Positions 1-50,237 of a stretch of 50,237 bases of DNA are shown here, piece by piece. The notes under the pieces are model-generated. The model did no database searches. It saw only the letters and a list, made by a program, of their open reading frames with translations, and was not told where the DNA came from. Every line of letters starts with the position of its first letter. The first letter of the stretch is position 1. This stretch comes from an uncultured Clostridia bacterium (GTDB lineage: Bacteria; Bacillota; Clostridia; Oscillospirales; Oscillospiraceae). The position numbers and the translations under genes were made by a program. Location: contig CAMOXK010000008.1 of the NCBI GenBank assembly GCA_946629065.1, positions 1-50,237 of the forward strand, in the 5' to 3' direction.

Positions 1-2034
1 GATGAGGCCGGTATGCAGAAGCTGTTCAAGCAGTTTTCCTTCCCTGGCGGCGTGCTCAGCCATTGCGCGCCGGAGACGCCGGGCTCCATCAACGAGGGCG
101 GCGAGTTGGGCTACGGCATCGCCCATGCCTTTGGTGCCGTGTTTGACAACCCCGGGCTGATCGCGGCGGTCACGGTTGGTGACGGCGAGGCCGAGACCGG
201 CCCCCTGGCCACCTCCTGGCAGTGCAACAAGTTCCTGAACCCCGCCACCGACGGCGCGGTCCTGCCCATCCTCCACCTGAATGGATACAAAATCGCGAAC
301 CCTACCGTGTTTGCGCGCATGTCCCGGGAAGAGATCACGGACTTCTTCCATGGATGCGGCTGGGAGCCCTATTTTGTGGAGGGCGATGATCCCATGCCCA
401 TGCACCGGCTCATGGCTGAGACCATGGACAAGGCCATAGAGAGCATCCAGGCGATCCAGAAGCATGCCCGGGAGACCGGTGACACCAGCCGTCCCCGTTG
501 GCCTATGATCGTGCTGCGTACCCCGAAGGGCTGGACCGGCCCCAAGATGGTAGATGGAAAGAGGATCGAGAATAACTTCCTGGCGCACCAGGTGCCGATC
601 TCCATGGAGAAGGGCGAGGAGCATCTTGCCCTGCTGGAGAACTGGCTGCGCAGCTATCATCCGGAAGAGCTCTTTGACGAGGAAGGACACCTCCTGCCTG
701 AGATTGCTTCCCTGGCACCGGAGGGCAACGCCCGTATCGGCGCCAACCCCCACGGAAACGGCGGCCTGCTGCTGCGGGATCTGCGGATGCCGGATTTCCG
801 GGATTACGCTTTTGAGATCTCCGAGCACGGTGAACGGGAAGGTCAGGATATGACGGAGCTGGGCAAGTTCGTGCGGGATATCCTTGTCTTGAACGCCGAA
901 AGCCGCAATTTCCGCGTGTTCGGCCCGGATGAGACCAATTCCAACCGCCTGAACGCGGTGTTCGAGGTAGAGAACCGCGCTTGGAACGCGGAGCGATATG
1001 ACACCGACGATCATCTGGCAGCCGACGGCCGCATCATGGATTCCATGCTCTCCGAGCATATGTGCGAGGGCTGGCTCGAGGGCTATCTGCTCACCGGCCG
1101 CCACGGCTTCTTTGCCACCTATGAGGCCTTTGCCCGCATCATCGACTCCATGGCTGCCCAGCATGCGAAGTGGCTCAAGGTCTGCAATCAGCTGCCCTGG
1201 CGGGAAGAGATCGCTTCCCTGAACCTGATCATGTGCTCCACGGTCTGGCAGCAGGATCACAACGGCTTCACACACCAGGATCCCGGCTTCATGGACCACA
1301 TTGCCAACAAGAAGGCCGACGTGGTCCGCCTGTATCTGCCGCCGGATGCCAACTGCCTGCTGAGCTGCTTTGATCACTGCATCCGCAGCCGCAACTATGT
1401 GAACGTCATCGTAGCAAGCAAGCATCCCCGTCCTCAATGGCTGAGCATGCCGGAGGCGATCAAGCATTGCACCCAGGGCATCGGCATCTGGGACTGGGCC
1501 AGCAACGACCAGGGACAGGAGCCGGATATCGTCTTTGCCTGCGCCGGCGAGACGCCAACGCTGGAAGCGCTGGCCGCGGTCTCCATCCTGAATAAGGAGC
1601 TTCCCGAGGTGAAGATCCGCTTTATCAACGTGGTGGACCTCTTCAAGCTGCAGCCTGCCAACGAGCATCCCCACGGCCTGACAGACGCGGAATATGACAT
1701 CCTCTTTACCCAGGACAAGCCTGTTATTTTCAACTTCCACGGCTACGCCTCCCTTGTGCATGAGCTGACCTATCGCCGCCATAACAACCGCCTCATGCAT
1801 GTGCGGGGCTATAAGGAAGAGGGCACCATCACAACACCCTTCGATGTGCGCGTGCAGAACGATGTGGACCGCTTCCACCTGGTGCAGGAGGCAATCAAGT
1901 ATCTGCCGCAGCTGGGCAATCGGGGCGCTTACCTGTATCAGAAGATGAGCGACGAGCTGGTGGAGCATAAGCAGTATATCCACGAGTACGGCCAGGATCT
2001 GCCGGAAGTAAGCAACTGGAAGTGGGAGGATTGA
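1..2034 (+). CDS. xfp: Phosphoketolase (xylulose-5-P/fructose-6-P), 5' end outside the window
   Basis: Thiamine-diphosphate enzyme that cleaves xylulose-5-P and/or fructose-6-P with phosphate to acetyl-P plus a triose or tetrose phosphate. The reading frame is open from base 1, so the gene begins upstream; 677 codons are visible against about 790 to 830 in the family. An internal ATG at 13 is not the start. Family signatures seen are the APETPGS and GELGY blocks, the ThDP-binding GDGEAETGP block near residue 60, the HLNGYKI block, [10 protein letters not shown], and a C-terminal block ending in a tryptophan-rich tail (SNWKWED). Whether it prefers X5P or F6P cannot be read from sequence. No following gene lies in the same operon. 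The family call is firm. Confidence 0.96.
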
Positions 2035-2162
2035 TTCCGCTTTTCCCGACGCTTTCTCAGGAAGAATCCCGGAAAGCATAGGCCGAAACAATAAGCCGAA
2101 GATCACCGGTATCAGCGGATACGCAGGAAATCAAGTGCTTGCGGGTCCACTGGAAACAGAAA

Positions 2163-2193
2163 AACGCAGCCATGGCCTCGGCCCGGCTGCGTT
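2163..2193 (+). terminator. Hairpin, probable terminator of the phosphoketolase gene
   Basis: Inverted repeat AACGCAGCC (2163-2171) / GGCTGCGTT (2185-2193), followed by a T-rich but interrupted tract (cttctgcttctgg). It lies 129 nt past the stop codon, so it is a moderate candidate. Confidence 0.4.
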
Positions 2194-2360
2194 CTTCTGC
2201 TTCTGGCGAATCGTCCTCAAAGACGGAAAATGCTGTAACCCCGAAACAGTGTGGAAAGAGGGGAGCGCAGCATTGGAAACTTGTGGCATATAGATGCTGT
2301 TTCGAAAACAGCTTCCCTAAAAATGCAATTGCATCATAATCCTTTGCTGAAAAAGGATAA

Positions 2361-2404
2361 TACCCGGAAAGATGCCTGCTGGCGGCCTTCCGGGTACGTT
2401 TTTT
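2361..2404. terminator. Bidirectional intrinsic terminator
   Basis: Stem TACCCGGAA (2361-2369) / TTCCGGGTA (2388-2396), followed on the plus strand by CGTTTTTT. On the minus strand it is followed by a T-rich tract past the 361-aa gene, so it probably ends the minus-strand sigma operon. Confidence 0.6.
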
Positions 2405-2412
2405 GCGTGCAG

Positions 2413-3498
2413 TTAAAAGTGTATTTCGTAGTAATAAAAATGGCCGACTATGGGCTCCACATAATAACTGTTGTCGCCGCGTGGGTCTTGCCATGATTCT
2501 CTCCATAGATAGCCTTCGCCGGATTGCTGAAGTTTCTGCTCATATTCTTTTCCGTCCGATGGAGCAGGGCAACGCGCCGTCAGATCGTCAGACTCGGAAT
2601 AAAAAAAGCCCCAATAGGTAGTATGAGATCCAAAGCCGCTTCCTCCGCAGAAAAAGTCGATACAGGAGGCATCGAATTTGACTTCCTGGATGATGGGTTG
2701 ATTTTCGAGAATCGCATCATCCCGCTTTTTCACATACCGAAGAAGGAGTCCTTCGTGCTGCTTCACATATCGTAGTATTCGCTCTTTCTCGGGGAGGTCT
2801 TCCGGGTAGTAATCCACAATTTCGTATGCTTTGCCATTCATGAAGAGAAGTTCTCTGTCTTGCCAGGCAAGGCTTTCAAATTCTCCCCAGGGACCGGAAC
2901 GGAGCTCTTTTTGTGATTTCCGAAATTCGAAGGAGCCGATGCAAAAGCTCTTGTCAAAGCGGTAAACCACAAGTCGGGTCGAGCCGCCAAGCGCGCCTTG
3001 ATCGTCGTCTATGACTTCGGCGCAATAGACGGCATCGGGAGAGAGTTCACAGGCAAGCGTCATTCTCGCGCCGAAGCCAATGAATGGCAGGAAAAGAAGG
3101 ATCGGGAGAGTCAGAAAACCGGCCAGCACATAAAAGGGCACTTTCAGCAGCTTGCGCTCCACATACTCGCTTACGATCACAACAGACAGGACCGTCCAAG
3201 GAATGAATAAGAAGACCACGAGGAAGTCTTCCGTATAAAAGATGGCAAGCAGGACATTGATTTGATTCAAAAAGGGGCACAGGGATAGAAGGACAGCAGA
3301 GACTGCGCCGGCGGTCTTCTCTTCCCGGTGTAAGAGAAGGATTCCCAAGATGCCGTAAAGGAGCGTGGAAAGAACGGCAAAGTGCCTTCCGCTGTGAACC
3401 AACAATGTGTAGTCAAGGAGCTTGGAGATCAGACAGGTCCCGGGGAACAGAAAGGCTAGCAGAAAGAGCAGCGAGGCCGGGAAATCTTTTCGCCTCAT
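2413..3498 (-). CDS. Membrane protein of unknown function in an ECF sigma operon
   Basis: A 361-residue protein that I do not recognise. The N-terminal ~150 residues hold about four to five hydrophobic segments (for example near residues 8-27, 40-56, 85-115 and 122-142). The remaining ~210 residues are polar, rich in Tyr, Trp and acidic residues, and look like an exposed domain ending in YYYEIHF. The start is supported by AAGGAG about 6 nt upstream. It begins 3 nt after the anti-sigma stop and is last in a sigma / anti-sigma / membrane-protein operon, so it is plausibly a target or sensor of that system. No catalytic motif is visible. Confidence 0.75.
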   Translation of the reverse strand: MRRKDFPASLLFLLAFLFPGTCLISKLLDYTLLVHSGRHFAVLSTLLYGILGILLLHREEKTAGAVSAVLLSLCPFLNQINVLLAIFYTEDFLVVFLFIPWTVLSVVIVSEYVERKLLKVPFYVLAGFLTLPILLFLPFIGFGARMTLACELSPDAVYCAEVIDDDQGALGGSTRLVVYRFDKSFCIGSFEFRKSQKELRSGPWGEFESLAWQDRELLFMNGKAYEIVDYYPEDLPEKERILRYVKQHEGLLLRYVKKRDDAILENQPIIQEVKFDASCIDFFCGGSGFGSHTTYWGFFYSESDDLTARCPAPSDGKEYEQKLQQSGEGYLWRESWQDPRGDNSYYVEPIVGHFYYYEIHF

Positions 3499-3501
3499 GG
3501 T

Positions 3502-4107
3502 TCACTCCTTGCCAGAGAGACGGGCGTAGCGATCCGCAAGGAACGGAGAGAGAATGCAAAGGGCAATGCTCAATGCAATGCCGGCGAGAAATGGAGTTAC
3601 AGTGTGTGCAGTACCGCGAAATAGTCCGGAAAGAGCACTTTGATAGTGGTTGACAGCCCATAGGTCCCCCAGAAGAATAAAGACACTGGTGAAAAGCAGG
3701 GAGAAGCGGGAAAAGGCCTTGCGGCTGGGATAGAGGCGGAGGAAATACCAGTTTGCAAGGGACAGAAGATAGCCTGTCACAGGGATGAGAAGGGCGAAAG
3801 CCCATAGACCGTTGGTGGCGCCCTCCGGGGTGATACTCTCACGGAATACGCCGAAAACCAGCAGGGAAAAAGAGCAGTATAGCAGAACAGACTGCAGCAG
3901 CGAGGCTTTCCATTGATTGACACGGGTAAGTGGGGCCGGTGGTGATATTGGCTCTTCCGCAACTGGCGAGACGTCCCGCAATTCTTTCAGGGCTTCTCTG
4001 CAGGCCTGACAGCTATTCAGATGCTCCTCCACCAGCGTTTTGCTTTCTTTGCTGCAGCAATCATCGGCATAGAGGATCAGCAGATCCCGGATCACTTCAC
4101 AATGCAT
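3502..4107 (-). CDS. Zinc-finger (zf-HC2) membrane anti-sigma factor
   Basis: The first 40 residues match the anti-sigma zinc-finger pattern, with His29-x3-Cys33-x2-Cys36 and additional Cys3/Cys17/Cys18. The rest, to residue 201, contains about four transmembrane segments (near residues 68-88, 100-125, 140-160 and 170-192). Its start overlaps the end of the sigma-factor gene by 11 bp, the usual translational coupling of an ECF sigma with its own inhibitor. It would hold the sigma factor at the membrane until an unknown signal releases it. No regulated-proteolysis (RseP) site can be assigned by eye. Confidence 0.85.
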   Translation of the reverse strand: MHCEVIRDLLILYADDCCSKESKTLVEEHLNSCQACREALKELRDVSPVAEEPISPPAPLTRVNQWKASLLQSVLLYCSFSLLVFGVFRESITPEGATNGLWAFALLIPVTGYLLSLANWYFLRLYPSRKAFSRFSLLFTSVFILLGDLWAVNHYQSALSGLFRGTAHTVTPFLAGIALSIALCILSPFLADRYARLSGKE

Positions 4108-4585
4108 GTTTATCCCTCAGCTTTCCTTTCAGTTTTTGCTTAGCACGGAAGAAGGTGACTCTTGCCCAACTTTCGCTTTTGCCGAAAAGCGTGCTGATCT
4201 CTACAAAGGAGAGATTGGCGAAGACCGAGAGCAGAAAGACTTCCTTATAGGGCTCCTCCAATTCGTGAAGCCTGGCAAAGGTCTCTTTTGACAGCTCTTT
4301 TCGGATCAGGGCGTCGGCCAGATCTGGAGAGGAGTCTGCGGCGTTTTCGTCCAAGGGACCGTATTTCTGACTATCCCGATACCAGGTATAGAAGGTGTTT
4401 TTCGCGATCTGACAGAGCCAGACAGAGACTCGCTCAGGGTCATAGAGCTGGCTTAGGTTCATGTAAGCCCGATAAAAGGTCTCCTGGGTTAGTTCCTCTG
4501 CAAGGCTAGGATCCTGGCAGAGCTTTGACAGGTATTTCAAGATGAAATCATAGTTTTCCGAAAACAGTTGTTCGAAATCCGCCAC
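4097..4585 (-). CDS. ECF-type RNA polymerase sigma factor
   Basis: A 162-residue sigma-70 family protein of group-4 size. Region 2 lies at about residues 10-75, with the AEELTQETFYRAY block and a Trp/Tyr-rich promoter-melting segment (VSVWLCQIAKNTFYTWYRD). Region 4 lies at about 100-155, with a helix-turn-helix ending SESWARVTFFRAKQKLK. The start ATG is preceded by GGGAGG. It is first in a three-gene minus-strand operon with its anti-sigma factor. The regulon is unknown; autoregulation would be typical of the family, but I could not identify its promoter with confidence. Confidence 0.92.
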   Translation of the reverse strand: MADFEQLFSENYDFILKYLSKLCQDPSLAEELTQETFYRAYMNLSQLYDPERVSVWLCQIAKNTFYTWYRDSQKYGPLDENAADSSPDLADALIRKELSKETFARLHELEEPYKEVFLLSVFANLSFVEISTLFGKSESWARVTFFRAKQKLKGKLRDKHAL

Positions 4586-4738
4586 ATACTCACCTCCCTT
4601 CGTATATATGATCGGAAAAGAAGTAAAACGTTACAAAGAAAAAGATTATTCTTGCAGTTATAGTTTACAACATCGGTTGATTGCTTTTCAATAGAATTAT
4701 TAGACAATGAAATAGGGGAACAGCGGGTCAAAAACGGC

Positions 4739-4767
4739 TTGAACGATATGTGACTGTGTGATAGACT
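4739..4767 (+). promoter_or_regulatory. Sigma-A-like promoter of the Cof-type phosphatase gene
   Basis: TTGAAC (4739-4744), 17-bp spacer, TAGACT (4762-4767), about 45 nt ahead of the start codon. Confidence 0.55.
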
Positions 4768-4812
4768 GTCAAGCAGACCAAAATACCTGCTTGATAAGGA
4801 GAATCATTTCGA

Positions 4813-5652
4813 ATGAAGTTTGAGAATACAGCGATCCTGACCGATCTGGACGGTACACTGTTCAACAGCCAGGGCATCGTTTCTGAGGAGGATCGGGCGG
4901 CGATTGCCGATTATATCGCGCAGGGCGGCCTTTTTGGCGTTGCTACCGGGAGAGAGCCTCATAACGCGAGATTACATCTGCCGGAGCTGCCGATGAACGC
5001 GCCGTCCATTGTCTTAAACGGCGCTGCGGTCTACGATTTTCAGGAGGAGCGCTATCTCAGCACGGTCCTGATGGACATGGAAGCCGCTTTGCAGGTACTG
5101 GCACATTGCCGGCAGCTGCAGCTGCCGCTGGATGTGCAAATCTACACAACAGAGGGGATCTTCTATGCCACACCTCTGGAGACGGCGGACCCGGGCTTTC
5201 TGCGGATCCACCAGCCGACTGTCTATCTTCCGTTGGAGGAACTGACGAAGAAAGACTGGATAAAGGTGGTGCTCCTGGAGCGGGAGAAGGATGCGTTGCG
5301 ATCCATGGTTGCTTTTTTGCAGTCATCCGGTCTTGACAAGCGGATCAGCCTGGTGGAAGGAACCACGGATGTGGTCAATATCGGGAAGTACCAGGAGCTG
5401 CTGCCGGCCAATATCAACAAGGGGACCGGGATCGCGCTGGTCCATCAGCTTCCGGCCTATGCCCAGCGCCGGATCTTTGCCGTTGGGGATTACTGGAACG
5501 ATATGGAATTGCTGCAGGCGGCGGAAATCCCCTGCGCACCGGACAATGCCATCTCTGAAGTGAAAGCTATCAGCAGGTATATTCTCCCGTCTCACAATGA
5601 CAGCCCCATGGCCTGGCTGATCAGACAGGTGATCCCAGGGGCGGAGGACTGA
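4813..5652 (+). CDS. Cof-type HAD-superfamily phosphatase
   Basis: A 279-residue cytosolic HAD-IIB hydrolase. Motif I is the DLDGTLF block at about residues 11-17 (nucleophile Asp11, acid/base Asp13). The IIB cap domain is in the middle, and motif IV is GDYWNDME near residue 225. The family dephosphorylates sugar phosphates, nucleotides or cofactors with loose specificity, so the substrate cannot be named. AAGGAG lies 11 nt ahead of the start. It is a monocistronic gene with its own promoter. It lies just upstream of the ribozyme-controlled amino-sugar operon, and a role on hexosamine phosphates is possible but unsupported. Confidence 0.9.
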   Translation: MKFENTAILTDLDGTLFNSQGIVSEEDRAAIADYIAQGGLFGVATGREPHNARLHLPELPMNAPSIVLNGAAVYDFQEERYLSTVLMDMEAALQVLAHCRQLQLPLDVQIYTTEGIFYATPLETADPGFLRIHQPTVYLPLEELTKKDWIKVVLLEREKDALRSMVAFLQSSGLDKRISLVEGTTDVVNIGKYQELLPANINKGTGIALVHQLPAYAQRRIFAVGDYWNDMELLQAAEIPCAPDNAISEVKAISRYILPSHNDSPMAWLIRQVIPGAED

Positions 5653-5714
5653 CAGAAGGAAGGAACGGCAGTGCTTTCCACTTTAGCAAGCTGTTGTATA
5701 GATTCGTTTTTTTC

Positions 5715-5744
5715 TTGACGATACATGAGCTTTTGTTATATAAT
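5715..5744 (+). promoter_or_regulatory. Sigma-A promoter of the ribozyme / nagB-glmM operon
   Basis: TTGACG (5715-5720), 18-bp spacer, perfect TATAAT (5739-5744). Predicted transcription start is about 5751, 85 nt ahead of the predicted ribozyme cleavage site. This is one of the strongest promoters in the window by consensus match. Confidence 0.8.
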
Positions 5745-5748
5745 AAAA

Positions 5749-5784
5749 GGGTGGGTCATGAAGTTTGAGCTTTCGAACCCGCCC
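5749..5784 (+). promoter_or_regulatory. 5'-terminal leader hairpin ahead of the ribozyme
   Basis: GGGTGGGT (5749-5756) pairs with ACCCGCCC (5777-5784), eight pairs including one G-U, with a 20-nt loop. It would sit at the extreme 5' end of the transcript, just upstream of the glmS ribozyme. It may shield the 5' end or be the piece released on self-cleavage. Confidence 0.5.
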
Positions 5785-5830
5785 ACAATAGTAAAACAGC
5801 CCGAGATCTGTGCACGAGGAGCAGATGGTC

Positions 5831-6030
5831 TGTTAGCGCCTGGCCCGTAACAGGGTGACGAGGAATGGCAGTTGTCGAAAGACTCGGCGGATGCTGCCAC
5901 GGCGGCCGGAAGCCTCTTTTTCCAAAACGGAAAAGGCGGACAGCGGCGGTGCGTCGTCAGAGAGAAGGAAAAAGCGGAATCAAAACCGTAACAGAGCTTC
6001 TCTTATCACGAATCATGATCTCTTCGTGAC
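5831..6030 (+). ncRNA. glmS-type self-cleaving ribozyme (GlcN6P-responsive) in the 5' leader of a nagB operon
   Basis: The conserved core is visible in order. The cleavage-site block AGCGCC is at 5835-5840 (predicted cut between A5835 and G5836). A very short P1 follows (CCC / GGG, 5843-5854), then TGACGAGG. P2 is GGCAG (5867-5871) / CTGCC (5894-5898), enclosing TCGA and CTCGGCGGATG. Next come a P3-side hairpin (GCC...TTTTCC / GGAAAAGGC, about 5911-5937) and P4 GAGAAG (5962-5967) / CTTCTC (5997-6002), with a CGG / CCG subhairpin. The 3' signature ATCAC...ATGATC is at 6005-6020. glmS ribozymes use GlcN6P as cofactor to cut the leader and destabilise the mRNA. The unusual point is the downstream gene, which is nagB-like and not glmS. 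Confidence 0.93.
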
Positions 6031-6107
6031 ACATCTTTTTTCATTCCGCCAGTTTTGGCTTGTGTCAGCGAAGGATAATCCAAATGAAGATAAGGAGTAA
6101 GAAACAT

Positions 6108-6899
6108 ATGCGCGTTGTTATTCAGGACGATTATAATAAAATGAGCAAATGGGCAGCGGATTACATTGCTGCCAAAATCAAGGCTCACAAGGAAGACCGG
6201 CCCTTCGTCTTGGGGCTGCCCACCGGTTCCAGCCCCATCGGCGTATACAAGGAGCTAGCCCGCATGAATCAGGCGGGAGAACTTTCCTTCGCCAATGTGG
6301 TGACCTTCAATATGGATGAGTACCTGGGGCTGCCCCATGAGCACGACCAGAGCTATTGGTACTTCATGCACGACAATTTCTTCGATCATCTGGTGGACAT
6401 GAAGCCGGAGAACATCAACATTCTCAATGGCATGACCGACGATCCGGAAGGGGAGTGCGCCCGCTACGAGGAGAAGATCGCCTCCTACGGCGGCATTGAT
6501 CTCTTCATGGGTGGTATCGGTGTGGACGGGCACATCGCCTTCAATGAGCCCTACACCTCCCTCCGCTCCAGAACCGGCGTCCGTAACCTGACCACCGATA
6601 CCCGCATCGTAAACTCCCGCTTCTTCGGCAATGATCCGGAAGCAGTGCCCAGCCAGGCCCTGTCCGTGGGCGTCGGCACGGTGTTCGATTCCAAAGAGGT
6701 CCTGATCCTCATCAATGGCCACAATAAGGCCCGCGCTTTGGCTGCCACCGTGGAAGGCTCCGTCAGCCAGAAGTGGACCTGCAGTGCGCTGCAGATGCAC
6801 AACGGCGCCATCATCGCCTGCGATGAGGCCGCCTGCGGAGAGCTGACCGTGGACACCTACAAGTACTTCCTGGACATCGAGAAGAAGGAGAGACTGTAA
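6108..6899 (+). CDS. nagB: Glucosamine-6-phosphate deaminase-family enzyme (NagB-like), probably biosynthetic
   Basis: A 263-residue NagB-type isomerase/aminase interconverting GlcN6P with fructose-6-P plus NH3. E. coli catalytic residues are conserved: Asp72 = Asp70 (FNMDEY), Asp141 = Asp140, His143 = His142, Glu148 = Glu147 (DGHIAFNEP). The GlcNAc6P allosteric pocket is altered: Arg158 is Gly157, Ser151 is Thr150 and Lys160 is Arg159. The start is ATG 6108 because AAGGAG (6092-6097) is 10 nt upstream. It lies behind a GlcN6P-sensing ribozyme and 1 nt before a GlmU-like gene, with glmM next and no nagA or sugar transporter nearby. I infer that it makes GlcN6P in place of GlmS. The family call is firm; the reaction direction is inference. 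Confidence 0.93.
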   Translation: MRVVIQDDYNKMSKWAADYIAAKIKAHKEDRPFVLGLPTGSSPIGVYKELARMNQAGELSFANVVTFNMDEYLGLPHEHDQSYWYFMHDNFFDHLVDMKPENINILNGMTDDPEGECARYEEKIASYGGIDLFMGGIGVDGHIAFNEPYTSLRSRTGVRNLTTDTRIVNSRFFGNDPEAVPSQALSVGVGTVFDSKEVLILINGHNKARALAATVEGSVSQKWTCSALQMHNGAIIACDEAACGELTVDTYKYFLDIEKKERL

Positions 6900-6900
6900 G

Positions 6901-7563
6901 ATGCTGACAATCAAAGATCTCTATGATCTGGACCATACCCTGGCGGCTGATTATCTGCGTCAGTTTACCTATCCCTGGGAAGCGCTGAAGGGCATTAAGG
7001 AGATGATCCTGGCCCTCGGCCCCACGCTGGGAGAGGACTACGAGGAAGTGCAGCCCAATGTCTGGGTTCACAAGACCGCAAAGGTCTTTCCCTCCGCTTA
7101 TCTGGGCGCTCCCTGCATCATCGGACCCAACACCGAGGTGCGCCACTGCGCCTTTATCCGCGGCTCCGCTCTGGTGGGCGCTGACTGTGTGGTTGGCAAC
7201 AGCGTGGAACTGAAAAATGTGATCCTTTTCGACCATGTGCAGACTCCGCACTATAATTACGTTGGCGACAGCATCCTGGGCTATTACAGCCATATGGGCG
7301 CCGGATCCATTACCAGCAATGTGAAATCCGACAAGAAGCTGGTGGTGGTCCACAACGGCACCGAGCAGATGGAGACAGGCGTGAAGAAGTTCGGCGCCAT
7401 GCTGGGCGATTACGTGGAAGTCGGCTGCAACGCCGTCTGCAATCCCGGTACGATGATCGGCCGCCACTCCAACATCTATCCTACCTCCTGCGTGAGGGGT
7501 GTCGTTCCGGCCAATGCCATCTGGAAGGATAACGGCGTTGTTGTATTGAAGGAGGAGCGTTAA
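6901..7563 (+). CDS. Left-handed beta-helix acetyltransferase resembling the GlmU C-terminal domain
   Basis: A 220-residue protein. After a helical N-terminal ~45 residues it shows hexapeptide-repeat character (residues ~60-205). GlmU-like landmarks are the VGNSVELKN block (98-106), His117 in HYNYVGD at the position of the GlmU catalytic His (GHLTYLGD in E. coli), and GAGSITSN (133-140) matching GAGTITCN. The N-terminal uridylyltransferase (nucleotidyltransferase) domain of GlmU is absent. It would acetylate GlcN-1-P from acetyl-CoA to GlcNAc-1-P, between GlmM and a separate uridylyltransferase. It lies 1 nt after nagB and 1 nt before glmM. A different acyl acceptor is possible, but the neighbours make GlcN-1-P most likely. 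Confidence 0.82.
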   Translation: MLTIKDLYDLDHTLAADYLRQFTYPWEALKGIKEMILALGPTLGEDYEEVQPNVWVHKTAKVFPSAYLGAPCIIGPNTEVRHCAFIRGSALVGADCVVGNSVELKNVILFDHVQTPHYNYVGDSILGYYSHMGAGSITSNVKSDKKLVVVHNGTEQMETGVKKFGAMLGDYVEVGCNAVCNPGTMIGRHSNIYPTSCVRGVVPANAIWKDNGVVVLKEER

Positions 7564-7564
7564 C

Positions 7565-8911
7565 ATGGGCAAGTATTTCGGAACCGACGGCTTCCGCGGA
7601 GAGGCCAATAAAAACCTGACTTATGAGCATGCCATCCAGATCGGCCGCTTCCTGGGCTGGTACTATGGCAGCAACCAGGGCAAAAAGGCTAAAATCGTCA
7701 TCGGCAAGGACACCCGCCGCAGCTCCTATATGTTTGAGTACGCACTCTGCACCGGTCTGATGGCCAGCGGCGCTGACGCGTACATCATGCACGTCACCAC
7801 CACGCCTTCCGTCGCTTACATCACCCGTGTGGACGATTTCGACTGCGGCATCATGATCTCCGCCTCTCATAACCCCTACTACGATAACGGCATCAAGCTT
7901 CTCAACGGCAACGGCGAGAAGATGGATGAGGAGACGATTCTGAAGGTCGAGGACTTCATCGACGGAAAGATCCAGATCCCCATTGCCGAGCGTGAGAACA
8001 TCGGTCGTACCGTGGACTATGTGGCCGGCCGTAATCGCTATATCGGCCACCTGATCTCCATGAGCAAGTACAGCTTCAAGGACGTGAAGGTCGGTCTGGA
8101 CTGCGCCAACGGCGCTTCCTGGCAGATCGCAAAGGCTGTTTTCGACGCTCTGGGCGCCAAGACCTATGTCATCAACGCTGAGCCCGACGGTTACAACATC
8201 AATACCGACTGCGGCAGCACCCACATCGAGCATCTGCAGAAGTTTGTGGTGGACAATAAGCTGAATATCGGTTTCGCCTTTGATGGTGACGCGGACCGCT
8301 GCCTTGCTGTGGATGAGAAGGGCAATGTGGTTACCGGCGACCATGTGCTGTACATCTATGGCCTCTACATGAAAGAGCGGGGCAAGCTCCTGAACAACAA
8401 GGTCGTCACCACTGTGATGTCCAACTTCGGCCTGTACAAGGCCCTGGACAAGGTAGGTATCGAGTATGAAAAGACCAAGGTGGGCGACAAGTACGTTTAT
8501 GAGAACATGGTCCAGACCGGCAACCGCATTGGCGGCGAGCAAAGCGGACACACCATCTTCCTCAAGTATGAGACCACCGGCGACGGCATCCTTACCGCTC
8601 TGAAGCTGATGGAAGTGATGCTGGCCAAGGAGAAGCCCATGAGCGAATTGGCGGCTCCCGTGGTGTTCTATCCCCAGGTGCTGAAGAACGTGCGCGTCAA
8701 GTCCAAACCAGACGCGCAGAACGATCCCGATGTGCAGGCCGCGGTGAAGAAGGTCGCGGAAGCGCTGGGCGATACGGGCCGCATCCTTGTGCGTGAATCC
8801 GGCACGGAGCCGGTGATCCGCGTTATGGTGGAAGCGGAGACCGACGAGATCTGCGAAAAGTATGTGGATGATGTGATCCGCGTAATCACCGAGAAGGGAC
8901 ATCTGGCCTGA
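7565..8911 (+). CDS. glmM: Phosphoglucosamine mutase
   Basis: A 448-residue alpha-D-phosphohexomutase converting GlcN6P to GlcN-1-P. All four family loops are seen: the active phosphoserine loop ISASHNP (Ser101), the metal loop DGDADRC (about residue 240), the sugar loop GGEQSGH (about 322), and the phosphate loop RESGTEPVIR near the C terminus. Family-typical length is 445-450. It is the third gene of the ribozyme-controlled operon, 1 nt after the acetyltransferase and closed by a strong terminator. Its assignment as glmM over a phosphomannomutase rests on the amino-sugar operon. Confidence 0.93.
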   Translation: MGKYFGTDGFRGEANKNLTYEHAIQIGRFLGWYYGSNQGKKAKIVIGKDTRRSSYMFEYALCTGLMASGADAYIMHVTTTPSVAYITRVDDFDCGIMISASHNPYYDNGIKLLNGNGEKMDEETILKVEDFIDGKIQIPIAERENIGRTVDYVAGRNRYIGHLISMSKYSFKDVKVGLDCANGASWQIAKAVFDALGAKTYVINAEPDGYNINTDCGSTHIEHLQKFVVDNKLNIGFAFDGDADRCLAVDEKGNVVTGDHVLYIYGLYMKERGKLLNNKVVTTVMSNFGLYKALDKVGIEYEKTKVGDKYVYENMVQTGNRIGGEQSGHTIFLKYETTGDGILTALKLMEVMLAKEKPMSELAAPVVFYPQVLKNVRVKSKPDAQNDPDVQAAVKKVAEALGDTGRILVRESGTEPVIRVMVEAETDEICEKYVDDVIRVITEKGHLA

Positions 8912-8926
8912 TTCCAAAATCTGATG

Positions 8927-8959
8927 AAAAAGGGAATTCCGTTGGGAATTCCCTTTTTT
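8927..8959 (+). terminator. Intrinsic terminator of the nagB-glmM operon
   Basis: Stem AAAAAGGGAATTCC (8927-8940) / GGAATTCCCTTTTT (8945-8958), loop GTTG, ending in a run of six T. Confidence 0.9.
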
Positions 8960-8969
8960 CTTGGCAGAG

Positions 8970-8998
8970 TTGAAGTGAGAATCGCTTTATGCTATAAT
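8970..8998 (+). promoter_or_regulatory. Sigma-A promoter for the HD / YdcF / ArsC-like gene group
   Basis: TTGAAG (8970-8975), 17-bp spacer, perfect TATAAT (8993-8998), 40 nt before the start codon at 9039. Confidence 0.75.
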
Positions 8999-9038
8999 TC
9001 GATAAAGTGTTTTCGCTAAAGGCGGAGGTTAAGCTGTT

Positions 9039-9620
9039 ATGGAACCGAGGGATTATCTTGATATCCTGCATGTGGCAGAACGACTGAAGGACACGCCGCG
9101 TCACTGCACGACCTCAAAAAGAAGGATTGAGAGCGTTGCCGAACACAGCTGGCGAGTTTCTTTGATGGCTTTTCTGTTGAGGAGTGAGTTTCCCGAACTG
9201 GATATGGATAAAGTCACACGTATGTGTCTGATCCACGACCTTGGGGAGTGCTTCACCGGGGATATCCCGACTTTTTTGAAAACTGATGCGGATCGGGCAG
9301 CAGAGGATTCCCTGCTGGAGCGCTGGGTCCAAAGCCTTCCGGAGGAACTGTCACGGGAAATGCTGGCGCTCTACCGGGAGATGGAGGCGCAGGAGACCGG
9401 GGAGGCGAAGCTCTACAAGGCGCTGGATAAGCTGGAAGCCTTGATCCAGCACAACGAATCTCCCTTGGACACCTGGTCGGAGAATGAGTATGACCTGAAC
9501 AAGTGTTATGCTTTTGATGCGGTGGCATTTTCTGAATGGCTTTCGGATCTGAGAAAAGAAATCCTTGCGGATACCCTGGAAAAGCTCCAATGGGAAGGGA
9601 ATGGAGAATTACCGGAATGA
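9039..9620 (+). CDS. HD-domain phosphohydrolase (YfbR / 5'-nucleotidase-like)
   Basis: A 193-residue metal-dependent HD hydrolase. Metal-site residues are seen as His36 (AEHSWRV), His66-Asp67 (IHDLGE) and a later Asp in the ALDKLEAL segment (about 129-136). The small single-domain HD_3 type removes phosphate from nucleoside monophosphates in characterised members. It has its own promoter and overlaps the next gene by the ATGA arrangement, so it is probably translationally coupled. The exact substrate is unknown. Confidence 0.85.
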   Translation: MEPRDYLDILHVAERLKDTPRHCTTSKRRIESVAEHSWRVSLMAFLLRSEFPELDMDKVTRMCLIHDLGECFTGDIPTFLKTDADRAAEDSLLERWVQSLPEELSREMLALYREMEAQETGEAKLYKALDKLEALIQHNESPLDTWSENEYDLNKCYAFDAVAFSEWLSDLRKEILADTLEKLQWEGNGELPE

Positions 9621-10708
9621 GACAGAAAACAGCTGAGAGCAGCGTGACCGGAAAATCCAGAGCGCTGCATCCTGGAATGCGGATTGGCATGGCAGTGGGA
9701 ATGCTGCTGCTTGCGGTCCTTCTTCTGTATCCGGGAAAGAGAGCACCGGCCCAGACTGCCCCAGTCTCTGCCAAGACAGATGAGACGTCACTTGTCGTTG
9801 CGTCACAAGCGCCTGCCGGGATGCCTGCTGATCCAAGTCCGGCGGCATCCGCGTCTCCTACCCCGGAAGTCCCGACGATCACTCCCGTTCCGTCCACGAA
9901 CGATTCGGATGCGCCCACTGTCGAAGCTGCACAAGAGCCAGCGCCGCAGGAATCTTTTCGCCCTATTGTGTATGATCAGATAAGCTTTAAGCTGGTTACG
10001 GATATGGTCTATGCCTACCGGATGCAGGTGGAGGACCGCAACAGGATCATTGAGGCAGATGTGGAGGCGCTCAAGGAGCATGATGCACCGCTGGGGGAAG
10101 CCTGGGGCGGGATCATGGAGTATTGGGATTATGCGGATAACCGGATGGAGCTGAACTATGAAACGCTTCCGGAGACGCTTCCCAGGGACGACAGTCTTTG
10201 CATTGTAGTGCTTGGCTTCCAACTTTTACCAGATGGCGGCATGGCTCCGGAAATGCTGGGCCGCTGCGAGCTGGCCCTGGCTGCCGCAAAGCAGTATCCC
10301 AATGCCTATCTTGCCGTGACCGGCGGGGGAACAGCGGCAGGAAACGCATTGGCTACGGAAGCGGGCGTTATGACAGAGTGGTTCTTGGAGCAGGGTATCG
10401 ACCAGAGCAGGATCATTTTGGAGGATCGCTCTTCCACCACCGATGAAAACGCCAAGTTCACCCTGAAAATCCTGACAGAGCAGTATCCCCAGATCAGAAG
10501 CATTGCCATTGTCACAAGCGATTATCATGTGCCGCTGGGCTGCACGTTGTTTACGGAAGCCGCGCTGCTCTACGGCTGTGAGCATGGCAGGGTGCCCTGG
10601 AGCGTGGATGCCCACGTTGCCCTGAGAGGCTATGGCCTTACGGAATACACCAATCCAGCCGAGCAGGCGCTCTACATCTGGGCATTGGCAAATCCCCAGC
10701 AGATCTGA
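9617..10708 (+). CDS. Membrane-anchored YdcF-like (DUF218) protein
   Basis: 363 residues. A short cytosolic N terminus is followed by one transmembrane helix (about residues 21-39), then a Pro/Ser/Thr/Ala-rich linker to ~110 and a DUF218 domain at about 195-345 with VVLGFQLLPDG, a GGG turn, LEDRSSTTDENAKFT and ATSDYHVPL-type blocks. DUF218 proteins (SanA/YdcF) are linked to envelope functions and can bind nucleotides, but the reaction is unsettled. The start ATG 9617 overlaps the upstream stop codon; a longer in-frame extension to 9536 would run inside the upstream gene and is disfavoured. Confidence 0.8.
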   Translation: MRQKTAESSVTGKSRALHPGMRIGMAVGMLLLAVLLLYPGKRAPAQTAPVSAKTDETSLVVASQAPAGMPADPSPAASASPTPEVPTITPVPSTNDSDAPTVEAAQEPAPQESFRPIVYDQISFKLVTDMVYAYRMQVEDRNRIIEADVEALKEHDAPLGEAWGGIMEYWDYADNRMELNYETLPETLPRDDSLCIVVLGFQLLPDGGMAPEMLGRCELALAAAKQYPNAYLAVTGGGTAAGNALATEAGVMTEWFLEQGIDQSRIILEDRSSTTDENAKFTLKILTEQYPQIRSIAIVTSDYHVPLGCTLFTEAALLYGCEHGRVPWSVDAHVALRGYGLTEYTNPAEQALYIWALANPQQI

Positions 10709-10723
10709 AGAGAGGAGAAAAGC

Positions 10724-11080
10724 ATGATGGTTTTTATCTGTTATCCGAAATGCAGCACCTGCAAGAAGGCGCAGGACTGGCTGGACCAGAGAAAAATCCC
10801 CTATGAGCTGCGTATGATCCGGGAAGAAAGGCCAAGTGCGGAGGAACTGCGGACATGGCATGCGCGAAGCGGCCTGCCGCTGAGACGGTTTTTCAACACA
10901 AGCGGTCTGCAGTATAAGGCTCTGCACTTGAAGGAGCGACTGCCGCTTATGAGTGAGGAGGAGCAGCTGGATCTTCTTGCTAGCGACGGGATGCTGGTGA
11001 AGCGGCCGCTGCTGGTTTCGGAAAAGTATGTCCTTGTAGGGTTCCGGGAAGCGGAATATGAAGAAAGGCTTTCCGAATGA
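10724..11080 (+). CDS. ArsC/Spx-family thioredoxin-fold protein
   Basis: 118 residues with a CSTC redox pair (Cys10, Cys13) in the N-terminal ICYPKCSTCKKA block and the C-terminal VGFREAEYEERL block typical of the arsenate-reductase-like/Spx group. Classical ArsC has one catalytic Cys and an Arg triad; the CxxC resembles Spx-type regulators, but the acidic C terminus resembles the ArsC-like group. Actual arsenate reduction is unlikely without ars neighbours. A second ATG at 10727 is an equally good start (GAGGAG upstream). It overlaps the next gene by 4 bp. Confidence 0.8.
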   Translation: MMVFICYPKCSTCKKAQDWLDQRKIPYELRMIREERPSAEELRTWHARSGLPLRRFFNTSGLQYKALHLKERLPLMSEEEQLDLLASDGMLVKRPLLVSEKYVLVGFREAEYEERLSE

Positions 11081-12066
11081 GGATCCAGAGATTCTATTAT
11101 CGCGGCACGCCCGAACTGCTGCAAAAGCTCTGCGAGACACCGGCCATGCAGAGATTGCACCATGTTGGCATGAATTGCGGCTGTGAGTATACCTCCTTCA
11201 AGCGTTTTCGCGGGCTGAAAAGCTATTCCCGCTTCGACCACAGCTTGGGCACAGCCAGGATCGTTTGGCATTTTAAGGAAGACCCGGTGCAGAGCACTTC
11301 TGCGTTGTTTCATGATATCGCCACCCCTACCTTTGCCCACTCCGTGGATTTTCTCCGCGGCGATCACATGAGGCAGGAAGCAACGGAGGATGCGACAGAA
11401 CAGGTCATCCGGGGCTCGGCAGAGATCAGCGCCATCCTGCGGGAGTATGGGATCCCTGTGGAGGAGGTGCTGGACTATCATCGCTATCCAGTTGCGGACA
11501 ATGACGCCCCAAGGCTTTCGGCGGATCGGCTGGAATATACCCTTGGCAATCTGGAAAACTACAAGCTTCGTCCGCTTACAGCTCTCAAGCTGTATTACGG
11601 CGTACTCTGCGTTGCGCAAAATGAGGATGGGGTGGAGGAACTGGCTTTTTCCGATGCGGCTTCCGCCATCGATTTTGGCTTTGACGCGCTGCGCTGCTCC
11701 AGGATCTATGTCTCCGATGAGGATCGCTACGCGATGCAGATGCTGGCGGAGCTGCTGGAGCGGGCGATCCGGGGAGGGGTCCTTTCCGAGTCGGATCTGA
11801 TGGGGACGGAGGATGCCCTGATCGCAAAACTCCGGGGTGAGCCACAGTACGCAGCGGAGTGGAAGCGCTTTTGCGCCATGAAGCAGATGGTGGAGGATGA
11901 GAACGCAGCGTCGGAAGCGCTGAGAAGGGTCGTTCCGGCGAAAAAGCGCTGTATTGACCCCTTTGTGCGGGATAAGGGGCGGCTGAGCCAGATTTGCGAG
12001 CCTTTTGCCGAGGCTCTGCAGGAATTCCGGAACCAGGATCAGAGCCATTGGCTTTGCGCGAAATAA
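11077..12066 (+). CDS. HD-superfamily phosphohydrolase
   Basis: 329 residues with the extended HD layout of dGTPase-like proteins: His55 (RFDHSLGTA), His79-Asp80 (ALFHDIATPTFAH) and a downstream Asp in the ADRLEYTLGN segment (about residues 149-158). Such proteins cut nucleotides or act on phosphate esters; the substrate cannot be given. It overlaps the ArsC-like gene by the ATGA arrangement and is the last gene of the 9039 group. Confidence 0.8.
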   Translation: MRIQRFYYRGTPELLQKLCETPAMQRLHHVGMNCGCEYTSFKRFRGLKSYSRFDHSLGTARIVWHFKEDPVQSTSALFHDIATPTFAHSVDFLRGDHMRQEATEDATEQVIRGSAEISAILREYGIPVEEVLDYHRYPVADNDAPRLSADRLEYTLGNLENYKLRPLTALKLYYGVLCVAQNEDGVEELAFSDAASAIDFGFDALRCSRIYVSDEDRYAMQMLAELLERAIRGGVLSESDLMGTEDALIAKLRGEPQYAAEWKRFCAMKQMVEDENAASEALRRVVPAKKRCIDPFVRDKGRLSQICEPFAEALQEFRNQDQSHWLCAK

Positions 12067-12137
12067 TAGATAGCAATTCTGATTCTTCTGCTCCGCTGCG
12101 CTGCGCTCAGGATGACGGTACGGAAACGCGGGGTTGA

Positions 12138-12187
12138 CCCTTCCGTCACCGCCGCGGGCGCCGGTGACTCCTCCCCTTGCAGGGGAG
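12138..12187. repeat. 50-bp two-hairpin extragenic repeat, copy 1
   Basis: It matches 16745-16794 in 46 of 50 positions in the same orientation. It contains TCACCG...CGGTGA and CTCCCC / GGGGAG inverted repeats. A CGCTGCGCTGCGCTCAGG low-complexity segment lies just upstream (12092-12110). Confidence 0.7.
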
Positions 12188-12238
12188 ACCATGGGATTTC
12201 GAGGACGCCGTCCCCTACGAGGAAAGGGGAGGCCTCTT

Positions 12239-12402
12239 ATACTACTTTCAAATAGAACTCTTTAAAGTCTTGTGGCCAGAATTGTGCCATACTTCGTTGA
12301 AGCCCTTGAACATATATCTCCATTATGCTCTGCGGCCTTCGCCTCGTCTGGCGCAATTCTGTCTCGCAATCCTTTTTAAAGCTTCTTATTTGAAAGTAGT
12401 AT
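12239..12402. mobile_element. 164-bp MITE-like element, copy 1
   Basis: Bounded by perfect 16-bp terminal inverted repeats (ATACTACTTTCAAATA at 12239-12254, its reverse complement at 12387-12402). By my reading it is identical at 163 of 164 positions to the reverse complement of 46873-47036. It encodes no transposase. No clear target-site duplication is visible. Confidence 0.75.
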
Positions 12403-12442
12403 TACTCGCGGTTCGGGGCACCATCGGGTATATTATGAAAAG

Positions 12443-12480
12443 AAAACTCCGAAGAGGAAGGAATCCTCTTCGGAGTTTTT
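12443..12480. terminator. Bidirectional terminator after the transglutaminase gene
   Basis: Stem AAAACTCCGAAGAGGA (12443-12458) / TCCTCTTCGGAGTTTT (12464-12479), loop AGGAA, with T runs on both strands. It ends the minus-strand MoxR operon. Confidence 0.8.
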
Positions 12481-12483
12481 CTG

Positions 12484-14646
12484 TTATTTCATGCCGCGGA
12501 AGTAGCGGAAGCGGATCTTACCAAAGAGATCAAGGGTGGGATAGATGGTATCGATCAGCGTCTGCAATTCCTTCTTGCACTGTTCCAACTCCTCAGGCTG
12601 GATGCTGTGGGGACTGAAGGTGACCTTCTCCGCCTTCTGCACGATGACAGGGGGAATCTCGCTGCCAAAGGCGGCGGCTTTCTTGGCATAACGCCAGCAG
12701 GCAATGACAGCCCGGCGGCCGTCAGTGTGCTGTGTCTGGCTAAGGAAGCGGGCACGGGCCATGCCATACCACAGGTAGAAGAGCAGGACCAGGGCCGGAA
12801 GGATCAACAGCAGCCACCAGGGGAAGCCGCTTCCGGGCTCGGGAACGGGCTCCGGTTCCGGCGTTTCGGTAGGTCCGGGACCACCGCCGCCACCGCCCTG
12901 TTCCTGCATGCCCGAGGCCGGGTCTGGACTGGGAGAAGGCTGGAGTTCCGGCTCCGGCATAGGGCTGGGGGAGGGCGTGGCATCCGGCAGCGCAGTGGCC
13001 AGACCGCCCCGTGCAGTGACCTCCACGGGGATCCAGCCCAGGCCGTCCTGGTAGACCTCCACCCAGGCATGAGCATCACCGGCCACAACGTCGGTATAGA
13101 AGCCTCCGCGGGTTTCCACAGCAAAGCCTTCTGTCACTCTGGCAGGAATGCCAAAGGAGCGGTAAAGCACAGCTGCGGCTGTAGCATAGTGGATGCAGTA
13201 GCCGTGATGGGATTCGGTGAGAAAATAGATGGCGTAATCGGTGGAGGGATAGGGCCCGGTCGTCAGGTCATACTCGCCGCTTCCGCTGACGTAATCCGCA
13301 ATGGACTGGACCAGGTTGGGATCATCGCCCCGGATGCCGGCGTCCTCACAGAGGTGGAGGGCCGCGGCACGGGTGGCTTCCGGCAGGCGGGTATAAACGC
13401 TGTGGGCGTGGGAGCGATACTTGACTTCGGCGGCAGCAGCCTCCGCAGGCAGGACCAGGGTATCCATGCTGCCCTTATAGTCGATGTAGCTCACGCGATA
13501 GCTGGTCTGGTCATCGGCAGTGACGGAGATGTCAGAGCCGGAGGAGACAGCGGCATAATAGGGGATACAGAGCGCACTGAGATCCATAAAACTGCGGATA
13601 TCCAGATCCCGCTTCACGCCCTCGGGGGAGAGCTCGGCGGCAAAGGCGGTAAAGGGCAGTGAAGAGCCGGAACTCAGCTCCTCAGCAGGACGCCAGCCCG
13701 TACCGGTATAATCACCGAAGGACTGGGTGCGCAGATAGAGCCTCCCTGAAGTCTGCGCGCGTACCTGCATCAGACGAAGGTCCGCGTGTTCCGCGTCAAA
13801 CTCGGTTTCCAACTGCATGCTGTCATTGTTGTCCCAGGAAGGTTTGAACTGGGAGCGGGGAGCGCTGGTGCTGCTGGGCTGATCGGGATCAGCGGTAAAA
13901 GCCTGCTGCTCCTTGGTTTTGCCGGTGAAAAGATCAAAATAGTGGCTGAGTTTATCGAAATGCTCCGCCAGTTCCTGGTCCCGCGGGGTGTATTCGTATT
14001 TTGCGGGGTCGAAGCGGACCAACAGCCCGCCCAGGATCAAAGCAATGGGCAGGACGCAACAGAGAACGGTCCGTCCCAGGCTGCCGTCCGGATGATAGCC
14101 TACGCCGCCCACCAGCAGCAGGAACCAGAACAGCAACATTCCCGCACTGGCGATGGCGGGCATTTCACCGTTTACCATGGCGCAGGCTGTGAAGATGGGG
14201 ACGGTCTCCAGCAGGGCAAGGGTGATGCGCATGCTGCGGGAGGTCAGCGCGGTGGAGAGATAGGCAGCCAGCAGAAAACCCAAAAACAAAAGCACAAGAG
14301 AATGGGAGTTTGCCGCGTTCAGATAGGGGTAGCTTTCTCCCGGATGAATGATGTGAGTATAGAAGGCGCCGGAGATATGATCGATCAGATCCTGCAGCTG
14401 CAGCATGGGATTGCGGCCATAAAAGCGATAGGCCAGAAACAGCAGCACAGCGGCGATGGGCATACCGATCCAGAAGCCGCGGCGGAAGGAGCCTGCCACC
14501 CAGAGAAGGACGCAGAGCAGCAACAGCCACAGCCAAAGAGACCGGTCATAGCGGCATTGAAAGCTGCTTGCAATGATGGAAAGCAGACTGAAAATGCCGA
14601 GGCAGAGCAGGAAGAGGTTTGCCAGACGATTGCCGAGACGGCTCAC
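12484..14646 (-). CDS. Multipass membrane transglutaminase-like protein (TgpA type)
   Basis: 720 residues. About six transmembrane helices fill the N-terminal ~210 residues. An extracytoplasmic transglutaminase-like domain lies at about 415-540, with catalytic Cys in GYCIHYATA, His in DAHAWVEVY and an acidic residue in WIPVEVT. A Pro/Glu/Gly-rich linker (about 545-610), a further transmembrane helix (WWLLLILPALVLLFYLWY) and a cytosolic tail follow. It starts with GTG overlapping the upstream TGA. MoxR / DUF58 / transglutaminase triads are a common conserved set of unclear function, perhaps envelope protein processing or cross-linking. Confidence 0.88.
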   Translation of the reverse strand: MSRLGNRLANLFLLCLGIFSLLSIIASSFQCRYDRSLWLWLLLLCVLLWVAGSFRRGFWIGMPIAAVLLFLAYRFYGRNPMLQLQDLIDHISGAFYTHIIHPGESYPYLNAANSHSLVLLFLGFLLAAYLSTALTSRSMRITLALLETVPIFTACAMVNGEMPAIASAGMLLFWFLLLVGGVGYHPDGSLGRTVLCCVLPIALILGGLLVRFDPAKYEYTPRDQELAEHFDKLSHYFDLFTGKTKEQQAFTADPDQPSSTSAPRSQFKPSWDNNDSMQLETEFDAEHADLRLMQVRAQTSGRLYLRTQSFGDYTGTGWRPAEELSSGSSLPFTAFAAELSPEGVKRDLDIRSFMDLSALCIPYYAAVSSGSDISVTADDQTSYRVSYIDYKGSMDTLVLPAEAAAAEVKYRSHAHSVYTRLPEATRAAALHLCEDAGIRGDDPNLVQSIADYVSGSGEYDLTTGPYPSTDYAIYFLTESHHGYCIHYATAAAVLYRSFGIPARVTEGFAVETRGGFYTDVVAGDAHAWVEVYQDGLGWIPVEVTARGGLATALPDATPSPSPMPEPELQPSPSPDPASGMQEQGGGGGGPGPTETPEPEPVPEPGSGFPWWLLLILPALVLLFYLWYGMARARFLSQTQHTDGRRAVIACWRYAKKAAAFGSEIPPVIVQKAEKVTFSPHSIQPEELEQCKKELQTLIDTIYPTLDLFGKIRFRYFRGMK

Positions 14647-15587
14647 GGTACGCTCACCTCCCCGTCGGTTACGATAAAGATGGCGCGGGCTCCGGCCGGG
14701 TCAAAGGGGCAGGGCTTGTCCATGGGGTTTGCCAGCATGGTGCAGAGAGCGTCGATAGTCTCCGCCTCGTTGGTGACATCATACAGGGAATCGGCCACGA
14801 TGGTGTGGGGAATCTCCCGCATGCAGAGCTCCAGGGACATCCAATACAGCACTTCCAAACCCCGGTCCTCCTTGCCGATCCGGCCAAGGACCAGGAAGAC
14901 GTTTTGATTGGCGTTTATAAGAGGCTCCCGGACGATGACTTCATCGGTCTTGGAACTGAGCTTCCAGTGGATGCTGTTTACCGTGTCGCCGGGTCGATAC
15001 TCCCGCAGATCATGCTCCTCGGAATAGCCGCCGCCGTATTTGGGCTTGAGCTGCTCGGCCGTGTCCAGGGCAAGCTCAAAGTCCGGAGGAACGGCGGGCC
15101 CGTTTGCCACGGGAAGCACCGTGCAGATCACGCTCTCCGGGCATTTGCGACGAAGCTTGAGAAAGCCCAGCAGATCCCGGACCTCCACCCGGACAACACG
15201 GCACAGGAGCTGACCGCAATAATCCGTTGGCAGGGGAAGCTCCCCGCGGCTGGTGACCAAACCCTGGTAGTGGAAGCGGTCCTTTTTCACATCGCCGGTG
15301 AAGCGGTTTTCCACCTCCAGCCAGACGGAGACCCGGTGCAGCGGCAGGAGGGAACGGTTCAGGAAACGAACCGTGAGCTTCCCCTCCGCATTCCGGGTCA
15401 GGGTGGGGGCCACTTCCATCTCCAGCTTCAGGCGAAGCATGGAGGGCAGGCTCATCAACAGCAGTACCGGTGGGACCACGAGCGCACAGGCAAAGAGATA
15501 GGAGCCCAGCCAGCCCACATAAGCCATGCGGAACAGCCACAGCGCAAGCAGGATCAACAGGTAGAGCAATAAAGATAAGGTCGGCAT
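14643..15587 (-). CDS. DUF58 membrane protein
   Basis: 314 residues. Two hydrophobic segments at the N terminus are followed by a long beta-rich domain and the DUF58 core with YRPGDTVNSIHWK near residue 205, then a von Willebrand A-like C-terminal part. ATG 15587 follows the moxR stop by 2 nt; a TTG at 15593 that would overlap the stop is an alternative. It is a partner of the MoxR ATPase in most genomes. The biochemical role is unknown. Confidence 0.87.
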   Translation of the reverse strand: MPTLSLLLYLLILLALWLFRMAYVGWLGSYLFACALVVPPVLLLMSLPSMLRLKLEMEVAPTLTRNAEGKLTVRFLNRSLLPLHRVSVWLEVENRFTGDVKKDRFHYQGLVTSRGELPLPTDYCGQLLCRVVRVEVRDLLGFLKLRRKCPESVICTVLPVANGPAVPPDFELALDTAEQLKPKYGGGYSEEHDLREYRPGDTVNSIHWKLSSKTDEVIVREPLINANQNVFLVLGRIGKEDRGLEVLYWMSLELCMREIPHTIVADSLYDVTNEAETIDALCTMLANPMDKPCPFDPAGARAIFIVTDGEVSVP

Positions 15588-15589
15588 GA

Positions 15590-16534
15590 TCAACGGATGG
15601 CCGGGGCGGGAACGGAGTTAAAGAGCTCCTCCAGCACTTGGAAGCGGTCTTCGGACCGGGCAAGCTCCGGCGCCCAGATCAGCCGGTGCTCGATGCAATC
15701 GCTAAAGACAAAACGCACGTCCCGGGGCAGGACATAGTCCCGGCCCTGGATCCAGGCGGTGGCCTTGGCCAGAGAGGTCAGGGCCAGAGAGGCACGGGGG
15801 CTGGCACCCTGGAGGATCCGGGGATCCTTACGGGTGGTCTCGCAGAGGGAGACGATGTATTCGATGACGCTGTCCTTGATAAAGACGCCGTCGGCTTCTT
15901 TGCGGATCTGCATCATCTCATCCCGGCTTACCACCTGCTCCACATCCTCGGGGCTCATACCGCTCTGCTTGCGGCGGATCATTTCAATGGCGTCCTCATG
16001 TTCGGGATAGCCGATGGAGAGTCGGAGCATGAAGCGGTCCATCTGGGAGTCGGGCAGCATCTGAGTGCCCTTGGCGCCGGTGGGATTCTGGGTGGCGATG
16101 ACGACGAAAGGCTGGGGGACAGGGTAGGTCTTGTTGTCCACCGTGACCTCGCCCTCTTCCATGGCCTGAAGCAGAGCCGACTGGGTGCGGCTGGTGGCGC
16201 GATTCAGCTCGTCCGCCAGGAAAAGGTTGCAGAGCACGGCGCCCTTCTGATAGCGCATCTCGCCGCTGTTCTTATCGTAAATGGAAAAGCCGGTGATGTC
16301 GGAGGGCAGCACGTCCGGCGTGAACTGGACGCGGTTATAGTCCAGACCCAGAGCCTTGGAGAGGGACACAGCCATGGTGGTTTTGCCGACGCCGGGGATG
16401 TCCTCCATCAGGATGTGGCCGCCTGCGATCACCGCAAGCAGGATCTTGATCAGCACTTCGTCCTTGCCGACGATGGCTTTGCTGATCTCCCGCACGATCT
16501 GTTTGGCTTTTCCAACGGAATTGATGGTAGTCAT
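15590..16534 (-). CDS. MoxR-type AAA+ ATPase
   Basis: A 314-residue AAA+ protein. Walker A is GVGKTTMA near residue 46, Walker B LFLADELNRA near 108, sensor-1 ATQNPTG near 150, and an arginine-rich C-terminal lid. MoxR proteins act as chaperone-like ATPases, often loading metal or activating von Willebrand A-domain partners such as the adjacent DUF58 protein. It is first in a three-gene minus-strand operon. The start is preceded by GGAGG 5 nt upstream. Confidence 0.93.
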   Translation of the reverse strand: MTTINSVGKAKQIVREISKAIVGKDEVLIKILLAVIAGGHILMEDIPGVGKTTMAVSLSKALGLDYNRVQFTPDVLPSDITGFSIYDKNSGEMRYQKGAVLCNLFLADELNRATSRTQSALLQAMEEGEVTVDNKTYPVPQPFVVIATQNPTGAKGTQMLPDSQMDRFMLRLSIGYPEHEDAIEMIRRKQSGMSPEDVEQVVSRDEMMQIRKEADGVFIKDSVIEYIVSLCETTRKDPRILQGASPRASLALTSLAKATAWIQGRDYVLPRDVRFVFSDCIEHRLIWAPELARSEDRFQVLEELFNSVPAPAIR

Positions 16535-16562
16535 AAAAACCTCCAGAAAAACAAATCATGTT

Positions 16563-16591
16563 ATGTTACCATAATTTTCGACAAGTTTCAA
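16563..16591 (-). promoter_or_regulatory. Sigma-A promoter of the MoxR operon
   Basis: On the minus strand, TTGAAA (16591-16586), 17-bp spacer, TAACAT (16568-16563), about 28 nt ahead of the start codon. Confidence 0.6.
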
Positions 16592-16640
16592 GATGGAGAA
16601 TAGGGAGAAGCAAGGGATTCGCAAGAAAAGACGGTGAGAA

Positions 16641-16726
16641 ACGGATTGCCACACCAGTGTGCGCACTGGTTCGCAATGACAGGGGTGGGAACGTGCAGAA
16701 GGTGGGCGATTCGTGAATCGCCCCTA
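16641..16726. repeat. Cluster of extragenic palindromes
   Basis: Two hairpin-forming units lie in the divergent MoxR / C69 spacer. CCAGTG-TGCG-CACTGG (16654-16669) is nested in ATTGC...GCAAT arms. GGGCGATTC-GT-GAATCGCCC (16704-16723) is followed by CCTACGG. Both look like dispersed repeats of gut Clostridia, not operators, but only one copy of each is in the window. Confidence 0.5.
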
Positions 16727-16744
16727 CGGCGAGGAGGGGAGAGG

Positions 16745-16794
16745 CCCTTCCGTCGCCGACGCGGGCGTCGGTGACACCTCCCCTTGCAGGGGAG
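16745..16794. repeat. 50-bp two-hairpin extragenic repeat, copy 2
   Basis: Four differences from 12138-12187. Here the first stem reads TCGCCGACG / CGTCGGTGA (nine pairs with one G-T), and the second CTCCCC / GGGGAG is unchanged. Confidence 0.7.
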
Positions 16795-16855
16795 GCCGAC
16801 ATGGCCGCCGGGGGAGGCTTTGACGGGATTGAGGGGGAGGCTTTGCGGGAGATGC

Positions 16856-16884
16856 TTGTCAAATGCTGGGGGCTGTGATAGAAT
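16856..16884 (+). promoter_or_regulatory. Sigma-A promoter of the C69 peptidase gene
   Basis: TTGTCA (16856-16861), 17-bp spacer, TAGAAT (16879-16884), 85 nt ahead of the start codon. Confidence 0.65.
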
Positions 16885-16968
16885 CGGAAAAGTTGAAAAC
16901 GGCTATCCTGCATTGGGACAGCGAAAAGTCTAATGGTAAGGATAGAAAGAGCAGAGAGGAGAAAGGAT

Positions 16969-18432
16969 ATGCCCTGCACAACGATATTGGTTGGCTCCAA
17001 GGCCAGCAACGACGGTTCCACCATGATCGCCCGTACCGACGACGGGCATTTTGACGTGAAGAAGCTCATTGTGGTCGAGCCCCGGGACCAGAAGAGGAAA
17101 TACAAAAGCGTGATCTCCCATGTGGAGATCGATCTGCCGGAGAAGCCCATGCGCTACACTGCCTGCCCCAGTGTGGACCCCAAGGACGGCATTTGGGCCG
17201 CCACAGGCATCAACGCGGCAAACGTGGGCATGACTGCTACCGAGACCATCACCTCCAATCCCCGGGTGCTGGCGGCGGATCCGCTGGTGGAGCTCAAGAA
17301 GGCCGAGAAGCGCGGGGAAAAGGAGATCCCCGGCGGCATCGGGGAAGAGGACATCGTAGTGCTGGTGCTGCCTTACATCCGCTCTGCCCGGGAGGGCGTG
17401 CTGCGTCTGGCCGAACTCCTGGAGAAGTATGGCACTTACGAATCCAACGGCATCGCTTTCAACGACGAGAAGGAAGTCTGGTGGCTGGAGACCATCGGCG
17501 GCCATCACTGGATGGCCCGCCGCGTGCCCGACGAAGTGGTGGTAGTGAACCCCAACCAGTTCGGCATGGACGCCTTTGACCTGGAGGACGCCTTCGGCGC
17601 GCAGAAGGATCATCTCTGCTCTGCGGATCTGCGGGAGTTCATCGCGAAAAATCACCTGGATCTGAACCAGAACGGCGCCTTCAATCCCCGGGACGTGTTC
17701 GGCTCCCGCCGGGATATGGACCACATCTACAATACGCCCCGGGCCTGGTTCATGGGCCGCTATCTCACGCCCTATTCTCACCGCTGGGAGGGGCCGGACG
17801 CGGAGTTCACGCCGGAGAGCGACAACATCCCCTGGAGCTTTGTACCCGATCGCAAAGTGGCGGTGGAGGACGTGAAGTACCTGCTCTCCACCCACTATCA
17901 GGGCACACCGTATAACCCCTACACCAACCAGGACACCGGCAAGCGGGGCATGTACCGCTCCATCGGTATCAACCGCACCGGCGTCACCACCGTGTGCCAG
18001 ATCCGCCCGGACAAGCCAGAGACAGTGAAGGGCCTGGAGTGGGTTTGCTTCGGCTCCACTACCTTCGATGCGCTGCTGCCCGTTTACCCCAATGTGCCGA
18101 AAATGCCGGACTATCTCAGCAAGGTGACGCTGGATGTGTCCACGGAGAACTTCTATTGGGCAAGCCGACTGATCGGCGCTCTGGCGGACGCCAGCTACAA
18201 CACCTGCGCCCAGCAGATCGAGCGCTACCAGCAGGCGGTGGTCACCAAGGGGCGCCAGATCGTGCGCGCCTATGACAGCCGCATCGCGGCGGGGGAGGAC
18301 ACCTCCATTCTGATGAAGGCCAACAAAGAGCTCTGCGACATGGCAAAGCAGCAGAGCACCCAGACCCTGAACAAGGTGCTGCTGGAAGTCAGCACCCACA
18401 TGAAGAACGGCTACAACCGGGCCGACAACTGA
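16969..18432 (+). CDS. C69-family dipeptidase (PepD-like)
   Basis: 487-residue N-terminal-nucleophile peptidase. The MPCTTILVG N terminus puts the presumed catalytic Cys at position 3, followed by the SNDGSTMIARTDD block. Family members cleave dipeptides with broad specificity and are made without a signal peptide. The start ATG 16969 is chosen because AGAGGAGAAAGG precedes it and Cys3 then sits at the family position; a GTG at 16933 would bury it. It lies 20 nt ahead of the SMS genes and may be co-transcribed with them, without an obvious functional tie. Confidence 0.88.
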   Translation: MPCTTILVGSKASNDGSTMIARTDDGHFDVKKLIVVEPRDQKRKYKSVISHVEIDLPEKPMRYTACPSVDPKDGIWAATGINAANVGMTATETITSNPRVLAADPLVELKKAEKRGEKEIPGGIGEEDIVVLVLPYIRSAREGVLRLAELLEKYGTYESNGIAFNDEKEVWWLETIGGHHWMARRVPDEVVVVNPNQFGMDAFDLEDAFGAQKDHLCSADLREFIAKNHLDLNQNGAFNPRDVFGSRRDMDHIYNTPRAWFMGRYLTPYSHRWEGPDAEFTPESDNIPWSFVPDRKVAVEDVKYLLSTHYQGTPYNPYTNQDTGKRGMYRSIGINRTGVTTVCQIRPDKPETVKGLEWVCFGSTTFDALLPVYPNVPKMPDYLSKVTLDVSTENFYWASRLIGALADASYNTCAQQIERYQQAVVTKGRQIVRAYDSRIAAGEDTSILMKANKELCDMAKQQSTQTLNKVLLEVSTHMKNGYNRADN

Positions 18433-18452
18433 TAACGTAAGGAGAAAGATCC

Positions 18453-19181
18453 ATGTTAGAGATCCGGAATCTTAGCTTTGCGGTCAACGAGGATGAGGTC
18501 CAAAAAGAGATCATCCACGATCTGAATCTGACCATTGAGGATGGCAAATTCACCGTCATCACCGGGCCCAACGGCAGCGGTAAATCTACCCTTGCCAGGC
18601 TCATCATGGGCATTGAAAAGCCCATCTCCGGCAGCATTTTGCTGGACGGAGAGGACATCACCGGCCTGGACATCACCGAGCGGGCGAAAAAGGGCATCAG
18701 CTTTGCCTTTCAGCAGCCGGTGCGCTTTAAGGGCATTCGGGTAAAGGATCTGCTTCGTCTGGCCGCGGGGAAGCGCATCTCCGTCTCCGAGGCCTGCAGC
18801 TACCTCTCCGAGGTGGGCCTCTGCGCCCGGGACTATATCGATCGGGAGATCAATTCCTCCCTCTCCGGCGGAGAGCTCAAGCGCATCGAGATCGCGACCC
18901 TGCTGGCCCGGCATACCCGGCTCTCCCTCTTTGACGAGCCGGAGGCGGGCATCGACCTCTGGAGCTTCCAGAACCTGATCCGCATCTTCGAGAAGATGCG
19001 CAGCGAGATCCGGGACAGCTCCATCGTCATCATCTCCCACCAGGAGCGGATCCTGCAGATCGCGGACGAGATCCTGGTCCTGGCAGAGGGACGGATCTCG
19101 GAGCGGGGTGTTCCTGAGGAGATCCTGCCACGGCTCATCGGCCAGACGGCGCCGGTCAGCGCCTGCCAGAAGCTGCAGTAA
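18453..19181 (+). CDS. SufC-like ABC ATPase (SMS-type Fe-S assembly)
   Basis: 242-residue ABC ATPase of the SufC branch. Walker A is GPNGSGKST near residue 38, the Q-loop AFQQPVRF, signature LSGGELKR near 136, Walker B LSLFDEPEAGIDL, and the switch His in IISHQERIL. It powers remodelling of the partner scaffold during cluster assembly. It is followed after 13 nt by a SufB-like gene. No sufD, sufS or sufU lies nearby, which matches the two-gene minimal SMS arrangement more than SUF. Confidence 0.88.
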   Translation: MLEIRNLSFAVNEDEVQKEIIHDLNLTIEDGKFTVITGPNGSGKSTLARLIMGIEKPISGSILLDGEDITGLDITERAKKGISFAFQQPVRFKGIRVKDLLRLAAGKRISVSEACSYLSEVGLCARDYIDREINSSLSGGELKRIEIATLLARHTRLSLFDEPEAGIDLWSFQNLIRIFEKMRSEIRDSSIVIISHQERILQIADEILVLAEGRISERGVPEEILPRLIGQTAPVSACQKLQ

Positions 19182-19194
19182 GGAGGAGAAGAAC

Positions 19195-20121
19195 ATGGTT
19201 CAGCTTGACGCCATCCAGAAGCGCCTGATCGAGGAGATCGCGGATCTCCACAGTGTCCCCGAGGGCGCCTATAACTTTCGGGCCAACGGCCAGCTTGCAG
19301 GCCGCAGCAGCACTGCCAACATCGAGATCGTCTCCAAGTCCGACGGCAGCGGCATCGACATCCACGTGAAGCCCGGCACCAAAAACGAGAGCGTGCATAT
19401 CCCCGTGGTCCTCTCTCAGAGCGGCCTGAAGGAGACGGTGTATAACGACTTCTATATTGGCGAGGACGCGGACGTGGTCATCGTGGCCGGCTGCGGCATC
19501 GACAACTGCGGCAGCCAGGACAGCGAGCACGACGGCGTGCACCGCTTCTTTGTGGGCAAGAACGCGAAGATCAAGTATGTGGAAAAACACTACGGCTCCG
19601 GCGACGGCCGGGGACAGCGCATCCTGAATCCGGTGACGGAAGTCTACCAGGAGGAGGGCAGCTGCGTGGAGATGGAGATGGAGCAGATCAAGGGCGTGGA
19701 CTCCACCGAGCGCACCACACTGGCGGAACTGAAGGCCGGGGCGCGGCTCGTGGTGAAGGAGCGCCTCATGACCCACGGCAGCCAGAACGCCGTGAGTACC
19801 TATCAGGTGAACCTGAACGGCGATAACTCCACGGCGGATGTGGTCTCCCGCTCCGTGGCGCGGGACCAGTCCCGCCAGACCTTCAATGCCCGCATCACCG
19901 GCAACGCTCCCTGCAGCGGCCACACCGAGTGCGACTCCATCATCATGGATCAGGGCAAGATCCTGGCCATCCCCTCCCTGGAGGCCAACAACGTGGACGC
20001 CATGCTGGTCCACGAGGCCGCCATCGGCAAGATCGCCGGAGATCAGATCATCAAGCTCATGACCCTGGGGCTCACCGAGCAGCAGGCGGAGGAGCAGATC
20101 ATCAACGGCTTTTTGCGCTGA
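19195..20121 (+). CDS. SufB-like Fe-S scaffold (SMS-type)
   Basis: 308 residues, far shorter than the ~465 of SufB. The N-terminal ~80 residues are a truncated cap, followed by a beta-helix core. C-terminal SufB landmarks are kept: HTECDSII at the position of the SufB TQCDSM cysteine, and LVHEAAIGKI matching the VEHEATTSRI block with His and Glu. The end NGFLR replaces the usual NGFC. The start ATG 19195 follows AAGGAGGAG; the frame is open further upstream inside the SufC gene, but that is not needed. It probably assembles [4Fe-4S] clusters with the preceding ATPase. Confidence 0.85.
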   Translation: MVQLDAIQKRLIEEIADLHSVPEGAYNFRANGQLAGRSSTANIEIVSKSDGSGIDIHVKPGTKNESVHIPVVLSQSGLKETVYNDFYIGEDADVVIVAGCGIDNCGSQDSEHDGVHRFFVGKNAKIKYVEKHYGSGDGRGQRILNPVTEVYQEEGSCVEMEMEQIKGVDSTERTTLAELKAGARLVVKERLMTHGSQNAVSTYQVNLNGDNSTADVVSRSVARDQSRQTFNARITGNAPCSGHTECDSIIMDQGKILAIPSLEANNVDAMLVHEAAIGKIAGDQIIKLMTLGLTEQQAEEQIINGFLR

Positions 20122-20130
20122 CTATTCTAA

Positions 20131-20183
20131 AACCCCGGAAGGGCGGACCCGCTTACAACGAGCGGGTCCGCCCTTCCGGGGTT
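20131..20183. terminator. Long perfect hairpin between convergent genes
   Basis: 23-bp perfect inverted repeat (20131-20153 / 20161-20183) with a 7-nt loop. The flanking T runs are weak on both strands. It probably terminates both the SMS operon and the cohesin-protein gene. Confidence 0.7.
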
Positions 20184-20192
20184 CGTTCTGCG

Positions 20193-21026
20193 TTAATGCT
20201 TTTCCCTGGCTTGATTTTTCCGAACCAGGAAGAGGATCAGCAGTGCCAGCACGCAGGCAGAGAGAACGACAGGCAGAACCGGAAAACTGCGCGTGCCTGC
20301 TGTCTTTTCAGGGGTGGGCTCTGGCGCAAGGGAAACCGCAGCCGGCACGTCCTGGACGGGAGAAGCAGCGACCATGCCTGCTTCCGGAACGGGAGTAGGC
20401 TCAGATCCTGCTGCACTCGGTGCGGGGGTGGATGGGACGGCGGAAGGAGACGGAACTTCCGATGTGGGCTGGGGAGCCGCCGTCACTTGCGGTGCTGTCG
20501 CCTCCGGGGCGGAAATGCTTCCCTGTGCGGGCTCCGGGCTTGAACTGGGGCTGGGTTCCGGGCTCTGAGCCCCCACCTGAACACCGCCGCTGACCAGATG
20601 GAAGAAGATCGGCTGTTCGGCATAGTTATAGGCGTCTCCCTCTTTGCAGATGAGACTGACCTCGGTGAAGCCCCCCGCAGCGGAGTCCAGGACCTTGAAG
20701 CGCAGCGTCAGGATCACGCCGTTAAATTCGCTGTCCGCGTTTCCCAGCCAGACGCCGGCTCTCTTCGTTACGGTCCAGCCGGTGAGCCCGCCCTGCTCAT
20801 AGCCGATCCATTCCAGCACGGTTTCATCAAACACGAATTTCGGGTTGAGGACTCCGATGCCGGGATTATTGAGAAGGGTAATGGTGAGGGAAACTTCCTC
20901 TCCCGGCATGGCCTGGACAGTGGAGACGATCAGCTGCGGCTCGCCGGATGCCTCCTGTGCGAAAGCGGCGAGGGGGACGGAAGCCAACAGAAAAATAACA
21001 AGGAGAACGGACAGCAGCTTTTTCAT
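20193..21026 (-). CDS. Cohesin-domain surface protein with a C-terminal membrane anchor
   Basis: 277 residues. A signal peptide (about 1-23, ending AFA) is followed by a single cohesin-like beta-sandwich (about 30-150; AMPGEEVSLTITLLNN, FDETVLEWIGYE, LTLRFKVLDSAAGGFTEVSL). Next come a ~100-residue Pro/Ser/Ala/Glu-rich linker with repeated PSPEP-type motifs, a transmembrane helix (about 247-268) and a short basic tail. No LPXTG motif is visible. Cohesin domains bind dockerins in cellulosomes, but lone anchored copies also occur in non-cellulolytic Clostridia. It lies 17 nt after fchA in the same direction, so co-transcription is possible. Confidence 0.8.
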   Translation of the reverse strand: MKKLLSVLLVIFLLASVPLAAFAQEASGEPQLIVSTVQAMPGEEVSLTITLLNNPGIGVLNPKFVFDETVLEWIGYEQGGLTGWTVTKRAGVWLGNADSEFNGVILTLRFKVLDSAAGGFTEVSLICKEGDAYNYAEQPIFFHLVSGGVQVGAQSPEPSPSSSPEPAQGSISAPEATAPQVTAAPQPTSEVPSPSAVPSTPAPSAAGSEPTPVPEAGMVAASPVQDVPAAVSLAPEPTPEKTAGTRSFPVLPVVLSACVLALLILFLVRKNQAREKH

Positions 21027-21043
21027 GAGATCACCTTTTCTCT

Positions 21044-21679
21044 TTAGCTTTGGACCATGGCGAGGATACTGCGGTAACCTTCCTCTGCCAGAGGAAGAGC
21101 GCGGAGCAAAATCCCCTGGCCACGCTCCCGGTTCTCCTTTACAAAATCCTCATCCCGGATGGAGGCAAGATTGATAAGCACGTTGAGCCAGGCACCCTGT
21201 ATGGCGCTTTGCAGGGAAAGAAAGGCCACGCCCAGATCACTGGCAGAGCTTTGGTTGAAGCCATATTTCTGAAAAGCAGAAGCCAGGGAAAGTGCCTCTT
21301 CGCAAAGCCGCATCATTTCCAGGGGCGTCCGGGTGCAAGCCTTGAGTCCTTCCTGGATGGCGGCGGAGCGGTAGGCTTTTTCTTTGTCGGTCTCCTTGGG
21401 CAGGGAGAAAGCCCGACTGACCAATTGGAATGCTTTGCTGTCCTCATCCATGAGAGTCAGAAACCTTTTCTGCAGGTCCTCGGCTTGGGACTGGACAAGC
21501 GCGGCGTTTTCCGCAAATGCCGCGTATTTTTTCCTTCCCTGGGTGAGACAGGCAACCATGGCGGTAAGTCCGGCGCCCAGGGAAGCCTCCAGCGCGGCCA
21601 CGGATCCGCCGCCGGGGGCGGGGGCATCGGAGGCTACGGTCTCCACAAAGCTTTGGACGGATAGTTCGGCAAGATCCAT
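21044..21679 (-). CDS. fchA: Formimidoyl-/methenyl-tetrahydrofolate cyclodeaminase
   Basis: A 211-residue all-helical FTCD_C-family protein. The opening block has APAPGGGSVAALEASLGAGLTAMV-type glycine-rich features near residues 19-40, typical of the folate pocket. It converts 5-formimino-THF to 5,10-methenyl-THF plus NH3. It lies 11 nt after ftcD, which makes its substrate. In animals the two activities are fused in one FTCD protein; here they are separate genes. Confidence 0.9.
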   Translation of the reverse strand: MDLAELSVQSFVETVASDAPAPGGGSVAALEASLGAGLTAMVACLTQGRKKYAAFAENAALVQSQAEDLQKRFLTLMDEDSKAFQLVSRAFSLPKETDKEKAYRSAAIQEGLKACTRTPLEMMRLCEEALSLASAFQKYGFNQSSASDLGVAFLSLQSAIQGAWLNVLINLASIRDEDFVKENRERGQGILLRALPLAEEGYRSILAMVQS

Positions 21680-21690
21680 AGTGCCTCTCC

Positions 21691-22602
21691 TTATTCCATG
21701 TCGATCAGGTGGTATTCCATGATCTGGTTCTTGCAGTTGAAGTTTTCGATTTTCAGGTAAAACTCCGCACAGTCGATCAAGGCCTTGGCCGGGGTGAGAC
21801 CCACGATCTCGCTGCCGATGATGCGCACGCCGTAGCGATCCGCCAGGGCGCGGATCATCTCATAGGCATAGTAAAGGGGCGTGTCCTCGAAATTCACCAT
21901 GTTCATGGAGACCTGAGCAATGTTCCGCTCCTCCAGCATGACGCCGATGGCCTTGCAGGAGCGAAAGCCCCCGGAGGATCCCCGGATGGCCTTGGCAATT
22001 TTTTTGGCGATCTCCACATCAGAGGTGTCCAGATTCACGTTGAAGGCGATGAGCGGCATCCTTGCGCCGATGGCAGTGATACCCGCGGTGGGGTGGATCT
22101 TCCGCTCGCCATAATCCGGCGCCCAGTCGGGCTGCAGCAGCTTTTCCGGCATGCCCTCGAACTGACCTTTACGGCAGGAAGCCAGATTCTTCCGCTCGGG
22201 ACGGGTGGCGGAATCCTCGTACAGGAAAGAGGGGAGCTCCAGTTCGTCCCAGCAGCGCTGCGCAACACGTTTGGAAATCTCCACGCAGTCTTCGACAGTG
22301 ACATCCATCTGAGGCACAAAGGGGATCACGTCCACAGCGCCCATGCGGGGGTGCTGCCCCTCATGCTTCGTCATGTCGATGGTCTCCACAGCTTTTTTGG
22401 CAAGCTGAAAAGCCGCCTCCTCGATGGCAGACGGGGAGCCGATGAGGGTGAAAACGCAGCGGTTATGGTTGCCGTCACTCTGCACGTCAAAAAGGGTGCA
22501 GCCGGGGATCGTATTGGCCGTGTCGACAAGCGCCTGAAAGACTCTTTCGTCTTTCTCGCGACTCACAGAAAAATTGGGGATGCATTCCACAAGCTTTGCC
22601 AT
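21691..22602 (-). CDS. ftcD: Glutamate formimidoyltransferase
   Basis: 303 residues, the FTCD N-terminal domain type: VECIPNFSVSRE opening, DGNHNRCVFTLIG, MTKHEGQHPRMGAVDVIPFVP, and GARMPLIAFNVNLDT. It transfers the formimino group of N-formiminoglutamate to THF, releasing glutamate, and so closes histidine breakdown. The start ATG 22602 is chosen because GGAGG lies 8 nt upstream; an in-frame extension reaches 22653 but has no better ribosome site. It is divergent from hutU across a 228-bp control region. Confidence 0.94.
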   Translation of the reverse strand: MAKLVECIPNFSVSREKDERVFQALVDTANTIPGCTLFDVQSDGNHNRCVFTLIGSPSAIEEAAFQLAKKAVETIDMTKHEGQHPRMGAVDVIPFVPQMDVTVEDCVEISKRVAQRCWDELELPSFLYEDSATRPERKNLASCRKGQFEGMPEKLLQPDWAPDYGERKIHPTAGITAIGARMPLIAFNVNLDTSDVEIAKKIAKAIRGSSGGFRSCKAIGVMLEERNIAQVSMNMVNFEDTPLYYAYEMIRALADRYGVRIIGSEIVGLTPAKALIDCAEFYLKIENFNCKNQIMEYHLIDME

Positions 22603-22632
22603 GTTCCATGCCTCCATCACGTTATATTGAAG

Positions 22633-22649
22633 CGGGAATATGATTCCCG
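22633..22649. promoter_or_regulatory. Inverted repeat in the ftcD leader
   Basis: CGGGAAT-ATG-ATTCCCG, 7-bp arms, just downstream of the predicted ftcD promoter. A candidate repressor site or leader hairpin. Confidence 0.4.
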
Positions 22650-22654
22650 ACAAA

Positions 22655-22683
22655 AGTCTATCACAGGGAGCAGATCCTGTCCA
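22655..22683 (-). promoter_or_regulatory. Candidate sigma-A promoter of ftcD
   Basis: Minus strand TGGACA (22683-22678), 17-bp spacer, TAGACT (22660-22655). Confidence 0.5.
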
Positions 22684-22723
22684 GAGATATTCTGACTTTC
22701 TGCGGCTTTCCGTGCTCTTCCTC

Positions 22724-22752
22724 TTGCGCAGATGGCAGAATAATGTTATAAA
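22724..22752 (+). promoter_or_regulatory. Candidate sigma-A promoter of hutU-hutI-fhs
   Basis: TTGCGC (22724-22729), 17-bp spacer, TATAAA (22747-22752). Confidence 0.5.
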
Positions 22753-22783
22753 TAAGTGTTAGGTTTATACCTGCACGTAAACA

Positions 22784-22807
22784 AACGTCTCCGCATGCGG
22801 AGACGTT
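22784..22807. promoter_or_regulatory. 24-bp perfect palindrome in the hutU leader
   Basis: A gap-free 12-bp half-site palindrome (left half AACGTCTCCGCA), about 25 nt after the predicted transcription start and 23 nt before the hutU start codon. It could be an operator for a dimeric regulator or an RNA hairpin that controls access to the ribosome site. Confidence 0.6.
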
Positions 22808-22830
22808 CAGAAGGGAAGGAGATCGACACC

Positions 22831-24849
22831 ATGAATCTGGCAGATGAAGCCATGACCATCAAGCTTGATTATGAACTCCCGGAATACCCTAAAATGGATC
22901 CCAGCTATCGGCGGGCCCCGAGAAGAGAGTCCAAGCTCTCCGAAAGCGACAAGGCACTGGCCATCAAAAACGCCCTGCGTTATATCCACCCGGATCACCA
23001 CGCTCAGATGGCAAAGGAATTTGCCCAGGAGCTGGAGGAGAGGGGAAGAATTTACGGCTACCGTTTCCGCCCGGAGGGCAAGCTCTCCGGTAAGCCCATC
23101 GACCAATACAAAGGCAAATGCATCGAGGGCAGAGCCATCCAGGTCATGATCGACAATAACCTGGACTTTGATGTGGCCCTCTATCCCTATGAGCTGGTCA
23201 CCTACGGCGAGACCGGCCAGGTCTGTCAGAACTGGATGCAGTACCGGCTCATCAAAAAGTATCTGGAGGAACTGACGGACGAGCAGACCCTGGTGGTCAT
23301 GTCCGGTCATCCTCTGGGACTCTTTCACTCCCATAAGCTGGCGCCCAGGGTCATCATCTCCAATGGCCTGATGGTTGGCGCCTTTGACGATCAGGAGCAC
23401 TTTAACCGCGCCGCCGCTCTGGGTGTTGCCAACTACGGCCAGATGACCGCAGGCGGCTGGATGTACATCGGACCCCAGGGCATCGTCCACGGCACCTTTA
23501 ACACCCTGCTGAACGCGGGCCGTCTGAAGCTTGGCATTCCCCAGGACGGGAACCTGGCGGGCAAGCTCTTCGTTTCCTCCGGCCTGGGCGGTATGAGCGG
23601 CGCCCAGGGCAAGGCCGCCGTCATTGTGGGCGTGGCCTCCATCATTGCCGAGGTGGATGACAGCCGCATCCAGACCCGCTTTGAGCAGGGCTGGGTCACG
23701 CATCGGACAGACGATCTGGCCGAGGCGGTGAAGATCGCCCTGGAGCATCAGAAGGAAGGCAAGGGCTGCGCCGTGGCCTATCACGGCAACGTGGTGGATC
23801 TGCTGGAGTATCTGCTGGAGCAGGACATCCATGTGGATCTGATGAGCGACCAGACCTCCTGCCATGTGCCATACGACGGCGGCTACTGCCCCCAGGGGCT
23901 CAGCTTCGAGCAGCGCACCGAGATGCTGGCCAATGACCCGGAGGATTTCCGCAAGCTTGTAAATAAGTCCCTGCAGCACCACATCGAACTCATCGAGAAG
24001 TTCCACGAGCGCGGCACCTATTTCTTCGACTACGGCAACAGCTTCCTGAAAGCCGTGTATGATACCGGCGTCAAGTCCATCTGCAAAAACGGCGAGAACG
24101 ACCTGGACGGCTTTGTTTTCCCCTCCTATGTGGAGGATATTCTCGGCCCCTGCCTCTTCGACTACGGCTACGGCCCCTTCCGCTGGTGCTGCCTGAGCCG
24201 GGACCCCAAGGATCTGGAGAAGACCGACAAGGCCGCGGCTGAGTACATCAAGGAGCACAACCGGCGCTATCAGGACTATGACAACTATGTCTGGGTCCGG
24301 GACGCCCAGGAGAACAAGCTGGTGGTGGGCACCCAGTGCCGCATCCTGTATCAGGACGCCATGGGCCGCATGAACATCGCCCTGAAGTTCAATGAAATGG
24401 TCCGCAACGGGGAGATCGGCCCTGTGATCCTGGGACGGGATCACCACGATACCGGCGGCACCGACGCGCCTTTCCGGGAGACCTCCAACATCAAGGACGG
24501 CTCCAACATCATGGCGGAGATGGCTACCCAATGCTTTGCCGGCAACGCGGCCAGGGGCATGAGCTATATAGCACTGCATAACGGCGGCGGCACCGGCATC
24601 GGACGGGCGATCAACGGCGGCTTCGGTATGGTACTGGACGGGTCCGAGCGGGTGGACAACATCCTGAAAATGTCCATGCCCTGGGACACCATGGTGGGCG
24701 TTGCCCGCCGCAGCTGGGCCCGGAACGAGCATGCCATGACCACTGCCGCGGAGTACAACAAGATGTACGCCGGTCAGGACCACATCACCATGCCCTATGT
24801 GGCGGATGACGCCATTGTGGAAGATGCCGTAAAAGGCATGAAGAAGTAA
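22831..24849 (+). CDS. hutU: Urocanate hydratase
   Basis: 672-residue NAD+-dependent urocanase converting urocanate to 4-imidazolone-5-propanoate. Family landmarks are MSGHPLGLF, GGWMYIGPQGIVHGT, SSGLGGMSGAQGKA (dinucleotide-binding), DQTSCH, RDHHDTGGTDAPFRET and HNGGGTGIGRAINGG. It is longer than the ~555-aa Gram-negative enzyme, as in many Firmicutes. The start ATG 22831 has AAGGGAAGGAG upstream; the open frame back to 22756 crosses the palindrome and is leader. First of hutU-hutI-fhs. Confidence 0.96.
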   Translation: MNLADEAMTIKLDYELPEYPKMDPSYRRAPRRESKLSESDKALAIKNALRYIHPDHHAQMAKEFAQELEERGRIYGYRFRPEGKLSGKPIDQYKGKCIEGRAIQVMIDNNLDFDVALYPYELVTYGETGQVCQNWMQYRLIKKYLEELTDEQTLVVMSGHPLGLFHSHKLAPRVIISNGLMVGAFDDQEHFNRAAALGVANYGQMTAGGWMYIGPQGIVHGTFNTLLNAGRLKLGIPQDGNLAGKLFVSSGLGGMSGAQGKAAVIVGVASIIAEVDDSRIQTRFEQGWVTHRTDDLAEAVKIALEHQKEGKGCAVAYHGNVVDLLEYLLEQDIHVDLMSDQTSCHVPYDGGYCPQGLSFEQRTEMLANDPEDFRKLVNKSLQHHIELIEKFHERGTYFFDYGNSFLKAVYDTGVKSICKNGENDLDGFVFPSYVEDILGPCLFDYGYGPFRWCCLSRDPKDLEKTDKAAAEYIKEHNRRYQDYDNYVWVRDAQENKLVVGTQCRILYQDAMGRMNIALKFNEMVRNGEIGPVILGRDHHDTGGTDAPFRETSNIKDGSNIMAEMATQCFAGNAARGMSYIALHNGGGTGIGRAINGGFGMVLDGSERVDNILKMSMPWDTMVGVARRSWARNEHAMTTAAEYNKMYAGQDHITMPYVADDAIVEDAVKGMKK

Positions 24850-24907
24850 GAAGCAGGATTCGACGAAGAGGGCGCGCATCCGAAGGCTCTCTTCGGAAAG
24901 GACAGCT

Positions 24908-26158
24908 ATGGAACGAAGCCTTGTTACGAACATCGGTCTTCTGGCAACACCGGAGGGACGGCACGCCAAAGGTGGCGCGGCCCAGGGATACATCCGTTTC
25001 TTGAAAAATGCCTGGATCCTCTGCGAAAACGGCAGGATCGCTGCGCTGGGAACAGGGGAGCCTCCTGTCGAGGAGGCAAGACGGATCGATGCTGCCGGCT
25101 GTTTGGTGACGCCGGGGCTGGTGGACGCCCATACCCACCTGATCTTTGGCGGCTGGCGGCAGAACGAGCTTGGTCTCAAGCTCCGCGGCGTGAGCTATCT
25201 GGAGATTTTGGCGGCGGGAGGGGGCATCCTCTCCACCGTGAAGGCCACGCGGGAGGCATCGGAGGACGAGCTCTTCGATAAGGCCTGCGACGCGCTGGAC
25301 GAGATGCTGGAGCTTGGTGTCACCACTGTGGAGGCCAAGAGCGGCTACGGTCTGGATCTGGAGACGGAGCTCAAGCAGCTGCGGGTCATCCGACGGCTGG
25401 ATGAGGAACACCCGATGGATCTGGCGGCCACCTTCCTGGGGGCTCACGCGCTGCCGCCGGAATATAAGGCAGACCGGGAAGCGTATCTCCGGCTCCTTTG
25501 CGACGAGGTGATCCCCAAAGTCGCGGAAGAAAAGCTTGCGGAATTCTGTGACGTCTTCTGTGAGACGGGGGTGTTCACCGCGGCGGAATCCAAACGGATC
25601 CTGGAGGCGGGGAAGCGTTACGGCCTGATCCCGAAGATCCACGCTGACGAGATCGATCCCATCGGCGGCTCCCAGCTGACGAAAGAGGTTGGCGCCATTT
25701 CCGCTGAGCATTTGATCGTGTGCCCAACCGAGGGGATCGAAGCAATGGCCCAGGCCGGGACGGTTGCCTGCTGCCTGCCAGCTACCAGCTTTTATCTTGG
25801 CTCCACCTACGCGCCGGTACGGGATATGATCGCTGCAGGTGTGCCGGTGGCCCTGGCTTCTGACTTCAACCCCGGCTCCTGCCCCAGCCTGAATCTGCAG
25901 TTCGTGATGAATCTGGGCTGTCTTCGCTATCGGATGACGCCGGAGGAAATGCTCAACGGCGTGACACTGAACGCTGCCGCCGCCATCAACCGGGCGGAGA
26001 GCATCGGCAGCATTGAAACAGGAAAGCTTGCGGACCTTGTGGTTTGGGATGCCCCGGATCTGGACATGCTTGGCTACCGCATGGGAAGCAATCTTACAAG
26101 AATTGTCATCAAAAAAGGAAAAGTACAAGGAGGACGGCTACGTGGCCTATTTGAGTGA
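24908..26158 (+). CDS. hutI: Imidazolonepropionase
   Basis: 416-residue amidohydrolase-superfamily enzyme opening the imidazolone ring to N-formimino-L-glutamate. Metal ligands are seen in [11 protein letters not shown] (about residue 78) and later in the KIHADEID and [11 protein letters not shown] blocks. Length is usual (405-420). It lies 58 nt after hutU, with GGAAAGGA upstream of the ATG. The 3' end overlaps the start of fhs by 17 bp. Confidence 0.95.
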
Positions 26159-27818
26159 CATCGAAATCGCGCAGGCTTGCCGCATGCGCAAAATTACCGA
26201 GATCGCCCGCATCGCGGGGATCGAAGATCAGTACCTGGAGCAGTATGGCAATTATAAAGCCAAAGTGGACCCCAGCCTCCTCAAGGAGCTTGCGGACCGT
26301 CCCGACGGTAAGCTGATCCTGGTGACCGCCATCACCCCCACCCCTGCGGGAGAAGGAAAGACCACCACTTCCGTTGGCCTCACCGACGGCCTGCGCCGCA
26401 TCGGTAAGAACGCGGTGGTTGCCCTGCGTGAGCCTTCTCTGGGCCCCGTGTTTGGCATCAAGGGCGGCGCCGCCGGCGGCGGCTACGCCCAGGTGGTGCC
26501 TATGGAGGACATCAACCTCCACTTTACCGGCGACTTCCACGCCATCGGCGCGGCCAATAACCTGCTGGCCGCCATGCTGGACAACCACATCCAGCAGGGG
26601 AATGCCCTGGGCATCGACCCCAAGGCCATCACCTGGAAGCGCGCGGTGGACATGAACGACCGGCAGCTGCGCCACATCGTGGACGGCCTGGGCGGCAAGA
26701 TGCAGGGCGTGCCCCGTGAGGACGGCTTTGAGATCACCGTGGCCAGCGAGATCATGGCGGTGCTGTGCCTGGCCTCCGACCTGATGGATCTGAAGGCACG
26801 TCTGGCTCGCATCGTTGTGGGCTACACCTATGGCGGCAAGCCCGTTACCGCCCACGATCTGAAGGCCGAGGGCGCAATGGCCGCCCTGCTGAAGGACGCC
26901 ATCAAGCCCAATCTGGTCCAGACCCTGGAGGGGACTCCCGCCTTTGTGCACGGCGGCCCCTTCGCCAACATCGCCCACGGCTGCAACAGCGTGATGGCGA
27001 CAAGGCTTGCCCTCAAGCTCAGCGACTACACCGTCACCGAGGCCGGCTTTGCCGCAGATCTTGGCGCGGAGAAGTTTGTGGACATCAAGTGCCGCATGGC
27101 AAAGCTCCATCCCTCTGCTATTGTGGTTGTTGCTACCGTGCGTGCTCTCAAGTATCACGGCGGCGTGCCCAAGACCGAGCTTGGGGCGGAGAATCTGGAA
27201 GCCCTGGAGAAGGGCCTGCCCAACCTTCTGCAGCATGTGAGCAACGTGAAGGACGTCTGGGGCGTCCCCTGCGTGGTGGCGGTGAACCGCTTCCCCACGG
27301 ACACCGAGGCGGAGCTCAAGCTGGTGGAAGAGAAGTGCAAGGAACTGGGCGTCAATGTTGCTCTCAGCGAGGTCTGGGGCAAGGGCGGCGAGGGCGGCAT
27401 GGCCCTGGCCGAGGAAGTTGTCCGGCTTTGCGAAGAGCCCAACAACTTCTCCTTTACCTATGAGCTGGACCAGCCCATCGAGAAAAAGCTGGAGCTGATC
27501 TGCAAGCGCATCTATCATGCCGACGGTGTGGAGCTGGACGGCAACGCCAAGAAGCAGCTCAAGCAGATCACGGAGCTTGGCTTTGACAAGCTGCCCATCT
27601 GCATGGCAAAGACCCAGTATTCCTTCTCCGATGATCCCACCCTGCTGGGAGCCCCCAAGGGCTTTACCGTCACCGTGCGGAACCTGAAGGTCGCCTCCGG
27701 CGCGGGCTTCATCGTGGCCCTTACCGGTGATATCATGACCATGCCTGGCCTGCCCAAGGTCCCTGCCGCCGAGCGCATCGACGTGGACGAAAACGGCGTG
27801 ATCTCCGGTCTGTTCTAA
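26142..27818 (+). CDS. fhs: Formate-tetrahydrofolate ligase
   Basis: 558 residues (family ~556). The opening is [15 protein letters not shown]; the nucleotide loop [15 protein letters not shown] is near residue 67, then [19 protein letters not shown]. It interconverts formate + THF + ATP with 10-formyl-THF; here, behind hut/ftc genes, the ATP-yielding direction is the likely use. The start is taken as GTG 26142 because AGGAGG sits 8 nt upstream; no ATG fits. It overlaps hutI by 17 bp, so the two are translationally coupled. FolD, needed between FchA and Fhs, is not in the window. Confidence 0.94.
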
Positions 27819-27830
27819 TCAACTCAAAAC

Positions 27831-27863
27831 AAAAAAAGGAGCTGCATCAGCAGCTCCTTTTTT
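27831..27863. terminator. Bidirectional intrinsic terminator between fhs and hutH
   Basis: GGAGCTG (27838-27844) / CAGCTCC (27851-27857), loop CATCAG, flanked by A7 on the left and T6 on the right, so it works for both convergent genes. Confidence 0.9.
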
Positions 27864-27876
27864 GTTGATGTGAATA

Positions 27877-29442
27877 TTATTCAAACTCGGGAACCAGCTC
27901 TTCCGCAATGTCCAGCAGTTCTCTGCTGCGTACCATGCGCTCCACCTCAAGGATATCCGGCCAAAGCTCCCGATCCCGCTCCATGAAGGCTACTTTTTCC
28001 CGCACATGCCGGAAAATCGCCTCGTGAACGGGAGAGAGGCCCTGTCCGTGGGTTCCGAGCCTGCGGCGGATGTCCACCGCCTGGCAGGCGGTAAGCAGCT
28101 CATAGGCCAGCACCGAGCGGGTATTCTCCAGAATCTGCCCGGACTTGCGGGCAGCGGTGGTGCCCATGGAGACGAAGTCCTCCTGATTGGCGGAAGAGGG
28201 GATGGAGTCCACGCTTGCAGGATGGGCCAGTACCTTGTTTTCCGAGGCCATGGAGGCTGCGGAATACTGCACGATCATGTAGCCGCTGTTGAGCCCGGCC
28301 TCGGTGGTGAGGAAGGGGGTCAGTCCATTGGAAAGGGCGGCGTTCACCATGCGCTCGATGCGCCGCTCGGAAATGCTGGCAAGCTCCGCGCAGGCAATGC
28401 CCAGATAATCAAAGGGCAGTGCCATGGGTTCCCCGTGGAAGTTTCCACCGGAGATGACCGCTTCATCTTCCAGAAACATCAGCGGATTGTCCGTTACGGC
28501 ATTGAGCTCGATCTCCACCCGGGAGCGGATAAAGTCCAGGGCGTCCCGCACGGCGCCGTGGACCTGGGGCATGCATCTGAGGGCATAGGCGTCCTGCACC
28601 CGGTCACCTTGGGCGTTTTGCAGGATCTCGCTGCCCTGGGTAAGAAGGCGGAGGTTGCGGGCAACCCGGATCTGACCAACCTGACCGCGAACCTGATGGA
28701 TCCGATCCTGAAAAGCGTCCAACTGACCAGTGAGGGCGGTGAGGGTAAGCGAACCGATGAGGTCCGCCAACTTGGCGGCGGCAATGGTATCATAGAGGTG
28801 CAGCGCGCCTACGCTGGTCATGGCGCAGGTGCCGTTGGTGATGCCAAGGCCCTCCTTGCTGACGAGAGTCTCCAACGGCTCGATCCCGGCGCGCCGCAAG
28901 GCCTCTTTCCCGGGGAGAAGCTCTCCCTCATAATAGGCTTGGCCCCGGCCCAGTATCACCAGACCCATGTGGGAGAGGGGAGCCAGGTCGCCGGACGCGC
29001 CAAGGGAACCTTTCTGCGGGATCCAGGGGGTCACATGCTTGTTCAAGAGTTCTACCAGACGCTGGACCAGCACCGGACGCACACCGCTGACGCCGGCACA
29101 GAGGGCGTTGGCCCGCAGCAGCATCATGCCCCGAACCTCTTCTTCAGTATAGGGTTCGCCGGTTCCGACGCAGTGGCTGAGAACCAGATTGGTGGAGAGC
29201 TGGCTGCTCATCTCCTCGGGAACGGCTACGTTCGCAAAATCGCCAAAGCCCGTGGTGATGCCATAAGCTACCCGGTGCTCCCGCATGATCTTCTCTGCCA
29301 GAGTCCGGGAACGCCGGATCGCGGCAAGCGCTTCCTCCGTCAGCCGGACGGGGGCGCCAAAGCGGGCCACCGCAACAAAGTCTTCCAGTGTGAGATGGTG
29401 ACCGTCCAGAGAGATTTCTGAAATGGTTTTCGCCTGGTCCAT
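27877..29442 (-). CDS. hutH: Histidine ammonia-lyase
   Basis: 521-residue MIO-dependent lyase converting histidine to urocanate and NH3. Ala149-Ser150-Gly151 in GSLGASGDLAPL forms the MIO electrophile. The active-site Tyr lies in VAYGITTGFGDF (Tyr60), and QEDFVSMG is near the C terminus. It is transcribed towards fhs and separated from it by a bidirectional terminator. With hutU, hutI, ftcD and fchA it completes the histidine-to-glutamate route. Confidence 0.96.
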   Translation of the reverse strand: MDQAKTISEISLDGHHLTLEDFVAVARFGAPVRLTEEALAAIRRSRTLAEKIMREHRVAYGITTGFGDFANVAVPEEMSSQLSTNLVLSHCVGTGEPYTEEEVRGMMLLRANALCAGVSGVRPVLVQRLVELLNKHVTPWIPQKGSLGASGDLAPLSHMGLVILGRGQAYYEGELLPGKEALRRAGIEPLETLVSKEGLGITNGTCAMTSVGALHLYDTIAAAKLADLIGSLTLTALTGQLDAFQDRIHQVRGQVGQIRVARNLRLLTQGSEILQNAQGDRVQDAYALRCMPQVHGAVRDALDFIRSRVEIELNAVTDNPLMFLEDEAVISGGNFHGEPMALPFDYLGIACAELASISERRIERMVNAALSNGLTPFLTTEAGLNSGYMIVQYSAASMASENKVLAHPASVDSIPSSANQEDFVSMGTTAARKSGQILENTRSVLAYELLTACQAVDIRRRLGTHGQGLSPVHEAIFRHVREKVAFMERDRELWPDILEVERMVRSRELLDIAEELVPEFE

Positions 29443-29507
29443 ATAAGCTGTGCCTCTTTTCTAACAAAAATGATGCTGTTGTGGAAAGAATCATTTTTAG
29501 CTTGACT

Positions 29508-29536
29508 ATTGTACATCATCAAGACCGCAAAAGCAA
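29508..29536 (-). promoter_or_regulatory. Candidate promoter of hutH
   Basis: Minus strand TTGCTT (29536-29531), 17-bp spacer, TACAAT (29513-29508), 66 nt ahead of the start codon. Confidence 0.5.
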
Positions 29537-29589
29537 GGATAATCTACTTTCGAACGTGAAAGTGCATGAACGCTCGGACTAAACTGGGG

Positions 29590-29630
29590 ATGCAGTTTGC
29601 TTTTACGGGGGAATGCAGTTTGCTTTTACG
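29590..29630. repeat. Tandem 18-bp direct repeats upstream of uvrA
   Basis: ATGCAGTTTGCTTTTACG occurs twice, at 29590-29607 and 29613-29630 (23-bp period). The second copy ends 7 bp before the uvrA -35 box. Confidence 0.75.
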
Positions 29631-29637
29631 ATTTCTG

Positions 29638-29666
29638 TTGAAAAGATGCGGGATAAATTGTATAAT
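29638..29666 (+). promoter_or_regulatory. Sigma-A promoter of uvrA-recD2
   Basis: TTGAAA (29638-29643), 17-bp spacer, perfect TATAAT (29661-29666). Confidence 0.8.
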
Positions 29667-29736
29667 AAAACAGTTAAGTTTCGCAACAAGGCATTTTTGA
29701 TTGCGCCTGGAAACAGGACGCGGCAAGGAGCATAGC

Positions 29737-32582
<2,846 letters not shown>

Positions 32583-32604
<22 letters not shown>

Positions 32605-34805
32605 CCGAGCTCAGCGGTTCCGTTGACTCGGTAATCTATAAAAACGAAGAAAATGGCTACACGGTCCTGCGCCTGCGCAACGAAAACGACGAGACCGTGA
32701 CGGTGGTGGGCACCATTCCCTTTGCCGCCCCCGGCGAGACCCTGCTGGCCACCGGCATGTGGAGCACCCACAGTGTCCACGGCAGACAGTTCAAGGCTGA
32801 GTTTGCCCAGCGCATGCTGCCTACGGATGAAGCTGCCATTTATCAGTATCTGGCTTCCGGAACGGTACAGGGGATCGGCCCCGCTACCGCGTCCCTCATT
32901 GTGCGGCAGTTCGGCAAGCGGAGCCTGGACGTGCTGGAAAACGAGCCGGAAAAGCTGGCGTCCATCAAGGGCGTGAGTCTGCAGAAGGCCAAGCAGATGT
33001 CCAAGCGCTTCCGCCAGCAAACCGGCGTCAGGAGACTGATGGAGTTTATCTGCTCCTTTGAACTCCGCCCGGTGCTTGCCATGCGGATGTATAAGTACTA
33101 CGGCGACAAGGCCCTGGATCTGCTGCGGGAGGATCCCTATATCCTGGCAGCTTCCCATATCGGCGGCAGCTTTTACGAGGCCGACAGGCTGGCTTTGGAC
33201 ATGGGACTTGACGAGCAGAACCGGAGCCGGGTGAACGCCGCCGTTCTCTTTGAACTGCGGCACAATCTGGGGAACGGACACTGCTTTATTCCCCGGGAAA
33301 AGCTCTGCGCCGTGACCTCGGAGCTCATCCGGGTGGAGCCGGAGCGGGTGGAGGAGAGCATCGAAGAACTGATCGAAGCGAAGCTCCTCCACTTTGAGGA
33401 GATCGCGGGCTGCAAGGCCTGCTACCTGCCGGAGCTTTACGAGGTGGAGGCGGATACCGCTGTTCGCCTTGCGAAAATGGTCAAGGGAGCCTTCCGGGAG
33501 CGTGTGGACCTGGAGACCATCATTCAGAAGCTGGAGGAGAGTCAGGGGATCCGCTATGCTGCCATGCAGCGGCAAACCCTGAGCCTGGCGCTTAATAACC
33601 AGGTGGTGGTCATCACCGGCGGACCCGGCACCGGCAAGACAACCTCTATTCGGGCTATCCTCGCCATGTTTGAGCGCCTCGGGATCCGGACGCTGCTGAC
33701 CGCCCCTACAGGCCGCGCTGCCAAGCGCATGACAGAACTCACCGGACAGGAGGCTTCCACGGTGCACCGTCTTCTCGGCGCCAAGTTTGAGGAAGACGGG
33801 GAACACGTGGCCTTCACCAAGAATGAGGATGATCGTCTGGAATGTGACGCGGTGATCCTGGACGAGTGCTCCATGGTGGATATCCTGCTGATGGACGCGC
33901 TGCTGAAAGCCCTGCCGCCCTCCGCACGGCTGGTGCTGGTGGGCGACGCGGATCAGCTGCCCTCCGTGGGTCCGGGGAATGTGTTCTCCGCCCTGATCCG
34001 CAGCGGCGTGATCCCCACCGTACGTCTGACCGAGATCTTTCGGCAGAACGAGGGCAGCCGCATCGTGCGCAACGCCCATATGATCAACCGGGGGGAGCAC
34101 CCCGACTTTTCCGAGAACGCGGGAGATTTTTTCCGCCTTAAGCGCATGCAGGCCGGCAGTACCGTGGACACGGTGGTGGAGCTTTGCGCCGTGAGACTTC
34201 CCGGGAAAATGCACATCCCTGCCACCGAGATCCAGGTCCTCTCTCCCACGCGGAAGGGGGAGCTTGGCACCGCAAGTCTCAACAAGCGCCTGCAGGAAGC
34301 GCTGAACCCGCCCGCAAAGGAGAAAAAGGAAAAAGCCTTTGGTGATGTGACTTTCCGGGAAGGGGACCGGGTCATGCAGATCCGGAATAACTACGACATC
34401 TTATGGCACAACGAGAGCAATACCAACGTGGGTATGGGCATCTATAACGGGGACATCGGCCGTATCCTGTCGATCAGTCTGGAGGAAGAGACACTGACTG
34501 TGGACTTTGACGGCCGCATTGCCCAATACGGCTTTGATTCCCTGTTGGAACTGGAGCACGCCTGGGCCATGACAGTCCACAAGGCCCAGGGCAGCGAATA
34601 CCGTGCCGTGATCCTGGCTTTGGGCAGCAGCGCGCCGATGCTCATGACAAGAGACGTGCTCTATACCGCCGTGACCCGAGCAAAGGAGCTTTTGATCCTG
34701 GTGGGGGACGACGCCATTGCCTATCGCATGGTGGATAACTACCGGCCGAGCAAGCGCTACTGTGCCCTGCGGGTCCGGCTGCGGGCCGCCTGTGGGATTA
34801 CATAG
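32583..34805 (+). CDS. recD2: RecD2-like ATP-dependent DNA helicase
   Basis: 740-residue SF1B 5'-3' helicase. An N-terminal OB-like region leads into tandem helix-hairpin-helix blocks ([27 protein letters not shown], about 97-145). Walker A is GGPGTGKTT near residue 345, Walker [10 protein letters not shown], and the C terminus carries [12 protein letters not shown] and [11 protein letters not shown]. This is the stand-alone RecD2 group found where RecBC is absent. Overlap with uvrA suggests co-translation in a repair operon. Confidence 0.95.
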
Positions 34806-34815
34806 AGAGGCATTT

Positions 34816-36006
34816 ATGGATCATCTTGTAGATTATATCAAGTGGATGGGAGACGTCTCCTTCAAGGCTCTGCCCTTCAACGAGGTGGACGCCCTGGTGC
34901 TCTGCATGCTCTCCTATTATGATTTTTCACCCCTTTTTCAGGGCAGAAAGAAAAGGCTCCCCCTGCGGGAGAGTCTGCGCCTTGTGGAAGAAGACAAGGT
35001 GCGTGTGATGCTGGTGGGCCGGGACCGGGGCTCGCGGGAGATCCTGGAATGCGCCGCCCGTTCGGAGCGCTACGGCACGCTCCTCATGCGGGACTATCTG
35101 GATCTCTACCGCCAGGATCCGCCGCTGCAGTTTGCCGCGGTGACCTTCTGTGCGCCGGACTTTCGCTTTATCGCCTTTCGCGGTACGGATGATTCTCTGG
35201 CGGGCTGGGAGGAGGATTTCCGCATCAGCTTTACCGTTACAGAGGCCCAGCGTCTTGCGGCGGAATATGCCTCCAATGCGCTGAAAAGCCGAAAGTCATG
35301 CTATATCGGCGGCCATTCCAAGGGAGGCAATCTCGCGCTCTATGCCGCGTGCACGCTGCCGGAGGCTGCCTGGGAGCGGGTGGCGCATTTGTACCTTCTG
35401 GACGGACCCGGCATTTGTCCCGAGGTGATGGACGACAGCGCCATCCGTCGCATCGACGCCAAGGCCACCAGGATCCTGCCGGCCTTCTCCATTGTGGGCA
35501 AGCTCTTCGAGCCGCAGATCACCGACAGCCGCATCGTCCAGTCCTCTGCCTCCGGCTTTGTGCAGCACAGTCTTGACACCTGGGGCATCGATCACGGAAA
35601 GCTTCTCCTTGCGGAGGGGCCGAACCCCCGCAGCGTCTGGATCAACGAGGTGCTGGCCCGCTGGATCGGCGGGATCTCCCAGGAGGACCGGGGCATCTTT
35701 GTGGAGGAGCTCTTTGACGCTCTGGCGGCGGACGGCGCCGCCACTTTGGACGAGATCGAGGAGCGGGGCGTAGGCGGTTTTGAGGCCATCCTGGTGAAGC
35801 TCTTCTCCTCCAGCAAGGTCACTCGCAAAACCCTGGGGGACCTGCCCAAGCGCGCCATCCTGGGGGACCGGTATGACGCTATATCCCAGAAAGGCTTTTC
35901 CGCCTGGCTTTTGGCTGAAATCCAGAACTGGCAGAACCAGGTGCTGGAGCGCCGGGCAAAGGCACAGGCGGCGGAAGCTGCCGGGAAAGAGGAAGAGAAC
36001 GAATGA
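34816..36006 (+). CDS. Mbeg1-like (DUF2974) alpha/beta-hydrolase
   Basis: 396 residues with a lipase-type nucleophile elbow GGHSKGGN (Ser near residue 163), the FRGTDDSLAGWEEDF block before it and an HSLDTWGIDHG block carrying a candidate catalytic His near 255. The family is annotated as lipase-like, but substrates are unproven. There is no signal peptide, so it is cytosolic. It begins 10 nt after recD2 and overlaps the next gene by 4 bp. The role in a repair operon is unclear. Confidence 0.82.
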   Translation: MDHLVDYIKWMGDVSFKALPFNEVDALVLCMLSYYDFSPLFQGRKKRLPLRESLRLVEEDKVRVMLVGRDRGSREILECAARSERYGTLLMRDYLDLYRQDPPLQFAAVTFCAPDFRFIAFRGTDDSLAGWEEDFRISFTVTEAQRLAAEYASNALKSRKSCYIGGHSKGGNLALYAACTLPEAAWERVAHLYLLDGPGICPEVMDDSAIRRIDAKATRILPAFSIVGKLFEPQITDSRIVQSSASGFVQHSLDTWGIDHGKLLLAEGPNPRSVWINEVLARWIGGISQEDRGIFVEELFDALAADGAATLDEIEERGVGGFEAILVKLFSSSKVTRKTLGDLPKRAILGDRYDAISQKGFSAWLLAEIQNWQNQVLERRAKAQAAEAAGKEEENE

Positions 36007-36773
36007 GCCGCGGCCTAACAGAGGACAATACGCTGGAGAGAGCGGTCTGCGCGGTTATTTGCCGAGGCGATGGTTTGAAAGCACGCCAGATCGCAAAAGA
36101 ACTGGACCTTGACCACGGGACGGTCAATTCTCTTTTGTATTCCTCTCCGCTGATGAAGGAACTCTGCTGGCAGGACCGGGACTATCGCTGGCACGGGATC
36201 GTGCGGCAGAGCCCGGATCACACGGGGCTGCAGGAGTTTGCGGCGTATTTTTCCACAGCGGGAGAGTTTCTTGCTCTTTCGGAAGAAGCGTGGCTCGACG
36301 CGCTGCGGGAGGGCTGCCGGAACATCGGGCGAAGCCTTTCCGATACCCGGGGGCTGACCCATTCCTTCCGGGACTGCCGGGAACAGATCCGCTCGCTGTT
36401 TCTGGATTTGCAGAGCATGATCGGGGAGAGCTGCCTTGCCTGGCAGCTGGCCTTTGAATTCAGGCTGAAGCGATCCCGTACGGTTCGCATTTACGCGGAT
36501 GTGCTGGTGATTACCGGGGATCGGGTCTTTTCCTTGGAATTCAAGATGAAAAAGGCCATCGAGCCCGATGAAGTGGAGCAAGCTGCCAAGTACGTGCCTT
36601 ATCTGGAGATCGTCTTTGGCCCGAAACTTGAGATCATCCCCGTTCTGGTGCTGACCGGTGCCAGGGAGCTGTTCGATTTTGTGCCCATCGGGAAAAAGGA
36701 CCGGCTGCTTCCGGTTTGCTCCGGGGACATGCTCTTCAACGTCTTTGACGAGTATCTTGGCTTTCTGCAATAA
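36003..36773 (+). CDS. Winged-helix plus putative PD-(D/E)XK nuclease protein
   Basis: 256 residues that I do not recognise as a named family. Residues ~10-65 look like a winged helix (GLKARQIAKELDLDHGTVNSLLY). The C-terminal half has a nuclease-like pattern: an Asp in RIYADVLVIT (about 162-171), then about ten residues later SLEFKMKK (E-x-K), then EVEQAAKY with a Gln a helix turn onward. That is the layout of PD-(D/E)XK enzymes. It is the last gene of the uvrA-recD2 operon (ATGA overlap), which fits a DNA-processing role. Function is inferred only. Confidence 0.65.
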   Translation: MSRGLTEDNTLERAVCAVICRGDGLKARQIAKELDLDHGTVNSLLYSSPLMKELCWQDRDYRWHGIVRQSPDHTGLQEFAAYFSTAGEFLALSEEAWLDALREGCRNIGRSLSDTRGLTHSFRDCREQIRSLFLDLQSMIGESCLAWQLAFEFRLKRSRTVRIYADVLVITGDRVFSLEFKMKKAIEPDEVEQAAKYVPYLEIVFGPKLEIIPVLVLTGARELFDFVPIGKKDRLLPVCSGDMLFNVFDEYLGFLQ

Positions 36774-36817
36774 AAAGAGAATGCGCGAACATCGTACGGT
36801 TCGCGCATTCTCTTTTT
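36772..36817. terminator. Bidirectional intrinsic terminator
   Basis: 19-bp stem 36772-36790 / 36799-36817 (AAAAAGAGAATGCGCGAAC and its complement), loop of 8 nt, with A and T runs at the ends. It closes the uvrA operon and the convergent moaA-mogA operon. Confidence 0.9.
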
Positions 36818-36830
36818 GCTTCTATGTGGA

Positions 36831-37328
36831 TCAGCCGTGGCGGTGGTCGGTGGAGCCGGGGGAAGAAAGCATGTCCATTCCATGGCAGATGGCTTCGATG
36901 ACGGCGAGCAGGTTTTCCTTTGCCGCCTTCTCACTTCCCGGCAGGTTTACGATCAGGCTGCCTCCGCGGATGCCAGCAGCGCTGCGGCTCAGGCAGCCGC
37001 GGGGCGTGATCTGGAGACTGGCCCAGCGCATGGCCTCGGGGATGCCCCGGGTTTCCCGTTCAATGACCGCAAGGGTGGCCTCCGGGGTCACGTCCCGGGG
37101 AGAAAAGCCGGTACCTCCTGTGGTCACGATGAGAGAGATTTGCTTTTCATCGGCACAGGAGATCAGTTCCGCCTGGATCTGTTCCTTTTCGTCCGGCACA
37201 ATAGATGTATAGACGACTGCAAAGCCCGCGTCCTCCAGAATCTTTCTGACCGCCGGGCCGCTGGTGTCCACCCGCTCGCCCCGGGAAGCCTTGTCACTTA
37301 CGGTGATGACTGCCGCTGTATAGCTCAT
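36831..37328 (-). CDS. MogA/MoaB-type molybdopterin adenylyltransferase
   Basis: 165-residue protein. VTTGGTGFSPRDVTPEAT (near 68-85) is the MPT-binding signature, and an NLPGS loop lies at about 129-133. It adenylates molybdopterin before metal insertion. The tail ends in SSPGSTDHRHG. It lies 15 nt after moaA. Whether to call it mogA or moaB cannot be settled from sequence. No moaC, moaE, moaD or moeA is present in the window. Confidence 0.9.
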   Translation of the reverse strand: MSYTAAVITVSDKASRGERVDTSGPAVRKILEDAGFAVVYTSIVPDEKEQIQAELISCADEKQISLIVTTGGTGFSPRDVTPEATLAVIERETRGIPEAMRWASLQITPRGCLSRSAAGIRGGSLIVNLPGSEKAAKENLLAVIEAICHGMDMLSSPGSTDHRHG

Positions 37329-37343
37329 ATGTATGATCCTCCT

Positions 37344-38297
37344 TTATCCGCCGATCTGGTTCATGTTCCGGTTGGCGTGGCTGCGCTCCTTATAAGAGAG
37401 CTCTCCGTGCCACTTGGGCTTTTCCAGGATGGCCCGGCGCAGCACCTGGACCATCTCGTCCTCCGTCATGCCCTTGATGCTCAGCTCGTCCGGGGAGTGG
37501 AGGCAGGGCTTGATTTTTCCGTCCGCCGTGATGCGGATGCGGTTGCAGCTTGCGCAGAAGTGGGCGCTGACCGGACTGATGAGACCCACCCGTCCCTTTG
37601 CGCCGGGGAGCTGATAGAGTTTGGCAACGCTGCCGTCTGCCGGTAGGGGCTCCAGCTCCGGCAGGGTGTCGGTCACCACGGTGTAGGGAATGAAGGCGTC
37701 TGGCCCGAAATCACCGCTGTCATACATGGGCATCAGCTCAATGAAGCGCAGATCCACGGGATATTGCTTCGTCAGCTCTGCGAGGGAGCGGATCTCCCTG
37801 TCGTTGAAGCCGCCGATGAGCACGGTGTTCAGCTTGATCTTTTCAAAGCCTGCGTTGAGGGCCGCCTCGATGCCCCGCAGCGCTTCCTCCAGCTTTCCGC
37901 GTCGTGTGATGTAATGATATTTCTCCGCATCCAGAGTGTCCAGGCTGATGTTCAGGCGATCCACCCCCGCCGCCCGCAGGTCCTTTGCCAGAACGGGCAG
38001 GAGCGTTCCGTTGGTGGTGAGGCAAATCTCCTGAATGCCGGGCGTTTGGGCCGCGCTTTGGCAGAGGCTCACGATATTTGGCTTTACCAGCGGCTCGCCT
38101 CCGGTGAGGCGCAGCTTGCGGATCCCCAGAGAGGCTGCGGCCCGGATGGCGGAAAGCATCTCCTCCTGGCTGAGCATCTCCTCGTGCCGTTTTTTGCACA
38201 CGCCGTCCTCCGGCATGCAGTAGCGGCAGCGGAGATTGCACAGCTCCGTCACCGAGAGACGGAGATAGCTGATCTCCCTTCCGTAGCTGTCGATCAT
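37344..38297 (-). CDS. moaA: GTP 3',8-cyclase (molybdenum cofactor step 1)
   Basis: 317-residue radical-SAM enzyme. The N-terminal CNLRCRYCMPEDG carries the SAM cluster CxxxCxxC, followed by LTGGEPLVKP. The C-terminal FCASCNRIRITADGKIKPCL region holds the second Fe-S cluster CxxC...C. It makes 3',8-cyclo-7,8-dihydro-GTP from GTP. The start ATG 38297 is chosen because AAAGGAGG is 8 nt upstream; an ATG two codons earlier sits only 2 nt from it. Confidence 0.95.
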   Translation of the reverse strand: MIDSYGREISYLRLSVTELCNLRCRYCMPEDGVCKKRHEEMLSQEEMLSAIRAAASLGIRKLRLTGGEPLVKPNIVSLCQSAAQTPGIQEICLTTNGTLLPVLAKDLRAAGVDRLNISLDTLDAEKYHYITRRGKLEEALRGIEAALNAGFEKIKLNTVLIGGFNDREIRSLAELTKQYPVDLRFIELMPMYDSGDFGPDAFIPYTVVTDTLPELEPLPADGSVAKLYQLPGAKGRVGLISPVSAHFCASCNRIRITADGKIKPCLHSPDELSIKGMTEDEMVQVLRRAILEKPKWHGELSYKERSHANRNMNQIGG

Positions 38298-38349
38298 GGG
38301 CATGGCCTCCTTTGGGTGCTTCCTCTGCACTTCTTTCGCATTTTAGTCT

Positions 38350-38378
38350 ATTATAATGCCTTTTCTTTCCGGAAACAA
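38350..38378 (-). promoter_or_regulatory. Sigma-A promoter of moaA
   Basis: Minus strand TTGTTT (38378-38373), 17-bp spacer, perfect TATAAT (38355-38350). Confidence 0.65.
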
Positions 38379-38414
38379 GAGAGGCATATGATTTTCTTCA
38401 TTTATATAAAACCG

Positions 38415-38435
38415 AGCAAAACGCTCCATTTTGCT
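38415..38435. promoter_or_regulatory. Inverted repeat overlapping the lexA -35 box, candidate operator
   Basis: AGCAAAA-CGCTCCA-TTTTGCT, perfect 7-bp arms with a 7-bp spacer, ending on the first base of TTGACA. Placement suits autorepression. It does not match the Bacillus SOS box CGAACRNRYGTTYG. Confidence 0.5.
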
Positions 38436-38463
38436 TGACAAAGCCCGAACAGGGGAGTATGAT
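38435..38463 (+). promoter_or_regulatory. Sigma-A promoter of the lexA-polY cassette
   Basis: Perfect TTGACA (38435-38440), 17-bp spacer, TATGAT (38458-38463). Confidence 0.8.
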
Positions 38464-38476
38464 AAAAACACGAGAA

Positions 38477-38493
38477 TGGAGTGAAAGACTCCA
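38477..38493. promoter_or_regulatory. Second inverted repeat just after the lexA transcription start
   Basis: TGGAGT-GAAAG-ACTCCA, 6-bp arms, about 8 nt after the predicted start of transcription. It shares a CTCCA element with the centre of the upstream repeat, so it may be a second regulator site. Confidence 0.4.
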
Positions 38494-38515
38494 AATGCTG
38501 AAAAGGGGTGTTGGG

Positions 38516-39157
38516 ATGCGAGCAAGCCTGAGCGCCAGAAAGGAACAGATCGCGGATTTCGTGCGGCAGTATTACCTGAAGCATGACCGGCTGCCCAGTG
38601 AGCGGGACATCGTAAAGGGAACGGGGATCCCGGCAGGCTCGGTCCACCGCTATCTGGTGGAGTGGAAGGAGAGCGGGGACTTTCTCTATGAGGGGCAGCG
38701 CCGCAGCGCCCGGACCGAGGATCTGGACCATGTAAGTCCCAAGCACATCCTGCGGGTGCTGGGCACGGTGGCCTGCGGCCCCGGACAGGAGGAGGAAGAG
38801 CGCTTTATCGAGTATATCCACATGCCGGAGTGCATGGTGGGCAAGGGAGAGTGCTTTGCCCTCATCGCCAAGGGGGAGAGCATGATCGGAGCCGGCGTCC
38901 ATCCCGGGGACTATGTGATCGTCCGCCGGCAGGAAACTGCGCAGCCGGGAGATCTGGTCATTGCCCTTTCGGATGGGAAGAACAACCTGAAAAAGCTGCT
39001 GATGGACGAGAAGGAGCGGCGCTTCATCCTGCGCTCCTGCAATCCGGACCGGGAAGCTTATCCGGATATCCTTGTGGACGAGCTGGAGATCCAGGGCGTG
39101 GCCATCGGCGTCTACCACAGCCTGGACGGGGGAGACGGGAGCTTTCCCGGAGACTGA
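38516..39157 (+). CDS. lexA: LexA-type SOS repressor
   Basis: 213 residues. An N-terminal winged helix (about 5-60; RLPSERDIVKGTGIPAGSVHRYLVEW) is fused to an S24 peptidase domain. The catalytic dyad is Ser122 (GESMIGAG) and Lys159 (NNLKKLL), 37 residues apart as in E. coli LexA. The self-cleavage site reads TVA-Cys87-Gly88, a Cys-Gly bond as in UmuD where LexA usually has Ala-Gly. The start ATG 38516 is set by the Leu/Arg-rich opening and GGGG-type ribosome site; longer frames run into the promoter. It heads an SOS mutagenesis cassette. Confidence 0.92.
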   Translation: MRASLSARKEQIADFVRQYYLKHDRLPSERDIVKGTGIPAGSVHRYLVEWKESGDFLYEGQRRSARTEDLDHVSPKHILRVLGTVACGPGQEEEERFIEYIHMPECMVGKGECFALIAKGESMIGAGVHPGDYVIVRRQETAQPGDLVIALSDGKNNLKKLLMDEKERRFILRSCNPDREAYPDILVDELEIQGVAIGVYHSLDGGDGSFPGD

Positions 39158-39168
39158 CGGAGGGAAAC

Positions 39169-39459
39169 ATGAAAACAGTGCATAAGCTGCCGCCGCGCAA
39201 GATCTATGTAAAGGTCAACTCCGATTTTGACGCCACCGGCGCCGTGACACCCAAGGCCATCATCTGGGAGGACGGACGCAGCTTCAAGATCGACGCCATC
39301 CGGGACTTTCGCCCTGCCTCCACCATGGAGCAGGGCCGCAGCGGAGACTGTTATACCGTGATCATCCACGGGGAGGAAAAGCATTTGTTTTTCGAACGCA
39401 CCAGCACGACGTTCGGCAGCCGCCTGGGCCGCTGGTGGGTGGAGTGTGCCGCCATGTAA
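39169..39459 (+). CDS. Small conserved-looking protein of the SOS cassette, unknown function
   Basis: 96 residues, basic N terminus (KLPPRKIYVKVN) then alternating beta-like segments (AIIWEDGRSFKIDAIRDFRPA, DCYTVIIHGEEKHLFFERT) and a C-terminal GRWWVEC. AGGGAAAC precedes the ATG, 11 nt after lexA. I do not recognise the family; it faintly resembles the small DUF6504-type proteins found beside Y-family polymerase genes. An accessory role to the polymerase is inferred from position only. Confidence 0.75.
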   Translation: MKTVHKLPPRKIYVKVNSDFDATGAVTPKAIIWEDGRSFKIDAIRDFRPASTMEQGRSGDCYTVIIHGEEKHLFFERTSTTFGSRLGRWWVECAAM

Positions 39460-39492
39460 GGCGCGGAACGTACGGGAAAGGAGGGATCTGCC

Positions 39493-41076
39493 ACGGAAGG
39501 AGACCATATCTATATTGCCATCGATCTGAAGTCCTTCTACGCCAGTGTGGAATGTGTGGAGCGGAAGGTTGACCCGCTGCGCACCAATCTGGTGGTAGCG
39601 GACCCCAGCCGGACGGAGAAGACCATCTGTCTTGCGGTGACGCCCGCCCTCAAGGCTCATGGCATCTCCGGCAGAGCCAGGCTTTTCGAGGTAGTCCAGC
39701 GGGTAAAGGAAGTGAATGCCGAGCGTCTGGCCCGGGCCATCCGGGAGGGAAAAGCCCAGCGGGACGAAAACGGAAAATTCAGCTTTGTTACCAGCTCCTT
39801 TGACGCCAAGGCTCTGGAAGAGGACCCTTCCCTGGAGCTTGGCTATTTCGTGGCGCCGCCCCGAATGAAGCTCTATGAGCAATACAGCGCCAAAATCTTC
39901 TCTATTTACACCAAGTATATTTCCCCCGAGGACATCGTGGTCTATTCCATCGACGAGATCTTTGCCGACGCCACCCGCTATCTGAAAACTCACCGGATGA
40001 CAGCCAGGGAGCTTGCCATGACCATGATCCGGGAGGTGCTCTATACCACCGGCGTCACCGCCACCGCCGGCATCGGGACCAATCTCTATCTTGCCAAGGT
40101 GGCCATGGACATTGTGGCCAAGCACGTGCCTGCAGACAAGGACGGGGTGCGCATCGCGGAGCTGACCGAGCAGCGCTACCGGGAGCTCCTCTGGTGCCAC
40201 AAGCCCATCACCGACTTCTGGCGGGTGGGGAGAGGCACGGCAAGGCGCCTGGAGAAGCTGAGCTGCTACACCATGGGAGATGTGGCCCGGCTCAGCGAAA
40301 CGAACGAGGACGCGCTCTACGCGGCCATGGGAATCAATGCAGAGCTGCTCATCGACCACGCCTGGGGCTGGGAGCCCACCACGATCCCGCTGATCAAACA
40401 ATATAAACCGCAATCCAATTCTCTCAGCTCCGGGCAGGTCTTGAAGGAGCCCTATACCTGGGAAAAGGGGCGGCTCATCGTGCAGGAGATGACAGAGCTT
40501 CTGAGTTTGGACCTGGTGCGGCAGGGTCTGGTCACAAAGAAAGTGGAACTCAGCATCGGCTATGATCGGGAGAGCCTGCAGGTGTTGATCCCGGGAAGAA
40601 GTCTGGCCGACACGGTCTATGCCGTCAAAACCACGGGCAAACGCTATGAAGGAAAGGTCGGCCTGGACTATTACGGCCGCCCCAGCCCGCAGCACGCCCA
40701 AGGCACAGGAAATCTGGACCGCTATACCAACAGCACCCGGCGGATCATGAAAGCGATCCTGGAGATCTTCGATCGGACCGTGGACCCGGACCTGCTGATC
40801 CGGCGGGTGAATATCGGGGCGGCGGTCCTGCCGGAGAAGGACGCACCGCAGGAGGGCCCGGAGCAGATGGACCTCTTCACCGATTATGAGGCTCTGGAAA
40901 TACAGCGAGCGGAGGAACAGGCTGCTGACGAAAGGGAACGGCGGATGCAGCAGGCCACCCTTCAGATCCAGCAAAAATACGGCAAGAACGCGGTACTGAA
41001 GGGAATGAACTTCCTGGAGGGCGGCACCACCATCGAGCGAAATGCCCAGATCGGCGGCCACCGCTCCGGCGAGTGA
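39493..41076 (+). CDS. Y-family (UmuC/DinB-type) translesion DNA polymerase with an ACG start
   Basis: 527 residues. The palm motif IAIDLKSFYASVE begins with catalytic Asp11, the second carboxylate motif YSIDEIFAD is near residue 155, and helix-hairpin-helix, little-finger and C-terminal extension follow. No ATG, GTG or TTG exists in frame between the upstream stop (39457) and 39547. A GTG start at 39547 would remove Asp11. AAGGAGG (39478-39484) lies 8 nt ahead of ACG 39493, just where an ATG should be, giving an opening of Met-Glu-Gly-Asp-His. The gene is thus either ACG-initiated or has a start-codon mutation or read error. Third gene of the lexA cassette. Confidence 0.88.
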   Translation, partial: TEGDHIYIAIDLKSFYASVECVERKVDPLRTNLVVADPSRTEKTICLAVTPALKAHGISGRARLFEVVQRVKEVNAERLARAIREGKAQRDENGKFSFVTSSFDAKALEEDPSLELGYFVAPPRMKLYEQYSAKIFSIYTKYISPEDIVVYSIDEIFADATRYLKTHRMTARELAMTMIREVLYTTGVTATAGIGTNLYLAKVAMDIVAKHVPADKDGVRIAELTEQRYRELLWCHKPITDFWRVGRGTARRLEKLSCYTMGDVARLSETNEDALYAAMGINAELLIDHAWGWEPTTIPLIKQYKPQSNSLSSGQVLKEPYTWEKGRLIVQEMTELLSLDLVRQGLVTKKVELSIGYDRESLQVLIPGRSLADTVYAVKTTGKRYEGKVGLDYYGRPSPQHAQGTGNLDRYTNSTRRIMKAILEIFDRTVDPDLLIRRVNIGAAVLPEKDAPQEGPEQMDLFTDYEALEIQRAEEQAADERERRMQQATLQIQQKYGKNAVLKGMNFLEGGTTIERNAQIGGHRSGE

Positions 41077-41094
41077 GAAAGGGGGAAAACGGAT

Positions 41095-41568
41095 ATGGAG
41101 CCCTCGGAGGATCCCAGGATCGTATATGCGGATATCCTGGATCATCCCCATCATCAGTCTGAGAAGCGGGCACACATGCCGCTGGCGGACCGGGCGGCCC
41201 AGTTTTCCGCCTATGACGCGCTGGCAGGTTTTTTTGACATGATCGATGAGGAGGAGCGCGTCACAGAAGAGGAAACGGACTTGGATGAAAACGCCAGGGA
41301 GCTGCTGAACCGGAAGCTGCAGCGGATCGATGAGGCTATCAAAGCGGGGGAGTACCCGCAAGTGAGCTTCACGGTCTTTGTGCCGGACGAGCGTAAGGCA
41401 GGCGGATGCTATCGGAAAATTACAGAAACCGTCCGCCAGATCGATCTGATCGGGCAGAGGATCATTCTGAACCGGCGGGAGGGGAGAGGCGGCCTTTATG
41501 CCGCACTGGAGATCGGCCGTATCTTATCCATCTGCTGCCCGATCACGGATGGACTCGACGCAGAATAA
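41095..41568 (+). CDS. YolD-like protein
   Basis: 157 residues with the YolD signature HMPLADRAAQFSAYDAL near residues 27-43 and a C-terminal segment predicting a beta-rich fold (ITETVRQIDLIGQRIILN). YolD-like proteins accompany Y-family polymerases in Firmicutes and are thought to act with them, much as UmuD' does with UmuC. It lies 18 nt after the polymerase gene, last in the lexA cassette. Confidence 0.88.
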   Translation: MEPSEDPRIVYADILDHPHHQSEKRAHMPLADRAAQFSAYDALAGFFDMIDEEERVTEEETDLDENARELLNRKLQRIDEAIKAGEYPQVSFTVFVPDERKAGGCYRKITETVRQIDLIGQRIILNRREGRGGLYAALEIGRILSICCPITDGLDAE

Positions 41569-41571
41569 AAA

Positions 41572-41610
41572 ATTGCAGGAGAGATAAAATCTTTCCTGCA
41601 ATCTTTTTTT
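41572..41610. terminator. Intrinsic terminator between YolD and the spore-protein gene
   Basis: ATTGCAGGA (41572-41580) / TCCTGCAAT (41594-41602) followed by a run of seven T. An A-rich tract on the other side lets it serve the convergent minus-strand gene. Confidence 0.85.
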
Positions 41611-41622
41611 GCAAGCCGAAGC

Positions 41623-41823
41623 TTACTTCATGCCGTTCTCGTAGGCCTCGATCATCTTCTTGACCATCTGGCCGCCGACAGAACCGGCCTGACGGCTGGT
41701 GAGCTCGCCGTTGTAACCGTTCTTCAGGTTGACGCCAACCTCGGATGCGGCTTCCATCTTGAACTTGTCCATGGCCTCGCGGGCAGCGGGGTTCACAAGA
41801 TGATTGCTGGAATTGGTAGACAT
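41623..41823 (-). CDS. Alpha/beta-type small acid-soluble spore protein
   Basis: 66 residues. The C-terminal core NGELTSRQAGSVGGQMVKKMI is the family signature, with NPAAREAMDKFKMEAASEVGV before it. These proteins coat and protect spore DNA and are degraded at germination. The usual GPR protease site E-I-A-S-E reads E-A-A-S-E here. The start ATG 41823 has AAGGAG 9 nt upstream; an ATG three codons earlier directly abuts that site. This is direct evidence for an endospore former. Confidence 0.95.
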   Translation of the reverse strand: MSTNSSNHLVNPAAREAMDKFKMEAASEVGVNLKNGYNGELTSRQAGSVGGQMVKKMIEAYENGMK

Positions 41824-41862
41824 GTGTTGCATCTCCTTCCGATCAATTTGGGTTTTCGCCCG

Positions 41863-41896
41863 TGCATATCTTTTGCGGAGAAAAGAAAGATATGCA
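41863..41896. promoter_or_regulatory. Large inverted repeat upstream of the spore-protein gene
   Basis: TGCATATCTTT (41863-41873) / AAAGATATGCA (41886-41896), perfect 11-bp arms with a 12-bp spacer. The minus-strand TGCATA resembles a sigma-G -35 element, but I cannot fit a good -10 at the expected distance. Confidence 0.5.
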
Positions 41897-42023
41897 AAAC
41901 GTTCATAAGAAAAAGCTGGATATGCCGAACGAAACGGAGCAAAGAATTCCCTTCGTGACTGTGCTAACGCTATATTTTGTGGTAGGAAACGCTGAAATCA
42001 AGAAAAAACTGCAAATTATGTCT

Positions 42024-42052
42024 TTACCTGCGAGCAAAATAAGAGTACAATA
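42024..42052 (+). promoter_or_regulatory. Sigma-A promoter of the P-ATPase-like gene
   Basis: TTTACC (42024-42029), 17-bp spacer, TACAAT (42047-42052), 40 nt ahead of the start codon. Confidence 0.6.
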
Positions 42053-42092
42053 TCCCGTATGAAATGAGAGACCCAAAACAGGGGTGAAGAAT

Positions 42093-44063
42093 ATGGCCAG
42101 GCACTTTGCGCCTTCCGCTCAGAAAAACAAGATTAAGATACAGCTGCCGTCTTTTCGCGTTCCGGAGCTGCCAAAGCTCTTCAAGCGGGAAAAGATTCAT
42201 TATAAACCCAAACGCTATCAACGAACGTTCTCCGTCCAGGAGATGTTTCTTGTCATTGCGGCAACCCTGCTCTTCATGGCTGGGATCCTGCTGCCGGTCC
42301 CGCGGGCAGTCTCCGTACTGATTTATGCCCTCGCGGCGATCCTTGCGTTTTTGCCCAGGATCTTTCAGATCCTGCAGGACGCGCTTAGCCGGAAGCTTCC
42401 GGAGGAGGATCTCTTGGTCCTTCTTGGTGTCATCGGCGGCTTTTGTATCGGCGAGGAAGTTGGCTCCGCCATTGCTGCGATCCTCTACCGGCTTGCGCAG
42501 GTTTTTGAGTCCTACGCGGTTGCCAGAGCAGATGCGGCTTTCGACCTGATGCGGGATAAGCTGCCGGAAAAGGCAAAGCTTTTGATCGGAGATAAGACCA
42601 CCGAAGTCATGCCGGAGACCGTTGATCCAGGCCAGATCATCCGCGTCGGGATCGGGGAGATCGTCCCCCTGGACGGGACTATCGTCTCCGGGGTGACGGA
42701 GCTGGATCTTTCGATCCTGACAGGCAACAGCACTGTCCGTACCTGCGGCGTCGGGGACCAGGTGTTCTCCGGCAGCGTCAACCACGGCGCCGTTATCGAT
42801 GTGCAGGTGACAAAGCCCTTCAGCGAGTCCGCTGCAGCAAGCCTTTTGCATGATGTGCAGGTCGCCGCCCGGTATGAGACCACCCAGGAACGTCTTGTTG
42901 ACCGGATCTGCGTATGGTTTGCGCCTGCTGTCGGGACGCTTGCACTGCTTCTTGCTCTGGTTCCTTCCCTGATCACCGGCCAGTGGCTGCCGAATCTCCG
43001 CCGTGCTGTGATTTTCCTGCTGACTGCCTCGCCCAGTGCGCTGATGATCTCCGTTTCTTTGTCCTGCCTTGGCGGCGAGATGAGCGGGATTTTCAACGGT
43101 ATCCTCAGCAAGGGGCATGATTGCCTGGAGATCCTTGCACAGACCAAAACCATGGTTTTCGGCAAGACCGGCACTATTACCGGCGGCAGATTTGAAATCA
43201 CCGGCGTATTTCCCAACGGCTGCGGCACAGAGGATCTTTTGGCGATCGCCGCTGCGGCGGAGAGCTATTCCCATCACCCCATCGCACAGCTTCTGAAGCT
43301 TGCCGCCAATTGGACGCCGGACATCGCCGAGAGCGTGATGGAGGTGGAGGAGATCCCCGGCCGGGGTGTCAGTGCCTTTATAGAAGGGCGGCATGTCTAT
43401 GTGGGCAATGCTTACCTGCTGCAGGAGCACGGCATTCGCTATACAGTCCCCTCCAGGGCCGGCTCCGCGATCCATGTGGCGGTGGAGAACCGTTACTGGG
43501 GTCATATCCTGGTCACTGACAAGACCAGAGAAGGGGCCTTTGACGCACTGGAGGAGCTGAGGAGCCAGGGGGTTCAGCAGCTTGTGATGCTCACCGGGGA
43601 CGTGCTTTCCGCCTCCAGACCGCTTGCTTCTTCTCTCGGCTTTGATCTGCTTCGCACGGAACTGACCCCCGATGCCAAGGTCTCGGCCATCCGTTACCTG
43701 ATTTCCGGAAAAGGCAAGGGAAGCAGCGTGGGCTTCGTTGGTGACGGGATCAATGACGTTCCCATGCTGGAGGCGGCAGATGTTGGCCTCGCGCTTGATG
43801 CTCTGCATTCTTGGGACGAGGCGGATGCGGCAGACATCCTGCTGCTGGATCGGGATATCGATAAGCTGCCCGCGGCGATGCGCATCGCCCGCGGCATGCG
43901 CCTGATCCTTTGGGAGAACCTGGGGATCCTGTCTGCGGTCAAGTGTCTGATCCTGATCCTTGCGCTCTTCGGCGCGATCTCCATTCCGACCGCCGCCTTT
44001 CTCGGAACGCTTTCTACCGCGCTCGCTATGATCAACAGTCTGCGCAGCTTCGGATTGAAATAA
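42093..44063 (+). CDS. P1B-type ATPase-like membrane protein lacking catalytic residues
   Basis: 656 residues with the full P-type ATPase plan: N-terminal basic stretch, membrane helices (about 50-85 and 105-130), A domain, two helices (about 270-325), then P and N domains and a C-terminal helix pair. The DKTGT phosphorylation site is GKTGT (Gly357), the A-domain TGE is TGN (Asn212), and the CPC metal-transport motif is SPS (313-315). The N-domain SHHP and hinge GDGIND (Asp551) are retained. The frame is intact, so this looks like a maintained pseudoenzyme, not decay. The start ATG 42093 follows AGGGGTG; a GTG at 42084 is less likely. It lies 19 nt ahead of a HAD phosphatase gene. Confidence 0.9.
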   Translation: MARHFAPSAQKNKIKIQLPSFRVPELPKLFKREKIHYKPKRYQRTFSVQEMFLVIAATLLFMAGILLPVPRAVSVLIYALAAILAFLPRIFQILQDALSRKLPEEDLLVLLGVIGGFCIGEEVGSAIAAILYRLAQVFESYAVARADAAFDLMRDKLPEKAKLLIGDKTTEVMPETVDPGQIIRVGIGEIVPLDGTIVSGVTELDLSILTGNSTVRTCGVGDQVFSGSVNHGAVIDVQVTKPFSESAAASLLHDVQVAARYETTQERLVDRICVWFAPAVGTLALLLALVPSLITGQWLPNLRRAVIFLLTASPSALMISVSLSCLGGEMSGIFNGILSKGHDCLEILAQTKTMVFGKTGTITGGRFEITGVFPNGCGTEDLLAIAAAAESYSHHPIAQLLKLAANWTPDIAESVMEVEEIPGRGVSAFIEGRHVYVGNAYLLQEHGIRYTVPSRAGSAIHVAVENRYWGHILVTDKTREGAFDALEELRSQGVQQLVMLTGDVLSASRPLASSLGFDLLRTELTPDAKVSAIRYLISGKGKGSSVGFVGDGINDVPMLEAADVGLALDALHSWDEADAADILLLDRDIDKLPAAMRIARGMRLILWENLGILSAVKCLILILALFGAISIPTAAFLGTLSTALAMINSLRSFGLK

Positions 44064-44082
44064 ACTGTGAGGGATCCTGCCT

Positions 44083-44646
44083 ATGAATGTCTATGATTTC
44101 GATCAGACCATTTTTCAGCCGGACAGCTCCTATTGCTTTGTAATGTACTGTCTGCGCCACTATCCGCGGGCGGTGCTCCACTGCCTTCCCGGCGTGTCCT
44201 ATACCGGCATCCAGGCGCTGCGCCAGCAGGCAGAGACGAAAGACCTGAAAGAGCAGGCTTTCTCCTTCCTCCCGCGACTGGATGATGTGGAACGCATCGT
44301 GTCGGAATTTTGGGAGGAGCATCGGCAGAATCTGGAGGCCTGGTATTTGGAGCAGAAGCGCAGCGATGATCTGATTGTCTCCGCCTCGCCGGCCTTTCTG
44401 CTGCGGCCCATCGCTGAGGAGCTGGGTGTGTCCCTCATTGCCACGCCCATGAATCCCTATACCGGGAAGATCCATGGCCTCAATTGCCATGATGAAGAAA
44501 AGGTCCGCCGCTTTCGCCTGGAAGTACCGGACGGACATATCGAGAATTTCTATTCCGATTCTCTTTCAGATACCCCGCTGGCGAGGCTGGCGGACCATGC
44601 TTGGCTCGTGAAAAAGGGGAAGCTCAGCCCCTGGCCGCAAGAATAG
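44083..44646 (+). CDS. HAD-IB family phosphatase
   Basis: 187 residues. Motif I is YDFDQTIF (nucleophile Asp5, Asp7), motif II DLIVSASPAF near 105-114, and motif III/IV YSDSLSDTPL near 148-157. A helical cap lies between. It resembles PSP/PgpC-type phosphatases acting on small phosphate esters or lipid-phosphate heads. Co-directional with, and 19 nt after, the catalytically altered P-ATPase-like gene. The substrate is unknown. Confidence 0.88.
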   Translation: MNVYDFDQTIFQPDSSYCFVMYCLRHYPRAVLHCLPGVSYTGIQALRQQAETKDLKEQAFSFLPRLDDVERIVSEFWEEHRQNLEAWYLEQKRSDDLIVSASPAFLLRPIAEELGVSLIATPMNPYTGKIHGLNCHDEEKVRRFRLEVPDGHIENFYSDSLSDTPLARLADHAWLVKKGKLSPWPQE

Positions 44647-44656
44647 AAGCATAAAA

Positions 44657-44686
44657 AAAACTCGGCTTCTACGGAAGCCGAGTTTT
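44657..44686. terminator. Intrinsic terminator after the HAD-IB gene (hairpin copy 1)
   Basis: AAAACTCGGCTTC (44657-44669) - TACG - GAAGCCGAGTTTT (44674-44686). An identical 30-bp hairpin recurs at 44850-44879. Confidence 0.85.
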
Positions 44687-44849
44687 CAGACTGTAGACAA
44701 ACCTATGCGGCAACGCTTGGACACGCATGGGGGGATTGTGAAGGGGGGAGGGTATGCCCCCCTTCACGTTCAATCCGCGCAAAAATGGGAACTTTTTCGG
44801 TAGTTCCCATTTTTGCGTTTCAAGCTGTCGACACTTTGTCGACAACTTG
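44687..44849. repeat. Palindromic extragenic repeat block between duplicated terminators
   Basis: 163 nt flanked by identical 30-bp terminator hairpins. It holds hairpin A, CGCAAAAATGGGAACT (44778-44793) / AGTTCCCATTTTTGCG (44802-44817). Hairpin B is GTTTCAAGCTGTCGACA / TGTCGACAACTTGAAAAC (about 44818-44853, one mismatch). A reverse-complement copy of part of it lies at 50184-50237. No coding potential is seen. Confidence 0.7.
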
Positions 44850-44880
44850 AAAACTCGGCTTCTACGGAAGCCGAGTTTTT
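44850..44880. terminator. Intrinsic terminator (hairpin copy 2)
   Basis: Exact second copy of the 30-bp hairpin, AAAACTCGGCTTC (44850-44862) - TACG - GAAGCCGAGTTTT (44867-44879). On the minus strand it ends the gene at 44898. Confidence 0.8.
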
Positions 44881-44897
44881 TCTATGCAGTTTTCCGA

Positions 44898-45365
44898 TCA
44901 TTTGAATTCCGGAATGAAATTGCCGTGGATGCCCATCTCTCTGAGGCGGAACTTGACCTGCTTATATTCCTTCTTGTAAAGAATCGTGCGCAACTCGTCA
45001 TCAGGCACAAAGCGATAATAGGCGTTGGTGAACAGCTCGAAGCTCTCCCGGTTTTCCGGTTTGGTGCGGAGAAAGATAAAGAGAAAAGCAGCGACCGCGC
45101 CAACGACAAAGGAGATTTTGATGTAGATCGGGCAGAAATAAAGCACTGCAAAGGCAATAGCGCCGCCCACAAGAATGCTGACAAGATTGGAGATCAGGGT
45201 ATAGCGGCTTGCGCCTACACCGATGAGCTCCGGCTGCAGAGCATTCATCTTTTTGATCATGGGATAGGCAACCAGAACATTGAAAAGAAACTGGCGCAGG
45301 AACAGATAGCTCCACAGGAAGCCGCCAAGGACCAGCGCGCCGCTGAGCATGATCTTCATTTCCAT
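44898..45365 (-). CDS. Small membrane protein of unknown function
   Basis: 155 residues with about four hydrophobic segments (near residues 5-25, 27-38, 60-80 and 83-100), then a ~50-residue cytosolic tail with charged and aromatic residues ending in GIHGNFIPEFK. I do not recognise the family. The start ATG 45365 has GGAGG 8 nt upstream. It is divergent from the spoIIIA operon. A sporulation link is not shown, since its own promoter looks sigma-A type. Confidence 0.75.
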   Translation of the reverse strand: MEMKIMLSGALVLGGFLWSYLFLRQFLFNVLVAYPMIKKMNALQPELIGVGASRYTLISNLVSILVGGAIAFAVLYFCPIYIKISFVVGAVAAFLFIFLRTKPENRESFELFTNAYYRFVPDDELRTILYKKEYKQVKFRLREMGIHGNFIPEFK

Positions 45366-45398
45366 GAGAGGATCCTCCAAACTCTTGAATCTTTTTGT

Positions 45399-45427
45399 AT
45401 CATAGCACAGACCCTAGACACTTTCAA
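45399..45427 (-). promoter_or_regulatory. Sigma-A promoter of the 44898 membrane-protein gene
   Basis: Minus strand TTGAAA (45427-45422), 17-bp spacer, TATGAT (45404-45399). Confidence 0.7.
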
Positions 45428-45455
45428 GAATAAATCCCTTTCCCGCGCATAGATT
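45428..45455 (+). promoter_or_regulatory. Candidate sigma-E promoter of spoIIIA
   Basis: GAATAAA (45428-45434), 13-bp spacer, CATAGATT (45448-45455, seven of eight to the CATACAHT consensus). spoIIIA is sigma-E dependent in B. subtilis. It would leave a leader of only ~13 nt, which lowers confidence. Confidence 0.4.
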
Positions 45456-45474
45456 GGATCGGGAAGTGATGGGG

Positions 45475-46341
45475 ATGGACAAGGAAGCGTTGGCGCTGAG
45501 CCTGCTGCCTGCCCGATGGCGAGAAGGCGCGTCTCTTCGCATTTCGCAGGCGGAGGAGATCCGCCTGCGCGCTGGCGGAAGGCCGAGCCTGTTGCTGCAG
45601 GCGGAAGAGGCGCCCTTTGCTGCGGAAAACGTGACAGAAACGGATCTGCTCCGGATCCTGGAGAAGGCCACAGGTGCGTCCTTGCACGCGGCCCAGGCAT
45701 CCCTTTCCGAGGGCTTTGTAAACTTTAAAGGGATTCGAGTCGGCGTCTGCGGAACAGCAGCCATGAAAGAAGGGGAGAGCTGCGTGTTTCGCCATGTAAG
45801 TTCTCTTGCCATACGCGTTCCACGGGAATGTCGAAACATTTGCCGGGAGCAAATAGATTCCCTTATGCGCGAGGGATATCAGAATACCCTGGTACTCGGT
45901 CCGCCCGGATCCGGGAAGACGACGGTCCTGCGGGAGATGATCCGCAGATTCTCCGACAAGGGTTACCGGGTAGGCGTGGCGGATGAGCGAAATGAGCTTT
46001 CCGCCTGTGACGATGAAGGACAGGCTTTTGATCTTGGACGCTGCACTGACATTCTCATGGGCATCCCCAAACAAAAAGCGGCCCTTATGCTGCTTCGCGG
46101 GATGAACCCCACGATCATCGCCATGGATGAGATCACCCGGGCGGAGGATGCGGAGGCGATCGCAGAAATCTGCGGCTGCGGCGTTGGTATTCTGGCAAGC
46201 GCCCATGCGGGCGGCAAAGAGGATTTGTGGAAAAGAGAAGCGTATCGACAATTGCTGGATCGAGCGGTCTTTTCCCGCTTGCTGCTTGTGCGGGCTGATA
46301 AACACGGAAGGCAGTATCGATTGGAGCAATTCAGTACATGA
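45475..46341 (+). CDS. spoIIIAA: Stage III sporulation protein AA (ATPase)
   Basis: 288-residue secretion-type ATPase of the mother-cell-to-forespore channel. Walker A is GPPGSGKTT near residue 141, Walker B TIIAMDEITR near 209, and SAHAGG closes the core. It energises the SpoIIIA-SpoIIQ feeding-tube apparatus. The start ATG 45475 is favoured because GGGAAG is 8 nt upstream; another ATG lies two codons earlier. It overlaps spoIIIAB by 4 bp. Confidence 0.93.
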   Translation: MDKEALALSLLPARWREGASLRISQAEEIRLRAGGRPSLLLQAEEAPFAAENVTETDLLRILEKATGASLHAAQASLSEGFVNFKGIRVGVCGTAAMKEGESCVFRHVSSLAIRVPRECRNICREQIDSLMREGYQNTLVLGPPGSGKTTVLREMIRRFSDKGYRVGVADERNELSACDDEGQAFDLGRCTDILMGIPKQKAALMLLRGMNPTIIAMDEITRAEDAEAIAEICGCGVGILASAHAGGKEDLWKREAYRQLLDRAVFSRLLLVRADKHGRQYRLEQFST

Positions 46342-46847
46342 AGCTGCTGGGGGCGATCTTAATTTTGACTGCAGGTATCCTTGGGGGGATCCTGCTTCTT
46401 CTGGATAAGAAAAAACGGAGGGATGACTATTGGTCTCTTGCCGCGGCATTGGAACTGCTGCGGGGTGAGCTTTCCTCCGAAGCTGTTCCCCTGGCCTTGG
46501 GGATCGAAAGAGCGAATGCTCACACGAAGGGGATGGGAAAGGAACTGCTTTCCGCGGTATCCTCCGGCCTGGACGAGCTGGGAGAACGCTCCTTTGGCGA
46601 GATATGGGACAAGGCCCTGGCAGAAACCTGCTCCTGGCTTGCGGCAGAGCCTGCTTCCGAGATCCGGAAGCTCGGCGCGGAGCTGGGAAGATTTGATTTG
46701 GAGGTACAGCTGCGTTCCCTGGATGCCTGCGCCTTGTATCTGAAAGAACAATGGCGTCGGCAAAAGAACGCCTATCCTGCGGAAAGAAGGGTCGCACTTG
46801 GTTTGAGCTTCTGCTTCACCGCCCTGCTTGTGATCCTGTTATACTGA
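46338..46847 (+). CDS. spoIIIAB: Stage III sporulation protein AB
   Basis: 169 residues, the family's usual size. An N-terminal transmembrane helix (LLGAILILTAGILGGILLLL), a helical GspF-like soluble region, and a C-terminal hydrophobic segment (GLSFCFTALLVILLY). It pairs with SpoIIIAA in the channel's cytosolic/membrane platform. It is followed by a 249-nt gap, unusually long for this operon, that holds a MITE-like element. Confidence 0.92.
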   Translation: MKLLGAILILTAGILGGILLLLDKKKRRDDYWSLAAALELLRGELSSEAVPLALGIERANAHTKGMGKELLSAVSSGLDELGERSFGEIWDKALAETCSWLAAEPASEIRKLGAELGRFDLEVQLRSLDACALYLKEQWRRQKNAYPAERRVALGLSFCFTALLVILLY

Positions 46848-46872
46848 TACGATCCCGGAATAGAAAGCTGTC

Positions 46873-47036
46873 ATACTACTTTCAAATAAGAAGCTTTAAA
46901 AAGGATTGCGAGACAGAATTGCGCCAGACGAGGCGAAGGCCGCAGAGCATAATGGAGATATATGTTCAAGGGCTTCAACGAAGTATGGCACAATTCTGGC
47001 CACAAGACTTTAAAGATTTCTATTTGAAAGTAGTAT
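46873..47036. mobile_element. 164-bp MITE-like element, copy 2, inside the spoIIIA operon
   Basis: Same length and same 16-bp perfect terminal inverted repeats (46873-46888 / 47021-47036) as 12239-12402. By my reading it differs from that copy's reverse complement at a single base. It sits between spoIIIAB and spoIIIAC and must be transcribed with them. Confidence 0.78.
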
Positions 47037-47096
47037 CAGTCCTTCCGGAAGGAATTGCCAAGAGAGCTTTCTGTCGGGGGCGTATGAAAGGGAATC

Positions 47097-47291
47097 ATGG
47101 ATGTTGATCTGATTTTTAAAATCGCCGCGGTGGGGATCCTGGTTGCGGTGCTGAATATCCTGCTGCAGCGCTCGGGTCGGGACGAGCAGGCCTTGATGAC
47201 AACCATCACGGCGCTTGTTGTGGTCCTCATGATGGTCGTGAGAAAAATCAGCGAACTCTTTACGCTGATCAAAACGCTGTTTGATCTGTAA
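47097..47291 (+). CDS. spoIIIAC: Stage III sporulation protein AC
   Basis: 64 residues, two transmembrane helices (about 5-22 and 32-48), family-typical length and sequence (IFKIAAVGILVAVLNILLQRSGRDEQA). A membrane component of the channel. AAAGGGAATC precedes the ATG. It ends 1 nt before spoIIIAD. Confidence 0.93.
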   Translation: MDVDLIFKIAAVGILVAVLNILLQRSGRDEQALMTTITALVVVLMMVVRKISELFTLIKTLFDL

Positions 47292-47292
47292 G

Positions 47293-47682
47293 ATGGAGCT
47301 TGTGATGAAAGCGGCTTCGGCGGCGGTTCTCTCAGCTGTTCTTGCCTTGCTGATGAAACGCCACAATCCGGAAGGGGCGCTGGTACTGGGGACGGTCTGC
47401 GCGGTTGGGATCCTTGCGGCGTCCCTGGGGATCCTGGACGGCTTTTCTTCCCTGAGAAAGCTGGTTCGGCAGAGCTTTGGCGGCGAAGCGGAAGGGCTAC
47501 TCACACCGATCCTCAAATGTCTTGCCATCTCCATTGTGAGCCGATTTGCCTCGGAGAGCTGCCGCGACGCATCGCAGAACGCGGCTGCTTCCGCTGTGGA
47601 ATTTGCAGGAGCGGTCTGCTCACTGGGAGTGGTGATGCCGCTGCTCATCAGTATTTTGAAAACAGTGGGAGGGGTCGGATGA
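47293..47682 (+). CDS. spoIIIAD: Stage III sporulation protein AD
   Basis: 129 residues with four hydrophobic segments and the FAGAVCSLGVVMPLL-type C terminus of the family. A membrane component of the channel, paralogous in fold to SpoIIIAC. The start ATG 47293 follows the spoIIIAC stop by 1 nt. Its 3' end overlaps spoIIIAE by the ATGA arrangement. Confidence 0.92.
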   Translation: MELVMKAASAAVLSAVLALLMKRHNPEGALVLGTVCAVGILAASLGILDGFSSLRKLVRQSFGGEAEGLLTPILKCLAISIVSRFASESCRDASQNAAASAVEFAGAVCSLGVVMPLLISILKTVGGVG

Positions 47683-48773
47683 GGCGCGCGCTTTTGTGCT
47701 TGGTGCTGATGCTGTCTTCTCCCTGCCTGCGCGGACAAGCCGAAATCGGGGAAGAGACAGCTCGTCGAACGGAGATCGTGCGAGTGGAGAGCGCACTGTC
47801 AGAAGAGGAAAGAGGTGTCAGCGGGGAACTGAGTCTGGACGGGAGCTATGACGCCGCAGCTGCCCTTGCCCGTATCCGGGATCGATTTATGGACGCGCTG
47901 CTGAGCACAGCAAAAAAAGAGCTTGGCTTTGCCTGGAAGCTGGTGTTGATCGCAGCGCTATGCAGCATGACTGTGATTCTCTCGCCTGGTCGAAGTGAAA
48001 AAAACTTTGCTGAGATGGCTGCCTGCTGCATGGCAGCCCTGCTTCTTGCCGGCACCGCAGAAAGCGTGATCCCGGAGGCCCGGGAGACACTGTATCGCCT
48101 ATCCGATTACGGGAAGGCAGCGTTCCCGGCCTTCTATCTGGCTGTCGCCTCCTGCGGCGCCGGCGTTTCCGCCTCGGTGAAGTACGCGTCTATATGCTTT
48201 GCATCGAATCTGTTTATGGAGCTTTCCCAGCGGATCCTTCTGCCGCTGATTTCGGTCTACCTTTCTGTCGGAATCACCCTGAGCCTTGCGGAGAATGCTT
48301 TGCTGAATGCAGCGGAAAGACTGTTAAAGTGGTGCATCGTCACTTCTATGACGCTCTTTACAGGCGGTTTTTGTACCTACATCAGCCTGTCCGGGGTCAT
48401 ATCCGGCAGCGCGGACGCTGTCGCAGTGAAGGCGGCAAAATCGGCGATCTCCACGTTGCTGCCGGTGGTTGGCGGTATCCTTTCCGACTCTGCCTCTACG
48501 ATGTTGGCGGCAGCGTCTGTAATCAAAAACTCCGCCGGCGTCTTTTGTCTGATCGCGGTTTGCGCCATCTGCGCCGCGCCCTTTGGGCTGCTCCTTGCCA
48601 AGATGCTGCTGCTCAAAGGGGCAGCTGTCCTTTCCGAGATGGGCTGCTGTGATGCTTACGCCCGGCTCCTTTCCGCTGCAGGAGATGCGATGGGCATGCT
48701 GTTGGGACTGGTAGGCTGTTACGGCGTTATGCTGTTTTATTCCTTCATGTCCGGGATCAGGATGGTTGCATGA
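47679..48773 (+). CDS. spoIIIAE: Stage III sporulation protein AE
   Basis: 364 residues. An N-terminal signal-like segment (about 2-18) is followed by a ~75-residue extracytoplasmic stretch and seven to eight transmembrane helices, ending YGVMLFYSFMSGIRMVA. It resembles a polytopic permease and is thought to be the inner-membrane core of the channel. The start ATG 47679 overlaps the spoIIIAD stop; an open frame further upstream runs inside spoIIIAD. Confidence 0.92.
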   Translation: MRRALLCLVLMLSSPCLRGQAEIGEETARRTEIVRVESALSEEERGVSGELSLDGSYDAAAALARIRDRFMDALLSTAKKELGFAWKLVLIAALCSMTVILSPGRSEKNFAEMAACCMAALLLAGTAESVIPEARETLYRLSDYGKAAFPAFYLAVASCGAGVSASVKYASICFASNLFMELSQRILLPLISVYLSVGITLSLAENALLNAAERLLKWCIVTSMTLFTGGFCTYISLSGVISGSADAVAVKAAKSAISTLLPVVGGILSDSASTMLAAASVIKNSAGVFCLIAVCAICAAPFGLLLAKMLLLKGAAVLSEMGCCDAYARLLSAAGDAMGMLLGLVGCYGVMLFYSFMSGIRMVA

Positions 48774-48774
48774 T

Positions 48775-49257
48775 ATGGAAAATACCGTCAGACTGTTATG
48801 TGTACTCTCTGTTTTCTGCGCACTGGCGATGAATCTGACGCCGGAGGGGAGAGAAAAACGTGTGATGAGTTTTGTGTGCTCGGTTGTGCTGCTTTTCTCT
48901 CTTTTTCGCTCATTCAGGGAACCGGACTGGGAAATCTGGGCCAGGGAGGCCGCTCAGCTCCGTCGCCGGGAGGAAGGTTTTCTGCAGGATGCGGAGAGAC
49001 TGGAAGACGAGCTGCAGCGCACCGTCATAGAAGATAAGTGCAGGACATATATTTTGAACAAAGCCAGGCAAATGCAGATCGACCTGGAGGATGCATCAGT
49101 GGCGGTACAGTGGAGCATGGAAGGAATCTGGGTCCCGCACAGTGCAGTAATCTTCAGTAAAGCGAGCGAGGGGGAAAGAGCCCTGTTTTCATCCGTTTTG
49201 GAGACGGAGCTCGGGATCCCTGTGAGCAGACAGAAATGGAGAACAGATGGAGCTTAA
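48775..49257 (+). CDS. spoIIIAF: Stage III sporulation protein AF
   Basis: 160 residues. Two N-terminal transmembrane helices (about 5-20 and 30-46), a coiled-coil-like stretch (EAAQLRRREEGFLQDAERLEDEL, split by a Gly) and a C-terminal ring-building-type domain. It starts 1 nt after the spoIIIAE stop and overlaps spoIIIAG by 11 bp. Confidence 0.9.
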   Translation: MENTVRLLCVLSVFCALAMNLTPEGREKRVMSFVCSVVLLFSLFRSFREPDWEIWAREAAQLRRREEGFLQDAERLEDELQRTVIEDKCRTYILNKARQMQIDLEDASVAVQWSMEGIWVPHSAVIFSKASEGERALFSSVLETELGIPVSRQKWRTDGA

Positions 49258-49576
49258 AGCCAAATTCGCTTTATATTTCCAAAAACTCAGACTGCCTCTT
49301 CTGATCCTGGTGATCGGTCTTTTCCTGATGCTCCTGCCTTCCGGCTCCCGGGATACAGCTTTGCCGGAGGATCCGGGAGAGCGCATGCAGGAGATCTTGA
49401 GCAATACCAGGGGGGTTGGCCGCGCGATAGTCCTGATCTCCGAACAGGGTGTGGTCGTGGTCTGCTCCGGTGCGGAGGATCCGCAGGTAAAACTGGATAT
49501 TATTCGGGCCATCAGCTCATATACTGGTTTCGGTTCAGATCGGATCACAGTTCTGAAATTGGCGGATGAAACTTAG
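49247..49576 (+). CDS. spoIIIAG: Stage III sporulation protein AG, unusually short
   Basis: 109 residues against 229 in B. subtilis. One transmembrane helix (about 15-32), then a minimal ring-building domain: helix GERMQEILSNTRGVG, strand RAIVLIS, strand GVVVVCSGA, helix DPQVKLDIIRAISSY, strand RITVLKL. The two middle strands are joined by about two residues, where B. subtilis SpoIIIAG has the long insertion forming the beta-barrel of its 30-mer ring. Context and the AEDPQVK...ITVLK pattern make the identity safe. Confidence 0.88.
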   Translation: MELKAKFALYFQKLRLPLLILVIGLFLMLLPSGSRDTALPEDPGERMQEILSNTRGVGRAIVLISEQGVVVVCSGAEDPQVKLDIIRAISSYTGFGSDRITVLKLADET

Positions 49577-49591
49577 GGAGGAATGTCTTTT

Positions 49592-50131
49592 ATGAAAAAC
49601 AGGAAACGGAACATCACCATGGTTGCCGTGCTGCTCTTTGTCTGCGCGGCGGTAACACTCAACTGGTCCTATAACCAGCGCTGGGGAAAGCCTGACGCGG
49701 AAATGGTGCAGGCCATGGATGAGGCGCGCAGCAGCGCGGAAGCAGCCTACAATCAGACTGTGGCGGCTGGCGCCACCGCCTATTTTGCCGAGGCGAGACT
49801 TACCAGGCAGACTTCCCGGGATGAAGCACTGGAGCTGCTGCAGGCTGCTGCCACCTCGGAAACAGCTTCACAGGAGACGATTGACGGCGCCATGAACGCC
49901 ATCAGTGTGATGGCAGCCAGCTCCATGAAGGAGAGCCAGATGGAAAATCTGCTGTTGGCCAAGGGCTTTGCCGACTGCGTGGTGTACATCGGCAGCGGCA
50001 GTGTTACGGTGGCAGTGCCTGCGCCAGCTGAGGGCTTGAGCGAGGAGTCTGTTGCAAGGATCACAGAAGTCGTGTGTCGGGAGACTGAATACGAGGCATC
50101 TCAGCTCAGTATCATTGAAGTGAGGGCCTGA
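49592..50131 (+). CDS. spoIIIAH: Stage III sporulation protein AH
   Basis: 179 residues. A transmembrane helix (about 9-26) is followed by an extracytoplasmic domain, with a helical linker (about 50-105) and a C-terminal YscJ-like ring-building motif (NLLLAKGFADCVVYIGSGSVTVAV). It pairs with forespore SpoIIQ across the septum. GGAGG lies 10 nt before ATG 49592; an earlier ATG at 49583 sits too close to it. Last gene of the operon. Confidence 0.92.
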   Translation: MKNRKRNITMVAVLLFVCAAVTLNWSYNQRWGKPDAEMVQAMDEARSSAEAAYNQTVAAGATAYFAEARLTRQTSRDEALELLQAAATSETASQETIDGAMNAISVMAASSMKESQMENLLLAKGFADCVVYIGSGSVTVAVPAPAEGLSEESVARITEVVCRETEYEASQLSIIEVRA

Positions 50132-50155
50132 CCGAAACAGAAATGAAAGCTGTAA

Positions 50156-50186
50156 AAACGCGGGAGAGGAAAACTCTCCCGCGTTT
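50156..50186 (+). terminator. Intrinsic terminator of the spoIIIA operon
   Basis: AAACGCGGGAGAG (50156-50168) / CTCTCCCGCGTTT (50174-50186), loop GAAAA. The T tract is short because it runs into the next repeat. Confidence 0.8.
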
Positions 50187-50237
50187 CAAGCTGTCGACAA
50201 AGTGTCGACAGCTTGAAACGCAAAAATGGGAACTACC
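50181..50237. repeat. Palindromic extragenic repeat, second copy, cut by the window end
   Basis: Perfect 19-bp inverted repeat GCGTTTCAAGCTGTCGACA (50181-50199) / complement (50203-50221) around AAG, then CAAAAATGGGAACTACC. 50184-50237 is the reverse complement of about 44800-44853, with few differences. It shares bases with the preceding terminator stem. Confidence 0.75.

Follow-up and report, generated by a model that had tools for sequence, protein, structure and literature searches.

In bacteria, GlmS is regarded as the enzyme through which UDP-GlcNAc synthesis physiologically begins, with the glmS ribozyme as its private switch and a drug target; McCown et al. 2011 reportedly found all but two of 463 glmS ribozymes in glmS mRNAs. 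In the window analysed here, a 50,237-nucleotide stretch of contig CAMOXK010000008.1 from an uncultured Clostridia bacterium whose genome has relatives among uncultured rumen Clostridia, a ribozyme of this class precedes nagB instead. This raises the question of why the switch of one enzyme should sit on another, and in which direction that enzyme works.

The leader of nagB carries a glmS-class ribozyme

The leader begins behind a sigma-70-like promoter on the forward strand, TTGACG-18-TATAAT (5715 to 5744), which agrees with the consensus at 11 of 12 bases and is a consensus match only; the promoter search returned this one element, with 0.4 expected by shuffling. Downstream on the same strand, the Rfam model RF00234 matches positions 5824 to 5980 with 49.6 bits (E 1.3e-8; gathering score 37), the sole match above gathering score in the window. 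A genus covariance model, R1, which was built from 31 genus ribozymes including that of the window and thus scores one of its own members here, extends the element to 5824 to 6014 with 150.3 bits. The segment from 5740 to 6107, in which the sequence-only reading had located the ribozyme, therefore holds the entire element. The lower Rfam score probably reflects an insertion that lengthens one helix.

The catalytic core at the cleavage site is conserved, its blocks AGCGCC, GACGAGG, TCGA and TCGGCGG being invariant across 52 aligned ribozymes, and compensatory changes occur at 13 of 33 pairs among 31 sequences, which are close relatives. The cleavage site predicted from this core, A5835/G5836, is the one proposed earlier. 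The element thus has the score, the catalytic core and the covarying helices of RF00234 but not the usual place before glmS, a location that is typical of the family, not defining. Chance similarity was considered and dropped in view of both model scores, the invariant core and the compensatory pairs. According to the available text of two studies, the ribozymes of B. subtilis and C. difficile belong to the same RNA class, with the same core, the ligand predicted here and the same logic of an off-switch (PMC6171935, PMC11477304); they lie upstream of glmS, whereas the window ribozyme lies upstream of a nagB–acetyltransferase–glmM unit.

The operon encodes NagB, a probable GlcN1P acetyltransferase and GlmM

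Three forward-strand genes, identified with HMMs, follow the ribozyme with 1-nt gaps between them, in agreement with the gene order and spacing that had been read from the sequence. The first, nagB (6108 to 6899, 263 aa), belongs to the GlcN6P deaminase/isomerase family and passes the equivalog score of TIGR00502 (376.8 bits; cut-off 236.9). We take its start to be the ATG at 6108 behind the ribosome-binding site AAGGAG, read directly from the sequence at 6092 to 6097 (+), while a mechanical list of open reading frames starts it at the TTG at 6060. The second (6901 to 7563, 220 aa) is a GlmU-type left-handed-beta-helix acetyltransferase, which scores 142 bits against the C-terminal half of TIGR03992, short of the cut-off set for the complete model. 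It has no nucleotidyltransferase domain, and so does not combine uridylyltransferase and acetyltransferase as bifunctional GlmU does; its best solved relatives are 5z09 and 2ggo, and it is probably a GlcN1P acetyltransferase. The third, glmM (7565 to 8911, 448 aa), encodes a phosphoglucosamine mutase that passes the equivalog score of TIGR01455 (547.8 bits; cut-off 447.55), and the region described here ends at 8959, 48 nt beyond its stop.

The operon NagB retains the equivalents of the catalytic residues, which we take to be D72, D141, H143 and E148. At the GlcNAc6P allosteric site, where E. coli NagB carries a pair presumably numbered Arg158 and Lys160, it has Gly and Arg; the pair is a trait of E. 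coli-type enzymes, not of monomeric NagBs. Gly and Arg at these positions, together with all four catalytic residues, are found in 114 of 115 strong-family NagB sequences, and all 70 ribozyme-linked NagBs lack the pair. The same change occurs in lone NagBs (L119–L135) and hence marks the family, not the operon, so that loss of the pair as an operon-specific trait was dropped. Over its full length the protein aligns with solved NagBs, best with 7lqm (E 1.9e-97) and also with E. coli 1cd5 (E 1.6e-93), and it is nearer to hexameric than to monomeric solved enzymes. Akkermansia muciniphila NagB, in the available text of its description, likewise does not respond to GlcNAc6P (PMC5902328).

The ribozyme recurs before nagB-containing operons across the genus

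The ribozyme precedes the nagB/acetyltransferase/glmM set at all 36 ribozyme hits in 35 genomes of the genus, and at none of them does it precede glmS. The first gene behind it is nagB in 22 cases, the acetyltransferase in 13 and glmM in one, and nagB lies within the ribozyme unit in 34 of the 36. In other families of the order, by comparison, glmS follows the ribozyme in 17 of 19 cases. Among 80 named NagB loci, an R1 ribozyme lies upstream of nagB in 36, and glmM and/or the acetyltransferase is in the locus in 47. Two loci from relatives appear to hold nagB and glmS in one operon on one strand, namely L116 (ribozyme-glmM-nagB-glmS) and L105 (nagB-acetyltransferase-glmM-glmS, the aligned ends of the last two genes being some 25 nt apart); such an arrangement would constitute a futile cycle if NagB were a deaminase. 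Additionally, a shorter, different NagB lies less than 300 nt from glmM in 22 of 34 genomes considered, and the acetyltransferase also follows in 12 of 12 shorter NagB-glmM loci, which were chosen because the shorter NagB adjoins glmM.

The position of the ribozyme before nagB and two cell-wall sugar genes suggests that this NagB runs backwards, from ammonia, and the comparative evidence favours the synthetic direction. The sequence-only reading had proposed ribozyme feedback on a glutamine-independent NagB route; the genus-wide comparison strengthens this proposal, to which a GlmS route must be added, giving dual routes.

A separate glmS carries no ribozyme

An intact glmS is present in the window genome (C6:16185-18002, 792 bits), some 15 nt downstream of a gene for a type III glutamine synthetase (GS-III), so that the idea of NagB replacing an absent GlmS is not supported. 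No ribozyme accompanies this glmS, and no second glmS ribozyme was found in the available part of the genome, whose 67% completeness limits what an absence means there. The combination that would have refuted the earlier proposal, a separate intact glmS under its own ribozyme together with evident use of this nagB for deamination, was not encountered in this 67% complete genome. None of 38 glmS loci examined in the genus has a ribozyme either, and the idea of a second ribozyme on glmS was abandoned. Glutamine synthetase, Amt or ANTAR genes lie beside glmS in 24 of these 38 loci, and some nitrogen, glutamine-amidotransferase or purine gene is nearby in 31; the other seven have no such neighbour.

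Most genomes, that of the window included, keep glmS. The gene is missing from 20 of 91 genomes versus 9 of 91 for glmM (p 0.04) and, at a completeness of at least 90%, from 7 of 35 versus 2 of 35 (p 0.15), figures that weakly support loss of glmS beyond the background of incomplete assemblies. Absence of glmS was dropped as main proof, being too weak once glmM controls for assembly incompleteness. GS-III is present in 9 of 11 glmS-less genomes, and none of 11 loci taken from them shows glmS, although L200 ends at a contig edge and these loci may contain another GS-III copy. In G077 (94% complete) the ribozyme operon is present, and neither glmS nor nagA was detected. The isolate Ruminococcaceae bacterium P7, by comparison, has the order ribozyme-nagB-acetyltransferase-glmM (L062) and carries two glmS genes at other places.

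Alternative explanations of the ribozyme–nagB pairing

The strongest competing explanation, which we nevertheless consider unlikely, is that NagB acts as a normal deaminase. In that case high GlcN6P would shut it off so that GlcN6P is hoarded for the wall, and GlcN6P would be drained only when it is low or when the unit is strongly expressed, as positive feedback or overflow. TIGR00502, which NagB matches at equivalog level, is a deaminase family, and such enzymes usually deaminate, as the Akkermansia one does according to the available text on it (PMC5902328). That organism has no glmS and its cells need GlcNAc, while its NagB aminates poorly (Km 41 mM for NH4 and 5.5 mM for Fru6P), an activity judged not physiological in the same partial source (PMC5902328); such poor amination despite a missing glmS counts against a synthetic NagB here. 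The source text seen mentions no ribozyme or glm operon in Akkermansia, whereas the window nagB has both (PMC5902328). Conversely, Giardia lamblia NagB, in the portion of its description available, makes GlcN6P from Fru6P and ammonia anabolically and is unmodified by GlcNAc6P (PMC4281351). It is likewise a NagB-family enzyme and works in the direction proposed here; Giardia, however, is a eukaryote for which that text mentions no ribozyme, whereas here the enzyme belongs to bacteria that have a feedback RNA and in most cases glmS too (PMC4281351).

The window genome, like most genomes, has nagA, so that catabolic use of the operon NagB is possible. Its other NagB-like protein (C51) carries Asn and Gln at catalytic Asp141 and Glu148 and may not be a deaminase, in which case the NagB of the operon might have a catabolic role as well. 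Nevertheless, nagA is in view in only 1 of 119 loci scanned (the 80 named NagB loci, the 36 genus ribozyme loci and 3 ribozyme-glmS loci of other families), with flanks often of only 1.5–3 kb. It is in view of a ribozyme-less strong-family NagB in L134 (also L227, divergent), and in G006, G035 and G039 the nagB adjoining nagA is of a third, mid-scoring type. An off-switch triggered by GlcN6P would moreover invert the usual logic if the enzyme under its control consumed GlcN6P, and nagB is grouped with glmM and the presumed GlcN1P acetyltransferase, in L105 and L116 with glmS as well.

It is decidedly unlikely, in our judgement, that the ribozyme serves glmM and the acetyltransferase as general UDP-GlcNAc feedback, with nagB a passenger that trims excess GlcN6P. 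Two loci, L025 (ribozyme-acetyltransferase-glmM) and L049 (ribozyme-glmM), show no nagB in view and would fit this arrangement, but the near-constant presence of nagB in the genus units argues against it. A further point against it is that 13 of 36 loci show nagB alone of the set behind the ribozyme; among these 13, L051 ends with its contig inside nagB, and in L019, L021, L023 and L026 the view extends only about 0.7 kb past nagB. Finally, a decayed, inactive ribozyme is highly improbable given the invariant core, the compensatory changes and the score with R1 (of which the window is a member), even though only three of the 36 genus hits have a lower RF00234 score than the window, the lowest two of them falling just below gathering score.

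Proposed mechanism and implications

Taken together, we propose that the ribozyme probably provides product feedback on NagB-led hexosamine synthesis, alongside a separate ribozyme-free GlmS route. In this mechanism, NagB would aminate fructose-6-phosphate with free ammonia to yield GlcN6P, and GlmM and the GlcN1P acetyltransferase would pull the reaction forward. As GlcN6P rises, the ribozyme would cut the leader at the predicted site, and the resulting 5'-OH mRNA would be degraded, presumably by RNase J, whose gene is present. When ammonia is scarce, the ribozyme-free GlmS, co-located with glutamine synthetase, would make GlcN6P from glutamine. The cell would thus have two routes, one of low affinity that uses ammonia and one of high affinity that uses glutamine, comparable to GDH and GS-GOGAT or to AsnA and AsnB. 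The direction of NagB and the activity of the ribozyme are inferred here, as is nitrogen control of glmS, which its gene neighbourhood suggests.

More tentatively, and with somewhat more doubt than conviction, a dedicated ammonia-dependent NagB may make the wall amino sugar de novo under ribozyme feedback in this bacterial group. GlmS would then have been detached from the ribozyme, relocated to the glutamine-synthetase cluster as a nitrogen-starvation route, and lost in some species, such as G077, leaving NagB as the sole hexosamine entry. The literature searched, with subscription literature largely outside the search, yielded no account of a glmS ribozyme upstream of nagB, including in the available text of PMC11602151, PMC2258182, PMC11477304, PMC6171935, PMC5902328, PMC9812318 and PMC4281351.

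Across a genus, then, the switch seems to have been transferred to a different enzyme, and a riboswitch serves as evidence of the direction in which an enzyme works. The proposal predicts that, in ammonia-rich guts, wall precursors are made by a dual route from ammonia and glutamine, and it opens to direct test the long-standing question of whether NagB can run in reverse in a bacterium.

Identification of the ribozyme and the operon

The sequence-only reading had placed a glmS ribozyme ahead of a nagB-acetyltransferase-glmM operon, and this assignment is borne out. RF00234, the Rfam glmS ribozyme model, matches 5824-5980 at 49.6 bits, above its cut-off of 37, and R1, a covariance model that we built from 31 ribozymes of the window's genus with the window's own included, scores 150.3 bits over 5824-6014. 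A sigma-70-like promoter (5715-5744) lies upstream of the ribozyme leader. When ribozymes of the genus and the order Oscillospirales were aligned, the core blocks showed no variation across 52 sequences, and RNAalifold on the 31 genus ribozymes gave 33 pairs, 13 of which carry both-sided changes. Downstream, nagB (6108-6899) and glmM (7565-8911) each exceed the NCBIfam equivalog cut-off, and the acetyltransferase gene between them (6901-7563) encodes a protein that matches the C-terminal half only of archaeal-type GlmU, its nearest solved relatives being 5z09 and 2ggo; single-base gaps separate the three genes. The identification of both ribozyme and operon is secure at the sequence level, and the locus combines a known RNA class with an enzyme family whose fold is also known, a pairing that is new.

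Elsewhere in the window, on the minus strand at 12484-16534, three ORFs stand in a row: a large one that probably has a transglutaminase-like domain, one that is DUF58-like and one for a MoxR-like ATPase, all named by eye from their translations.

The ribozyme has changed genes in the genus

RF00234 was searched against 149 relatives, comprising 91 genomes of the genus and 58 drawn from different families of Oscillospirales, a set without other genera of the window's family. The search returned 55 places in 53 genomes, and the gene downstream was inspected at all 55. In the genus, 36 matches in 35 genomes (those in G043 and G066 slightly below the gathering score) are followed first by nagB (22), the acetyltransferase gene (13) or glmM (1), and nagB is part of the ribozyme unit at 34 of the 36 loci. 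In contrast, glmS lies downstream of 17 of the 19 matches in other families, the other two having no plausible same-strand gene; the Fisher p value for this contrast is 2.5e-12, but because the genomes are related, the loci cannot be treated as independent events. At 13 of the 36 genus loci nagB is the sole gene of the set visible after the ribozyme, one of these ending inside nagB and four reaching only ~0.7 kb past it. Additionally, an extra R1 ribozyme, partial at a contig end, lies upstream of nagB in the genus genome G044. As judged from gene order, the glmS-class ribozyme has changed genes in the window's genus.

One genus assembly, G083, which is 8% contaminated, holds two ribozymes, one preceding nagB and the other glmM (L046 and L049); these may represent two strains. 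In another genus, g18, three genomes carry a glmS-class ribozyme without a plausible same-strand gene within ~1.5 kb (L013, L014 and L207). A promoter-like site precedes these ribozymes, scored as TTGACA-17-TATACT in L013 and L207 and recognized by eye in L014, and a hairpin lies 3' of them, with a same-strand terminator-like score in L013 only. The g18 ribozyme is possibly a free-standing GlcN6P-responsive RNA.

Spread beyond the genus

Across 394 genomes sampled evenly over the order, R1 exceeded 130 bits in four: the window genome, G415 and G519 from other genera of its family, and G456 from another family, with the ribozyme preceding nagB in all three relatives. Among the named NagB loci, the best 80 among the matches listed, a ribozyme lies upstream of nagB in 36 and glmM and/or the acetyltransferase gene is in view in 47. 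These loci come mostly from rumen and gut Clostridia assemblies, with one isolate (Ruminococcaceae bacterium P7), and at least some of them belong to genomes also in the 149-relative set, so that the two counts are not additive.

In G456, the ribozyme-nagB-acetyltransferase-glmM row (L222) encodes proteins 83-90% identical to the window's, which would reflect either transfer or misbinning. NagB relatives at L100, L109, L112 and L136 (87, 86, 79 and 70% identity) derive from assemblies that carry the labels Spirochaetales or Flexilinea, suggesting either transfer or mislabelling.

glmS lies in a nitrogen-metabolism neighbourhood

The suggestion that glmS might be absent from the window genome fails, as an intact GlmS is encoded at C6:16185-18002 (791.9 bits) in this draft of 2.37 Mb, 203 contigs and 67% completeness, of which the window is contig C8. 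The gene sits ~15 nt after that of a type III glutamine synthetase, and a divergent LysR gene, pyrG and guaA adjoin. The R1 scan detected no ribozyme at any of 38 genus glmS loci, namely the window genome's and 37 more, which together represent 37 genomes out of the 71 in the genus that were counted as glmS-positive. Glutamine synthetase, Amt or ANTAR neighbours occur at 24 of these 38 loci, and some nitrogen, glutamine-amidotransferase or purine metabolism gene at 31, with none at seven. The same nitrogen-gene scan of 119 loci (80 named NagB, 36 genus ribozyme and three other-family ribozyme-glmS loci), many with flanks of only 1.5-3 kb, found none, and nagA occurs in one of them (L134). From gene neighbourhood only, we infer nitrogen regulation of glmS.

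In the 91 genus genomes, glmS is undetected in 20 versus nine for glmM (p = 0.04), and at completeness of at least 90% in 7/35 versus 2/35 (p = 0.15). Among the 35 ribozyme genomes, glmS is undetected in eight and a nagA match is absent in six; G077 (94% complete) is the only one >90% complete that lacks both. Given these glmM-controlled counts and G077, real glmS loss appears plausible in single cases. glmS exceeds the cut-off in 38 of 50 genomes of named loci, and Ruminococcaceae bacterium P7 has two such genes.

Direction of NagB

As its genomic context argues, NagB likely works anabolically, in GlcN6P synthesis. Its neighbours encode the following steps of UDP-GlcNAc synthesis. L116 has the order ribozyme-glmM-nagB-glmS and L105 the order nagB-acetyltransferase-glmM-glmS, with ~25 nt between the aligned ends of glmM and glmS; co-expression of a synthase with an opposing deaminase would be wasteful, which argues for a synthetic NagB. 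Among 34 genus genomes considered, 22 encode a different, shorter NagB no more than 300 nt from glmM, and all 12 such loci chosen for glmM adjacency (L210-L221) show a nagB-glmM-acetyltransferase row, with no ribozyme core seen in view. That two NagB types occupy the same place suggests that NagB activity is wanted there.

In the strong NagB family, that of the window, 114 of 115 sequences keep the four catalytic residues, with Gly and Arg at what we take to be Arg158 and Lys160 in E. coli NagB numbering; all 70 ribozyme-linked NagBs have this pair. Because of these replacements, activation by GlcNAc6P, a catabolic signal, has probably been lost in the family. Lone NagBs (L119-L135) have the same change, which therefore marks the NagB family and not the operon. 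The nagA-adjoining nagB of G006, G035 and G039 is a third, mid-scoring type.

Other observations are neutral towards an anabolic NagB or favour its usual direction, deamination. The window genome has nagA on contig C83 and a NagB-like ORF on C51, beside a kinase-like and a ROK-like kinase ORF, respectively (both kinases named by eye). In the C51 protein, Asn and Gln replace two of the four catalytic residues, so that it may not be a deaminase. At L227 (G074), nagA is divergent from a strong-family NagB without a ribozyme. Akkermansia illustrates that a bacterium which has NagB and no glmS may just be dependent on GlcNAc (PMC5902328), and Giardia, with an anabolic NagB, is the opposite case (PMC4281351).

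A proposed dual route to GlcN6P

With NagB taken as anabolic, the best fit is a dual route that would draw on ammonia via NagB and on glutamine via GlmS. When ammonia is replete, GlcN6P would be made by NagB, and its accumulation would cause the ribozyme to limit the nagB operon. RNase J, which in B. subtilis degrades the cleaved 5'-OH glmS mRNA, is encoded in the window genome (637.6 bits). When ammonia is limited, glutamine synthetase and GlmS would assume this role. As ammonia concentrations in the rumen are typically millimolar, the NagB route would be favoured.
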